Below are positions 1 through 48,216 of a stretch of DNA of 48,216 nt, in pieces. Both the position numbers and the translations under genes were made by a program. Source of the DNA: Bacillota bacterium (GTDB taxonomy: Bacteria > Bacillota > Sulfobacillia > JAJZYS01 > JAJYTV01); the NCBI GenBank assembly GCA_021793215.1, contig JAJYTE010000021.1, positions 1 to 48,216 of the forward strand, written 5' to 3'. The notes under the pieces were generated by a model. That model was not told the DNA's origin and did no database searches. It worked only from the letters and a program-made list of their open reading frames with translations. Each line of letters begins with the position of its first letter. The first letter of the stretch is position 1.

Positions 1-138
1 GTCGACTTCCGGCTGACCTTCTTCACGGCGCACGCGCGTCGTCGACTTGCCCGAGACTGTACTCTCGAAGCTCCGGCTGCGCGCGGAGAGCGTCGCGCTG
101 AGCCACTCGAAGCAGCCGCGCTGAAAAGCCTACGCAAA

Positions 139-372
139 TCTCAACATAAGCTTCTCCTTGTTCGTACTCCGCCCCGTCGTGGTGTTTCCCTGTGGCACCC
201 GAGCCATAGGGCCGCAGCGGGACCTCGCGGGCGACACCGTCAGACGGGTATACCCGCGCTGCTTCTCTGGAGCCCGGCCGGGAGCGGTGTACCGTTCCCC
301 TGGTGCACGGGGCGAACCAGGTTTCCCGGTCTCCTTCCGGCGGCGGAACCTACCTGTGAAGATCTGTTGAGA
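139..372. ncRNA. Candidate structured RNA of unknown class
   Basis: The two ends of this 234-nt stretch can pair. TCTCAACA (139-146) is complementary to TGTTGAGA (365-372) and CTTC (151-154) to GAAG (358-361). Further in, GTTC (160-163) pairs with GAAC (346-349), CGCCCCGT (170-177) with ACGGGGCG (307-314), GCACC (195-199) with GGTGC (302-306), and ACACCG (234-239) with CGGTGT (285-290). The result is a rod with internal bubbles, the general architecture of 6S RNA or another long noncoding RNA. I do not recognise the conserved core of 6S, SRP, RNase P or tmRNA, and both strands fold alike, so orientation is open. Pairing was found by eye, and a GC-rich sequence pairs easily. Confidence 0.33.
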
Positions 373-542
373 CTATTTCGCGCAGTATCTACCCCCAGAC
401 GAGCAGCGCAAGCAGTCCGCCCGAGCGGGGCACCTTCTGGCTGATCGATCGAGGTCGACCCGGCGATATGTTCCGACGGTCACTCCCAAGGGCGCAGGGA
501 CGGGGGCTGCGCAGGGCGAAGAGGGCGCGCCGAGGTGATCTC

Positions 543-1124
543 TTGCAGCGCTGCGGTTGGGCGATCGAGGGCGATCCGCTCTACGTCGACTACCATGACC
601 GCGAGTGGGGGGTGCCGCTGCGCAGCGAACAGGGGCTCTTCGAGCTTCTGTGCCTCGAGGGCGCGCAGGCCGGCCTTTCCTGGCGGACGATCCTGCACAA
701 GCGTGAGGGCTATCGCCGCGCGTTCCTCGGCTTCGACCCCGCGCGGTGCGCGCGGCTGACGGACGGGGAGCTCGAGGAGCGGCTCGCGGACCCGGGCATC
801 GTACGCAACCGGCGCAAGGTCGCGTCGGTACGTCAGAACGCGCAAGCGCTCCTCGCCATGCGCGCGCGCGGCGAGGAGCTCAGCGGGCTACTCTGGTCGT
901 TCGTCGGCGGGGAGCCCGAGATCCACGCCTTCGCTTCCCTGGGCGACGTGCCCCCGCGCAGCGAGGTGTCGGACGCGATGAGCCGGGAGCTGCGCCGGCG
1001 CGGGTTCTCGTTCGTCGGCAGCACGATCTGCTACTCGCTCATGCAGTCGGCCGGTCTGGTGATGGACCACATCGTGCGGTGCTTCCGCCACGGGGAACTT
1101 GGCGGGACGGGCGTAACACGCTAG
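543..1124 (+). CDS. tag: DNA-3-methyladenine glycosylase I
   Basis: Base-excision repair enzyme that removes 3-methyladenine from alkylated DNA. From the TTG start it is 193 residues, the usual Tag length. It begins MQRCGW and contains YVDYHDREWGVP, LCLEGAQAGLSW with the catalytic-site Glu, and the C-terminal VMDHIVRC. Together these give the expected zinc ligands: Cys4, His18 and the His and Cys of DHxxxC. The TTG at 543 is chosen because GAGGTGA (532-538) sits just upstream and because the 25 extra arginine-rich residues from the ATG at 468 match nothing in the family. The gene overlaps the convergent DsbA-like gene by four bases at its stop. Confidence 0.93.
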   Translation: MQRCGWAIEGDPLYVDYHDREWGVPLRSEQGLFELLCLEGAQAGLSWRTILHKREGYRRAFLGFDPARCARLTDGELEERLADPGIVRNRRKVASVRQNAQALLAMRARGEELSGLLWSFVGGEPEIHAFASLGDVPPRSEVSDAMSRELRRRGFSFVGSTICYSLMQSAGLVMDHIVRCFRHGELGGTGVTR

Positions 1125-1762
1125 GGGCGCGGGTTCTCCGCGTTGAAGGCGAGGAAGCGCTCCTCGTCGCGCAGCATCGTCTCGCACAGCGCCTGCATCG
1201 GTTCGTAGGCCCAGACGCCGGAGAGGATGGCCCGATCCGGGATGTCGCTCTCGAACACGATCACCGGGCGCTCCGAGACGCCGAGCGCCAGCATCTCCGA
1301 GGTGGTGCGCAGCGTCGCCGCGCGCACGCGCGGATCCGACAAGGCGCCGACCAGGCGGTCGCGCGGCAGTCCGGCGGCCTCCGCCGCGACCTCGACCGCA
1401 ACCTCCTTGCGCCACACCTCGCGCCCCTCGACCATCGCGGCATCCATCAGCGCCCGCGGTACGCTGCGGTCCCCTTTGCCGAGACTGCGCGCGGCCTCCG
1501 CGGCGAGGTTCGCGTCGAGCGTCGACGTGGTGGGGCCGCCGAGCCAGTTCGGGTTCAGGGCCGCGCCGGTCAGGTGGGCGCCTCGGCGGTAGAAGAAGTC
1601 CTGCGCGGACCTATCGTAGCCGAGCGGCTCCTCGCCGCGGATCAGCGAGATGCGCCAGTCGAACTGCAGGCGCTGGCCGTACGTGCTGAGCAACCGGTCG
1701 ATCGACCGGTCGGCGTAGAGGCACCAGAGGGAGAGGACATCGAGGTACAGCGTAGCCTTCAT
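1121..1762 (-). CDS. DsbA/FrnE-family thioredoxin-fold protein
   Basis: A 213-residue protein of the DsbA/2-hydroxychromene-2-carboxylate isomerase/FrnE superfamily, starting at ATG 1762. The N-terminal strand LYLDVLSLWC is where the family carries its CPWC redox pair. Here it is Ser11-Leu-Trp-Cys14, so the first cysteine is a serine, as in glutathione-transferase-kappa and isomerase-like members. A helical insertion rich in Ala/Glu fills residues 60-160. GVSERPVIVF near residue 175 is in the place of the cis-proline loop. No signal peptide is visible, so it is probably cytoplasmic. Disulfide exchange seems unlikely with one cysteine; a glutathione- or thiol-dependent transferase or isomerase is the alternative. 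The substrate is unknown. Confidence 0.72.
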   Translation of the reverse strand: MKATLYLDVLSLWCLYADRSIDRLLSTYGQRLQFDWRISLIRGEEPLGYDRSAQDFFYRRGAHLTGAALNPNWLGGPTTSTLDANLAAEAARSLGKGDRSVPRALMDAAMVEGREVWRKEVAVEVAAEAAGLPRDRLVGALSDPRVRAATLRTTSEMLALGVSERPVIVFESDIPDRAILSGVWAYEPMQALCETMLRDEERFLAFNAENPRP

Positions 1763-1945
1763 GGAAGATAGAGTACGGAGGCGGGGAAGGGAAGACAAGA
1801 CTTGACTTTCCAGCCGCACTCGGGTGCATGCCGCAGGGTAGATCGCCCGTCGCGCGGGAGGAGGATCGGGCGGATCGGGGAATTTGAGGCTGGGGCAGGG
1901 CCCTGGCCGCCGCATCCCGAAGGTCGATCGAAAGGAGCTGGTCTC

Positions 1946-2893
1946 GTGCGCGCGATCCGCGTCCACCGCTTCGGAGACCCGGAAGTGCTGCAGATCGAGG
2001 AGGTTCCGAAGCCTGCTCCTGGTCCGGGGCAGGTGCTCGTGCGCCTGGGCGCCGCCGGCGTGAACCCCGTGGAGACCTACATGCGATCGGGCAACTACGC
2101 GAACCTGCCGGACCTGCCCTACACGCCGGGCGGCGATGGGGCAGGCGACGTGGAGGCCGTCGGCGAGGACGTCCTCGACCTGCGCCCCGGCGACCGCGTC
2201 TACGTGACGCAGAGCGCGACCTACGCGGAGTACTGCGTGGCGGACGCCTCGAACGTCTACCCGCTCGGCGGGCGCACCTCCTACGCGCAGGGAGCAGCGC
2301 TCGGCGTTCCCTACGTCACGGCGCTCTACGCCTTGCAGCGGATCGGCGCGCGCGCGGGGGACTGGCTGCTCGTGCGCGGCGCGAGCGGCGGCGTCGGCGT
2401 CGCAGCCCTGCAGCTCGCGCGTGCCCGAGGCATCCTGGCAGTCGGCACGGCGGGGTCGGAGGAGGGTCTCGAGCTCGTACGCGCGCAGGGAGCGCGGGCG
2501 GCGGTCGCCCACGAGGATGGGGATGGCGCCCGCGCCGCGACCGGCGGTCGCGGCTTCGACCTCGTGATCGACAACGCGGCGCACGTCGGGCTCGGGAAGG
2601 ACATCGAGCTCCTCGCGCCCGGCGGGCGCATCGCGGTGATCGGCGCGCGCGCACCCGTCGAGGTGCACCCGCGCGGCCTGATGACGATGCAGGGCAGCAT
2701 CCACGGCATCCTGCTCTTCCGGGCGGATCCCGCCGATCTACGGCGCGTCAACCTGGAACTCTGCGCAGGCCTGCGCGACGGGGCGCTGCAGCCGGTCATC
2801 GGGCGCAGCTTCCCGCTCGCCCAGGCGGCACAGGCGCACCACGCGCAGCACGCCCCGGGCGCGCGCGGCAAGATCGTCCTGACGATCGACTAG
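1946..2893 (+). CDS. NADPH:quinone reductase, zinc-independent MDR family
   Basis: Medium-chain dehydrogenase/reductase of the quinone oxidoreductase type, 315 residues. The N-terminal catalytic domain opens MRAIRVHRFGDPEVLQIEEV and contains GVNPVETYMRSG. The Rossmann domain has the nucleotide-binding GASGGVGVAALQLA, followed by GTAGSEEGLELV. The zinc-ligand set of alcohol dehydrogenases is not seen, which fits QOR rather than ADH. GTG 1946 is preferred over an upstream ATG because AAAGGAG (1931-1937) is correctly spaced and the extra 48 residues look non-coding. It is convergent with the LysE-type gene, seven bases away. It probably reduces quinones or enones in the cytoplasm; the physiological substrate cannot be inferred. 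Confidence 0.88.
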   Translation: MRAIRVHRFGDPEVLQIEEVPKPAPGPGQVLVRLGAAGVNPVETYMRSGNYANLPDLPYTPGGDGAGDVEAVGEDVLDLRPGDRVYVTQSATYAEYCVADASNVYPLGGRTSYAQGAALGVPYVTALYALQRIGARAGDWLLVRGASGGVGVAALQLARARGILAVGTAGSEEGLELVRAQGARAAVAHEDGDGARAATGGRGFDLVIDNAAHVGLGKDIELLAPGGRIAVIGARAPVEVHPRGLMTMQGSIHGILLFRADPADLRRVNLELCAGLRDGALQPVIGRSFPLAQAAQAHHAQHAPGARGKIVLTID

Positions 2894-2900
2894 CCGGGCG

Positions 2901-3518
2901 TCAGTGACTCCCGAAACTGCGTACGCCGAGCCACGCGCCGAAGCCGGCAAGACCGAGGCCGGAGAGTCCATCCACGAGGCGCAGGCCGCTCTCGGGAACG
3001 CGGCGCTTCACGAACGACAGGGCTCCGGACAGCGCGACGAACCAGAGGAAAGATCCCAGGCCGACGCCAAGGACGAGGGCCAAGGGGGACGCCGCCATCC
3101 TCGCCGCCGAGGCCGCCGTGAAGACGGCGGCCCAGGACGCGATCGTCAAGGGGTTCGACGCGGTGGCGGCGAGGGCCGTGCGGAACGCGGCCGCCGGGGA
3201 CGACACCTCCTCGGCCGTCTCGAGGCCGGTGCGCGCGCGCACGGCGGACCAGAGGCTCTTGAGGCCGAGGTAGACGAGGAAGCACGCTCCCAGGAGACCT
3301 AGAGCGAGGCGGAGCGGCGCGACGTGTAGAACCTGGGCGGCTCCGGCTTCGCCCAGGGCGGCGTAGACGAGATCGACCGCCGCGGCGCCCGCTCCGATCG
3401 CCGCTCCGACGGCGAACGTGCCGCGCAGGACGCTGCGGGCGCAAAGCAGCCAGATCGGCCCGACCTGCGCCGCCACCGCGAAACCGAACCCGAAGCCTGT
3501 CATGAGCGCTGCCAGCAT
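2901..3518 (-). CDS. LysE/RhtB-family amino-acid exporter
   Basis: A 205-residue integral membrane protein with about six hydrophobic segments. The family signature follows the first segment: AAQVGPIWLLCARSVLRG, then GAAIGAGAAAVDLVYAALG. TASNPLTIASWAAVF in the fourth segment matches the conserved NP motif of LysE proteins. Start ATG 3518 has GGGAGG eight bases upstream. It is 35 bases downstream of the metallo-beta-lactamase-fold gene on the same strand, so the two may be one transcript. It likely exports an amino acid or a related small metabolite; specificity cannot be read from sequence. Confidence 0.87.
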   Translation of the reverse strand: MLAALMTGFGFGFAVAAQVGPIWLLCARSVLRGTFAVGAAIGAGAAAVDLVYAALGEAGAAQVLHVAPLRLALGLLGACFLVYLGLKSLWSAVRARTGLETAEEVSSPAAAFRTALAATASNPLTIASWAAVFTAASAARMAASPLALVLGVGLGSFLWFVALSGALSFVKRRVPESGLRLVDGLSGLGLAGFGAWLGVRSFGSH

Positions 3519-3553
3519 CCGGGCCGCCTCCCTCGTCCAACCGCCGCGCGTCG

Positions 3554-4375
3554 TCAGACGCGCTTCTGGTCCCGCAGCGCGATGCGCGCGTTCTCGAGGT
3601 GCTGCTCCCAAAGGTGGTCCGGGACCCTGCCGCGCCAGGAGGCCCCAGAGCGCAGCGCGGCCTCCTCAGGGGTGTCGGCTGCCTCGGCTGCCGTGAGCAG
3701 GCTGCCGAGGTATCGGCGGGCTTCGTCGAGTCGCGCCGAGATCTCGGACGCCCCCACGGCGGGCCTGCCGTGCTGCGAGACGAGCAGCGCGGGGCGGGAG
3801 CGCCCGACCAGCTCGGCGAGCTTCTCGAGGGTCTCCCGGTAGCGGGTGGCGCTCGTGTAGATGAACGGGAACTCGAGGTCCGAGAGGTAGTCGCCGACGA
3901 TCAGGACGCGGCTCGGGCGGTGGTAGAGGACGAGGCCGTCGTCGGTGTGGCCCTTCGCGCCGTAGGAGACGAACGCGCCGCACTCGTCGCCGTCTCCGAG
4001 CGCGACGTCCCTGCGCACGGGCTCCTTGAGCGGCGTCGCGCGCTCGATGTAGTGTTCCGCGTCGAAGCGCCGCAAGGCACCCAGGGCCCGCGCCTCGTTC
4101 GCCTCGTCCCAGTCGGCCGACGTGAGGCACTGCGCGTCGCGGAACGCGGGCGCCCCGACGATATGGTCGAAGTCGGAGTGGGTGAGCGCGAGGCGCCGCA
4201 CCCCGCCGTGCACGGCGGCGAGCGCGTCGAAGAGCGCCCTCGAGTCCGCGATCTCCACATCGAAGTAGCCCGGGTCGATGGCTGTCACACCGTGGGAGTC
4301 GGCGATGACGAGGCAGGCCGTCTGGTAGAGAAGCGACGGCTGCAGGTGCACTCCTTCGGCGATCTCGCGGAACAA
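3554..4375 (-). CDS. Metallo-beta-lactamase-fold hydrolase
   Basis: A 273-residue MBL-fold protein. The metal-site motif is LTHSDFDHIVGA (the HxDxDH variant), followed by AKGHTDDGLVLYH with the third histidine, VLIVGDYLSD with the bridging aspartate, and VSQHGRPAVG with the last histidine. The C-terminal 60 residues are an alpha-helical tail. TTG 4375 is chosen because AAGGAGG lies eight bases upstream; the upstream GTG at 4393 has no good ribosome-binding site. The protein resembles the broad glyoxalase II/lactonase-like group, and the substrate is unknown. It is transcribed divergently from the histidine kinase and may be co-transcribed with the LysE exporter. Confidence 0.85.
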   Translation of the reverse strand: MFREIAEGVHLQPSLLYQTACLVIADSHGVTAIDPGYFDVEIADSRALFDALAAVHGGVRRLALTHSDFDHIVGAPAFRDAQCLTSADWDEANEARALGALRRFDAEHYIERATPLKEPVRRDVALGDGDECGAFVSYGAKGHTDDGLVLYHRPSRVLIVGDYLSDLEFPFIYTSATRYRETLEKLAELVGRSRPALLVSQHGRPAVGASEISARLDEARRYLGSLLTAAEAADTPEEAALRSGASWRGRVPDHLWEQHLENARIALRDQKRV

Positions 4376-4518
4376 GGCAAAGACCTCCTTCACGTGCCTG
4401 GGTGTCAGTTCGCCGCGCCTGCAGGCGCTCCTTGGCGACGTTTGGCGGAAAATCGTTCGACACGCCCTGATTCGACAGCAATCGCCTAGCGGCGGAAATA
4501 TGATTCCGAATGGTGGGC

Positions 4519-4528
4519 TTGCATGCAA
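4519..4528. promoter_or_regulatory. Short palindrome in a divergent intergenic region
   Basis: The 230-base gap between the divergent MBL-fold gene and the histidine kinase contains the perfect 10-bp palindrome TTGCATGCAA. It could be half of an operator, but no second copy or clear promoter was found in the gap, and palindromes this short occur by chance. Confidence 0.2.
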
Positions 4529-4605
4529 CGTTGGCTGGGGCAGCGGGTCGGGACAGGCGCCTTCCGCCCCCCACCGCTCGGTCACTCGAATGGGAGCGTG
4601 AACGC

Positions 4606-6177
4606 ATGTCGTCGACGTACCGCGCGGTGGACGGGGCCGAACCGATGGACGCCCTGCACGAAGCGCACTCTGCTGAGACATCACCGACGGATGACATCGT
4701 GCGCAGGGCGGTGGACGCGGCGGCCGACGGGTTTGTGATCTACAGTCCGGAGGGGATCGTCGTCTACGCGAACCTGATCGCCATGGGCCGCTACGGCGTG
4801 CTTCTCGGCGAGCGGATGCGCTGGGACCGACCAACGATCGGCCCCGCGCGGGTGAGCCAGGTCGAGGACAGCGCGTGCGGCGACGAGGTCGCGGTGGAAC
4901 TTCCCCTCCGGACTGTGCAGACCGTCGAGTGCATGCTGACCTACCCGGACGGACATGCCGAACGGGTGTCGGCCTCGGGCGCGCCCATCATGTCTGATCA
5001 GGGCGAGGTCATGGGGACGGCCTACACGCTTCACGATGCCCAGCACTGCCGACAGGTAGAGCGCTACCGCATGGAACTCGAGAGCGCCGGGCTTGTGCAG
5101 CGCCTCGCGGGAGGCATCGCGCACGACTACAACAACTTCCTCACCGTGATCCTCGGCAACATCTCCCTGGCGCGCGAGAAGGCCGTCGGCCACGACGAGC
5201 TGCGTGCGGCGCTCTCCGCGATCGAGGAGGCGTCGATCGGTGCGCGCGACCTGACCCGCCAGCTGCTCGCGATCAGCCGGGGCGCGGCGCGGGAACCGGG
5301 CGTCGCCGACCTCCAGGCGGTCGTCGCGAAGGCCTGCCGCGCGGTGGGCTCCGACCGCGTGGTGCGCTGCGATGTGGACATCCCGGCGGGGCTTCCGAGC
5401 GTCGCTCTGGTGCCGGAGGTCCTGCAGAAGGCCGTCGAGGAGATCCTCGTGCGGGCCGTCGGTGCGACGCCGGCCGGTGGGACGGTGCGGGTGAGCGCAC
5501 TGCAGATCGAGTCGGGCATCGAGATGAGCATCGCGGACGAGGGCGCCCCGCTGAGCGACGACGAACTGCCGAGCATCTTCGACCCCTACGTCGCCCCGTG
5601 GGACCGCGGCCACGGCCTCGGCCTCGCGTCGAGCCGGGCGAGCGTCGAGCACTACGGCGGCTGGGTGGCCGCGGAGAGTGCGCAGGGCCGCGGGACGACG
5701 TTTCGACTGGGGCTGCCCGTCCGACAGGGACCGGTGCGGCCGACGGCGTTCAACCACGCGTTCGCGCAGCGCATCCTGCTGATGGACGACGATCCCGGCG
5801 TACTGTTGGTGGCGGAGCGCATGCTGCGCCGCCTAAGCTACGAGGTGGTGACGGCGGTCGACGGCGACGACGCGGTGGCCCAGTTCATCGGGGCGGAGGC
5901 GCGCGGCACGCCGATCGACCTGGCGATCCTGGACCTCACCGTGCCGGGCGGAACGGGTGGAGAGATCGCCGCGCAGCGGCTGCACGAACTGTCGCCGGAT
6001 CTGCCGCTCGTCGTCTCGAGCGGCTACTCGAGCGGGGACGTGCTGACGAACTACGAGCGGTACGGCTTCTCGGGCGTCATCCTCAAGCCGTACCGCATGG
6101 AGGAGCTGGCGAAGGGCCTCTCGCGCGTGGTGCCGCGCCCAGCGGCCGCCTTCGAGCAGCCGAAACTCTGGGACTGA
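4606..6177 (+). CDS. Hybrid histidine kinase with C-terminal receiver domain
   Basis: Predicted cytoplasmic signalling protein of 523 residues with no membrane segment. A PAS-like sensor spans roughly 25-155. The HisKA H-box GGIAHDYNNFLTVI has His173, followed by a HATPase_c domain to about 380 and a receiver domain at 387-510 with the acidic pocket LLMDDDPG, the phospho-acceptor Asp443 in ILDLTVPGG, and the lysine of ILKPYR. The ATP lid GHGLGLASS is intact. The N-box is not: the usual Asn-x3-Asn-Ala pattern is replaced by Glu279 and Arg283 in VEEILVRAVG. No DNA-binding output domain or partner regulator is adjacent. ATG 4606 has GGGAG upstream; ATG 4510 in frame is the alternative start. Confidence 0.88.
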   Translation: MSSTYRAVDGAEPMDALHEAHSAETSPTDDIVRRAVDAAADGFVIYSPEGIVVYANLIAMGRYGVLLGERMRWDRPTIGPARVSQVEDSACGDEVAVELPLRTVQTVECMLTYPDGHAERVSASGAPIMSDQGEVMGTAYTLHDAQHCRQVERYRMELESAGLVQRLAGGIAHDYNNFLTVILGNISLAREKAVGHDELRAALSAIEEASIGARDLTRQLLAISRGAAREPGVADLQAVVAKACRAVGSDRVVRCDVDIPAGLPSVALVPEVLQKAVEEILVRAVGATPAGGTVRVSALQIESGIEMSIADEGAPLSDDELPSIFDPYVAPWDRGHGLGLASSRASVEHYGGWVAAESAQGRGTTFRLGLPVRQGPVRPTAFNHAFAQRILLMDDDPGVLLVAERMLRRLSYEVVTAVDGDDAVAQFIGAEARGTPIDLAILDLTVPGGTGGEIAAQRLHELSPDLPLVVSSGYSSGDVLTNYERYGFSGVILKPYRMEELAKGLSRVVPRPAAAFEQPKLWD

Positions 6178-6225
6178 CGGAGGGAGCGGCGCGCGGCGGC
6201 GCGAACTTCTTCGCGAGGTGTGGCC

Positions 6226-7221
6226 ATGCTGCCCGATGCGTTCGAACGCGAGCTCCTGGCCGCGGGCGGTCAGGCGGTCCTGCTCGTCGCGGGGCGCGAG
6301 GCGCTCTGCGCCGAGCGCGCGCTCGCGGCGTGCGCGGTCGATGGCGTCGACGAGTCGCGCGTCGGCCCGGGCCCGCAGCAGCTGCGCGAGGCGGTGGAGC
6401 TTTGCGAGACCCCGTCCTTCTTCGGGGGTGCGCGCCTCGTCGTGGCGTGGGGCGCCGTGGCGCTCGCGGCGAACGCGCGCGCGACGCAGGAGCGCGACGC
6501 GGAGCTTGCGGCGCTCGAGCGGCTGATCGGGGAGCCGCCCACGGGAAGCCGGCTGCTCGTGTGGGCGCCCGACGCAGACAAAAGACTTCGCGCCGTGCGC
6601 CTGCTGCAGGGGCGCGGCGCCCTGCTCGACGCCTCGCCGCCCTCCGCGCGCGAGTACGGCGCCTGGGTGCGCCACCTGGCTGCGAAGGAAGGCGCGCAGC
6701 TGACAGGCGAGGCCGCGCGGGCCTACACGGAGAGCGCGCTCGATCTGCTCGCGCTCGAAGCCGCGCTTCGCGTCGGCGCGGCCTGCGCCGAGGGCGGGCC
6801 GATCACGGGCGAAGTGGCGGCCTGGGCGGCGCCACCCGGCGGCGAGCTAAGGGTTTTCGCGTTGACGGATGCGCTGCTGGGCCGCGATGCGCGCGGACTC
6901 AGCGCCGCCGTGCCGCGCCTTCTGGCGCAGGGCGAGTCCCCGATCGGGCTCGTGGCGCTCGCGGCGCGACAGCTGCGCCTTTTGGCGCGCGCCCTCGGCC
7001 TGCGGGCGCGCGGCGTCGCACCGGCCAAGTGGCAGGCGGAGCTCGGGGTGCACCCGTTCGTCGCGCAGAAGCTGCAGCAGGCGCTGCCGAACTGGTCGAG
7101 GGAGGACCTCGGACGCGCGCTCTCGGAACTGCTCGCCTGCGATCTTTCGTTGAAGTCCGGCGCCGCGCAGGAGGCCGCGCTGCTCCTCAGCCTTCTCAGC
7201 GCCGTGCGCAGGAGCGCATGA
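6226..7221 (+). CDS. holA: DNA polymerase III subunit delta
   Basis: The clamp-loader delta subunit opens the sliding clamp within the gamma/tau complex. At 331 residues it has the family length and shows the AAA+-like layout without a functional Walker A. The N-terminal part includes LLVAGREALCAERAL and ETPSFFGGARLVV, the middle has SRLLVWAPDADKRLRAVRLL, and the C-terminal helical collar includes FALTDALLGRDARGL and VALAARQLRLLARA. ATG 6226 is favoured over the GTG at 6220 because GAGGTG (6215-6220) would be its ribosome-binding site. It is convergent with rpsT, the classical Bacillota neighbour. Confidence 0.9.
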   Translation: MLPDAFERELLAAGGQAVLLVAGREALCAERALAACAVDGVDESRVGPGPQQLREAVELCETPSFFGGARLVVAWGAVALAANARATQERDAELAALERLIGEPPTGSRLLVWAPDADKRLRAVRLLQGRGALLDASPPSAREYGAWVRHLAAKEGAQLTGEAARAYTESALDLLALEAALRVGAACAEGGPITGEVAAWAAPPGGELRVFALTDALLGRDARGLSAAVPRLLAQGESPIGLVALAARQLRLLARALGLRARGVAPAKWQAELGVHPFVAQKLQQALPNWSREDLGRALSELLACDLSLKSGAAQEAALLLSLLSAVRRSA

Positions 7222-7225
7222 CGAA

Positions 7226-7253
7226 GGCGGCCCGCGCTCTCGCGCGGGCCGCC
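7226..7253. terminator. Hairpin after holA
   Basis: An 11-bp perfect GC stem, GGCGGCCCGCG with CGCGGGCCGCC, around a six-base loop lies immediately after the holA stop. No U-run follows, so it works as a terminator only together with the next hairpin, if at all. Confidence 0.6.
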
Positions 7254-7260
7254 TCGAAGA

Positions 7261-7292
7261 GTGCGCGCCCCGGGTTTCCCCGGGGCGCGCAC
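7261..7292. terminator. Bidirectional terminator between holA and rpsT
   Basis: A 14-bp perfect stem, GTGCGCGCCCCGGG with CCCGGGGCGCGCAC, around a four-base loop (TTTC) lies in the 78-base gap between the convergent holA and rpsT stops. It could end transcription from both sides, although neither strand shows a strong U-tract. Confidence 0.7.
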
Positions 7293-7299
7293 CGACGGG

Positions 7300-7566
7300 T
7301 CAAGCGTGCTGCGTAAGCTTCTTGGCGAGGCGCGACTTCTTGCGCGCCGCCGTGTTGCGATGCATCACGCCGCGGGTCACTGCCCGATCCAGCTGGCGGC
7401 AGGCCTCACGAAGCGTCGCAACGTTGTCGGCAGCCGCGTCGCTGTTGGCCACCGCCCGCTCGAAGCGACGGACAGCCGTGTGCACCGTCGACCGGACCGC
7501 GCGGTTGCGAAGCCGGCGGACCTCCGACAGGGCAGCCCGCTTCTTCGCGGACTTGATGTTGGCCAA
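7300..7566 (-). CDS. rpsT: 30S ribosomal protein S20
   Basis: An 88-residue basic protein that binds 16S rRNA in the small subunit. It starts MANIKSAKKRA from TTG 7566, with GGAGGTGG upstream at the right distance. The helical body contains TVHTAVRRFERAV and the C-terminus GVMHRNTAARKKSRLAKKL, both diagnostic of S20. It is monocistronic, with its own promoter (7589-7618) and a shared terminator toward holA. In Bacillota gpr commonly follows on the other strand; here the following 1.9 kb holds an intron remnant instead. Confidence 0.97.
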   Translation of the reverse strand: MANIKSAKKRAALSEVRRLRNRAVRSTVHTAVRRFERAVANSDAAADNVATLREACRQLDRAVTRGVMHRNTAARKKSRLAKKLTQHA

Positions 7567-7588
7567 ACGTCTCCACCTCCGACAACGC

Positions 7589-7618
7589 ATTCTAACACGT
7601 CCCGCGCGATCGCGGCAA
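7589..7618 (-). promoter_or_regulatory. Sigma-A promoter of rpsT
   Basis: Reading the minus strand, TTGCCG (7618-7613) and TAGAAT (7594-7589) are separated by 18 bases. This is a good vegetative promoter placed 22 bases before the rpsT start codon. Confidence 0.65.
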
Positions 7619-7790
7619 CGATGTCGGGCGAAGGTCGAGGGCGGACTCGACGCTGCGGCGCGCGGCCGACGGACAACCGTCCCCAGGGTGCGCGCGAGAA
7701 GTCGCGCCAGCGGCGCGACGGACGTCCCTGCGCGGTGCGATGACCGTATCGCTCGCGCGGGAGAAGGGAGAGCCATTCAGCCGCTGTGCC

Positions 7791-7824
7791 CCAGGATCGC
7801 CCGCGCGCGCGCGGGCGATCCTGG
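7791..7824. repeat. Perfect 34-nt palindrome
   Basis: CCAGGATCGCCCGCGCG is followed directly by its exact reverse complement, giving a 17-bp inverted repeat with no spacer. As RNA it would be an extremely stable hairpin; as DNA it could extrude a cruciform. No U-run follows it in either direction. It lies about 190 bases upstream of the group II intron fragment. Confidence 0.9.
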
Positions 7825-8015
7825 TGGCGAACGTCGGTGCGCTCGCCCGCGCGCGGGGGACTATTTGCGCATTGTTTCACATTGCGGACGGCGGGAGACT
7901 CGGTTGGGATGGAACAGGCGGACAGACCTCGGTGGGGATGCCGCAAGGGCGCGACTGGCCAGCCTCCAGATCTCAGACTCCAGCCTCCTCGATACGCCGT
8001 GAGTTCCACGGTGTC

Positions 8016-8705
8016 GTGCGCCCCGAAGGCCGAAGCTCGCGTAGCGAGCTGAAGCCGTGCTTCGCCAGAGATGAGGGAGGGCCCCTCGGAGCCGCCTTGC
8101 AGGGGGAGGCTCCAAACCGCCGTAAGCTGCTGAGGTCCAAAAGCCTTGGTGGTGAGCGTTACGGGAAAAGGCGAGGCTTGACCTCGTCAGGTACGTGCCT
8201 CGGAGCTGAACAACCTTAAACCGCTGTGGACGTGTCGAAATGGATCGGATGTCACCAAAACCAGGATAGGACACCAAGCCTGGGAGGAGTCTGGCGGGTG
8301 CCTGCAGATTGGCCAGACGGTGACCGGCATAAAGGCGGCAGGAACGGGGCACGGGCTCTGGGGCGGAACGGGGGAACCTGCTCTCTGATGGCAAGGGAAA
8401 CCTCCGAAGCGGTAGACCCGTGAGGACCAATACCGATGCAGAGAGCAGGGTCGGGGGCGCCCATAGTAGTGAGGAAGCTCCGTAATGGGAGTGGAGCGAA
8501 GGGGCGCACCTATTCCAGGGTGGCCAATGGCCAACCGAAAGGGAGGAGCCGATGGACGCACCCAAGCCATACGGGATCCCGAAGCAGTCGGTGCTGGACG
8601 CTTGGCGCCTGGTAAAGGCCAACCATGGAGCGGCCGGGATCGACGGCCCATAGCATCGCGATGTTCGAGGCCGACCTGAAGAACAACCTCTACGTCATCT
8701 TGTAA
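8016..8705 (+). mobile_element. Group II intron, 5' fragment (3'-truncated)
   Basis: The element begins GTGCGCC, as many bacterial group II introns do, and carries ribozyme landmarks of domains I-III: GGTGAGCGTTACGGGAAAAG (8150-8169), CATAAAGGCGGCAGGAACGG (8328-8347), the stretch through AACCTCCGAAGCGGTAGACC (8399-8418), and TAGTGAGGAAGCTCCGTAAT (8466-8485). A reverse-transcriptase start follows in domain IV at 8552. Similarity ends about 150 bases later. No domain V hairpin or 3' splice site is visible before spoIIP, so the copy cannot splice or move by itself. The left boundary is set by the GTGCG motif and could be off by a few bases. Confidence 0.85.
8552..8705 (+). pseudogene. ltrA: Group II intron reverse transcriptase (LtrA-type), truncated and frameshifted
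   Basis: From ATG 8552, with GGGAGGA upstream, the frame reads PYGIPKQSVLDAWRLVKAN and then HGAAGIDG, which is the conserved N-terminus of intron-encoded maturase/reverse transcriptases. It hits TAG at 8651-8653. Shifting one base restores the family sequence SIAMFEADLKNNLY until TAA at 8703-8705, after which nothing resembles the RT core. The catalytic YADD region, maturase and endonuclease domains are all absent. It is a non-functional remnant of about 50 codons of a protein that normally has over 400. Confidence 0.88.
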
Positions 8706-8733
8706 CCGCCCACGCTCTTTGCGACAGGATCGC

Positions 8734-8922
8734 TCACGCTTGGTGAGAGTGATCGTGGGTGCGGAGATGGGCTGCCCCGGATAGGGCTGCGGCGAGGAGT
8801 TCGGCAGGGGCATCGGGGAAGTCCTGGCGTAGGGCGGCGGCGGCCTCCGAGGAGTTCTGTCCAGAGGCGAGCAGGTGGTAGGCACGCAGGTAGGCGCGGC
8901 CCAGCGGTGACGCGGGCTGCAC
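8734..8922 (-). other. Possible small gene or 5'-truncated gene fragment
   Basis: The minus-strand frame encodes about 60 residues with protein-like composition (GRAYLRAYHLLASGQ, ALRQDFPDAPAELLAAAL) and a histidine-rich end, HDHSHQA. No ribosome-binding site precedes the GTG at 8922. Upstream the frame runs into the plus-strand fragment at 8996-9240, so this is most likely the 3' end of a broken gene. I do not recognise a family. Confidence 0.25.
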
Positions 8923-8995
8923 GGTTTGTTTTGCTGGCGGCGCCTGCGGGCGGCGCGAGAGGGTTTCCCTGTCATCCCGCACGCGGCGGAGGGTC

Positions 8996-9240
8996 GGCAG
9001 CCTGCTGACGGTCCACCGCACCGGCGTCGGCTGGACCCAGTACGACAACATCTACGCCGTGGACTACGACAACGCGTTCATAGGCTACGCCTGTGGCATC
9101 AACAGCCACGGAGACGTGCACATCCAGATCCCCGCCGCCGGTGCGCCCGGATACCACTGCATCGACATCTACCCCTCGCCGTACCAGGAGGACCATCCCG
9201 GGGATGCGCTCCACGCATTCCACGTGGTCGTGCGGATCGT
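8996..9240 (+). pseudogene. Orphan gene fragment, unrecognised domain
   Basis: In one plus-strand frame about 80 residues look genuinely coding: TVHRTGVGWTQYDNIYAVDY, FIGYACGINSHGDVHIQI, then GYHCIDIYPSPYQ. The strand-loop, aromatic- and Gly-rich pattern suggests a beta-sandwich domain. No start codon with a ribosome-binding site is present and downstream sequence loses this character, so it reads as an internal piece of a larger protein. I cannot name the family. Confidence 0.35.
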
Positions 9241-9272
9241 GCCGTCGGCCCAGGGGCCATGCCGGGCGCCAG

Positions 9273-9313
9273 GCGCTGAAGCGGCAGGCCGACCCGGCTT
9301 GCCGCTTCAGCGC
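9273..9313. terminator. Long GC hairpin upstream of spoIIP
   Basis: GCGCTGAAGCGGCAGGCC (9273-9290) pairs with GGCTTGCCGCTTCAGCGC (9296-9313) around GACCC, an 18-bp stem with one G-U pair. No U-run follows. It separates the decayed region from spoIIP. Confidence 0.5.
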
Positions 9314-9433
9314 GGGCGCGGCGTGTGGCGGAACCTTCGCGCCGAGGGAGCTGGGGGGCGCGGCGTGCGTCGGCGCGAAGTGCGCTTCTCAGGCGTCGGC
9401 GCGACGCATACAGGCTACCGAGGTGGTCTAGCG

Positions 9434-10525
9434 TTGCGTCGTCGTCGCCTGCGGGTGCTGCGGGTCGGGCGCCTGGGGCGGCTGCTCGCCTGGCCCATGA
9501 CGCTGCTCGTAGCGCTTCTCGGCTTCGCAGGCAGCCGCGCGGTGGCGCCGGCGATCGCGCAGGGCGGCTTCTCGCACCTGCCGCCGCAGGCCGTTCCGCT
9601 GCCCCCGGAGACGCTGCGCTACCTGCTCGGCAGCGGACTTCCGGCGCTCGGGCTCGCGCAGCCGGTGCGCGCCCCTTTGGGCGCGTCCGGGCCGCGCCTC
9701 GCGGCCTTCCTCGACTACGCGTTCGTCGGCATCGCGCCACACGATCCCGAGACGCTCTTCTCCACGGCGTTCGCCGGCTTCGGGTTCTCCGCGAGGACAA
9801 CTGCGCCCGCGGGCCCGTCGCTAACGACGTGGCTGCGCCAGGTCGGGGCGGCGCAGAGCCCGGCGCCGCCCAAGGCGGCCGGTCAGGTCCTCTACGGGAA
9901 GGGCTCGCCGCTCGTCGCGATCTACGCGACCGAGGGCCTCGGCGCCTACACTGGGAAGAAGATTGCCGCGCAGTCGCCGCCGCCCACCTCCAAGAACCTC
10001 TCGACGAATGCGCTCGGCCTTGCGCAGGAGATCTCGAAGGCGCTGGGCGACGCGGGCGTCGCGACGCTGTTCGCGAACACGGTCAACGACGGGGAGGGAG
10101 AGCTCGGCGCCTACCTCAAGTCCGCCCACACGGTGCAGGCGCTCCTGAAGGCCGCGCCGAGCGCGGGCCTCGTGCTCGACGTCGAGCGGCCCGCCTACCC
10201 ACCGAGCGCGCCGGTGCGCAGCGTGCACGGCCAGAAGGTCGCGTCGATCACGCTCGTCGTGGGCACTGGCGAGCGGCTGCCGGACAAGAACTGGCAGCAG
10301 AACCTCGCGATCGCGAAGGGGCTCGGCGCCTACCTGCAGTCGGTCGCTCCCGGTGTGTTCGCCGGCATCGCGAAGTCCCCGGACCGCCTGAACCAGGAGT
10401 ACTCCCCGACGATCCTGACGCTCGACATCGGCGGCCCGGAGGCGACACCGCAGCAGGCGCGGCGCGCGGTCGCCTACGTCGTGAAGGCGATCGCGGCGTA
10501 CCTCCGGGGGGCGCCGGTGCCTTGA
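9434..10525 (+). CDS. spoIIP: SpoIIP-family sporulation protein with altered active site
   Basis: A 363-residue protein with an Arg-rich N-terminus, one membrane segment (MTLLVALLGF, about residue 22-40) and a SpoIIP-like amidase domain at 140-360. In the SpoIIDMP complex of the forespore septum, SpoIIP cleaves peptidoglycan during engulfment. Alignment landmarks are clear: ALGLAQEISKALGDAGVATL, VVGTGE with KNWQQNLAIA, LNQEYSPTILTLDIGG. The catalytic motifs are not: the usual YHTHTSE is IYATEG (Ala165-Glu167), DIHRD is DVERP (249-253), and the late Glu is Asp331. TTG 9434 has GAGGTGG upstream. Placement before lepA is canonical. It is probably inactive as an amidase or uses other residues. 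Confidence 0.8.
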   Translation: MRRRRLRVLRVGRLGRLLAWPMTLLVALLGFAGSRAVAPAIAQGGFSHLPPQAVPLPPETLRYLLGSGLPALGLAQPVRAPLGASGPRLAAFLDYAFVGIAPHDPETLFSTAFAGFGFSARTTAPAGPSLTTWLRQVGAAQSPAPPKAAGQVLYGKGSPLVAIYATEGLGAYTGKKIAAQSPPPTSKNLSTNALGLAQEISKALGDAGVATLFANTVNDGEGELGAYLKSAHTVQALLKAAPSAGLVLDVERPAYPPSAPVRSVHGQKVASITLVVGTGERLPDKNWQQNLAIAKGLGAYLQSVAPGVFAGIAKSPDRLNQEYSPTILTLDIGGPEATPQQARRAVAYVVKAIAAYLRGAPVP

Positions 10526-10606
10526 CCCTGCCCCCTCGGGGAGGTAGCATGGCGGTACGGATCGGCGCCGCCGCGTGCGGCATGACGCCGGCGGGAGGGG
10601 AAAGAT

Positions 10607-10936
10607 TTGGCGGATAACGTTGGCAGCGTCTCGGAGGACACCTTCGCGACCGAGGTGCTCGGTTCCGACCGGCCGGTTCTCGTCGACTTCTGGGCGGAGT
10701 GGTGCGGCCCGTGCCGCATGGTCTCGCCGGTCGTGGAGGACCTGGCGGGCGAGTTCGGCGAGCGGCTGAAGGTCGTCAAGCTGAACGTGGACGAGAACCC
10801 GCACATCGCCTCGCAGTACGGGATCATGAGCATCCCGACGCTCGCGGTCTTCACCGAGGGCAAGCTCAAGGAGCGGCTCGTGGGCTACCGGCCGAAGAAC
10901 CAGTTGCGCCAGGAGCTCGAGCGGACGATCGCCTGA
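10607..10936 (+). CDS. trxA: Thioredoxin
   Basis: A 109-residue cytoplasmic disulfide reductase. The active site is WCGPC with Cys33 and Cys36; VLVDFWAE precedes it, and SIPTLAVF carries the cis-proline loop. LNVDENPHIASQYGI is the typical central segment. TTG 10607 is preceded by GGGAGGGGAAAGA. It stands alone between spoIIP and a minus-strand peptidase, followed by a strong hairpin. It presumably serves general thiol reduction. Confidence 0.97.
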   Translation: MADNVGSVSEDTFATEVLGSDRPVLVDFWAEWCGPCRMVSPVVEDLAGEFGERLKVVKLNVDENPHIASQYGIMSIPTLAVFTEGKLKERLVGYRPKNQLRQELERTIA

Positions 10937-10958
10937 CCCACTGCGGCGGACGAAGAGG

Positions 10959-10991
10959 GAGGGCGTCGGCGACAAAGTCGCCGACGCCCTC
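10959..10991. terminator. Bidirectional terminator trxA / M20 dipeptidase
   Basis: A 15-bp perfect stem, GAGGGCGTCGGCGAC with GTCGCCGACGCCCTC, around an AAA loop lies in the gap between the convergent trxA and M20 peptidase genes. Confidence 0.82.
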
Positions 10992-10999
10992 TTGATGCC

Positions 11000-12349
11000 T
11001 CAGGCCTGGTAGAAGTGCCAGAGCGCGAGCATGCCGCGCGCGAAGTTGTCGAGCGAGAAGTGCTCGTTCGGCGCGTGCAGGTTCTCGTCCGGCAGTCCGA
11101 AGCCCATCAGCAGCGTCGGCAGACCGAGCTCCGATCGGAACGTCGTGACGACGGGGATCGAGCCGCCCATGCGGATCTCGTCCGGATCCTTGCCGTACGC
11201 CTCGCGCAGCGCGGCGCGGGCCGCGGCGAGCGCCGGGTGATGAGGGGGCGCGAGGAAGGCGGGATCGCCGGCGCCGATCCGCACGTCGAGCTCAGCCCAT
11301 GGCGGCGCGCTGCGCCGAAGGTGGGCGGCGACCGCCTCGGCCACGGCGGCGGGGTCCTGGTTCGGCACGAGCCGGCAGGTGATCTTCGCCTCGGCGACGG
11401 CCGGCACCACGGTCTTGCGTCCCTCGCCGAGGAAGCCGGACCACATGCCGTTCACCTCGAGGGTCGGGCGCGACCAGACGCGCTCGAGCGTCGTGCGGCC
11501 CGACTCGCCCACGAGCGCGAGCGCTCCCGCCTGGGCGAGGAACTCCGCGTCGGAGAAGTCGAGCCGGTCGAAGGCGGAGCGCTCGTCCGGGGAGAGCTCC
11601 TTGACGCCGTCGTAGAACCCGGCGACGGCGACAGAGCCGTCGGGGGCGTGCAGACCGGAGATTATGCGCGCGAGCTCGTGCGCGGCGTTCGGCACCGCGC
11701 CGCCGAAGTTCCCGGAGTGCAGGTCGTGCCCCGCCGTGCGCAGGCTGAACTCCAGCGCCGTGAGGCCGCGCAGTCCGAGGCAGATCGCCGGCACGCCCGC
11801 CCGCAGCATCGGAGAGTCCGAGACGATGACGTAGTCGGCGGCCAGAAGGCTCTTGTGCGATGCGACGAAGGAGGCGAGGTGCACCGAGCCGATCTCCTCC
11901 TCCCCCTCGATGAGGAAGCGGAGGTTCACGCGAAGCTCGCCACGGGCGATCAGCGCCTGCGCGACGAAGAGGTGCATCATCATCTGGCCCTTGTCGTCGG
12001 TCGCGCCGCGCGCGTAGATTCGGCCGTCCCGGACGGTCGGCTCGAAGGGCGGCGACTGCCAGAGCGCCAGGGGATCGGCGGGCTGCACGTCGTAGTGGCC
12101 GTAGACGAGCACGGTGGGCCCGCCCGGGGCGTGCAGCCAGTCGCCGTAGACGACGGGATGGCCCTCGGTCTCGTGCAGCGCGACGTGCTCGAGGCCGACC
12201 TTGCGCATGAAGTCGGAGAGGTGCGTCGCGGCGCGGCGCACGTCGGGGGCGTGCTGCGGGTCTGTCGACACGGAAGGGATCGAGAGGAGCGCGAAGAGCT
12301 CGTCGAGCTGGGCTTCGCGCCGCTGCGCGAGGTCGGCTGCAGGGTCCAT
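11000..12349 (-). CDS. M20-family dipeptidase (CNDP/PepV-like)
   Basis: A 449-residue metallopeptidase that probably hydrolyses dipeptides or acylated amino acids in the cytoplasm. Metal and catalytic motifs appear in order: LVYGHYDVQPADP (His and Asp), RGATDDKGQ (bridging Asp), LIEGEEEIGS (catalytic Glu-Glu), VSDSPML, and HAPNEHFSL near the end with the last metal histidine. The dimerisation/lid domain lies at about 185-335 with DLHSGNFGGAVPNAAHEL. ATG 12349 has GGAGGTG seven bases upstream. Together with the following PAP2-like gene it forms a minus-strand pair inserted between trxA and lepA. Confidence 0.92.
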   Translation of the reverse strand: MDPAADLAQRREAQLDELFALLSIPSVSTDPQHAPDVRRAATHLSDFMRKVGLEHVALHETEGHPVVYGDWLHAPGGPTVLVYGHYDVQPADPLALWQSPPFEPTVRDGRIYARGATDDKGQMMMHLFVAQALIARGELRVNLRFLIEGEEEIGSVHLASFVASHKSLLAADYVIVSDSPMLRAGVPAICLGLRGLTALEFSLRTAGHDLHSGNFGGAVPNAAHELARIISGLHAPDGSVAVAGFYDGVKELSPDERSAFDRLDFSDAEFLAQAGALALVGESGRTTLERVWSRPTLEVNGMWSGFLGEGRKTVVPAVAEAKITCRLVPNQDPAAVAEAVAAHLRRSAPPWAELDVRIGAGDPAFLAPPHHPALAAARAALREAYGKDPDEIRMGGSIPVVTTFRSELGLPTLLMGFGLPDENLHAPNEHFSLDNFARGMLALWHFYQA

Positions 12350-12362
12350 CGGGACACCTCCG

Positions 12363-12815
12363 TCAGATGTAGTACGCGAGGGCGACGATCACACCGAGCA
12401 CTGCGCCGGCGACGACCTCCTGCGGCGTGTGGCCGAGATGCTCCTTGAACTCCTCCTGGCTCCCGCCGAGGAACGAGTTGAGGAAGCGCGCCTGCTGTCC
12501 GACCGCGTAGCGGATGTTGACCGCGTCGTAGAGCACGATCACCGAGAAGATGGACACGATCGCGAACAGGTCGGAGTGCCAGCCGTGCGTGAAGCCGACG
12601 GACGCTCCCAGCGCCGTGACCATCGCCGAGTGGGCGCTGGGCATGCCTCCGGAGCTGAAAAGGCGCTCCGAGATGACGGTGCGCGCCCGCACGGAAGAAA
12701 CGATGAACTTGATCACCTGCGCCGCGGCCATGCCGGAGAACGCGGTGATCAGCATGCGGTTCTCGTTGGCCACCTGGTGCATGAAGAAGAGCAGCGCATG
12801 GAATAAGGGGTGCAC
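12363..12815 (-). CDS. Divergent PAP2-family membrane protein (YuiD type)
   Basis: A 150-residue protein with four to five hydrophobic segments and the two motifs of the divergent PAP2/DUF212 family: [17 protein letters not shown] and [15 protein letters not shown], which correspond to the PSGH and SRxxxxxHxxxD phosphatase motifs. It is predicted to act on a lipid phosphate or a related membrane substrate, but the family's biochemistry is poorly settled. GTG 12815 has GGGAGG eleven bases upstream. It is 13 bases upstream of the M20 peptidase start on the same strand, so the two probably share a transcript. Confidence 0.85.
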
Positions 12816-12968
12816 GGTCAGTGGACCTCCCGGCGGATTGCGCTTGGAAGTTCCCGAAGCGCCCGCGCATATCCTGCCCGCATGCCGCTTTTGACGAGGC
12901 AGGTGGCCCGTGCTACGGTGAAGGACACAGCAGCGTCCGACGCTGCAGGGAAGGCGGAGAGCCAAGGC

Positions 12969-14771
12969 TTGGAGGCCCAGCGGGATCATATCCGCAACTT
13001 CTGCATCATCGCCCACATCGATCACGGCAAATCGACGTTGGCCGACCGCCTGATCGAGGCGACCGGCACCCTTGCCGCGCGCGAAATGCACGAGCAGGTG
13101 CTCGACTCGATGGACCTCGAGCGCGAGCGCGGCATCACGATCAAGGCCCAGGCCGTCCGCCTCGACTACCGGCGGGAGGACGGCGAGGTGTACGAGCTGA
13201 ACCTCATCGATACCCCCGGCCACGTCGACTTCTCCTACGAGGTGTCGCGCTCGCTCGCCGCGTGCGAGGGGGCCATCCTGGTCATCGACGCGGCGCAGGG
13301 CGTCGAGGCCCAGACGCTGGCGAACCTCTACCTCGCGCTGGAGCACGACCTCGAGATCATCCCGGTGATCAACAAGATCGACCTGCCGCAGGCAGATCCC
13401 GAGCGCGTGCGCGAGGAGCTCGAGCGGATCGGCATCGATCCGGACGGCGCCGTGCTGGCGTCCGCCAAGGAGGGGCGCGGCATCGCCGAGATCCTCGAAG
13501 CCGTCGTCGACCGCGTGCCGCCGCCGACGGGCGACGCGGATGCGCCGCTCAAGGCGCTCGTCTTCGACTCGCACTTCGACGCCTACCGCGGCGTCGTCTG
13601 CCATGTGCGCGTCGTCGACGGCGCGCTGCGCTCCGGCGGACGGATCCGCCTGATGGCGACGGGCGCGGCGTACGAAGTGACGGACCTCGGTACCTTCCGT
13701 CCCGCCCCGACCCTCGCGGGCACGCTCGGGGCGGGGGAGGTCGGCTTCTTCGCGGCGGGCATCAAGAACGTGCGCGACGCGCGCGTCGGCGACACGGTGA
13801 CGGCGGCGGAGCGCGGCTCCCCGTCCCCGCTGCCGGGCTACCGCCCGGCCGTGCCGATGGTCTTCGCCGGCCTCTACCCGAGCGAGCCGAGCCGCTACGA
13901 CGTGCTGCGCGAGGCGCTGGAGCGCCTGCAGTTGAACGACGCGGCGCTCTCCTTCGAACCGGAGACGTCCGGTGCGCTCGGCTTCGGTTTCCGCTGCGGC
14001 TTCCTCGGCCTTCTGCACCTCGAGATCGTGCAGGAGCGCCTCGAGCGCGAGTTCGACATGGACCTTGTCGTCACCGCCCCGAGCGTCGTCTACACCATCC
14101 ACTACCAGGGCGGTGCCGTGGAGCGGATCGAGAACCCGGCCGCCCTCCACCCGGAGCGCGGAGTCGAGCAGATCGACGAACCGTACGTCGAGGCGACGGT
14201 GATCGCGCCGACGACCTACGTCGGTGCGGTGATGGAACTGTGCCAGGAGCGGCGCGGCCAGTTCAAGACCATCGACTACCCGTCCCCGGACCGCGCCGTC
14301 CTCACCTACCTCGTGCCGCTCGGCGAGATCATGTACGACTTCTTCGACCAGCTGAAGTCCAGGACGCGCGGCTACGCTTCGCTCGACTACCAGCTGGTCG
14401 ACAGCCGGCCGGGCGACCTCGTGCGGGTCGACGTCCTCCTGAACGCCGAGGTGATCGACGCGCTCTCCTTCATCTGCCACCGGGACCAGGCCGAGGGGCA
14501 GGGGCGCGCGGTGTGCGAGAAGCTGCGCGAGGTGATCCCGCGCCAGCTGTTCGACGTGCCGATCCAGGCGGCGGTCGGCGGCAGGGTGCTGGCGCGCGAA
14601 ACGATCCGCGCCCTCCGGAAGGACGTGCTCGCGAAGTGCTACGGAGGGGACATCACCCGCAAGCGCAAGCTGCTGGAGAAGCAGAAGGAAGGCAAGAAGA
14701 GGATGCGCCGGCTCGGCCAGGTGGAGGTGCCGCAGGAGGCGTTCATGGCCGTCCTGCGCCGCGGTGACTGA
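12969..14771 (+). CDS. lepA: Elongation factor 4 (LepA GTPase)
   Basis: Ribosome-associated translational GTPase implicated in back-translocation and 30S assembly. From TTG 12969 it is 600 residues, the standard LepA length. It begins [20 protein letters not shown] with the P-loop, then [16 protein letters not shown] (switch I), [12 protein letters not shown] (switch II) and [13 protein letters not shown] (NKxD). Domains II-III, the LepA-specific [20 protein letters not shown] and the basic C-terminal domain ([20 protein letters not shown]) are all present. In-frame starts at 12882 and 12918 have weaker ribosome-binding sites. hemW overlaps its last eight bases, indicating translational coupling. 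Confidence 0.96.
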
Positions 14772-15909
14772 GGAGTTCGGCGTCTACGTCCACCTGCCGT
14801 ACTGCCCCTACAAGTGCCACTACTGCGACTTCAACGCCTACCGGCTGCCGCGCGCGCCGGAGGCCCGCCGCGAGATGACGAGGGCGATCGCGCGGGAGAT
14901 CGAGCGGGCGCCCGGCGAGGACAGGGGCAAAAAGGTGGGGTCCGTGTTCTTCGGCGGCGGCACCCCGAGCCTCTTCGCGCCCGACGAGATCGCCGAGATC
15001 CTGCGCGCGATCTCAGGGCGCTACGCGCGCTCGCGACGCGCCGAGGTGACGCTCGAGTGCAACCCTGGGACGGTTGATCTCGCGGCGCTTGTCGCCCTGC
15101 GCCGCGCCGGCGTGAACCGCCTCTCGATCGGCGCGCAGAGCTTCCGCGAGGAGACGCTCACGCGCATCGGCCGGCTTCACACGCCGGAGGAGACGCGCTC
15201 GGCTGTCGCGATGGCGCGGGAGGCGGGCTTTCGGAACATCTCGCTCGACATCATCTACGGCCTGCCGGGCGAGACGCCCGAGGACGCCGAGGAGAGCGCG
15301 CGCATCGCCCTCTCGCTCGGCGTCGAGCACCTCTCCGCCTACGCCCTCGAGCTCGAGGAGCGCACGCTCTTCGGCCGGCTCGAGGCGCAGGGGAAACTCG
15401 AGCTTCTGCCGGATGACGAGGTCGTGCGCGCGGGCGAGCTCGTGGGCGCCGCCTGCGAGGCGGCGGGCCTTCAGCGCTACGAGGTCTCGAACTTCGCGCG
15501 CCCCGGGCGGCGCTCGCGGCATAACATGCTCTACTGGCACCAGGGATCCTACCGCGGCTTTGGCCCCGGTGCCCACTCGCACCTCAGCGGCCACAGGTTC
15601 TGGAACGCCTCGCCGCCGGGAGTGTACCTCTCGCGCGTCGCGGCGGGCGGCGAGGCGCGAGAGGAAGGCGAAGTGCTCTCCTCGGAGGCCGTGATGGGCG
15701 AGTGGGTCTACCTGCGGCTGCGCCTCGCCGAGGGCTTCGCGCTGCGGGCGTTCGCGCAGCGCTTCGGCCAGTCGCTCGATGCGGCCTACCCCGGCGTGCG
15801 CCGGGATCTCCTCGCCCAAGGGCTCCTCGAGCGGCTGCCCGGGTGGGTGCGCCCGACGGCGCGCGGGCGCTGGCTCCTGCACCGGGTGGCGGCGCCCTTC
15901 CTCGCTTGA
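14764..15909 (+). CDS. hemW: HemW-type radical SAM protein
   Basis: A 381-residue radical SAM protein of the HemN/HemW family. The iron-sulfur signature is [13 protein letters not shown], in which the family aromatic residue follows the CxxxCxxC cysteines. [25 protein letters not shown] and [14 protein letters not shown] follow as in HemW. The shorter N-terminus lacks the extra cysteine context of coproporphyrinogen dehydrogenase HemN, so heme chaperone or heme insertion is the more likely role. GTG 14764 overlaps the lepA stop by eight bases, and lepA-hemW-hrcA is the canonical Bacillota order. Confidence 0.93.
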
Positions 15910-15935
15910 CAGCCGTTTTGCTTGCATGCTACGGT
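15906..15935 (+). promoter_or_regulatory. Promoter of the hrcA heat-shock operon
   Basis: TTGACA (15906-15911) and TACGGT (15930-15935) are 18 bases apart. The -35 is a perfect sigma-A match and the -10 is weak. The promoter begins inside the end of hemW and is followed directly by the CIRCE operator. Confidence 0.7.
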
Positions 15936-15939
15936 CAAC

Positions 15940-15966
15940 GTAGCACTCCTATATGCTGAGTGCTAA
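15940..15966 (+). promoter_or_regulatory. CIRCE operator (HrcA binding site)
   Basis: GTAGCACTC, nine bases, GAGTGCTAA: this matches the consensus inverted repeat TTAGCACTC-N9-GAGTGCTAA with one mismatch. It covers the expected transcription start, so HrcA would repress its own operon until heat stress. Confidence 0.96.
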
Positions 15967-15981
15967 GGGGGCGCACAGGTA

Positions 15982-16989
15982 GTGCTTGACGTGCGCAAAC
16001 TGCTCGTGCTGCGCGCCATCGTCGAAGATTACGTCGCGTCGGCGGAGCCGATCGGCTCGCGCACGCTCGCCCGCACGCACAACCTAGGGGTCAGCTCGGC
16101 GACCATCCGCAACGAGATGGCGGACCTCGAAGCGCTGGGGCTGCTCGACAAGCCGCACACGTCGGCGGGCCGCGTTCCGTCCGACCGCGGCTACCGCCTG
16201 TACGTCGACCGGCTGATGGAGCCCGCGACGCTCGCCGAGAGCGACTTCCAGCAAATCCGCGGCCTCTACCTCAGCCGCGTGCGCGAGATGGAGTACTTGA
16301 TCGCCCAGACGGTGCGCCTTCTAAGCAGCACCGGGGACTTCATGACCCTGGCCGTCGGGCCGGAGCCGCGGCGCGCCACGCTGATGCGCCTCGAGGCGGT
16401 GCCGGTCGAGGAAGGCCGGATGGCGCTCGTGCTGGTGACCGACTACTACGTGCAGCACCGACTGATCGAACTCCCAGAGGACCTTGACCCGGAGAACCTG
16501 CGCCTGACGCTGCGCGAGCTCTCGGAGCGGCTGCGCGGCCTGACGATCGAGAAGCTGACGCGCTCGGTGCTCGAGACGGTGGCGCGCGAGGTGCGCCGGG
16601 AGATCTACGATGAACTCGTCGACTTCGTAGAGGAGTGCCTCACGCCCGGCGACGGCGACCGTGTGCGCATCTCGGGCACGGGGAACTTCCTCAGCCAGCC
16701 GGAGTTCCGCGAGGCGGAGCAGATCCGCGCCGCGATCCAGCTGATCGAGCAGGAATCGGTACTGGGCCACCTGCTGCGCGACGCGTCCGGCGCCGGCGTG
16801 CAGGTGCGCATCGGACAGGAGAACCCGCTGCCGCCGGCGCGGGACCTCTCGATCGTGACGATCGGGATCGAGCGCGGCGGCGAGATGTTCGCCCGCTTCG
16901 GGCTCGTCGCGCCGAAGCGCATGGACTACGCCAAGGCGCTCGCGTTGGCGCAGCAAGTCTTCGAGGCGCTGGACGAGGCGATCAACTAA
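15982..16989 (+). CDS. hrcA: Heat-inducible transcription repressor HrcA
   Basis: A 335-residue repressor of class I heat-shock genes that binds CIRCE. The N-terminal winged-helix region has YVASAEPIGSRTLAR, GVSSATIRNEMADLEALGLL and PHTSAGRVPSDRGYRLYVD, all HrcA hallmarks. The GAF-like central domain and the C-terminal GIERGGEMFARFGLVAPKR complete it. GTG 15982 follows a GGGGG-rich ribosome-binding site 11 bases upstream; the CIRCE element lies just before it. It is first in an operon with grpE, dnaJ and prmA. dnaK, its usual co-regulated gene, is absent here. Confidence 0.97.
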   Translation: MLDVRKLLVLRAIVEDYVASAEPIGSRTLARTHNLGVSSATIRNEMADLEALGLLDKPHTSAGRVPSDRGYRLYVDRLMEPATLAESDFQQIRGLYLSRVREMEYLIAQTVRLLSSTGDFMTLAVGPEPRRATLMRLEAVPVEEGRMALVLVTDYYVQHRLIELPEDLDPENLRLTLRELSERLRGLTIEKLTRSVLETVAREVRREIYDELVDFVEECLTPGDGDRVRISGTGNFLSQPEFREAEQIRAAIQLIEQESVLGHLLRDASGAGVQVRIGQENPLPPARDLSIVTIGIERGGEMFARFGLVAPKRMDYAKALALAQQVFEALDEAIN

Positions 16990-16990
16990 A

Positions 16991-17018
16991 CCGCGCCCGG
17001 CGAAACCGCCGGGCGCGG
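16991..17018 (+). promoter_or_regulatory. Intercistronic hairpin between hrcA and grpE
   Basis: CCGCGCCCGGCG and CGCCGGGCGCGG form a perfect 12-bp stem around AAAC, two bases after the hrcA stop and before the grpE ribosome-binding site. No U-run follows, so it may be a partial attenuator or an mRNA-stabilising or processing element that sets the hrcA to grpE ratio. Confidence 0.65.
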
Positions 17019-17039
17019 CCACGATGGAGGGACCACCCG

Positions 17040-17561
17040 TTGAGCGAGAAGAGGAGTCCGGAGGAAGAGGAGACGGGGCAGGAGGAGCCGATGGCTCCAG
17101 GGCAGGAGGCCGAATCCGTGGCGCAGGACGCGCTCGCGGCCCGCGTCGCGGAGCTCGAGCAGCAGAACCTGCGCCTGCTCGCGGACTTCGAGAACTTCCG
17201 ACGCCGGCAGGCCCGCGCGGAGCAGGAACTGCGCCAGCGGGTCTACGAGGAGGCGGTCGCGGCGATCCTGCCGCTCGCCGACGACCTCGAGCGGGCCCTG
17301 CAGGCGTCCTCCGAGGACGACCCCCTGCGCGCCGGCGTCGCGATGGTCGAGCGCTCCCTGCAGGGCCTCTTGCAGCGCTTCGGCGCCATGCCGATCGCCG
17401 CCCTCGGGGAGGCGTTCGACCCGGCGCTGCACGAGGCGGTCGGCGAGGACGAGAGTGACCTTTCGCCCGGCAGCGTGACCGCCGAGCTGCGGCGCGGCTA
17501 CCGCATCGACGACCGCGTCGTGCGGCCCGCCCTGGTGCGGGTCGCGCGGGGCCGAGAGTGA
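17040..17561 (+). CDS. grpE: GrpE nucleotide exchange factor
   Basis: A 173-residue homodimeric nucleotide exchange factor for DnaK. An acidic N-terminal tail (residues 1-35) leads into the long coiled coil with [20 protein letters not shown]. The four-helix bundle and beta-wing follow: [32 protein letters not shown], and the closing [20 protein letters not shown] 17040 has GGAGGG eight bases upstream. dnaJ starts ten bases after its stop. Its client DnaK must be encoded elsewhere, because no dnaK lies in this operon. Confidence 0.96.
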
Positions 17562-17571
17562 GGCGGACCTG

Positions 17572-18687
17572 ATGGCGAAGGACTACTACGAGGTGCTGGG
17601 CGTCGCGCGCGGCGCCTCGGAAGAGGAGATCAAGAAAGCCTTCCGTCGTCTGGCGCGCGAGCACCACCCGGACCACAACCCGGGCGACAAGGGTGCGGAG
17701 GACCGCTTCAAGGAGATCAACGAGGCGTACTCCGTGCTCTCGGATCCCGGCAAGCGCGCGAACTACGACCAGTTCGGCTCCGAGAACGGCCCCAATCCCG
17801 GACCCGGTGCGGGCGGCTTCGGCGGAGGCAGCCCGTTCGGCGACATCGGGGACATCTTCGACGCCTTCTTCGGCGGCGGCGCCGGCCAGCGCCGCACGGG
17901 ACCCGCCCGCGGCGAGGACCTTCGGGTCGACATGGAGCTGACGCTGGAGGACTGCTTCCGCGGCGTCGAGCGCGAAGTGCGCCTGACGCGCCAGGAGACG
18001 TGCGAGAGCTGCCAGGGCACGGGCGGCAAGGGCGGGGAGCGCCCGTCGCGCTGCGCGCGCTGCGGCGGCACGGGCCAGGTGCAGCAGGCGCGCGACACGG
18101 CGTTCGGCCGCTTCGTCACGGCGCGCCCCTGCCCCGAGTGCCACGGCGCGGGCCAGACGGTCAAGGAGCCCTGCCCCGCCTGCCACGGCTCAGGTCAGCA
18201 GCGCAAGACGCGGACGCTGAAGGTGCGCATCCCGGCAGGCGTCGAGGACGGCCAGCGCGTGCGCCTCTCCGGCGAGGGCGAGCCCGGCGTGCGCGGCGGC
18301 CCCCCGGGAGACCTCTACGTGTTCGTGCGCGAGCGGCAGCACGAGCGCTTCGTGCGCCAGGGCTCCGAGCTGCACGTCGAGCTGGCGATCGGCTTCCCGG
18401 AGGCGGCGCTCGGCGACGAGTTCGAACTCGCGGGCATCGACGGCCCGGTGAAAGTAAAGGTCGCGGAGGGCACGCAGCCCGGCCAGCAGATCCACGTGCG
18501 CGCAAAGGGGATGCCGCATGTGCGGGGCGGCGGGCGCGGCGACCTCGTGGTGCATGTCGTGCTGCGGGTGCCGCGCCGGCTGACGGGCGAGGAGCGCGAC
18601 CTCCTGCAGCGCTTCAAGGAGCTGCGCGGCAAGGGTGGCGATGGCGATAAGGGTTTCTTCGGTCGGGTCAAGGACGCGTTCCGCTGA
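17572..18687 (+). CDS. dnaJ: Chaperone DnaJ
   Basis: Hsp40 co-chaperone of 371 residues, full type I architecture: a J domain with HPD at residues 32-34, a Gly/Phe-rich linker (about 75-105), the zinc-finger domain with four CxxCxGxG repeats ([32 protein letters not shown]) and the C-terminal substrate-binding domains. It stimulates DnaK ATPase and delivers substrates. It directly follows grpE, so it is regulated by HrcA/CIRCE. prmA begins inside its 3' end. Confidence 0.98.
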
Positions 18688-19582
18688 CATCTGCCTCGAG
18701 GTCACCTGCTCGCCGCAGGCGGTCGAGGCCGTCGCAGAGATCCTGCGTGAGCTGGGGTCGGAGGGCGTCGGGATCGACGGACTCTCCTGGCCGGTGGCAG
18801 GCGACGACGTCGCCCAGGCCCCCCAGCAGCGGGGACCCGCGCGGGTCTTCACGATCGTCCCGCAGGAGGGCGCGACGGCCATCCTGCGCGCGGTGCGCGA
18901 GCAGCTGCGGCGCCGCGTCGTCCCCGTGTTCGGCGGGGCGCAGGCCGCGCTGCGCGAGGCCCCGCGCGAGGACTGGGTCGAGAACTACCGAAGGTCGGTG
19001 CGCCCGGCGCCCCTGGTGCCGGGCATCGTCGTCGCGCCCCCCTGGGCGTCCGAGGGAGAGATCGCCGCGGCGGGACACGGCGCCCGCGTGCTATGGATCG
19101 AACCGGGCGCGGCGTTCGGCACAGGCGACCACGAGTCGACGCGCACGACGCTGCGCGCCGGACTTCGGGTGCTGCGCGCGGGCGACGACGTGATCGACCT
19201 CGGCTGCGGCACGGGCATCCTGGGCGCCGCGGCGCTGCTCGAGGGTGCGGGCAGCCTCAGGGCCTACGACCTCGACCTGCTGGCCGCCGAGGCGGCGCGG
19301 CGCACGCTGCGGCGAAACGGCCTGCGCGGGCGGGTGCGCCACGGGGCGCTGCCCCTTCGCGCGCGCGCGGCGGACCTCGTGTTCGCGAACCTCAGCGGCT
19401 CGGCCCTGCGCCCGCTTCTGCCGTCGCTCGCGCGGGCCGTGCGGCCGGGCGGTCACGCCGTGCTGGGCGGCGTGCTCCGCGCGGACGAGACGTTCGCCAC
19501 CGCGTGCGCCGCCGCGGGACTGCGCGTCGCCTTTCGCGAGACGGAGGGCGACTGGCAGGCGCTCTGCTGCATGAGACCCTAG
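18641..19582 (+). CDS. prmA: Ribosomal protein L11 methyltransferase
   Basis: S-adenosylmethionine-dependent methyltransferase that trimethylates L11, 313 residues. The N-terminal substrate-recognition domain (to about 120) is followed by the Rossmann domain with [13 protein letters not shown], the SAM-binding [16 protein letters not shown], and [20 protein letters not shown] in place of the NPPF-like motif. ATG 18641 lies within dnaJ in another frame, giving a 47-base overlap; GTG 18635 is an equally possible start. dnaJ-prmA is the canonical order. The usual rsmE gene does not follow. Confidence 0.92.
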
Positions 19583-19628
19583 GAATGCGCGGCGGGGCGC
19601 GCGAATAGACTCGTCGGGGGTGTTGGTG

Positions 19629-20687
19629 TTGGCGGGCCGCATTCGCGTCGCGGTCGTGTTCGGCGGCCAGTCCGCGGAGCACAGCGTCTCTTTGCAGTCG
19701 GCGCGCTTCGTGCTGGAGGCGCTCGACCCGGCGCGCTTCGAGGTGGTGCCGATCGGCATCACGGGCGAGGGCAGGTTCCTCGTGGGGGGCGATCCCCTTG
19801 CGCGGCTGACGGGCGGCGCTCCCCAGTCCACCTCGACCGAGCTCGCGCCGGCAGCGGCCGCCGAGCGGGTTGCAGGCGTCGACGTCGTCTTCCCGGTGCT
19901 GCATGGGCCGCACGGCGAGGACGGGACGCTCCAGGGCTTCCTCGAGCTTGCGGGCGTCCCGTACGTCGGGGCCGGCGTGCTCGGTTCCGCTGTCGGGATG
20001 GACAAGGCCGTGATGAAGATGGTCTTCGCCCAGGCGGGGCTGCCGCTCGTGCCCTGGCGACTGCTGCTCCGCAGCGAGCTCGCGGACCAGGAGCTCGTCG
20101 AGGGGCGCCTCTCCGGCCTTTCGTACCCGCTCTTCGTCAAGCCGGCGAACATGGGATCGTCCGTCGGCATCTCGCGCGTCTCCTCTGCCGGCGAGAGGGC
20201 GGCTGCGCTCGCGGATGCGGCGCGCTACGACCGGCGCATCGTCGTGGAGCAGGGCGTCGACGCGCGAGAACTCGAGTGCGGCGTGCTCGGCAACGAGCGG
20301 CCCCAGGCGTCGGTGGTGGGCGAGGTGCTCGCTTCGGGCGAGTTCTACGATTTCCAGGCGAAGTACGACGGGTCGTCGGGCCTAAAGATCCCCGCCGAGA
20401 TCGACGCGGCGGTCGCGCGGGAGATCCGGGCCCATGCCGTGCAGGCCTTCCAGGCGGTCGACGCCGCCGGCATGGCGCGCGTCGACTTCTTCCTCGACCG
20501 CGCGTCGGGGCGCGTCTACCTCAACGAGATCAACACGATCCCCGGCTTCACGCGCTTCTCGATGTTCCCGCTGCTCTGGCAGGCGTCCGGCGTCGACTTC
20601 CCCGAGCTCTGCACGCGCCTCGTCGACCTCGCGCTCGCGCGGCACGCCGAGAGGAATCGCGGCGCCGGGGCAGAACCCGTCGCGTAG
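19629..20687 (+). CDS. ddl: D-alanine--D-alanine ligase
   Basis: ATP-grasp enzyme making the D-Ala-D-Ala dipeptide for peptidoglycan, about 352 residues. VVFGGQSAEHSVSLQSAR contains the substrate-binding EHxVS motif. VLHGPHGEDGTLQGFLELAG, GMDKAVMKMVF, FVKPANMGSSVGISRV and EINTIPGFTRFSMFP are the standard ATP-grasp and catalytic segments. Four in-frame starts (19620-19629) are possible; TTG 19629 gives the best spacing to GGGGGTG. It lies between prmA and the HIT gene, an unusual place for ddl. It is probably read with them. Confidence 0.95.
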   Translation: MAGRIRVAVVFGGQSAEHSVSLQSARFVLEALDPARFEVVPIGITGEGRFLVGGDPLARLTGGAPQSTSTELAPAAAAERVAGVDVVFPVLHGPHGEDGTLQGFLELAGVPYVGAGVLGSAVGMDKAVMKMVFAQAGLPLVPWRLLLRSELADQELVEGRLSGLSYPLFVKPANMGSSVGISRVSSAGERAAALADAARYDRRIVVEQGVDARELECGVLGNERPQASVVGEVLASGEFYDFQAKYDGSSGLKIPAEIDAAVAREIRAHAVQAFQAVDAAGMARVDFFLDRASGRVYLNEINTIPGFTRFSMFPLLWQASGVDFPELCTRLVDLALARHAERNRGAGAEPVA

Positions 20688-20704
20688 AGGAACGGGGTGA
20701 TTGC

Positions 20705-21046
20705 ATGGACTGCATCTTCTGCGGCATCGCCCAAGGCTCCGTCCCCGCTGCGCTCGCGTACGAGGGCGAGCGCGTCCTGGCGTTCTCGGACCTGAACCCC
20801 CAGGCGCCGACGCACCTGCTGATCATCCCCAGGAAGCACTACGCGTCGATCCAAGATGTGCCGGCGGAGGAGATCGGCATCGTCGGTGAGATCGTCACCG
20901 TCGCGCAGGATTTGGCGCGCGAACGTGGAATATGGCCAGGAGGTTATCGACTCGTCGTCAACGCGGGGCAAGAGGGCGGCCAAACGGTCGGCCACCTGCA
21001 TGTCCACCTGCTCGCGGGCCGCCAGATGCACTGGCCCCCGGGCTAA
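20705..21046 (+). CDS. HIT-family (HinT-like) nucleotide hydrolase
   Basis: A 113-residue purine nucleoside phosphoramidase-like protein. It starts MDCIFCGIAQGSVPA and ends with the histidine triad HLHVHLLAGRQMHWPPG, which is the bacterial HinT pattern. ATG 20705 is 17 bases after ddl with GGGGTGA upstream. In many Bacillota the HIT gene sits next to rpsU, as here. Confidence 0.95.
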   Translation: MDCIFCGIAQGSVPAALAYEGERVLAFSDLNPQAPTHLLIIPRKHYASIQDVPAEEIGIVGEIVTVAQDLARERGIWPGGYRLVVNAGQEGGQTVGHLHVHLLAGRQMHWPPG

Positions 21047-21050
21047 GTCG

Positions 21051-21079
21051 TTGACGGCAATGGCTTCTCTGCGTATACT
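21051..21079 (+). promoter_or_regulatory. Strong sigma-A promoter of rpsU
   Basis: TTGACG (21051-21056), 17-base spacer, TATACT (21074-21079): the best vegetative promoter in the window. It lies right after the HIT gene stop and would drive rpsU and yqeY. Confidence 0.88.
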
Positions 21080-21119
21080 CGGCTAGATTAGCGTCCGGCG
21101 CGAGGGGAGGTTTGGCTGC

Positions 21120-21296
21120 ATGTCCGAAGTCAAAGTCGGCAAGAATGAGACGTTGGAACAAGCCCTTCGTCGCTTCAAGCGCCAATGCCAACGCGCGGGC
21201 GTGCTCTCCGAGGTGCGCAGACGCGAACATTACGACAAGCCCAGCGTGCGCCGCAAGAAGAAATCCGAGGCAGCGCGCAAGCGTCGCCACGGGTAG
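21120..21296 (+). CDS. rpsU: 30S ribosomal protein S21
   Basis: A 58-residue, very basic small-subunit protein. It reads [20 protein letters not shown] and continues with [20 protein letters not shown] and a lysine/arginine-rich tail, [13 protein letters not shown], as in Bacillota S21. ATG 21120 has GAGGGGAGG nine bases upstream, and a near-consensus promoter lies 41 bases before the start. yqeY follows 19 bases after the stop. Confidence 0.97.
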
Positions 21297-21315
21297 TGCG
21301 GGAGGTACCGCGAGC

Positions 21316-21768
21316 GTGCTGAGGTCTCGACTGGAAGATGACATGCGCGCAGCGATGCGCTTGAAGGAGGCGGGCAAGGCCCGCCTCTCTGTCCTTCGTC
21401 TGGCCCTCGCGGCCGTCAAGAACCTGGAGATCGACAAGCGGCGCGGGCTTGAGGACGCGGAGATCATCGACGTGCTCGCGCGCGAGGTGAAGAGCCGTCG
21501 CGACGTCCTGCCCGACTACGCGCGGGCGGGACGCGAGGACCTCGCGGAGAAGCTCCGCTCGGAGATCGCGATCCTCGAGGAGTACCTGCCGCAGCAGGCG
21601 TCCGACGAAGAGATCGAGGCGCTTGTGCGGGCCCGGGTCGCCGCCGTGGGCGCGAGCGGGCCGCGCGACATCGGCAAGGTGATGGGTCCCTTGATGCAGG
21701 AGCTGCGCGGACGCGCCGACGGCGGCCGCGTGCAGGAGATCGTGAAGCGCGCCCTGGGCGCAAGCTGA
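21316..21768 (+). CDS. yqeY: GatB/YqeY domain protein
   Basis: A 150-residue helical protein homologous to the tRNA-binding tail of the GatB amidotransferase subunit. Landmarks are LSVLRLALAAVKNLEIDKRR, DVLAREVKSRRDVLPDYARA, EIAILEEYLPQQASDEEIEA and DIGKVMGPLMQELRGRADG. It probably interacts with tRNA, but its cellular role is unsettled. GTG 21316 has GGGAGG ten bases upstream. The rpsU-yqeY pairing is canonical. A hairpin terminator follows. Confidence 0.94.
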   Translation: MLRSRLEDDMRAAMRLKEAGKARLSVLRLALAAVKNLEIDKRRGLEDAEIIDVLAREVKSRRDVLPDYARAGREDLAEKLRSEIAILEEYLPQQASDEEIEALVRARVAAVGASGPRDIGKVMGPLMQELRGRADGGRVQEIVKRALGAS

Positions 21769-21784
21769 CCCAAGACGAAGTCAG

Positions 21785-21823
21785 AAGGCGCGGCGAGCCT
21801 CCCGAGGGGGGCCGCCGCGCCTT
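21785..21823. terminator. Terminator between yqeY and the DUF5069 gene
   Basis: AAGGCGCGGCG (21785-21795) pairs with CGCCGCGCCTT (21813-21823); the interior can extend with GCCTCCC/GGGGGGC. It lies between two convergent genes and likely serves both. Confidence 0.75.
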
Positions 21824-21836
21824 CGTCTCGCCGCGT

Positions 21837-22277
21837 CTAGTCCTGGGTCAGGTAGCGGTGGAACTCCGCCCAGTCGTCGAGCTGGTTGAGGTCGGCGCCG
21901 GAGCGAACGTCCACGTCCGCGGGGTGGCCCGCGTTCGAGAGCATCTCTCGCGCGCGGTCCTCTGGGAAGTCGCGCGTGAGGATCTGCTCGTTCACCGCGG
22001 CGACGCGCTCCGGGGGAACGCTGCCGCCGAGTTCCTCCCTGACCCACGCCTCGAACGCGGCGTAGGTGGGCATTTCGTCGAGGAACGCGAGGACGCGCTC
22101 GCGGTCGAGGCCGAGCCCTTCGAGCACGCGGCGGTCGAAGCCCTGTCCGCACGCGGAGTAGCCCTCGGGGAGCAGGCCCTTCTTGTCGAGGAGCACCTTG
22201 GACCAAAGGCGCGGCAGCTGCACGACCCCGAGGGGCCCCTTCGCCGCCACCGGTGCGATCGGTGGAAACTTCTGCAA
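21837..22277 (-). CDS. DUF5069-domain protein
   Basis: A 146-residue soluble protein of unknown function. LPEGYSACGQGFDRRVLEGL resembles the conserved LPxxYxxxxGxGFDxR block of DUF5069, and LDDWAEFHRYL near the C-terminus matches the family end. TTG 22277 is chosen because AAGGAGG is eight bases upstream. It is the only minus-strand gene between yqeY and yqfC, so it interrupts an otherwise co-directional block and is probably a lineage-specific insertion. Confidence 0.65.
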   Translation of the reverse strand: MQKFPPIAPVAAKGPLGVVQLPRLWSKVLLDKKGLLPEGYSACGQGFDRRVLEGLGLDRERVLAFLDEMPTYAAFEAWVREELGGSVPPERVAAVNEQILTRDFPEDRAREMLSNAGHPADVDVRSGADLNQLDDWAEFHRYLTQD

Positions 22278-22443
22278 AACCTGTCCCTCCTTGCAGCGTG
22301 CCTCGCCGAGCACGCCCTGTGACTGCTGCGGCGGTCGGGCGTTGTCCCTCTGCCAATTGTAGCGCATGGCAGGACGGGCTGCCGCCGCATTCGCCTAAGC
22401 CCGCGGGCATACCGTGGACGCAGAGGGGAAGGGGGCCGGCGCC

Positions 22444-22713
22444 TTGGCAGACCTGCGCGACGCCTTGAGCCGCTGGCTCGACCTGCCGGAGGAAGTGACG
22501 CTCGACCTACCGCGCCTGCGGCTCGTGGGGGGTCTGCAGGTGATGGTCGAGAACCACCTCGGCGTGCGCTCCTTCCACGAGGACGAGGCCGTCGTCGCGA
22601 CGAAGATCGGCGACCTGCTGATCTGGGGCGCGGACCTCAGGGTCGGGGCGGTCTCGGAGGACGCCGTGCTGGTCACCGGACGCATCGAAGGGCTGCGTTA
22701 CATCCGTGGCTGA
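22444..22713 (+). CDS. yqfC: Sporulation protein YqfC
   Basis: An 89-residue member of the YabP/YqfC family, expressed in the mother cell in spore formers. DALSRWLDLPEEVTLDLPRL is the family start, followed by VENHLGVRSFHEDEAVVATK. TTG 22444 with AAGGGGG upstream gives the usual N-terminus; GTG 22414 would add ten residues. It overlaps yqfD by eight bases. Its function is unknown beyond sporulation association. Confidence 0.88.
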   Translation: MADLRDALSRWLDLPEEVTLDLPRLRLVGGLQVMVENHLGVRSFHEDEAVVATKIGDLLIWGADLRVGAVSEDAVLVTGRIEGLRYIRG

Positions 22714-23830
22714 GGGCATCTGGCTGCGCCTGCGCTTCTCCGGCAAGCAGAGCGCATTCTTCCGCGCCGCCCAGGAGGCGTCCGTGAAGGCGCGCGGGCT
22801 GCGCGCGCGCGGCGACGCGCTCGACTTCGAACTGCCGGTCGCGGACGTGCTGCGCCTGCGGCGGGCGCTGAGCCGGCGCGACGGCCGCCTGCAGCTCCTG
22901 GGGCACGGCGGCTGGCCGCTCGCGATCCGCTCGCTGCGGCGAAGGCCGTGGCGCATCGTCCTGCCGCTGCTCGTGGGCCTTCTCTACGTCGGGGCGTCGG
23001 CCGTCGTGTGGCAGGTGCAGGTGGTGGGGCCGAAGGGCCTGCCGGTGCGAAAGCTGCTCGCGGCGGCACGCGCGCAGGGGCTCGCGCCGGGGCGCTACCG
23101 CTTCGCGCTCCATCCGCGGGCGCTCGGACTCGCGATCCAGCGCGAGGTGGGCGGCCTCATCTTCTGCACCGTGCGGATCGACGGCGTGCGGGCCTTCATC
23201 TACGCGGCGCCGCAGCTGCCAGCGCCGAAGGCGCCCAGCCCGCCCTCCTACGGGCCGATCACGGCGTCCGAGGCGGGCTACGTGACGCGCGTCGTCGTCG
23301 AGCGCGGCCTGCCCGCCGTGGCGCGCGGCGAGACGGTGCTGCCCGGCCAGCCGCTGATCCTGCCGCGCGGCGGGGAGGCGCGCGGCGCGGTTTTCGCGCG
23401 CATCTGGCGCACGTACTCCTACACGCTCTCGCTCGAGGAGAAGCGCCTCTTCCGCACGGGGAGTACCGCCCAGCGCTGGTATATCCGCCTGCCGTGGGGG
23501 ACAGAATGGACGCCGCAGGGGAAGAAGAGCCCCTACCCCCGCTCCCGTGTGCAGGTGCGAACCTGGAGGATTCCCTTCCTGTCCGTCGAAGTCTCGCGCC
23601 GGACATATGTCGAACTGCGCCGCGTCACGCTGACCGCCCGGCCGAGTTACGCCGAAGCGCAAGCGGAGGGCAAGGCGCTGACGGCGTTGCGGCGCGCGAC
23701 GCCGCAGGCCAAGGTCCTTCTCGTGCAGGAGCGGGACACGCGACAGGGAACCGTCCTTGTAGTGCGGGTGCGCGTGGAAGCGGAGACGGATATCGCGCAA
23801 GCCGCGACAGGGGGCAGAACCCAGGATTGA
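22706..23830 (+). CDS. yqfD: Sporulation protein YqfD
   Basis: A 374-residue membrane-anchored sporulation protein. The N-terminal cytoplasmic part (1-90) precedes a membrane segment, IVLPLLVGLLYVGASAVVW, and a large outer domain with the family features IQREVGGLIFCTVRIDGVRA and GYVTRVVVERGLPAVARGET (a bipartite GxV-like repeat). GTG 22706 overlaps yqfC, and phoH starts inside its stop, so the three are translationally coupled. Confidence 0.9.
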   Translation: MAEGIWLRLRFSGKQSAFFRAAQEASVKARGLRARGDALDFELPVADVLRLRRALSRRDGRLQLLGHGGWPLAIRSLRRRPWRIVLPLLVGLLYVGASAVVWQVQVVGPKGLPVRKLLAAARAQGLAPGRYRFALHPRALGLAIQREVGGLIFCTVRIDGVRAFIYAAPQLPAPKAPSPPSYGPITASEAGYVTRVVVERGLPAVARGETVLPGQPLILPRGGEARGAVFARIWRTYSYTLSLEEKRLFRTGSTAQRWYIRLPWGTEWTPQGKKSPYPRSRVQVRTWRIPFLSVEVSRRTYVELRRVTLTARPSYAEAQAEGKALTALRRATPQAKVLLVQERDTRQGTVLVVRVRVEAETDIAQAATGGRTQD

Positions 23831-24780
23831 GCGAACGAAAATTCCAGAGTCGCTTCGAGGTGCCCGACAACCGGACGGCCGAGATCGTGTTCGGCCACCT
23901 GGATGAGAACCTCAGGGCGATCGAGGCGGCGTTCCCCGTAGAGATCGTCAGCCGCGGCAATACGCTGCTGCTCGCGGGTGAGGAGAGCGACCGACAGGCC
24001 GTGCTGCGCGTCCTCGGGGAACTCTTGGAGGACGCCGGCCGTTCGGAACTGCGCCCGACCGACGTGCGCCAGGCCATCCGAACCGCCCGCCGCGACGGTG
24101 GTTCGGAGGTGGCCGGCGCGATCGTCGTCACGACGCGCGGACGCGGCATCCGTCCGAAGACGCCGGGACAGAAGACCTACGTCGAGGCCATCTCCACGCA
24201 CGACATCGCCTTCGGGATCGGACCGGCGGGCACCGGCAAGACCTACCTCGCGATGGCGATGGCGGTCGCGGCGCTGAAGGCGCGGCAGGTGCAGCGGATC
24301 ATCCTGACGCGGCCCGCCGTCGAGGCGGGGGAGAAGCTTGGCTTTCTGCCTGGCGACCTGCAGGACAAGGTTGATCCGTACCTTCGGCCGCTCTACGACG
24401 CGCTCTTCGACATCCTCGGCATGGAGCAGGTGGAGCGCCTGCGCGAGCGCTCGGTGCTGGAGGTCGCGCCGCTCGCCTACATGCGCGGGCGCACGCTCGA
24501 CGACTCCTTCATCATCCTCGACGAGGCGCAGAACACGACGCCCGAGCAGATGAAGATGTTCCTGACGCGCATGGGCTTCGGGTCGAAATGCGTCGTGACC
24601 GGCGACGTGACGCAGGTGGACCTGCCGCGCGGCCAGTTCTCCGGGCTGCAGGAGGCCGCGAAGCTGCTCTCCGGGATCGAGGGGATCGCCTTCGTCCGCC
24701 TGAGCGACCGCGATGTGGTGCGCCACGAACTGGTGCAGAAGATCATTCTGGCCTATGAGCAGCAGCCGCAAGAGCCATGA
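23827..24780 (+). CDS. phoH: PhoH-family ATPase
   Basis: A 317-residue cytoplasmic P-loop ATPase of the PhoH/YbeZ type. An N-terminal KH-like domain (about 1-95) precedes the ATPase with FGIGPAGTGKTYLAMAMAV (Walker A), TRPAVEAGEKLGFLPGDLQ and FIILDEAQNTTPEQMKMFLT (Walker B). TTG 23827 overlaps the yqfD stop. In bacteria PhoH and YbeY are usually encoded together, and they occur in the same cluster here, which suggests a role in rRNA or ribosome quality control. Confidence 0.95.
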   Translation: MSERKFQSRFEVPDNRTAEIVFGHLDENLRAIEAAFPVEIVSRGNTLLLAGEESDRQAVLRVLGELLEDAGRSELRPTDVRQAIRTARRDGGSEVAGAIVVTTRGRGIRPKTPGQKTYVEAISTHDIAFGIGPAGTGKTYLAMAMAVAALKARQVQRIILTRPAVEAGEKLGFLPGDLQDKVDPYLRPLYDALFDILGMEQVERLRERSVLEVAPLAYMRGRTLDDSFIILDEAQNTTPEQMKMFLTRMGFGSKCVVTGDVTQVDLPRGQFSGLQEAAKLLSGIEGIAFVRLSDRDVVRHELVQKIILAYEQQPQEP

Positions 24781-24800
24781 CGCGAGGGGGGTGATCACCC

Positions 24801-26876
24801 GTGACGCGCAGGCTTCAAGCCATGTTCGAGGCCCTCGGTGCCCGTCGAATCATCGTCCTGACCGCCGCGTTCCTGGCGATCAGCGTCATCCTCTTCACCG
24901 GCCTCTTCACGAGCCAGGTATCCCTGCGCGTGGGCCAGACGGCCTCGCGCGACATCTACGCGCCGCGGCGCGAGGTGAACCAGCCGCTCTACGAGGCGCT
25001 GCGAACGCAGGCCAAGCAGTCCGTGAAGCCTGTGTACGTGACCGACCCGACAGCGGTCTCGGCGATGCAGCAGAAGATCACGCGCATCTTCACCGCCGTC
25101 ACCCAGCTCGAGGCGGCGCTGCCCAAGGGCGCGTCGGCGAACGCGATGCAGGCGGCGTGGACCGAGCAGGTGTCCGTCACCCTGCCGCAGGCTGACGTCG
25201 TCGCGATCCTCAAGCTGACCTCGAGCGACCTCGGCAACCTGCAGCGGCTCGCGATCTCCGTGTCGTCGCAGGTGCTGGGACAGGCCAACTACCAGCCCGG
25301 TCAGCTCACGGCGGAGCGGGACGCGCTGGCGCTTGGCGTCGAGTCGCTCGGCTTGTCGCAGGCTGCCGAGACCTACTTCCTCACCGCCGTTGAGCGGGCC
25401 TCCGCGACGCCGAACATGATCGTAAGCGCCGGGGAGACGGCCGTGGCGGTGCAGCAGGCGGTTTCCAAGGTGCCGCAGCCGATCATCGACCAGGGCCAGC
25501 TGATCGTCACGCGCGGCCAGAAGGTCACGGGGAGCGACATCGCGCTGCTCCGCCAGTTCGGCCTCCTCCACGGCCAGAGCAACTGGCCGGCGGCGGCCGG
25601 CGCGGTCATGATGGCGCTCGGCGCGCTCGCCGCCCTGCTGCTCTACGTCTACCGTTTCTTCCGGCAGGGCCTTGGCGACGAGCGCCACCTGCAGCTGCTG
25701 CTCGCGGTCTTCGTCGGGGAACTCCTGCTGGCGCGCCTGATGCTGCTCGTCTCGCCGAACCTCATCCCGCTCGCCGCGGTGACGGTGCTGCTCGCGATGC
25801 TGTTCGACGCGCGGGTCGGCATCGGCATGGCCGTCTTGCTGCTGCTTTTGGTGCAGGCGGCGTTCGGCATCAACCCGCAGTCCGCGGTGGTGCTCGCCGC
25901 CCAGGCGTTCGTCGGAGGCATCGCGGTGCAGCGCCTCTCGGACCGCAGCCAGCTGCTGCGGGCCGCGCTCTACATCGCGCTCGCGGGGCTCGCCGTGAAC
26001 GGCGTTCTGCTCCTGACCGGCGCGCCCTACGCGCCCGCGCCGGGCTTCTGGGGCGACATGGGCTGGCTCGTCGTGAACTCCGGTCTCTCGATTGCACTGC
26101 CGCTCGCCGCAGCACCGCTCTTCGAGAACTCGTTCGGGGTGCTGACGAGCCTGCGCCTGCTGGAACTCTCCGCACCGGACCAGCTGCTACTGCGACGCCT
26201 GCTGCTCGAGGCGCCGGGGACCTACTACCACTCGCTGATCGTCTCGAACCTCGCGGGCGCCGGCTGCGACGCCATCGGGGCGCAGAGCCTTTTGGCACGC
26301 GTCGGCGCCTTCTACCACGACATCGGCAAGCTGCGCCGACCCTACTTCTTCATCGACAACCAGACCGACATGGAGAACCCGCACGACAAGCTCTCGCCGA
26401 TGCTCTCGACCCTGGTGATCACGGCCCACGTCAAGGACGGACTCGAGATGGCGAAGGAGTACCGGCTGCCGCGCGAACTGTGGCAGTTCATCGGCGAGCA
26501 TCACGGAACGACCCTCGTGCAGTACTTCTTCCAGAAGGCTGTCGACCAGCATCCCGACACGCCACCGAAAGAGGAGGACTTCCGCTACGAGGGACCGAAG
26601 CCGCAAACGCGGGAGACCGCGGTTCTGATGCTCGCGGATACATGCGAGGCGGCGGTGCGGGCGATGCGCGGGCGCACGACGCAGAGTGTCGAAGCGACGG
26701 TGCGCCGCCTCGTGCAGGAGCGCCTCGCGGACGGCCAGCTCGACGAGTCGGACCTCACGCTCCGGGACCTTGACCTGATCGTCAAGGCGTTCGTGCGCGT
26801 CTTGGGTGCCGTCCACCACACGCGCGTCGAGTACCCGGAGGGGCTGGAGGAGCTCTTGCGCCGCCAGCAGCGATAA
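24801..26876 (+). CDS. yqfF: 7TM-HD (PgpH-type) cyclic di-AMP phosphodiesterase
   Basis: A 691-residue membrane phosphodiesterase. One N-terminal membrane helix (IIVLTAAFLAISVILFTGLF) leads to an extracytoplasmic 7TMR-HDED domain (about 40-255), then seven hydrophobic segments (about 265-440), then a cytoplasmic HD domain with YYHSLIVSNLA, GAFYHDIGKLRRPYFF, ITAHVKDGLEMA and IGEHHGTTLVQYFF. The family member PgpH hydrolyses c-di-AMP. GTG 24801 has a GGGGGG ribosome-binding site. The location between phoH and ybeY is canonical. Confidence 0.94.
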   Translation: MTRRLQAMFEALGARRIIVLTAAFLAISVILFTGLFTSQVSLRVGQTASRDIYAPRREVNQPLYEALRTQAKQSVKPVYVTDPTAVSAMQQKITRIFTAVTQLEAALPKGASANAMQAAWTEQVSVTLPQADVVAILKLTSSDLGNLQRLAISVSSQVLGQANYQPGQLTAERDALALGVESLGLSQAAETYFLTAVERASATPNMIVSAGETAVAVQQAVSKVPQPIIDQGQLIVTRGQKVTGSDIALLRQFGLLHGQSNWPAAAGAVMMALGALAALLLYVYRFFRQGLGDERHLQLLLAVFVGELLLARLMLLVSPNLIPLAAVTVLLAMLFDARVGIGMAVLLLLLVQAAFGINPQSAVVLAAQAFVGGIAVQRLSDRSQLLRAALYIALAGLAVNGVLLLTGAPYAPAPGFWGDMGWLVVNSGLSIALPLAAAPLFENSFGVLTSLRLLELSAPDQLLLRRLLLEAPGTYYHSLIVSNLAGAGCDAIGAQSLLARVGAFYHDIGKLRRPYFFIDNQTDMENPHDKLSPMLSTLVITAHVKDGLEMAKEYRLPRELWQFIGEHHGTTLVQYFFQKAVDQHPDTPPKEEDFRYEGPKPQTRETAVLMLADTCEAAVRAMRGRTTQSVEATVRRLVQERLADGQLDESDLTLRDLDLIVKAFVRVLGAVHHTRVEYPEGLEELLRRQQR

Positions 26877-26939
26877 GGCGACAGCAATATTCCCCATGTC
26901 GGACCGCAAGAGGAGGGAGCGCCCCCCGGGCGCGTAGGG

Positions 26940-27380
26940 TTGGTCGAGATAGAGGTGCGCGAGGAGGAAGTCGCCCTCGACAGCGGGCTCATGCGCAGCC
27001 TCGAGTTGGCGATCGAGCGCTGCCTCGAGCAGCAGGAGATGACGGGTTCTGAGGTGTCGATCTCGATCGTCGGAGACAGCGAACAGCACGCCCTGAACCT
27101 CCAGTACCGCGGCGTCGACCGCACGACGGATGTCCTCAGCTTCCCGATGGAGGAGGGACGCCCGAAGGCGCCCGGCCTGCTCGGGGACGTCGTCATCTCG
27201 GCGCCGCAGGCGAAGCGGCAGGCGGAGGAGTACGGCCACTCGCTGCAGCGCGAGATGTGCTTCCTCGCGGTCCACGGCACCCTGCACCTTCTCGGCTTCG
27301 ACCACGGCACGCCCTCCGAGGACGCCGAGATGCAGCGGTTGCAGGAGGACGTGCTCGGGTCGCTCGGGATCACGAGATGA
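26940..27380 (+). CDS. ybeY: Endoribonuclease YbeY
   Basis: A 146-residue zinc endoribonuclease for 16S rRNA 3'-end maturation and ribosome quality control. The zinc motif is HGTLHLLGFDHG, with the three histidines spaced H-x3-H-x5-H. VDRTTDVLSFPMEEG is the other family block. The start is uncertain: TTG 26940 is taken, but its purine-rich site (AGGAGGGAG, near 26912) is distant. The stop overlaps the dgkA start (ATGA). Confidence 0.93.
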   Translation: MVEIEVREEEVALDSGLMRSLELAIERCLEQQEMTGSEVSISIVGDSEQHALNLQYRGVDRTTDVLSFPMEEGRPKAPGLLGDVVISAPQAKRQAEEYGHSLQREMCFLAVHGTLHLLGFDHGTPSEDAEMQRLQEDVLGSLGITR

Positions 27381-27823
27381 TCCGCGCGAGGGCCTTCCGC
27401 TACGCCTGGCGCGGGCTGCGCATGACGTTTCGCGAGGAGGCGAACTTCCGCGTCCACCTCGTCGTCGCGGAGGCCATCCTCTACATCGCCTTCGTGGAGC
27501 GCGTGCAGGCCGTGACCTGGGCGATCCTCTTCCTCTCCGTCGGACTCGTACTCGCGCTGGAGTGCCTCAACACCGCGGTGGAGCGGGCGGTGGACATCGC
27601 GGCCGCCGGACAGAGGAAGCCACTCGCCGCCGCCGCGAAGGACGCGGCGGCCGGCGCCGTGCTCGCGGGATCGCTCGCGGCGGCGGGCGTCGGCTTCGCG
27701 CTCCTCTGGGGACGCCTCGGGATGCTCTCGCACGTGCTTCGGAACCCGCACGACTACGTCGGGCTCGGCGTCTTGGCGGTGCTCGTGGTGCTCACCTTGC
27801 GGCCACTGCCGCGCAAGGGCTAG
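27377..27823 (+). CDS. dgkA: Diacylglycerol/undecaprenol kinase
   Basis: A 148-residue small integral membrane kinase. FRYAWRGLRMTFREEANFRV is the amphipathic entry helix with the family Glu. LALECLNTAVERAVDI contains the catalytic ExxNTAxE motif. Three membrane helices follow the normal plan, and a fourth hydrophobic stretch near the C-terminus (YVGLGVLAVLVVLTL) makes it slightly longer than usual. It probably phosphorylates undecaprenol or diacylglycerol. It is translationally coupled to ybeY. The cdd and era genes commonly found next are missing. Confidence 0.93.
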   Translation: MIRARAFRYAWRGLRMTFREEANFRVHLVVAEAILYIAFVERVQAVTWAILFLSVGLVLALECLNTAVERAVDIAAAGQRKPLAAAAKDAAAGAVLAGSLAAAGVGFALLWGRLGMLSHVLRNPHDYVGLGVLAVLVVLTLRPLPRKG

Positions 27824-27826
27824 CGG

Positions 27827-28549
27827 ATGGCGGGCTACCGCGAGGTGCAGGCGATCGTGCTGCGGGTGCAGGAGCACCGCGAAGCAGATCGCCGCATCGC
27901 GCTCCTGACGCCGGAAGGACACGTCGTGGCGCGGGCGCCCGGCGCGCGCAAGGCGAAGAGCCGCCTTGGCAGCATCCTGCAGCCCGCGACCGTCGCGCAG
28001 GTTACGCTCTACGAGCTCGGGCGCATGCCGACGATCACCGGCGCCTCGCCGATCGAGGCGTTCCGCCCGCTGCAGGAGGACCTGCTGCGGCTCTCCGCCG
28101 CGCAGGTTCTGCTGGAGATCTGCGACGTCACCGTGGGCGAGGAGGACGCCGTGGGGCCGTTCCTGACGCTCGCGAAGGGCCTTCGGCACCTGAGCGAGGC
28201 AAAGGATCCCGCCGCGGCCTGGCTGCAGGGGGAACTGGAACTTTTGTCGGCCTACGGCTGGGGCCTGCAGCTGGACCGCTGCGCCTCGTGCGGCGGCGAG
28301 CTCGAACCGCCACTGCGCTACCCGGTGGAGTACGGAGGCTTCGTCTGCAAGCGCTGCGCCGCGGAGGGCGGGGTGGGCGCCTCGAGCGCGGCGCTGGCTG
28401 CCCTGCAGGCCGCCGCGCGGGGGGAGGAACCAGGAGCTGGCGCGGCCGAGGCGCGCACGCTCCTGCACCTCACATGGCAGTCGCACATGGAAGGCGCGCT
28501 GCGGTCCGTGGCGTTCGCGGAATCGGTGTTCGGTGGGGGCGAAGCGTAA
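27827..28549 (+). CDS. recO: DNA repair protein RecO
   Basis: Recombination mediator that loads RecA with RecF/RecR on gapped DNA, 240 residues. The N-terminal OB fold reads REVQAIVLRVQEHREADRRI; the zinc-binding part has CASCGGELEPP and FVCKRCAAEGG, giving four cysteines. It starts four bases after dgkA at ATG 27827, continuing the operon. It is the last gene before the T-box leader of glyQ. Confidence 0.93.
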   Translation: MAGYREVQAIVLRVQEHREADRRIALLTPEGHVVARAPGARKAKSRLGSILQPATVAQVTLYELGRMPTITGASPIEAFRPLQEDLLRLSAAQVLLEICDVTVGEEDAVGPFLTLAKGLRHLSEAKDPAAAWLQGELELLSAYGWGLQLDRCASCGGELEPPLRYPVEYGGFVCKRCAAEGGVGASSAALAALQAAARGEEPGAGAAEARTLLHLTWQSHMEGALRSVAFAESVFGGGEA

Positions 28550-28819
28550 GTTCCTGCGCCGCGGCGCCCCGACAGAACAAGCAGGCATGAAGGGCGGACG
28601 TCCGTTGCAGTCCGGAGAGTGGCGAGACGCTATGAGGGACGTGCGAGGAGGAGAAACGGCACCTGCGGAGCCAGGCTCACCCCATGCGCTGCTTGCGTGC
28701 GCAGTGCGCGGACTTTGCCTCCCTTTGGGTACCTTTCACTTGTGAGGCAACGATCCCGTTTCGAGCACCCTCAGCGTCGCGCGCTTGACTTCCCGTCGTG
28801 CGATTGTCACTCTTAACCT
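28550..28819. other. Intergenic region between recO and the T-box leader
   Basis: About 270 bases without a credible gene. TTGACT (28785-28790) at the 3' end may be the -35 of the glyQ promoter, with only a weak -10 (CACTCT, 28808-28813). The earlier part contains CGGACGTCCG (28596-28605) and purine-rich segments that I could not match to any known riboswitch class. Confidence 0.5.
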
Positions 28820-29047
28820 GTCGGGGCGATGCGCGGGAGACGGTGTCGGATCGGTCGCACAGAGCGAGCCCGGAGGGGTGAAAGCCGGGCGGCGGCCAGG
28901 GCATCGGGGCGCCCGCAAGCCAGGGGAGGAACGCGGCGCAGCCGCAAGTAAAGCCCCACTACGCGTACAAGAGAGGCCCGCAAGGCGCGGGCAAACAGGG
29001 TGGAACCGCGGGAGACGCCTCCCGTCCCTGAGGGACGGGAGGCGTCT
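28820..29047 (+). promoter_or_regulatory. Glycyl T-box riboswitch
   Basis: Leader RNA that senses uncharged tRNA-Gly and controls glyQS. The Stem I base CGATGC (28827-28832) pairs with GCATCG (28911-28916). The internal part ACAGAGCGAG...GGGTGAAAGCC matches Stem I elements. The T-box proper, AGGGTGGAACCGCGGG, is at 28997-29012 and would base-pair with the tRNA acceptor end. A 16-bp perfect hairpin (29013-29028 with 29032-29047) follows. I could not fix the specifier codon; GGC triplets are present near the Stem I 3' side. The gene context sets tRNA-Gly. Confidence 0.92.
29013..29047 (+). terminator. T-box terminator hairpin
   Basis: AGACGCCTCCCGTCCC pairs perfectly with GGGACGGGAGGCGTCT around TGA. 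The CGTCCCT/AGGGACG core is the usual terminator of T-box leaders and competes with antiterminator formation by the T-box motif. It is followed by ACTCATGCC rather than a U-run. Confidence 0.8.
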
Positions 29048-29071
29048 ACTCATGCCGAGGGAGGCGACCGC

Positions 29072-29956
29072 GTGACACTGCAGGACCTGATCCTCGCGCT
29101 CCACCGCTTCTGGGCGGACGAGGGCTGCTACATCGGCCAGCCCTACGACATCGAGAAGGGCGCGGGCACCATGAACCCCTTGACCTTCTTCCGGGCACTC
29201 GGACCGGAGCCCTGGCGCGTCGGCTACGTCGAGCCGTCGCGCCGACCCGCAGACGCCCGCTACGGCGAGAACCCGAACCGGCTCTACCAGCACCACCAGT
29301 ACCAGGTGATCCTCAAGCCCTGCCCGGCCGACGTGCAGGACGTCTACCTGCGCTCCCTCACGGCGATCGGGCTCGATGCCAAGGAGCACGACGTCCGCTT
29401 CGTCGAGGACAACTGGGAGAATCCCTCGACCGGCTCCTGGGGCCTCGGCTGGGAGGTCTGGATCGACGGCATGGAAGTGACCCAGTTCACCTACTTCCAG
29501 CAGATGGGCGGCATCGAGCTGACGGTGCTGACCGCCGAGATCACCTACGGCCTCGAGCGCATCGCCGCCTACGTGCAGGGCGCCTCGAACGTCTTCGACG
29601 TCGAGGTGATGCCCGGTCTTCACTACGGCGACCTCTTCCGCCGCCAGGAGTACGAGCACTCCGCGTACTCCTTCCAGCACGCGTCGATCGACTACCTGCG
29701 GGCGACGTTCGAGGGCGCAGAGCGCGAGGCGGAGCGCTCCGCGGGCGAGGGCCTCTACTTCGCGGCCTACGACAGCGTGCTGCGCATGTCGCACGCCTTC
29801 AACGTCCTCGAGGCGCGCGGGGCGATCGCGCCCGCGCAGCGCACCGCCTACATCGGGCGCATCCGCGAGCGGGCGCGCGCGGTGGCCGAGCTCTACGTCG
29901 CGGACCGCGAGCGCCAGGGCTTCCCGCTCGAAGGGAAGGTGCGGGCATGGAGCTGA
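29072..29956 (+). CDS. glyQ: Glycine--tRNA ligase alpha subunit
   Basis: Catalytic alpha subunit of the heterotetrameric bacterial glycyl-tRNA synthetase, 294 residues. The class II core reads [55 protein letters not shown] and [23 protein letters not shown] 29072 has GGGAGG seven bases upstream, just after the T-box terminator. It overlaps glyS by ten bases. Confidence 0.97.
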
Positions 29957-31989
29957 TCGTCGAGTTCGGGTTCCCCGAGCTGCCCGCGAGCGTCGTCGCC
30001 CAAGCCGAGCAGGAGGTCGCAGACCTCCTGGCTGCGGCCGTCCGCGACGCGTTCCTGACGGACGGGGACCTCGAAGTGGAGCGCTTCAGCACGCCGCGCC
30101 GCCTCGCCGTTCGGCTCTCGCCGCTGCGCGCCGCCCAGCCCGACCGCGAGGTCGAGGCGCGTGGGCCGTCTGTGGCGGCGGCCCTCCGGGACGGCGCGCC
30201 GACGAAGGCGGCAGAGGGCTTCGCGCGCAGCCAGGGCGTGGACGTGGCGCAGCTCGAGCGGCGCGAGACGCCGCAGGGCGAGTATCTTTTCGCGCGCCGG
30301 AGGGTCATGGGCCAGGCGGCTGACGAGGTGCTCCGCAGTCTCATCCCGCAGGTGCTCTCTCAGATGCACTTCCCGCGCACGATGCGCTGGGCGGACGGTG
30401 CGCCGCGCCTGCCGCGCCCGCTCGCCTGGGCGCTCGGCATCCTGGACAAAGAGGCGCTCGGGTTCTCCATCGGACCGGTTCGGGCGGGCGCCGAGACCTT
30501 CGGTCACCGCGTCTTCTCACCGGGGCCGCACGCGATCGACGGGGCGAAGGCCTACGAGGCGGTGCTGCGATCCGCGGAGGTCGAGCCGGTGCGCGCCGCG
30601 CGGCGCAGGCTGGTGGAGGAAGGCGCCTTGGCCGCGGCGCAGGCGGAGGGGCTCGCGGCAGAGATCCCGGAGGGGCTGCTCGATGAGGTGACGGACCTTT
30701 GCGAGTGGCCGAGGGCCTTCCTTGGGCGCTTCGACGAGGCGTACCTCGAGCTGCCCCAGGAGGTCCTGACGGCGACGATGATCCACCACCAGCGCTTCTT
30801 CCCGGTACGCCGGCCGGACGGCGCGCTCGCGGCCCGCTTCGCGGCCGTGCGCAACGGTGGGCGGGAGGACGTGGTGCGGCGGGGCAACGAGACGGTCCTC
30901 GCGGCGCGACTCGCGGACGCTCTGTTCTTCTACCGGGAGGATCGAGGGAGCAGCCTTCGGAGCCGCCGCGAGGCGCTCGGCGGCATCGCCTACGCGCCGG
31001 GGCTGGGGACGCTCTACGAGCGGAGCACGCGGCTCGGGCGACTCGCGGGCGAGCTCGCGGAGCTCGCCGGGCGCGGGGAGCTCAGGGCGACCCTGGAGGA
31101 GGCCGGCGCGCTCGCGCTCTGCGATCGCGCGACGGCGCTCGTGCGGGAACTGCCGGAGCTCGAGGGAACGATGGCGGAGGCGTACGCGCGCCTCGATGGG
31201 GAGCAAGAGGAGATCTGCCGGGCCGTTGGGGAGCGTGTGCTGCCGCGCGGACCGGAGGGCGAACTGCCCAAGACCTGGGCAGGGCTCTTCCTCGCGCTCG
31301 CCGACCGCCTCGACCTGCTCGCGGGGTTCCTCGCGAGCGGGCGGGCACCGACGGGCTCGCAGGACCCCTTCGGGCTGCGGCGCGCCGCGATCGCGGCGCT
31401 GCGCCTGTGGGAGCGGGTGCCCGAACTGCCGCTCGAGGGGGCGACCGGGGCCGCGATCGCCGGATACGAGGATCTCCTCGGGGAGGACGCGGAGAGGGCG
31501 CGCGCCCTCTTGCCGGACTTCCTCGCGGCACGGCTTCAGGCGCGCGCCGAGGATGAGGGGCGGGACCCGAGGCAGATGCAGGCCGTCCTCGCGGTCGGCG
31601 TCGCGCGGCCGGGCGAGGTGTTCGCGCGCCTGCGGGCGCTCGAGGAAGTCGCGGCGGCCGAGGAGTTCACAAGGCTCGTGCACGCCGCGCGCCGCGCGAA
31701 GAACCTCGCGCAGGCCGGCGACGCGGCAGGCGCCGTGGGTGCGGAGGCCGAGCTTCTGCAGGCGGTCGAGGCCGCGGAGGCGGAGGGGGACCGCATGCTC
31801 GCGTCCGGCGACTACGCGGGCCAGTTGCGGCGGGCCGGCGCGCTCTACGCCCCGCTCGACCGCTTCTTCACGGAGGTCATGGTCATGTCGGAAGACCACG
31901 CGGAGCGCGCGCGCCGGCAGGCGATCCTGCACCGGGCACACCTCGTGCTGTCCCGGGTCGCGGAGATCGCGGCGCTCAGCGCCGAGTGA
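29947..31989 (+). CDS. glyS: Glycine--tRNA ligase beta subunit
   Basis: The 680-residue tRNA-binding beta subunit. It begins [20 protein letters not shown], has [12 protein letters not shown] and [40 protein letters not shown], an HD-like core, and a DALR-type anticodon-binding domain at the C-terminus ([20 protein letters not shown]). ATG 29947 overlaps the glyQ end; the two are controlled together by the T-box. The PPDK regulator follows 17 bases after the stop. Confidence 0.97.
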
Positions 31990-32006
31990 CGCAGGAGGTG
32001 ACACCC

Positions 32007-32840
32007 GTGGAGGGGAATAGCGCCGCGGACCCCGGAGAGCAGCCCGCGCTTCTGGTGGTGATCTCGGACGCCCTGGGTGAGACGGCGGAGCTCGTGGCCC
32101 AGGCGGCGGCGAGCCAGTTCCCGGGCTACCCCGTCGAGGTCCTGCGCTTCCCGCACGTCACGACCGAGCAGGACTTCCTGCAGGTGATGGCGCGCCTTCC
32201 GAAGCCGCCGGCGGCCGTCGTCTACACGATCATCCTGCCGGAGCTGCGCCAGGCGATCGCGCGCCAGCTGGCCGGGGCGGGCGTACCCTACGTCGACGTG
32301 ATGGGCCCCGTGCTGGACGGACTCGCCGGCACGCTCTCGGCAGATCCGTCCCGCCAGCCCGGACTCGTGCACCGGCTCGACGCCCGGTACTTCCGCCGCG
32401 TCGAGGCGGTCGAGTTCGCGGTGCGGTACGATGATGGAAAGGACCCCGGCGGCATCCTGCGCGCGGAGGTGGTGCTCCTGGGGGTCTCGCGGACATCGAA
32501 GACGCCGACCTCCATGTACCTCGCGCACCGCCAGATCAAGGTTGCCAACGTACCCCTCGTGCCGGAGGCGGACCTGCCCGACGAGGTCTTCCAGGTTTCG
32601 CCGCGCAAGATCATCGGTCTGACGATCAACCCGGAGATTCTGCTGCAGATCCGCACCGAGCGCCTGAAGAGCCTCGGGCTCGGCTCGGGCTCGCGCTACG
32701 CGGACCTCGGCCGGATCATCGAGGAGCTGGAGTACGCGGACCGGATCTACCGGCGCGTGGGCTGCGCAGTGATCGACGTTTCGCAGAAGGCCGTCGAGGA
32801 GACGGCGAACCGCATTCTCGAGATCGTAGGGAGGGCGTAG
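32007..32840 (+). CDS. Pyruvate, phosphate dikinase regulatory protein
   Basis: A 277-residue bifunctional serine/threonine kinase and phosphorylase of the DUF299/YqfL family, which inactivates PPDK by phosphorylating a threonine next to the catalytic histidine and reactivates it by phosphorolysis. The ADP-binding P-loop-like motif is GVSRTSKTPTSMYLA. VISDALGETAELVAQAA and NVPLVPEADLPDEVF are typical. GTG 32007 is chosen over GTG 31986 because AGGAGGTG (31993-32000) lies six bases upstream. It is directly followed by its target ppdK, four bases away. Confidence 0.94.
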   Translation: MEGNSAADPGEQPALLVVISDALGETAELVAQAAASQFPGYPVEVLRFPHVTTEQDFLQVMARLPKPPAAVVYTIILPELRQAIARQLAGAGVPYVDVMGPVLDGLAGTLSADPSRQPGLVHRLDARYFRRVEAVEFAVRYDDGKDPGGILRAEVVLLGVSRTSKTPTSMYLAHRQIKVANVPLVPEADLPDEVFQVSPRKIIGLTINPEILLQIRTERLKSLGLGSGSRYADLGRIIEELEYADRIYRRVGCAVIDVSQKAVEETANRILEIVGRA

Positions 32841-32843
32841 AGC

Positions 32844-35486
32844 GTGCCCGAGAAGTACGTGTACCGCTTCGAGGAAGGCTCCAAGAACGACCGTGCGAGG
32901 CTCGGGGGCAAGGGTGCGAGCCTCGCGGAGATGACGCGGGTCGGGCTCCCCGTGCCGCCTGGCTTCACCGTGTCCGCGTCGGCCTGCAACGCCTACAACA
33001 AGCTTGGCCGCGAGTTCCCGGAGGGACTGGAGGACGACATCTGGCGCGAGGTCGGGGTGCTCGAGGAGCGCCTCGGCAAACGCCTGGGCGACGGGGAGAA
33101 CCCTCTTCTTGTCTCGGTGCGCTCCGGGGCGGCCGTCTCGATGCCCGGCATGATGGACACCGTGCTGAACCTCGGGCTGAACCCTACGACGCGGGACGGG
33201 CTCGGCGCGCGCGCCGGGCGGCGATTCGCACTCGACTGCCACCGCCGTTTCATCCAGATGTTCGGGAACGTCGTGCTGCACATGGAGCACAGCGCGTTCG
33301 AGGAGATCATGCAGAGCGCCCGCGAGAAGGCGGGCGTCTCGCATGACCACCAGCTGAGCGAGGGAGACCTCGAGGAGATCATCGCGCGCTACCTCGAGAT
33401 CGTCGAGCGCCACACCGGGAAGCCCTTCCCCGTGGATCCGCGCGAGCAGCTCATCCTGGCGATCCGCGCCGTCTTCGACTCGTGGGAGAACCCGCGGGCC
33501 AAGGTCTACCGGCGGATCAACCAGATCTCCGACGACCTCGGCACGGCCGTCAACGTGCAGGCGATGGTCTTCGGCAACCTGTCGCCGCAGTCCGGAACGG
33601 GCGTGCTCTTCACCCGCAACCCGAACACCGGCGAGAAGCTGCTCTACGGCGAGTACCTGACGCAGGCCCAGGGAGAGGACGTCGTCGCCGGCATCCGCAC
33701 GCCGAAGGAGATCTCTGCGCTCAAGGAGGACATCCCGGCGGCGTACGCCCAGGTGGAGAAGGTCGCGGCGCTGCTCGAGCAGCACTACTCCGACATGCAG
33801 GACATCGAGTTCACGATCGAGGACGGGCAGCTCTACATGCTGCAGACGCGCAGCGGCAAGCGCTCCGCCCGTGCGGCCGTGAAGATCGCCGTCGACATGG
33901 TGCACGAGCGGCGGATCGGCAAGGAGGAGGCGCTGCGCCGGGTCACGCCGGAGCAGATCGACCAGCTCCTGCACCGTGGCGTCGATCCCGACGCCCAGAA
34001 CGAGGTCATCGCGAAGGGGCTGCCCGCGTCGCCGGGCGCGGCGTGCGGCCGGATCGTCTTCGACGCGGACACGGCGGAGAAGCTCGGCCGCGTCGGTGAG
34101 AAGGTCCTGCTCGTGCGGCCGGAGACGGCGCCCGACGACATCCACGGCATCGTGCTGGCGCAGGGCGTCCTCACCTCGCGCGGCGGCATGACCTGCCATG
34201 CGGCAATCGTCGCGCGCGGCATGGGCAAGCCGTGCATCGTCGGCTGCGAGGCGCTGAAGATCGACCTCGGCCGCCGTGAGCTGCAGGTCGGGGGGAGGGT
34301 CCTCAAGGAGAACGACGTGCTCTCGATCGACGGCGCCAGCGGGCGCGTCTTCCTCGGAGAGGTGCCGATGGTCGAGCCGGAGCTGGGCGGAGAGTCGGCG
34401 GAGATCCTCGCCTGGGCCGATGCGGTGCGACGCCTCGGCGTGATGGCGAACGCCGACACGCCGGAGGACGCCGAGAAGGCGCGGGCCTTCGGGGCGCAGG
34501 GTGTGGGGCTCTGCCGCACCGAGCACATGTTCATGCAGCCAGATCGACTGCCGGTCGTGCAGGAGATGATCCTCGCGCTTAGCGAGGCGGAGCGGCGCGC
34601 CGCGCTCGACCGCCTGCTCCCGTTCCAGGAGGGGGACTTCTACGGCATCCTCAAGGCGATGCACGGCCTGCCGGTCACGATCCGGCTTCTGGACCCGCCG
34701 CTGCACGAGTTCCTGCCCGACGTGGAGGAACTCGCGGTGGAGGTCGCGCTCCTCAAGGAGCGCGGCGGCCAGGGCGGCGGCGAGTACCGTACCAAGGCCG
34801 ACCTCCTGCGCAAAGCGCGCGCGCTCGCGGAGTTCAACCCGATGCTCGGCTTCCGCGGCTGCCGCCTCGGCCTGATCTACCCCGAGATCTACGAGATGCA
34901 GGCGCGGGCGATCTTCCAGGCCACGGCCCGCCTGCAGCGCGAGGGCGTCGACGCGCGCCCCGAGGTGATGATCCCGCTCGTCGGCGACCCGAAGGAGCTC
35001 GAGATCTCGCGTCGGCTCGTTGCGGCCGTGCACCAGGAGGTCGAGAGCGAGACGGGCGCCAAGATCCCGCTCAAGGTGGGCACGATGCTGGAGGTGCCGC
35101 GGGCCTGCCTGCTCGCGGGGGAGATCGCGCCGCACGCCGACTTCTTCTCCTTCGGCACGAACGACCTGACGCAGACGACGTTCGGCTACAGCCGCGACGA
35201 CGCCGAGGCGAAGTTCCTCACGCGCTACCTCGAGGAGAAAGTACTCGCGGAGAACCCGTTCGCGGTGCTCGACCAGGCGGGCGTGGGCCAGCTCGTCACG
35301 TTCGGCGTCGCGCGCGGCCGCGCCGTGAAGCCCGAGATCAAGGTCGGGATCTGCGGCGAGCACGGCGGCGAGCCGAAGTCGATCGCGTTCTGCCACCAAA
35401 CCGGCCTCAACTACGTCTCCTGCTCGCCCTACCGCGTGCCGATCGCGCGGCTTTCGGCGGCGCGGGCGGCCCTCGAGGACGACTGA
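32844..35486 (+). CDS. ppdK: Pyruvate, phosphate dikinase
   Basis: Interconverts pyruvate + ATP + Pi and PEP + AMP + PPi, 880 residues. The N-terminal ATP-grasp domain starts YVYRFEEGSKNDRARLGGKG, followed by VSVRSGAAVSMPGMMDTVLN. The swivelling domain has the catalytic His452 in SRGGMTCHAAIVARGMGKP, and the C-terminal PEP/pyruvate TIM barrel ends with GICGEHGGEPKSIAFCH and YVSCSPYRVPIARLSAARA. The regulatory Thr450 two residues before His452 is present. The residue between them is Cys instead of the common Ser. It is co-transcribed with its regulator. Confidence 0.98.
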   Translation: MPEKYVYRFEEGSKNDRARLGGKGASLAEMTRVGLPVPPGFTVSASACNAYNKLGREFPEGLEDDIWREVGVLEERLGKRLGDGENPLLVSVRSGAAVSMPGMMDTVLNLGLNPTTRDGLGARAGRRFALDCHRRFIQMFGNVVLHMEHSAFEEIMQSAREKAGVSHDHQLSEGDLEEIIARYLEIVERHTGKPFPVDPREQLILAIRAVFDSWENPRAKVYRRINQISDDLGTAVNVQAMVFGNLSPQSGTGVLFTRNPNTGEKLLYGEYLTQAQGEDVVAGIRTPKEISALKEDIPAAYAQVEKVAALLEQHYSDMQDIEFTIEDGQLYMLQTRSGKRSARAAVKIAVDMVHERRIGKEEALRRVTPEQIDQLLHRGVDPDAQNEVIAKGLPASPGAACGRIVFDADTAEKLGRVGEKVLLVRPETAPDDIHGIVLAQGVLTSRGGMTCHAAIVARGMGKPCIVGCEALKIDLGRRELQVGGRVLKENDVLSIDGASGRVFLGEVPMVEPELGGESAEILAWADAVRRLGVMANADTPEDAEKARAFGAQGVGLCRTEHMFMQPDRLPVVQEMILALSEAERRAALDRLLPFQEGDFYGILKAMHGLPVTIRLLDPPLHEFLPDVEELAVEVALLKERGGQGGGEYRTKADLLRKARALAEFNPMLGFRGCRLGLIYPEIYEMQARAIFQATARLQREGVDARPEVMIPLVGDPKELEISRRLVAAVHQEVESETGAKIPLKVGTMLEVPRACLLAGEIAPHADFFSFGTNDLTQTTFGYSRDDAEAKFLTRYLEEKVLAENPFAVLDQAGVGQLVTFGVARGRAVKPEIKVGICGEHGGEPKSIAFCHQTGLNYVSCSPYRVPIARLSAARAALEDD

Positions 35487-35488
35487 GG

Positions 35489-36934
35489 GTGATAGGGATC
35501 GAGCAGGACTCCCTGGACCTCTTCCTCGGCGCCTTCGGCGTCGAGCGGCAGGAGGCGGGGCTCGGCTTTCAGGGCTTCGGCGAGAATCCAGCGCCGGGCG
35601 AGATCGCGCGGCTGATGGCGCGGATCGAAGAGGCGCCTGGCGCGCGGCGGGCGCTCGTGCGGCGCCTGCTCGCGCGTGCGGAGCGCCGCGCGCAGCTGCG
35701 CGCAGGCGACCTTGCGTCGGCCGGGGGAGAGGTGCTCGGCGCGCTGGTGCTGGGAGAGCTGCACGGCGATGCGGAGCGCACCGCCGTGCTCGCGGCGCTG
35801 CCCGGGCACCTCGCCTTGGCTCTGCGCGGAGCGCGGGGCCAGGGAATCGATCCCCAGGCGCGCTCCTTCGGTGCACAGGCCTCCTCGCTCGCGGCGGGAC
35901 TCCTGCTCGCGCGCGGCGCGAACCCGGAGCTCGCGGAGGAGGGCGATCCCCTGGCGGCCGGCTTCATGGCCTGCGAGCACTTCGTCGGCGGTCTCGACCG
36001 CCTGCCCACGGCGGAGGAGCCCGCGCCGATGGGCCCGCATCCCTACGCGGATCTCCTCTTGGCCGAGAGCGGTCAAAGCATCATCCCGAAGGACCTCGCG
36101 GAGGCGGCGCTGACGGCGATGCAGGCGGAGCTTCGCGAGGCGCAGACGATCGCGCGCCGCATCGCGCCGGGCGAGGACATCTTCGACGTGGTCGCGGGCA
36201 TCGGGGAGGACGCGCCCGAGGGCGAAGCGGAGCTCCTCGCGGCCTACCGCACGGCGCAGGAGGAGGTGCGCGCGGCGGTCGGCGACGACTTCCCGGCCGC
36301 CGAGACGCGGCTCGACATCGCGCTCGCGCCGTCCCAGCTGCACGGCCTCTTGCCGCTCACGGCCTACCTGCCGCCGTCGCGCGAGGACGCCGCCGGCACG
36401 GTGCTCCTGAGCCAGGCGCTCGGTCCGATGAAGAGTGCGCACGCGCGGGCGCGCACCTACCTCGCGATCGCGCACGACGGCGTTCCAGGCAGCCACCTGC
36501 TCTTCGCGGCCACCGGATCCGACACGCTGCGCCGCCTGCTGCTCTCGCCGTTCGCGGCGCAGGGCTGGGCGATCTACGCGGCGCGCTACGCCGCCGGGCG
36601 GCTCGGCAGCCAGAAGGTCCTCCTGATCGCGGCGCTCGACGCGGCCCAGCGCGCCGCGCGGGCCTTCGCGGACGCCGCGCTGCATGCCGGCATCGCTGCG
36701 CGTCGCGAGATCACGGGTCAGCTCTCGGAGGCGCTCTCGCTGCCCGAGGCCATGGCCGAGGCGGAACTCCTCGCCGTCGCGCGCCAGCCGGGTGGGGCGG
36801 CGCTTCCCTGGTGGATCGCCGGCGACATCGCGCAGCGGGTGCGCCAAGAGGTTGCGCGCGGGGCCACGCCGCGCGCTGCGCACGCGCGGGTGCTCTCCGA
36901 GGGGGCGCTCGCGCAGGAGGGGGCGGAGGGCTGA
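35489..36934 (+). CDS. DUF885-like protein with altered metallopeptidase motif
   Basis: A 481-residue Ala/Leu/Arg-rich protein without signal peptide or membrane segment. Its C-terminal half follows DUF885: QLHGLLPLTAYLPPSRED, AIAHDGVPGSHLLFAA, and FAAQGWAIYAARYAAGRLG, which correspond to the family blocks AYYxPPS, HExxPGHHLQ and EGWALYAE. The metal-binding motif is changed: His329-Asp330-Gly-Val-Pro-Gly-Ser335-His336, with Asp for the catalytic Glu and Ser for the first His of the HH pair. It may be a pseudopeptidase or a distinct hydrolase. It is two bases after ppdK and overlaps dgt (TGATG), so it is part of that operon. Confidence 0.6.
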   Translation: MIGIEQDSLDLFLGAFGVERQEAGLGFQGFGENPAPGEIARLMARIEEAPGARRALVRRLLARAERRAQLRAGDLASAGGEVLGALVLGELHGDAERTAVLAALPGHLALALRGARGQGIDPQARSFGAQASSLAAGLLLARGANPELAEEGDPLAAGFMACEHFVGGLDRLPTAEEPAPMGPHPYADLLLAESGQSIIPKDLAEAALTAMQAELREAQTIARRIAPGEDIFDVVAGIGEDAPEGEAELLAAYRTAQEEVRAAVGDDFPAAETRLDIALAPSQLHGLLPLTAYLPPSREDAAGTVLLSQALGPMKSAHARARTYLAIAHDGVPGSHLLFAATGSDTLRRLLLSPFAAQGWAIYAARYAAGRLGSQKVLLIAALDAAQRAARAFADAALHAGIAARREITGQLSEALSLPEAMAEAELLAVARQPGGAALPWWIAGDIAQRVRQEVARGATPRAAHARVLSEGALAQEGAEG

Positions 36935-37929
36935 TGGACGCGACGCCGCGGGCGTTCACCGAGGAGCGCGAGCGCAGGGACCTTCGGCCGTGGGCGGCGC
37001 GCAGCGCCGAGACCCGGGGCAGGGTCCGACCGGAGGACGATCGGGACGAGGTGCGCACCGCGTTCCAGCGAGACCGCGACCGCATCATCCACTCGAAGGC
37101 CTTCCGGCGGCTCAAGGACAAGACGCAGGTGTTCATCGCCGCCGAGGGCGACCACTACCGCACGCGGCTCACCCATACGCTCGAGGTCGCGCAGATCGCG
37201 CGCACGCTGGCGCGCGCGCTGCGGCTGAACGAGGACCTCGCCGAGGCGATCGCCTTGGCGCACGACATCGGCCACACGCCCTTCGGCCACGCCGGCGAGC
37301 GGGTGCTGGACGAGCTCGTGCCGGGGGGCTTTCACCACTACGAGCAGAGCCTTCGCGTCTGCGACGTACTGGAGCGTCCGGGCGGGCTGAACCTCACCCA
37401 GGAGGTGCGCGACGGCATCGTCTCGCACACCGCCTCCGGGCATCCCGGGACGCTCGAGGCGCGTCTCGTGCACCTCGCCGACCGGATCGCTTACGTGAAC
37501 CACGACATCGACGATGCGCTGCGCGCGCGGATCATCACGCAGGACGAGCTGCCGAAGGGTCCGATCCGCCTTTTGGGGGAGCGCCACTCCCAGCGCATCC
37601 ATCAGCTCGTCCGCGCGGTGATCGCCGCGTCCGAGGGCGAGGTGCAGGCGCAGATGCGCGAGAGGGAGGCGGATGCGCTCGAGGAGCTTCGGCAGTTCCT
37701 CTTCGACCGCGTCTACTTCGGCTCTCCGCCGAAGCGCGAGGAGAAGAAGGCGGAGGGCCTCTTGCGCCAGCTCTACCTCTACTACCGGGATCACCCGGAG
37801 CTTCTGCCGGAGCACAGCGCGCCGGGTGACGAGGGCGTGCGCGACTACTGCGCCGGCATGACCGACCATTTCGCCATCTCGCAGTACGCGCGCTACTTCC
37901 TGCCGACGCCTTGGCCCCCGGAGGATTAG
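36934..37929 (+). CDS. dgt: dGTP triphosphohydrolase-like HD protein
   Basis: A 331-residue member of the Dgt family, which splits dGTP or other dNTPs into nucleoside and triphosphate. The HD metal site is RTRLTHTLEVAQIARTLAR (His81) and AIALAHDIGHTPFGHAGE (His110-Asp111), with a later Asp in HLADRIAYVNHDIDDAL. FQRDRDRIIHSKAFRRLKDK is the N-terminal family block. ATG 36934 overlaps the DUF885-like stop. dgt immediately upstream of dnaG is common in Bacillota and suggests a link between dNTP pool control and replication. Confidence 0.95.
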   Translation: MDATPRAFTEERERRDLRPWAARSAETRGRVRPEDDRDEVRTAFQRDRDRIIHSKAFRRLKDKTQVFIAAEGDHYRTRLTHTLEVAQIARTLARALRLNEDLAEAIALAHDIGHTPFGHAGERVLDELVPGGFHHYEQSLRVCDVLERPGGLNLTQEVRDGIVSHTASGHPGTLEARLVHLADRIAYVNHDIDDALRARIITQDELPKGPIRLLGERHSQRIHQLVRAVIAASEGEVQAQMREREADALEELRQFLFDRVYFGSPPKREEKKAEGLLRQLYLYYRDHPELLPEHSAPGDEGVRDYCAGMTDHFAISQYARYFLPTPWPPED

Positions 37930-37974
37930 GGTCGATCGGTGGCGAACTGAGAATGCTCCCGGGAGGTGTCTAGG

Positions 37975-39714
37975 TTGCCCTTCCGAACGGAGGGGCTCGA
38001 CGAGTTGCGGCGCCGGATCGACATCACCGCGGTCGTCGGACAGACTGTCGCTCTCAGGCGGCAGGGCACGCGACTCGTCGGACTGTGCCCCTTCCACGGC
38101 GAGAAGTCGCCGTCGTTCTCCGTTTCCCCCGAGCGGGGGCTCTTCTACTGCTTCGGCTGCCACGCGGGCGGCGATGCGATCGACTTCGTCATGCGCCGCG
38201 ACAGCCTCTCCTTCCGCGAGGCCGCCGAACTCCTGGCGCAGGAGTTCGGCGTGCAGCTCCCGCTGGAGAGTGGCGGGGAGGGAGAGGCGGCGCAGCGCCA
38301 GGAGCGGCGCTCGCGCCTGCTGAAGGCGCTCGAGGATGCAAACGCCCTGTTCGCGGCCTTCCTGCTGGAGGAGCCCGGAGAGGGAGCGCGGCACTACCTC
38401 GCGGGCCGGGGGCTCCATGCGCCGGACGCGCGGCGCTTCGAGCTCGGCTACGCGCCGGGCGGCGGAGAACTCCTCTCGCGGCTCAAGGCGCCGCAGGACG
38501 TCCTGATCGAAGCGGGCCTCGCGGTGCGGCACGAGAGCGGACGCGTCTACGAACGCTTCCGCGATCGCGTGACCTTCGCGATCCGTGACCGCGCGGGCCG
38601 CGTGGTCGGTTTCGGCGGGCGCACGCTCGGCGACGGTCAGCCGAAGTACCTCAACTCTCCGGAGACGCCGCTCTTCCACAAGGGCAGCATCCTCTACGCG
38701 TGGCCCTGGGCGCAGGCGGCGATCCGGGAGGAGCGCGCGGTGACGCTCTGCGAAGGGTACATGGACGCGATCGCGCTGCACCGCGGAGGCTTCACGGCGA
38801 CGGTCGCGACACTCGGGACGGCGCTCACGGAGGAGCACGCCCGCCTGATCGGCCGCGCGTCGCGTCGCGCCTACCTCGCGTTCGACACGGACGGCGCGGG
38901 CAAGGCGGCCGTGCGGCGCAGCATGGCTCCCTTGCTCGCGCAGGGCCTCGAGGTGCTGGTCGTCGCGCCGCCCGAGGGCAAGGATCCGGACGAACTCCTG
39001 CGCTCGCGCGGACCTGAGACCTGGCGCGATGCGCTCACAAAAGCGCAGCCGTTGACGAGCTGGCTGTTCTCGGCGGCGGCGGCGGAGCACGGCGCCGACA
39101 CGCCGGCGGCGAAGGCGCGGATCACCGAGGAGGTGTTCGCGGCGCTACGGGCGATCCCGAGCCCGCTCGTGCGCGACGAGGAGCTGCGTCGCCTCGCGCT
39201 GCGACTCGAGGTGCGCGAGGAGGCGCTGCGCGCCGAGTTCCAGCGGGCACGCGCGGGGGACAGAACGCATACCCTGCAGCATCCAAGGAATAGTACTAGG
39301 AACACCGTCGCCGCGCCCGTGCGCCCCGACTGGCTGCTGATCGAGACGACGCTCTTGGCGCTCGCGGCGCAGCACCCCCAAGAAGTCCAGGCGATTCGCG
39401 CGCAGTGCAGTCCCCTGAAGGATCCGTCCTGCGAGAGAGCCCTCGCGATCGCGGCCGCCGGGGAGGACCCGGCGCAGTCCGACGACGAGGGCGTGCGGCG
39501 CGTCTGGGCCGAGGCGTCGCTCGCGGAACCGCTTCCCAGGGAAGAAACTGCGAAGGTTCTCGAGCGGTGGACCCTAGCAGGTAAAAGGGAAAGACTGAAC
39601 GAAGTCAATCGCGTCATTCTGGAGATGCAAGAGGCAGGTCAACCGATTGATTCGTCGCTCATCGTGGAAGCACAGCAACTTTCTATGGAAACTGGTCGTC
39701 ACCGGAGGGGGTGA
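37975..39714 (+). CDS. dnaG: DNA primase
   Basis: A 579-residue replicative primase. The zinc-binding domain has CPFHGEKSPSFSV and FYCFGCHAGGDAIDF (Cys38, His41, Cys59, Cys62). The TOPRIM core has VTLCEGYMDAIALHRGG and AYLAFDTDGAGKAAVRR. The C-terminal helicase-interacting domain begins near residue 440. A short patch at about 39260-39305 with low GC and T/A-rich codons falls at that linker. TTG 37975 has GGGAGGTG six bases upstream; GTG 37966 is an alternative. It is followed three bases later by the first sigma factor, the classical dnaG-rpoD order. Confidence 0.97.
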   Translation: MPFRTEGLDELRRRIDITAVVGQTVALRRQGTRLVGLCPFHGEKSPSFSVSPERGLFYCFGCHAGGDAIDFVMRRDSLSFREAAELLAQEFGVQLPLESGGEGEAAQRQERRSRLLKALEDANALFAAFLLEEPGEGARHYLAGRGLHAPDARRFELGYAPGGGELLSRLKAPQDVLIEAGLAVRHESGRVYERFRDRVTFAIRDRAGRVVGFGGRTLGDGQPKYLNSPETPLFHKGSILYAWPWAQAAIREERAVTLCEGYMDAIALHRGGFTATVATLGTALTEEHARLIGRASRRAYLAFDTDGAGKAAVRRSMAPLLAQGLEVLVVAPPEGKDPDELLRSRGPETWRDALTKAQPLTSWLFSAAAAEHGADTPAAKARITEEVFAALRAIPSPLVRDEELRRLALRLEVREEALRAEFQRARAGDRTHTLQHPRNSTRNTVAAPVRPDWLLIETTLLALAAQHPQEVQAIRAQCSPLKDPSCERALAIAAAGEDPAQSDDEGVRRVWAEASLAEPLPREETAKVLERWTLAGKRERLNEVNRVILEMQEAGQPIDSSLIVEAQQLSMETGRHRRG

Positions 39715-39717
39715 GAG

Positions 39718-40797
39718 TTGCACGTGAGCCAGAAGGAACTGCCGGTGGACGGGATGCAGGACCTCATTCGGCGCGGTAAGGAAACCGGGTCTCTCACTTA
39801 CGACGACGTCGGGAAGGCCTTGCAGGGCAATGAGCTGACACCCGAGCAGATTGACGCGGTGTACGAGCGGCTCACCGACCTCGGCATCGAGGTGATGGCG
39901 GTCGGCGAGGCGGAGCAGAAGAGCGAAGAGAGCGAGGACACCGCGGAGATCGCGGTGCCGGACGGAGTCGCCATCGACGACCCCGTCCGCATGTACCTCA
40001 AGGAGATCGGCCGCGTGCCGCTGCTCAACGCCGAGATGGAGGTCGAGCTCGCCCGCCGCATCGAGGAAGGCGACGACGAGGCCAAGCGCCGGCTCGCGGA
40101 GGCGAACCTGCGCCTCGTCGTCAGCATCGCGAAGCGCTACGTCGGGCGGGGCATGCTGTTCCTGGACCTGATCCAGGAGGGCAACCTCGGCCTCATCAAG
40201 GCCGTAGAGAAGTTCGACTACCGCAAGGGCTACAAGTTCTCCACCTATGCCACCTGGTGGATCCGCCAGGCGATCACGCGGGCGATCGCCGACCAGGCGC
40301 GCACCATCCGCATCCCGGTGCACATGGTCGAGACGATCAACAAGCTGATCCGCGTGCAACGCCACCTGCTGCAGGAGCTCGGGCGCGAGCCGACCGCGGA
40401 GGAGATCGCCGAGGAGATGGAGGTCTCGGTGGAGCGGGTGCGCGAGATCCTCAAGGTCGCGCAGGAGCCCGTATCGCTCGAGACGCCGATCGGCGAGGAG
40501 GAGGACTCCCACCTCGGGGACTTCATCGAGGACGAGGACGCGCCGGCGCCGGCGGAGGCCGCGAGCTACCTCCTGCTGCGCGAGCAGATCGGCGAGGTGC
40601 TCTCCTCCTTGACGCCCCGCGAGAAGCGCGTGCTCGAACTGCGCTTCGGGCTCGACGACGGCCGCGCGCGCACGCTCGAAGAGGTCGGCCAGGTCTTCGG
40701 GGTGACGCGCGAGCGCATCCGGCAGATCGAGGCGAAGGCCCTGCGCAAGCTTCGCCACCCGAGTCGATCGAAGAAGTTGAAAGACTACCTCGAGTAG
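39718..40797 (+). CDS. rpoD: Housekeeping RNA polymerase sigma factor, copy 1
   Basis: A 359-residue sigma-70 group 1 factor of the short Bacillota type. Region 1.1 occupies about 1-70, region 1.2 has [16 protein letters not shown], region 2 has the -10 recognition helix [20 protein letters not shown], region 3 ends near [16 protein letters not shown], and region 4.2 is [20 protein letters not shown], ending KLKDYLE. TTG 39718 has GGAGGGGGTGA upstream. It is tightly coupled to dnaG. A close paralogue follows 196 bases downstream. Confidence 0.97.
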
Positions 40798-40827
40798 CAG
40801 GTCTTCGGGAGGGTCGACGCGAAAGAA

Positions 40828-40856
40828 TTGACTGGCATCCGAGCGTGTGGTACAAA
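40828..40856 (+). promoter_or_regulatory. Promoter of the second sigma factor gene
   Basis: TTGACT (40828-40833), a 17-base spacer and TACAAA (40851-40856) form a strong sigma-A type promoter. The transcript would carry a leader of about 130 bases that is lower in GC than its surroundings and begins near an inverted repeat, TACTAC (40876-40881) with GTAGTA (40888-40893), a possible operator or small hairpin. Confidence 0.82.
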
Positions 40857-40993
40857 TACGTGTTACGGTTGCCCATACTACCCAAATGTAGTAGGTTGCC
40901 ACGGTTTTTGGTCGAAGAGACGGTTCGAGCCGGCCGTCGTGTCACGCACGAGGGCCCGCTTTCGCGTCGGTGGCCAGGATGGAGGTGCCTCCC

Positions 40994-42085
<1,092 letters not shown>

Positions 42086-42102
42086 AGATGCTTTGGGACG
42101 CT

Positions 42103-42142
42103 GGCGCGGGATCGGGCAGGTGCCCGGTCCCGCGCCTTCTTG
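42103..42142 (+). terminator. Terminator after the second sigma gene
   Basis: GGCGCGGGATCGGGCA (42103-42118) pairs with TGCCCGGTCCCGCGCC (42121-42136), 16 bp with one G-U pair, followed by TTCTTG. It is a good intrinsic terminator for the dnaG-sigma operon. Confidence 0.85.
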
Positions 42143-42412
42143 ACGCGCCCCCTCAGCGGCCGCGTTCTCTGCGCGCATCCGCGTGCCGGTGGGCACCCTA
42201 GACCGGGAGGAGAAGCCTAAGAGGTGCCTCGGGGGATTCAAGCCCCCGAGGCACCTCGGCGCTTGGGCCGCATCCGGGGGCGGAGCCCGCGCTGGTAGGG
42301 TTCTGGCTGCGCGTCGCGTAATGGACCAATAGACGATGGGCGCGAGGGGGCGGCGGCTCTGGCATCGAACGGCAGCGCGCCCGATGGGGGCGTTCCTTGG
42401 CGGCGCGCGCGC
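42143..42412. other. Intergenic region upstream of pxpB
   Basis: About 270 bases with no gene. It contains a 15-bp hairpin at 42221-42257, and its last 75 bases are an open extension of the pxpB frame. No clear promoter is visible. Confidence 0.5.
42221..42257. terminator. Perfect 15-bp hairpin between sigma gene and pxpB
   Basis: GAGGTGCCTCGGGGG pairs with CCCCCGAGGCACCTC around ATTCAAG. No U-run follows on either strand. It may be a second terminator or a leader structure of the pxp operon. Confidence 0.6.
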
Positions 42413-43108
42413 TTGGCGGGAGACGCGGCCCTGCTGCTCGAGTTCGGCGACGCGATCGAGGAAGGGACCAACGATGACGTCCAAGGGCTCCGGCGGCAGG
42501 TTGCGGCCGCGGGCCTTCGGGGCGTGCTGGGAGCGGTCCCCGGCTACGCGACGCTGCTCTTGGAGTACGACCCGGCCATCTGGGAGCCGGAGGGACTGCT
42601 CGCGGCGGTCGCGGGCCTCGCTGCGCGAGAGGATTCGGCGCCTGCGCGCCGCCGCCACGTGATCCCCGTCTGTTACGGCGGAGAGTTCGGTCCCGACCTC
42701 GAGGGGGTCGCGCGAAGCCTTGGGCTTCGGGAGGACGCGGTCATCCGGCAGCACGGCGGCCGCGACTACCACATCTACTGCGTCGGTTTCTCGCCGGGCT
42801 TTCCCTACTGCGGCGCGCTGCCGCCTTCGCTGCAGCTGCCGCGACGCGACGCTCCGCGCACGAGGGTGCCGGCCGGTGCGGTGGCGATCGCCGGGCTGCA
42901 GACCGGCGTCTACCCGCGCGAGACATCGGGCGGCTGGCATCTCATCGGCCGTACGCCGCTCGAGCTCTTCCGCTGGGATCGGGACGATCCCGTGCCCTAC
43001 GAGCCTGGCGACGCCGTCCGCTTCCGGGCGATCGGAGAGGCAGCGTTCGAGGAGCTTCGCGAGCGGTCGCGGAGCGGCGAGGATCTACTCGAGAGCTCCG
43101 CGTTCTAG
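42413..43108 (+). CDS. pxpB: 5-oxoprolinase subunit PxpB (KipI family)
   Basis: Subunit of the ATP-dependent 5-oxoprolinase PxpABC, which recycles 5-oxoproline (pyroglutamate) to glutamate; the family includes the sporulation kinase inhibitor KipI. About 231 residues. AGDAALLLEFGD, GGRDYHIYCVGFSPGFPYCG, RVPAGAVAIAGLQTGVYPRE and TSGGWHLIGRTPLELFRWD are conserved. TTG 42413 has no good ribosome-binding site, and family-like sequence (WRRAR) precedes it in the same frame, so the true start may be upstream with an unusual codon. It is followed by pxpC after ten bases. Confidence 0.92.
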   Translation: MAGDAALLLEFGDAIEEGTNDDVQGLRRQVAAAGLRGVLGAVPGYATLLLEYDPAIWEPEGLLAAVAGLAAREDSAPARRRHVIPVCYGGEFGPDLEGVARSLGLREDAVIRQHGGRDYHIYCVGFSPGFPYCGALPPSLQLPRRDAPRTRVPAGAVAIAGLQTGVYPRETSGGWHLIGRTPLELFRWDRDDPVPYEPGDAVRFRAIGEAAFEELRERSRSGEDLLESSAF

Positions 43109-43118
43109 GAGGCGGCAG

Positions 43119-44042
43119 ATGGCCTGCATCCGGATCGTGCGTCCAGGGCTCCTCACGACGGTTCAGGATGAGGGCCGCGTCGGCTACGGGCACCTTGGGG
43201 TGCCGAAGTGCGGCGCGCTCGACGCCTACGCGTTGCGCTGGGCGCAGCGGCTCGCGGGAGAGGGGCGGGAGTCGCCGGCACTCGAAGTCACGCTGCTCGG
43301 ACCGACGATCGAGATCGTCGGGGAGACCTCTGCCGGCCTCGCGGGCGCGGACCTCGGCGCTTCTCTGAACGGCGTCCCGTGGCCGCCCGGCGAAGGGCGT
43401 CACCTTCGCGCCGGAGACGTGATCGCGTTCAGTGGACCGCGCGAGGGACTGCGCGCGTACCTCGCCTTCCGCGGCGGCGTGGAGGCGGGTCTCGTGCTCG
43501 GCAGCCGATCGACCGACCTGCAGTCCGGGATCGGCGGATTCCACGGCAGGCCGCTTCGGGCGGGGGACGTTCTGTCAGTCGGCGAGGGGTGCGAGCCCCT
43601 GCGCCGCGCGCCCGTCCCCACCATGCGCGGTGGGGACGTGGTGCGGGTGATGGCGGGACCGCGCGACGGGCTCTTCCCTGGGGACGCGCTGACACTGCTG
43701 ACCCGCGCGCCCTACACGGTGAAGACAGAGTCGGACCGCGTGGGGATGCGCCTTCAAGGGGAACCGATCCCGAAGGCGCCGGGTAGCATCCTCTCCGAGG
43801 GGATGCCGCTCGGCGCGATCCAGGTCCCTCCGAGCGGCCAGCCGATCGTGCTGCTGCACGCGCGCGGGACGGTGGGGGGCTATCCTGTGCTGGCGACCGT
43901 CATCTCGGCGGACCTTCCTGTGCTGGCCCAGAGGAAGCCGGGCGAGGGCGTGCGCTTCACGCTCGTCGATCTATGGACGGCGCGAGAGGCGCTGCGCGCG
44001 CAGAGCGCGCTGCTCGAGATGCCCCTCGTGGACAGGACGTAA
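43119..44042 (+). CDS. pxpC: 5-oxoprolinase subunit PxpC (KipA family)
   Basis: A 307-residue biotin-independent carboxyltransferase-like subunit of 5-oxoprolinase. IVRPGLLTTVQDEGRVGYGH is the invariant start, followed by GVPKCGALDAYALRWAQRLA, GSRSTDLQSGIGGFHGRPL, the PYTVKTESDRVGMRLQG block and GYPVLATVISADLPVLAQRK. ATG 43119 has GGAGG six bases upstream. It lies between pxpB and the broken pxpA on one transcript. Confidence 0.96.
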   Translation: MACIRIVRPGLLTTVQDEGRVGYGHLGVPKCGALDAYALRWAQRLAGEGRESPALEVTLLGPTIEIVGETSAGLAGADLGASLNGVPWPPGEGRHLRAGDVIAFSGPREGLRAYLAFRGGVEAGLVLGSRSTDLQSGIGGFHGRPLRAGDVLSVGEGCEPLRRAPVPTMRGGDVVRVMAGPRDGLFPGDALTLLTRAPYTVKTESDRVGMRLQGEPIPKAPGSILSEGMPLGAIQVPPSGQPIVLLHARGTVGGYPVLATVISADLPVLAQRKPGEGVRFTLVDLWTAREALRAQSALLEMPLVDRT

Positions 44043-44054
44043 GGAGGGAAGGCC

Positions 44055-44828
44055 GTGGACGGCGCGATCGACATCAACTGCGATCTGGGAGAGGGCTTCG
44101 GTGTCTGGCAGCTGGGCGTGGACGAGGAACTGCTCCAGAGCGTCACATCGGCGAACGTCGCCTGCGGCTTCCACGCGGGCGATCCCGAGGTGATGGCGCG
44201 AACGGTGCGGGCGGCCAGGGAACGGGGGGTGCGGGTCGGCGCGCATCCGGGACTGCCGGACCTCGTCGGCTTCGGACGTCGGGCGATGGCGATCTCGCCC
44301 GAGCGGGCCTACCAAGACACGCTCTCGTAGATCGGCGCGCTCGACGCCTTCTGCCGCGCCGCCCGCTGGCCCCTGCAGCACGTCAAGCCGCACGGCCAGC
44401 TGAACAACATGGCGGTGCAGGACCCCATGCTGGCTGAGGCGATCGCTCTGGCGGTGCGAGACTACGGCGCGGACCTCGTCCTCATCGCCTACGGCGGAGA
44501 GATGATCCTGGCGGCGGAGCGACTCGGTCTGCGTGTGGCGCGCGAGGTCTACGCCGACCGCGCGTACAACGCGGACGGTACGCTGGTGAGCCGGAGCGTC
44601 GCGGGTGCGGTGCTGCATGACCCCGAAGAGGTCGTCCGGCGGGCGGTGCGTATGGTGACTGAGGAACGCGTGCAGGCGATCACGGGGGAGTGGGTGGACC
44701 TCCAGGCCCAGACGATCTGCGTGCACGGGGACACGCCGGGGTCCGCGCGGCTGGCCGGGAAGATTCGATCCGCGCTCCTGGAGGCCGGCGCCCGGGTGCA
44801 GGCGCTGCGGCCCATCGCCGCCGGGTAA
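44055..44828 (+). pseudogene. pxpA: 5-oxoprolinase subunit PxpA (LamB/YcsF) with in-frame amber codon
   Basis: The sequence encodes a complete LamB/YcsF protein of 257 residues plus one internal stop. It starts [17 protein letters not shown], has [20 protein letters not shown] and [19 protein letters not shown], and after the stop IGALDAFCRAARWPLQHVKP, HGQLNNMA, EVYADRAYNADGTLVSR and TICVHGDTPGSARLAGKI. Codon 92 is TAG (44328-44330) where the family has Gln before IGAL, so one C-to-T change (CAG to TAG) explains it. The rest is undamaged and in frame. GTG 44055 has GGAGG upstream. It is either a very recent pseudogene, a strain mutation, or a base error. Confidence 0.93.
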
Positions 44829-45010
44829 CTGGCTGCGATGCGGCAGTTGGGGAGCCCGGTGTCTGACGCTCGACGAGGTCGGTGACGAATGGGATTGTCG
44901 GTCGGAGGTCGCATCTCCCGGCGCGTTTCACTTCCAGAAGTGCGCATCCGGGCCCGTCCGGCGCATGTGGTAGACTCTACAGAGCCTTGGAAGAAGGGGT
45001 GACGTCGCAC
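44829..45010. other. Intergenic region before the DUF347 gene
   Basis: About 180 bases with no gene. TAGACT (44971-44976) might be a -10 element, but no good -35 is spaced from it. Confidence 0.4.
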
Positions 45011-45844
45011 GTGGGCGCTGCCTCCGAGAGGGTTCGCGCTTCGAAGTACCTCGTCAAAGTGCCGGAGATCACGGCCTACTTCTGGATCGCAAAGCTGCTG
45101 ACGACCGCGATGGGCGAGGCCACCTCAGACTACTTCGTCTATCACATCAACCCGTACGCGGCGGTGGTCCTCGCCTTCCTGGTGTTCGTCGCGGCGCTCT
45201 GGCTGCAGTTCAGAGCCAAAAGATACGTGGCGTGGGTCTACTGGTTCGCTGTCGTCATGGTGGCCGTGTTCGGCACCATGGTCGCGGATGTGACGCACAT
45301 CGTACTCGGTGTGCCGTACGCGATCTCGACGATCACGTTCGCGATCATCCTCGCGGTCGTGTTCCTGACTTGGTATCGGTACGAGAGGACGCTCTCGATC
45401 CACACCGTGTACGCCGGACGGCGGGAGCTCTTCTACTGGGCGACGGTGCTCGCCACGTTCGCGCTGGGCACGGCGACCGGCGATATGACGGCAGTGACGC
45501 TGCACCTGGGGTACTTCTCCTCCGGCCTGATGTTCACGGTGCTGTTCGCCATCCCACTGGTTGGCCGGAGGCTCTTCGGATTCGGCGAAGTCTTCGCCTT
45601 CTGGTTCGCGTACGTCATGACGCGCCCCCTGGGGGCCTCGTTCGCCGACTGGTTCGGCATGCCCCAGACGGTCGGAGGACTCGGGTACGGCCGAGGAAGC
45701 GTGGCTTTCGTACTCACGTTCTTCATCGTCGTGCTCGTAGGCTACTTGGCGTGGACCAAGCTGGATGTGCAGACCGGCAGTCTTGGCGAGGGAACGCGAA
45801 CGGGCCCGGACGCGGGGCAGCGCGGAGAGTTGCAGGAGCACTAG
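45011..45844 (+). CDS. DUF347-repeat (COG4705) membrane protein
   Basis: A 277-residue integral membrane protein with about eight hydrophobic segments. KVPEITAYFWIAKLLTTAMG is the diagnostic DUF347 opening (KVPExTxxFWxxKxLxTxxGE), and ATVLATFALGTATGDMTAVT is the second repeat unit. It ends with a hydrophilic tail after KLDVQTGS. GTG 45011 has AAGGGGTGA eight bases upstream; GTG 44999 is an alternative. The family's function is unknown; a transport or manganese-related role has been suggested for some members, and nothing nearby helps decide. GC content appears lower than in the core genes. Confidence 0.82.
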   Translation: MGAASERVRASKYLVKVPEITAYFWIAKLLTTAMGEATSDYFVYHINPYAAVVLAFLVFVAALWLQFRAKRYVAWVYWFAVVMVAVFGTMVADVTHIVLGVPYAISTITFAIILAVVFLTWYRYERTLSIHTVYAGRRELFYWATVLATFALGTATGDMTAVTLHLGYFSSGLMFTVLFAIPLVGRRLFGFGEVFAFWFAYVMTRPLGASFADWFGMPQTVGGLGYGRGSVAFVLTFFIVVLVGYLAWTKLDVQTGSLGEGTRTGPDAGQRGELQEH

Positions 45845-45873
45845 CCTCCACTCGGGGTCCAACGCGCGAGCTC

Positions 45874-46323
45874 CTATTCCTTTGCGTGGCCGCCTTGACG
45901 GTGCGCAATCTCCTTGACAATGCCTTCCCACGCGATGAAGTCCGGGAGGCGATCGATGACGATGCGCTCCACTTCGTCGGAACTGGTGCTGAGGTAGCCG
46001 TGAACCACGAGGTTGCGGAACCGCACCATCGCGATGGCCGTAGGCAGGAACTCCCGAGGCAGGTCGCCCCGCTCTGCGAGCAACTCGAAGGCATGGGCCG
46101 CACTTTGGGGCTCACGGGCATAGAGTTTTGCGCATAGGTGAAAGGCGATGTCGATCATGGCTTCGACACTGGTCTGAAGGTGCTGCACAATCCCGCTGAA
46201 ACTCAACGGGTCCTGCAGTCTTGCGCTACGCGCTGCGTCGTCGCCGGCGAGAGGCTCCAGGACGCCGACTTGCTCTCGGATGTACCGGAGACGGTCCCGG
46301 ATTCTGTCGTTGTCGATGTCCAC
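45874..46323 (-). CDS. hepT: HepT-like HEPN ribonuclease toxin
   Basis: A 149-residue helical HEPN-domain (DUF86) protein, the toxin of a type VII toxin-antitoxin pair. The active motif RX4HXY is present exactly, as Arg-Asn-Leu-Val-Val-His-Gly-Tyr in VRFRNLVVHGYLSTS. In characterised pairs the tyrosine is modified by the MntA antitoxin. IVQHLQTSVEAMIDIAFHLC is the typical preceding helix. GTG 46323 overlaps the mntA stop by one base (TAGTG), indicating coupled translation. Nucleotide composition is less GC-rich than the core genes, suggesting transfer. Confidence 0.9.
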   Translation of the reverse strand: MDIDNDRIRDRLRYIREQVGVLEPLAGDDAARSARLQDPLSFSGIVQHLQTSVEAMIDIAFHLCAKLYAREPQSAAHAFELLAERGDLPREFLPTAIAMVRFRNLVVHGYLSTSSDEVERIVIDRLPDFIAWEGIVKEIAHRQGGHAKE

Positions 46324-46760
46324 TAGAGGTCCACTCCCAGCGCCGCATAGAAGGTGTGGAGAAAGGGCGCTAAGTCGTCATGTTTCCGGCCAACAGCCTC
46401 AATGAGATCCGTCACATAGAGGGGATCCGCAAGGTACACGAGGTTGCCGTCTCGCAGCACGCGGAATGTGAAGCTGGTCTCCTCCGGACGGAGCAGGGTC
46501 ACTTGGAACGGGTGCGGACCATAGTGCCCCAGGGTGCTCTCCACGCGGTTTGCCAAACACTCGGGCGCTTCGACACCCGGCCGCACGATCAGCCCAAGGT
46601 CGATATCGGACGTCGATCGGACGAACTCCAGGGCAGAGCCGAACAGGTAGGCGCCGGCCACCTCAGGATACGTTGCCAAGGTGGACTGGACGAATCTTCG
46701 AAGATCAGGCAGGTTGAGCTGCAAGAGGTCACCACGCCGCTGCCCTGAATAGACGCCCAT
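46323..46760 (-). CDS. mntA: MntA-like nucleotidyltransferase antitoxin
   Basis: A 145-residue minimal nucleotidyltransferase. AYLFGSALEFVRSTSDIDLG has the GSx9DxD catalytic motif of the MNT family; a third acidic residue would be supplied later in the fold. Its predicted task is to adenylylate HepT and block its RNase activity. ATG 46760 has AGGAGGTG eight bases upstream. It is first in the operon, before hepT, as in known HepT/MntA pairs. Confidence 0.9.
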   Translation of the reverse strand: MGVYSGQRRGDLLQLNLPDLRRFVQSTLATYPEVAGAYLFGSALEFVRSTSDIDLGLIVRPGVEAPECLANRVESTLGHYGPHPFQVTLLRPEETSFTFRVLRDGNLVYLADPLYVTDLIEAVGRKHDDLAPFLHTFYAALGVDL

Positions 46761-47165
46761 GCGCCGCACACCTCCTGCCGCATCCTCCCAATTCCGATGA
46801 TAAAGCTCGTCGCATGAGGGGGCAAGTAACGCCACCGCAAGCGGCCGTGCGGATGACCGATGCGGGCTGCGCCGGATGTTCGCCGTGCAGGCTGCTTTCC
46901 TGCCTCCACAGCCTTGGGTGGCGAACCGAATCCCCCTGTGCAGCAGCGCTCAGACCCATCGAGCCCCGCAGTGGTTAGCGGTCGTGCGACCCGGACCTCG
47001 GGACAGGAGGTTGTACTCCAGGCGGCGATCACCTTCGCCTGCCTTAGCAGGGTCTCCGGCAAGGCCACGGTGTCCCATTTTCCATTGAATCGTTCCCTGT
47101 TCACCTCACGGACGGAGCACGCAGAGCCGGATCACCCAGGGAGCCGCTGTTGTTGCGGCTGCCGC
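46761..47165. other. Intergenic region between mntA and the M20 peptidase
   Basis: About 400 bases with lower GC and no complete gene. A short minus-strand frame from GTG 47104 reads ERFNGKWDTVALPETLLRQA and then loses protein character, so it may be the stub of a lost small gene. Confidence 0.45.
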
Positions 47166-48216
47166 TCAGTTGTTCAGTAGACGTGCCACCAAGTATCCGA
47201 GCAGTGCCGCGCGCGGTGCGACCGATGTGAGATCGAGGAATTCGTCCGGGCTATGGTCAAGGCCGCCGATCGGACCGAGTCCGTCCAACGTGGGAACGCC
47301 GAAGGCAGCCGTCCGATTGCCGTCAGAGCCGCCGCCGGTGCGCACAGCGTCCACCTCGGCGCCCAGAGCGGCCGCTCCCTCCTGGTAGAGGTTCAGGAGG
47401 CGGGCATTGCTCCCGTCGTCCGGCCACACTGGCACGTGGAGGCCGCCGTGAAAGGCGATGCGCGCTCCCGGCAGCGTCGGGGCCGCGGCGATCTGGCGCA
47501 GCGCCTCGAGGAGCTGCGCTGCGGCGCCCGCGTCGGAGGCGCGGATGTCGCACTCGAGACGCGCCTCTGGCGGAACCACGTTTGGCCGCACACCGCCTTG
47601 CACGACGCCGGGACTCACGCGCACGCCGGGGATGTTGCGGGCTGCGGCGAGCACTCGTTCGATCAGCCTCCCGGTCTCGACGATCGCGTTGATCCCCTTC
47701 TCGGGTTCCACGCCGGCATGCGCGGCTCTGCCCTCGACCTGAAACACCGCGGTGCCGAACCCCTGTCGCGACCGTACGATGGAGCCGTCCTGACGACCCG
47801 CCTCCAGGACGAGACTCGCCAGGGCGCGTGTGAGCCGCTGCTCGATCAAGGGACCGCCATAGGGCGATCCCACTTCCTCGTCGGGCGAGATCAGAAGCCA
47901 CGCCTCACCGCCGCCGTCCCCCAGGGTCTCTCGCAGTGCCCGGGGCGTCTCCAGGCACATCGCGATGCAGCCCTTCATGTCGGAGACGCCGGGGCCGTAC
48001 GCGATGCCGCCGTCCTCACGGTACGGGCGGCCTGCCGCGGCCCCCTGGGGGAAGACGGTATCTGCGTGGCCGACGAGGAGCACCCTGCCCCTGCCGCGCG
48101 GGCCGAGCTGCGCAGCGAGGAACGGGCCGTTCGGCGTGTCGGTGAGCTCGACGTCGGCACCGATGTCCGCGAGCTCGCGCCTGAGGACATCCTGCACGTT
48201 GCGCACCGCTGCGGCA
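47166..48216 (-). CDS. M20-family carboxypeptidase/deacylase, 5' end outside window
   Basis: At least 350 residues of a zinc peptidase related to glutamate carboxypeptidase (CPG2) and ArgE/DapE. LLVGHADTVFPQGAAAGRP carries the first His-Asp metal pair, YGPGVSDMKGCIAM the bridging Asp, LLISPDEEVGSPYG the catalytic Glu pair, and GPIGGLDHSPDEFLDL the last histidine. The dimerisation domain spans about 170-275, with GRAAHAGVEPEKGINAIVET. The frame stays open to the window edge, and about 20 N-terminal residues (the usual start of the peptidase domain) seem to be missing, so GTG 48206 is probably not the real start. The substrate is likely an N-acyl or gamma-glutamyl amino acid. Confidence 0.9.
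   Translation of the reverse strand, partial: AAAVRNVQDVLRRELADIGADVELTDTPNGPFLAAQLGPRGRGRVLLVGHADTVFPQGAAAGRPYREDGGIAYGPGVSDMKGCIAMCLETPRALRETLGDGGGEAWLLISPDEEVGSPYGGPLIEQRLTRALASLVLEAGRQDGSIVRSRQGFGTAVFQVEGRAAHAGVEPEKGINAIVETGRLIERVLAAARNIPGVRVSPGVVQGGVRPNVVPPEARLECDIRASDAGAAAQLLEALRQIAAAPTLPGARIAFHGGLHVPVWPDDGSNARLLNLYQEGAAALGAEVDAVRTGGGSDGNRTAAFGVPTLDGLGPIGGLDHSPDEFLDLTSVAPRAALLGYLVARLLNN

Follow-up and report, generated by a model that had tools for sequence, protein, structure and literature searches.

Analysis of the 48,216-nucleotide stretch of contig JAJYTE010000021.1 (hereafter the window) revealed a spoIIP orthologue whose catalytic residues are replaced, and the same replacements were found in every distinct SpoIIP of its family. 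SpoIIP (PF07454, TIGR02867) is the amidase/endopeptidase of the SpoIID–SpoIIM–SpoIIP engulfment complex. The comparisons below indicate that the window's family has given up the known SpoIIP chemistry but retained the protein. We consider that this true orthologue has probably turned into a conserved pseudoenzyme, which would bind the wall within an engulfment complex of reduced composition.

The features of the window on which this reading draws are as follows.

6220–7221, + strand: holA, upstream neighbour and marker of the usual spoIIP locus (PF21694/PF06144)
9434–10525, + strand: spoIIP orthologue with replaced catalytic residues, 363 aa (PF07454, TIGR02867), sole copy in the genome
9482–9541, + strand: N-terminal hydrophobic anchor, approximately residues 17–36, read from the sequence and kept in relatives
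9920–9949, + strand: former motif 1, residues 163–172, IYATEGLGAY in place of IYHTHxxESY (family and profile alignments)
10178–10192, + strand: former motif 2, residues 249–253, DVERP in place of DxHRD (family and profile alignments)
10415–10435, + strand: former motif 3, residues 328–334, LTLDIGG in place of LLLEIGG (family and profile alignments)
10607–10936, + strand: thioredoxin gene, downstream neighbour (PF00085), in the same order in relatives
12810–14771, + strand: lepA (translation), downstream neighbour, identified by sequence without a profile search, true start inside the ORF
14764–15909, + strand: hemW/hemN-like radical SAM gene, downstream neighbour (PF04055, PF06969)

The spoIIP ORF starts with a TTG codon and has GAGGTGG just 5' of it (9420–9426). 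In the Pfam profile search its product matched the SpoIIP profile with 85.6 bits (E 5.2e-24; profile positions 78–269 of 269), exceeding the curated cut-off of 24.4 bits, and the full-length match to TIGR02867 (NCBIfam) scored 98.6 bits, below the cut-off of 123.15 bits. The N-terminus consists of a basic stretch followed by the hydrophobic anchor. The N-terminal region also carries a PHDP motif (residues 102–105; 9737–9748) that is conserved in the family; its His is kept in all family members, and the motif is missing in the aligned outgroup sequences. The gene order holA, rpsT, spoIIP, trx, M20 peptidase, lepA, hemW, hrcA, grpE, dnaJ is common to relatives, and we take the order at the window to match the usual Bacillota spoIIP locus. 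An earlier note on this DNA had described a SpoIIP homologue without the conserved amidase residues, and the profile score, the neighbourhood and the residues at the four positions (E167, G170, E251 and D331) bear this description out. A second, intact spoIIP, which the note had proposed to look for, was not found in a profile search of the source genome (2.74 Mb, 97.7% complete), leaving a single copy.

Within motif 1, the catalytic His is Glu167 (9932–9934) and the Glu of HTHxxE is Gly170; the catalytic His of motif 2 is Glu251 (10184–10186), and the late Glu of motif 3 is Asp331 (10424–10426). When a profile of eight family members was compared with one of 13 intact SpoIIPs drawn from the survey described below, the two sets aligned with Prob 99.9 and E 2.2e-36 and without gaps at the three motifs, and a shifted motif alignment was thereby rejected. 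Columns H92, E95, H178 and E258, which represent the second HTH histidine, the Glu three positions after it, the DxHRD His and the late Glu, are invariant across the 13 intact sequences and correspond to the replaced positions. The motif alignment of the earlier note was thus not displaced: it had placed DVERP at 249–253 and Asp331 correctly, and had recognized IYATEG as the counterpart of motif 1 but misnumbered it (residues 163–168, not 165–167). Compared with ordinary SpoIIPs, the window protein shares the profile family, the N-terminal anchor and the locus between holA/rpsT and lepA/hemW, whereas it differs in that both catalytic His are Glu, the Glu of HTHxxE is Gly or Ala, the late Glu is Asp, DxHRD ends in Pro, the Asn of GGxxN is lost and the TIGR02867 score lies under the cut-off.

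In Clostridioides difficile SpoIIP, H142R in the HTH motif and H222R in the DxHRD motif abolished activity and sporulation (PMC6221140), and E309 is required for spores (PMC6934232). In a comparison of Bacilli and Clostridia, strict conservation of both histidines was described for every orthologue examined, and some ordinary orthologues have Asp in place of the late Glu (PMC6934232). The C. difficile enzyme is active, yet zinc was not detectable in it (PMC6221140); its mechanism is therefore incompletely understood. A natural SpoIIP with an altered catalytic site was not reported in any paper that our literature searches turned up.

Analysis of the order covered 15 genomes, mostly metagenome assemblies, 10 of which belong to the window's family. 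Nine of these ten contained one SpoIIP each, and the eight distinct sequences, which come from two genera with approximately 50% identity in the domain, share the reading E-[G/A]-E-D; as none of the eight departs from these replacements, sequencing error and chance are excluded. The family SpoIIP is under purifying selection; no member has an interrupted frame, and dN/dS, approximate because obtained by a simple counting method, was below 1 in every family pair (0.12–0.53 for the domain). Of the 22 pocket positions that we picked around the three motifs, 15 are invariant, compared with 57 of 177 elsewhere in the domain (p 0.0013). The domain holds no conserved His or Cys in the family, and one member has neither residue at all.

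This conserved pocket is a point against the pseudoenzyme reading, as it is also expected of a rebuilt active site or of a ligand site. It keeps alive the possible but unlikely alternative that Glu167, Glu251 and Asp331 form a rebuilt carboxylate site, bound to metal or resembling that of aspartic/glutamic hydrolases, which would still cut peptidoglycan and would perhaps suit an acidic outside, where histidines would be protonated. The exchanges themselves are consistent with such a site: both catalytic His became Glu and the late Glu became Asp with no exception in two genera, the latter residue has precedent in ordinary SpoIIPs (PMC6934232), and His is scarce across the whole domain (0–3 in the family vs 4–12 in the relatives compared). 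However, Sulfobacillaceae-like relatives keep the ordinary site, and the CwlD-like amidase of the same genomes retains its histidines. Less likely again is an all-carboxylate amidase of this kind that continues to drive engulfment and may be adapted to acidic surroundings. A structural pseudoenzyme is favoured over a rebuilt carboxylate site.

Alternatively, the protein might have been repurposed for a task at the margin of sporulation or beyond it, with a pocket that binds an ion, a partner protein or a piece of peptidoglycan but no longer catalyses a reaction. The very long stem branch of the family (1.8–1.9 changes per column) with short inner branches, and invariant residues specific to the family such as E223, K229 and P253, would fit such a change of role. 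Repurposing nevertheless appears quite improbable, as the usual spoIIP locus is kept and the gene is missing from sister genomes without the tested sporulation genes, both of which tie spoIIP to sporulation. A PDB sequence search with the window protein alone gave chance matches only, and a structure model predicted from this protein plus three relatives was too poor for use (pLDDT 39, pTM 0.38).

Family-by-family searches revealed Spo0A, Gpr, SpoIIM, SpoIVA and SpoIIIAH in the source genome. The SpoIIM match to TIGR02831 scored 99.4 bits, just below the cut-off of 100.2, and two congeneric genomes gave scores above it. The window itself contains a homologue of the stage IV sporulation protein YqfD (22706–23830; PF06898, 163.5 bits), whose predicted identity is further evidence for a sporulation programme. 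The earlier note had also considered that the altered SpoIIP might mark a stage on the way to losing sporulation, and the sister family f2 (three genomes of approximately 1.5–1.6 Mb), in which SpoIIP, Spo0A, Gpr, SpoIID, SpoIIM, SpoIVA and SpoIIIAH were all not found, speaks for this reading. The window's family, in contrast, keeps the genes missing from f2 except for canonical SpoIID, and decay is also contradicted by the open frames, the purifying selection and the conserved pocket; since Spo0A, SpoIIM, SpoIVA, SpoIIIAH and Gpr are retained, we regard decay toward loss of sporulation as very improbable.

Canonical SpoIID was not found in the window's family, which has only a SPOR-SpoIID/LytB protein of approximately 575–600 aa with a SPOR domain; this is the sole SpoIID-domain protein of the source genome. 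It scored 146 bits with TIGR02870 (spore_II_D), vs a cut-off of 234.75, and is nearer the LytB type than canonical SpoIID, with the EMP glutamate kept. The suggestion of the earlier note that the altered protein is a structural partner of SpoIID thus needs revision, because the canonical partner was not found. The genome also encodes one CwlD-like Amidase_3 protein with an intact zinc site (His, Glu, His, Glu).

In the wider lineage, we surveyed 86 usable SpoIIPs, one per genome, and left out two fragmentary hits; a scan of viral contigs for additional usable SpoIIPs yielded none. The four catalytic positions read H-E-H-E in 72 sequences and were altered in 14, eight of which belong to the window's family. 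Altered sequences outside the window's family read REAE (genome G376), DEHE (G384), DEHD (G330), IEEE (G311), FQQE (G383) and FQAR (G367). The Glu that arose independently at motif 2 of G311 and the Asp at motif 1 of G384 and G330 favour a rebuilt carboxylate site; the Arg, Ile, Phe, Ala or Gln of other altered members, on the other hand, resembles plain loss. In a tree built with the catalytic columns omitted, all 14 altered SpoIIPs fell within one clade of 20, and none of the 66 sequences outside it was altered. The clade also holds six intact sequences, which we take to be from Sulfobacillaceae. Grouping of the 14 altered sequences as a single clade, and with it a single origin of the altered site, was rejected (p-AU 0.0013); therefore at least three changes are needed, and a larger number if regain of the site is impossible. 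SpoIID was not found in any of the seven Sulfobacillaceae-like genomes tested, nor in G367, G384 or G311, and was present in G330, in G376 (LytB type) and in the outgroups G316 and G008. A published survey also reported Sulfobacillus without SpoIID (PMC7924749).

If SpoIIP is a structural pseudoenzyme in the window's family, it would still be produced in sporulating cells and be anchored by its N-terminal helix. Its role at the septum and the engulfing edge would be structural or one of tracking, through binding to SpoIIM or to peptidoglycan. The remaining wall cutting for engulfment would fall to other hydrolases, for which the SPOR-SpoIID/LytB protein and the intact CwlD-like amidase are candidates. 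In the wider lineage the enzymatic SpoIID–SpoIIM–SpoIIP machine may have been relaxed, with SpoIID mostly missing and the SpoIIP site lost several times.

A precedent for an engulfment hydrolase homologue retained as a structural, non-catalytic part is SpoIIQ of Bacilli, a LytM-type engulfment protein with a degenerate zinc motif (PMC6934232), although SpoIIQ belongs to another family and fold than SpoIIP. We found no literature report of a non-catalytic SpoIIP comparable to SpoIIQ. Similarity of SpoIIP to the Amidase_3 zinc amidases (CwlD, CwlV, AmiA/C; PDB 4rn7) is weak at the profile level, and the sole, weak match of the intact-SpoIIP profile in the PDB was the amidase 4rn7. In the profile alignment with Amidase_3, the DxHRD His pairs with the SxHxN zinc His, and the late Glu pairs with the catalytic Glu. 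Unlike the Amidase_3 enzymes, among them the separate intact CwlD-like amidase of its own genome, the window protein lacks all of these zinc ligands.

SpoIIP catalysis is regarded as essential for engulfment, and the present finding questions whether the cutting activity is needed in every case: the window's family keeps other engulfment and spore genes without the SpoIIP active site, in a lineage where SpoIID is mostly missing. If the pseudoenzyme reading is true, the wall-cutting role of the SpoIID–SpoIIM–SpoIIP complex can be abandoned or transferred, and the family would be a natural case in which the structural role of SpoIIP is separated from its enzymatic one. The idea is testable, because the lineage includes Sulfobacillaceae (a putative label), which have cultured members.

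Several further observations concern the surroundings of the gene. Between rpsT and spoIIP lies a group II intron remnant (8073–8192; RF01999, 115.5 bits), followed before spoIIP by a truncated reverse-transcriptase-like start (approximately 8552–8652). Many Bacillota have gpr between rpsT and spoIIP; gpr of the source genome is on a different contig and not at the spoIIP locus. Downstream, hrcA, grpE and dnaJ are adjacent (15982–18687) with no dnaK between grpE and dnaJ, as is also the case in the relative L062. Farther along the window, two RpoD-type sigma factors are encoded in tandem (39718–40797 and 40970–42085); both have regions 1.1 to 4 and are highly similar from region 1.2 on.
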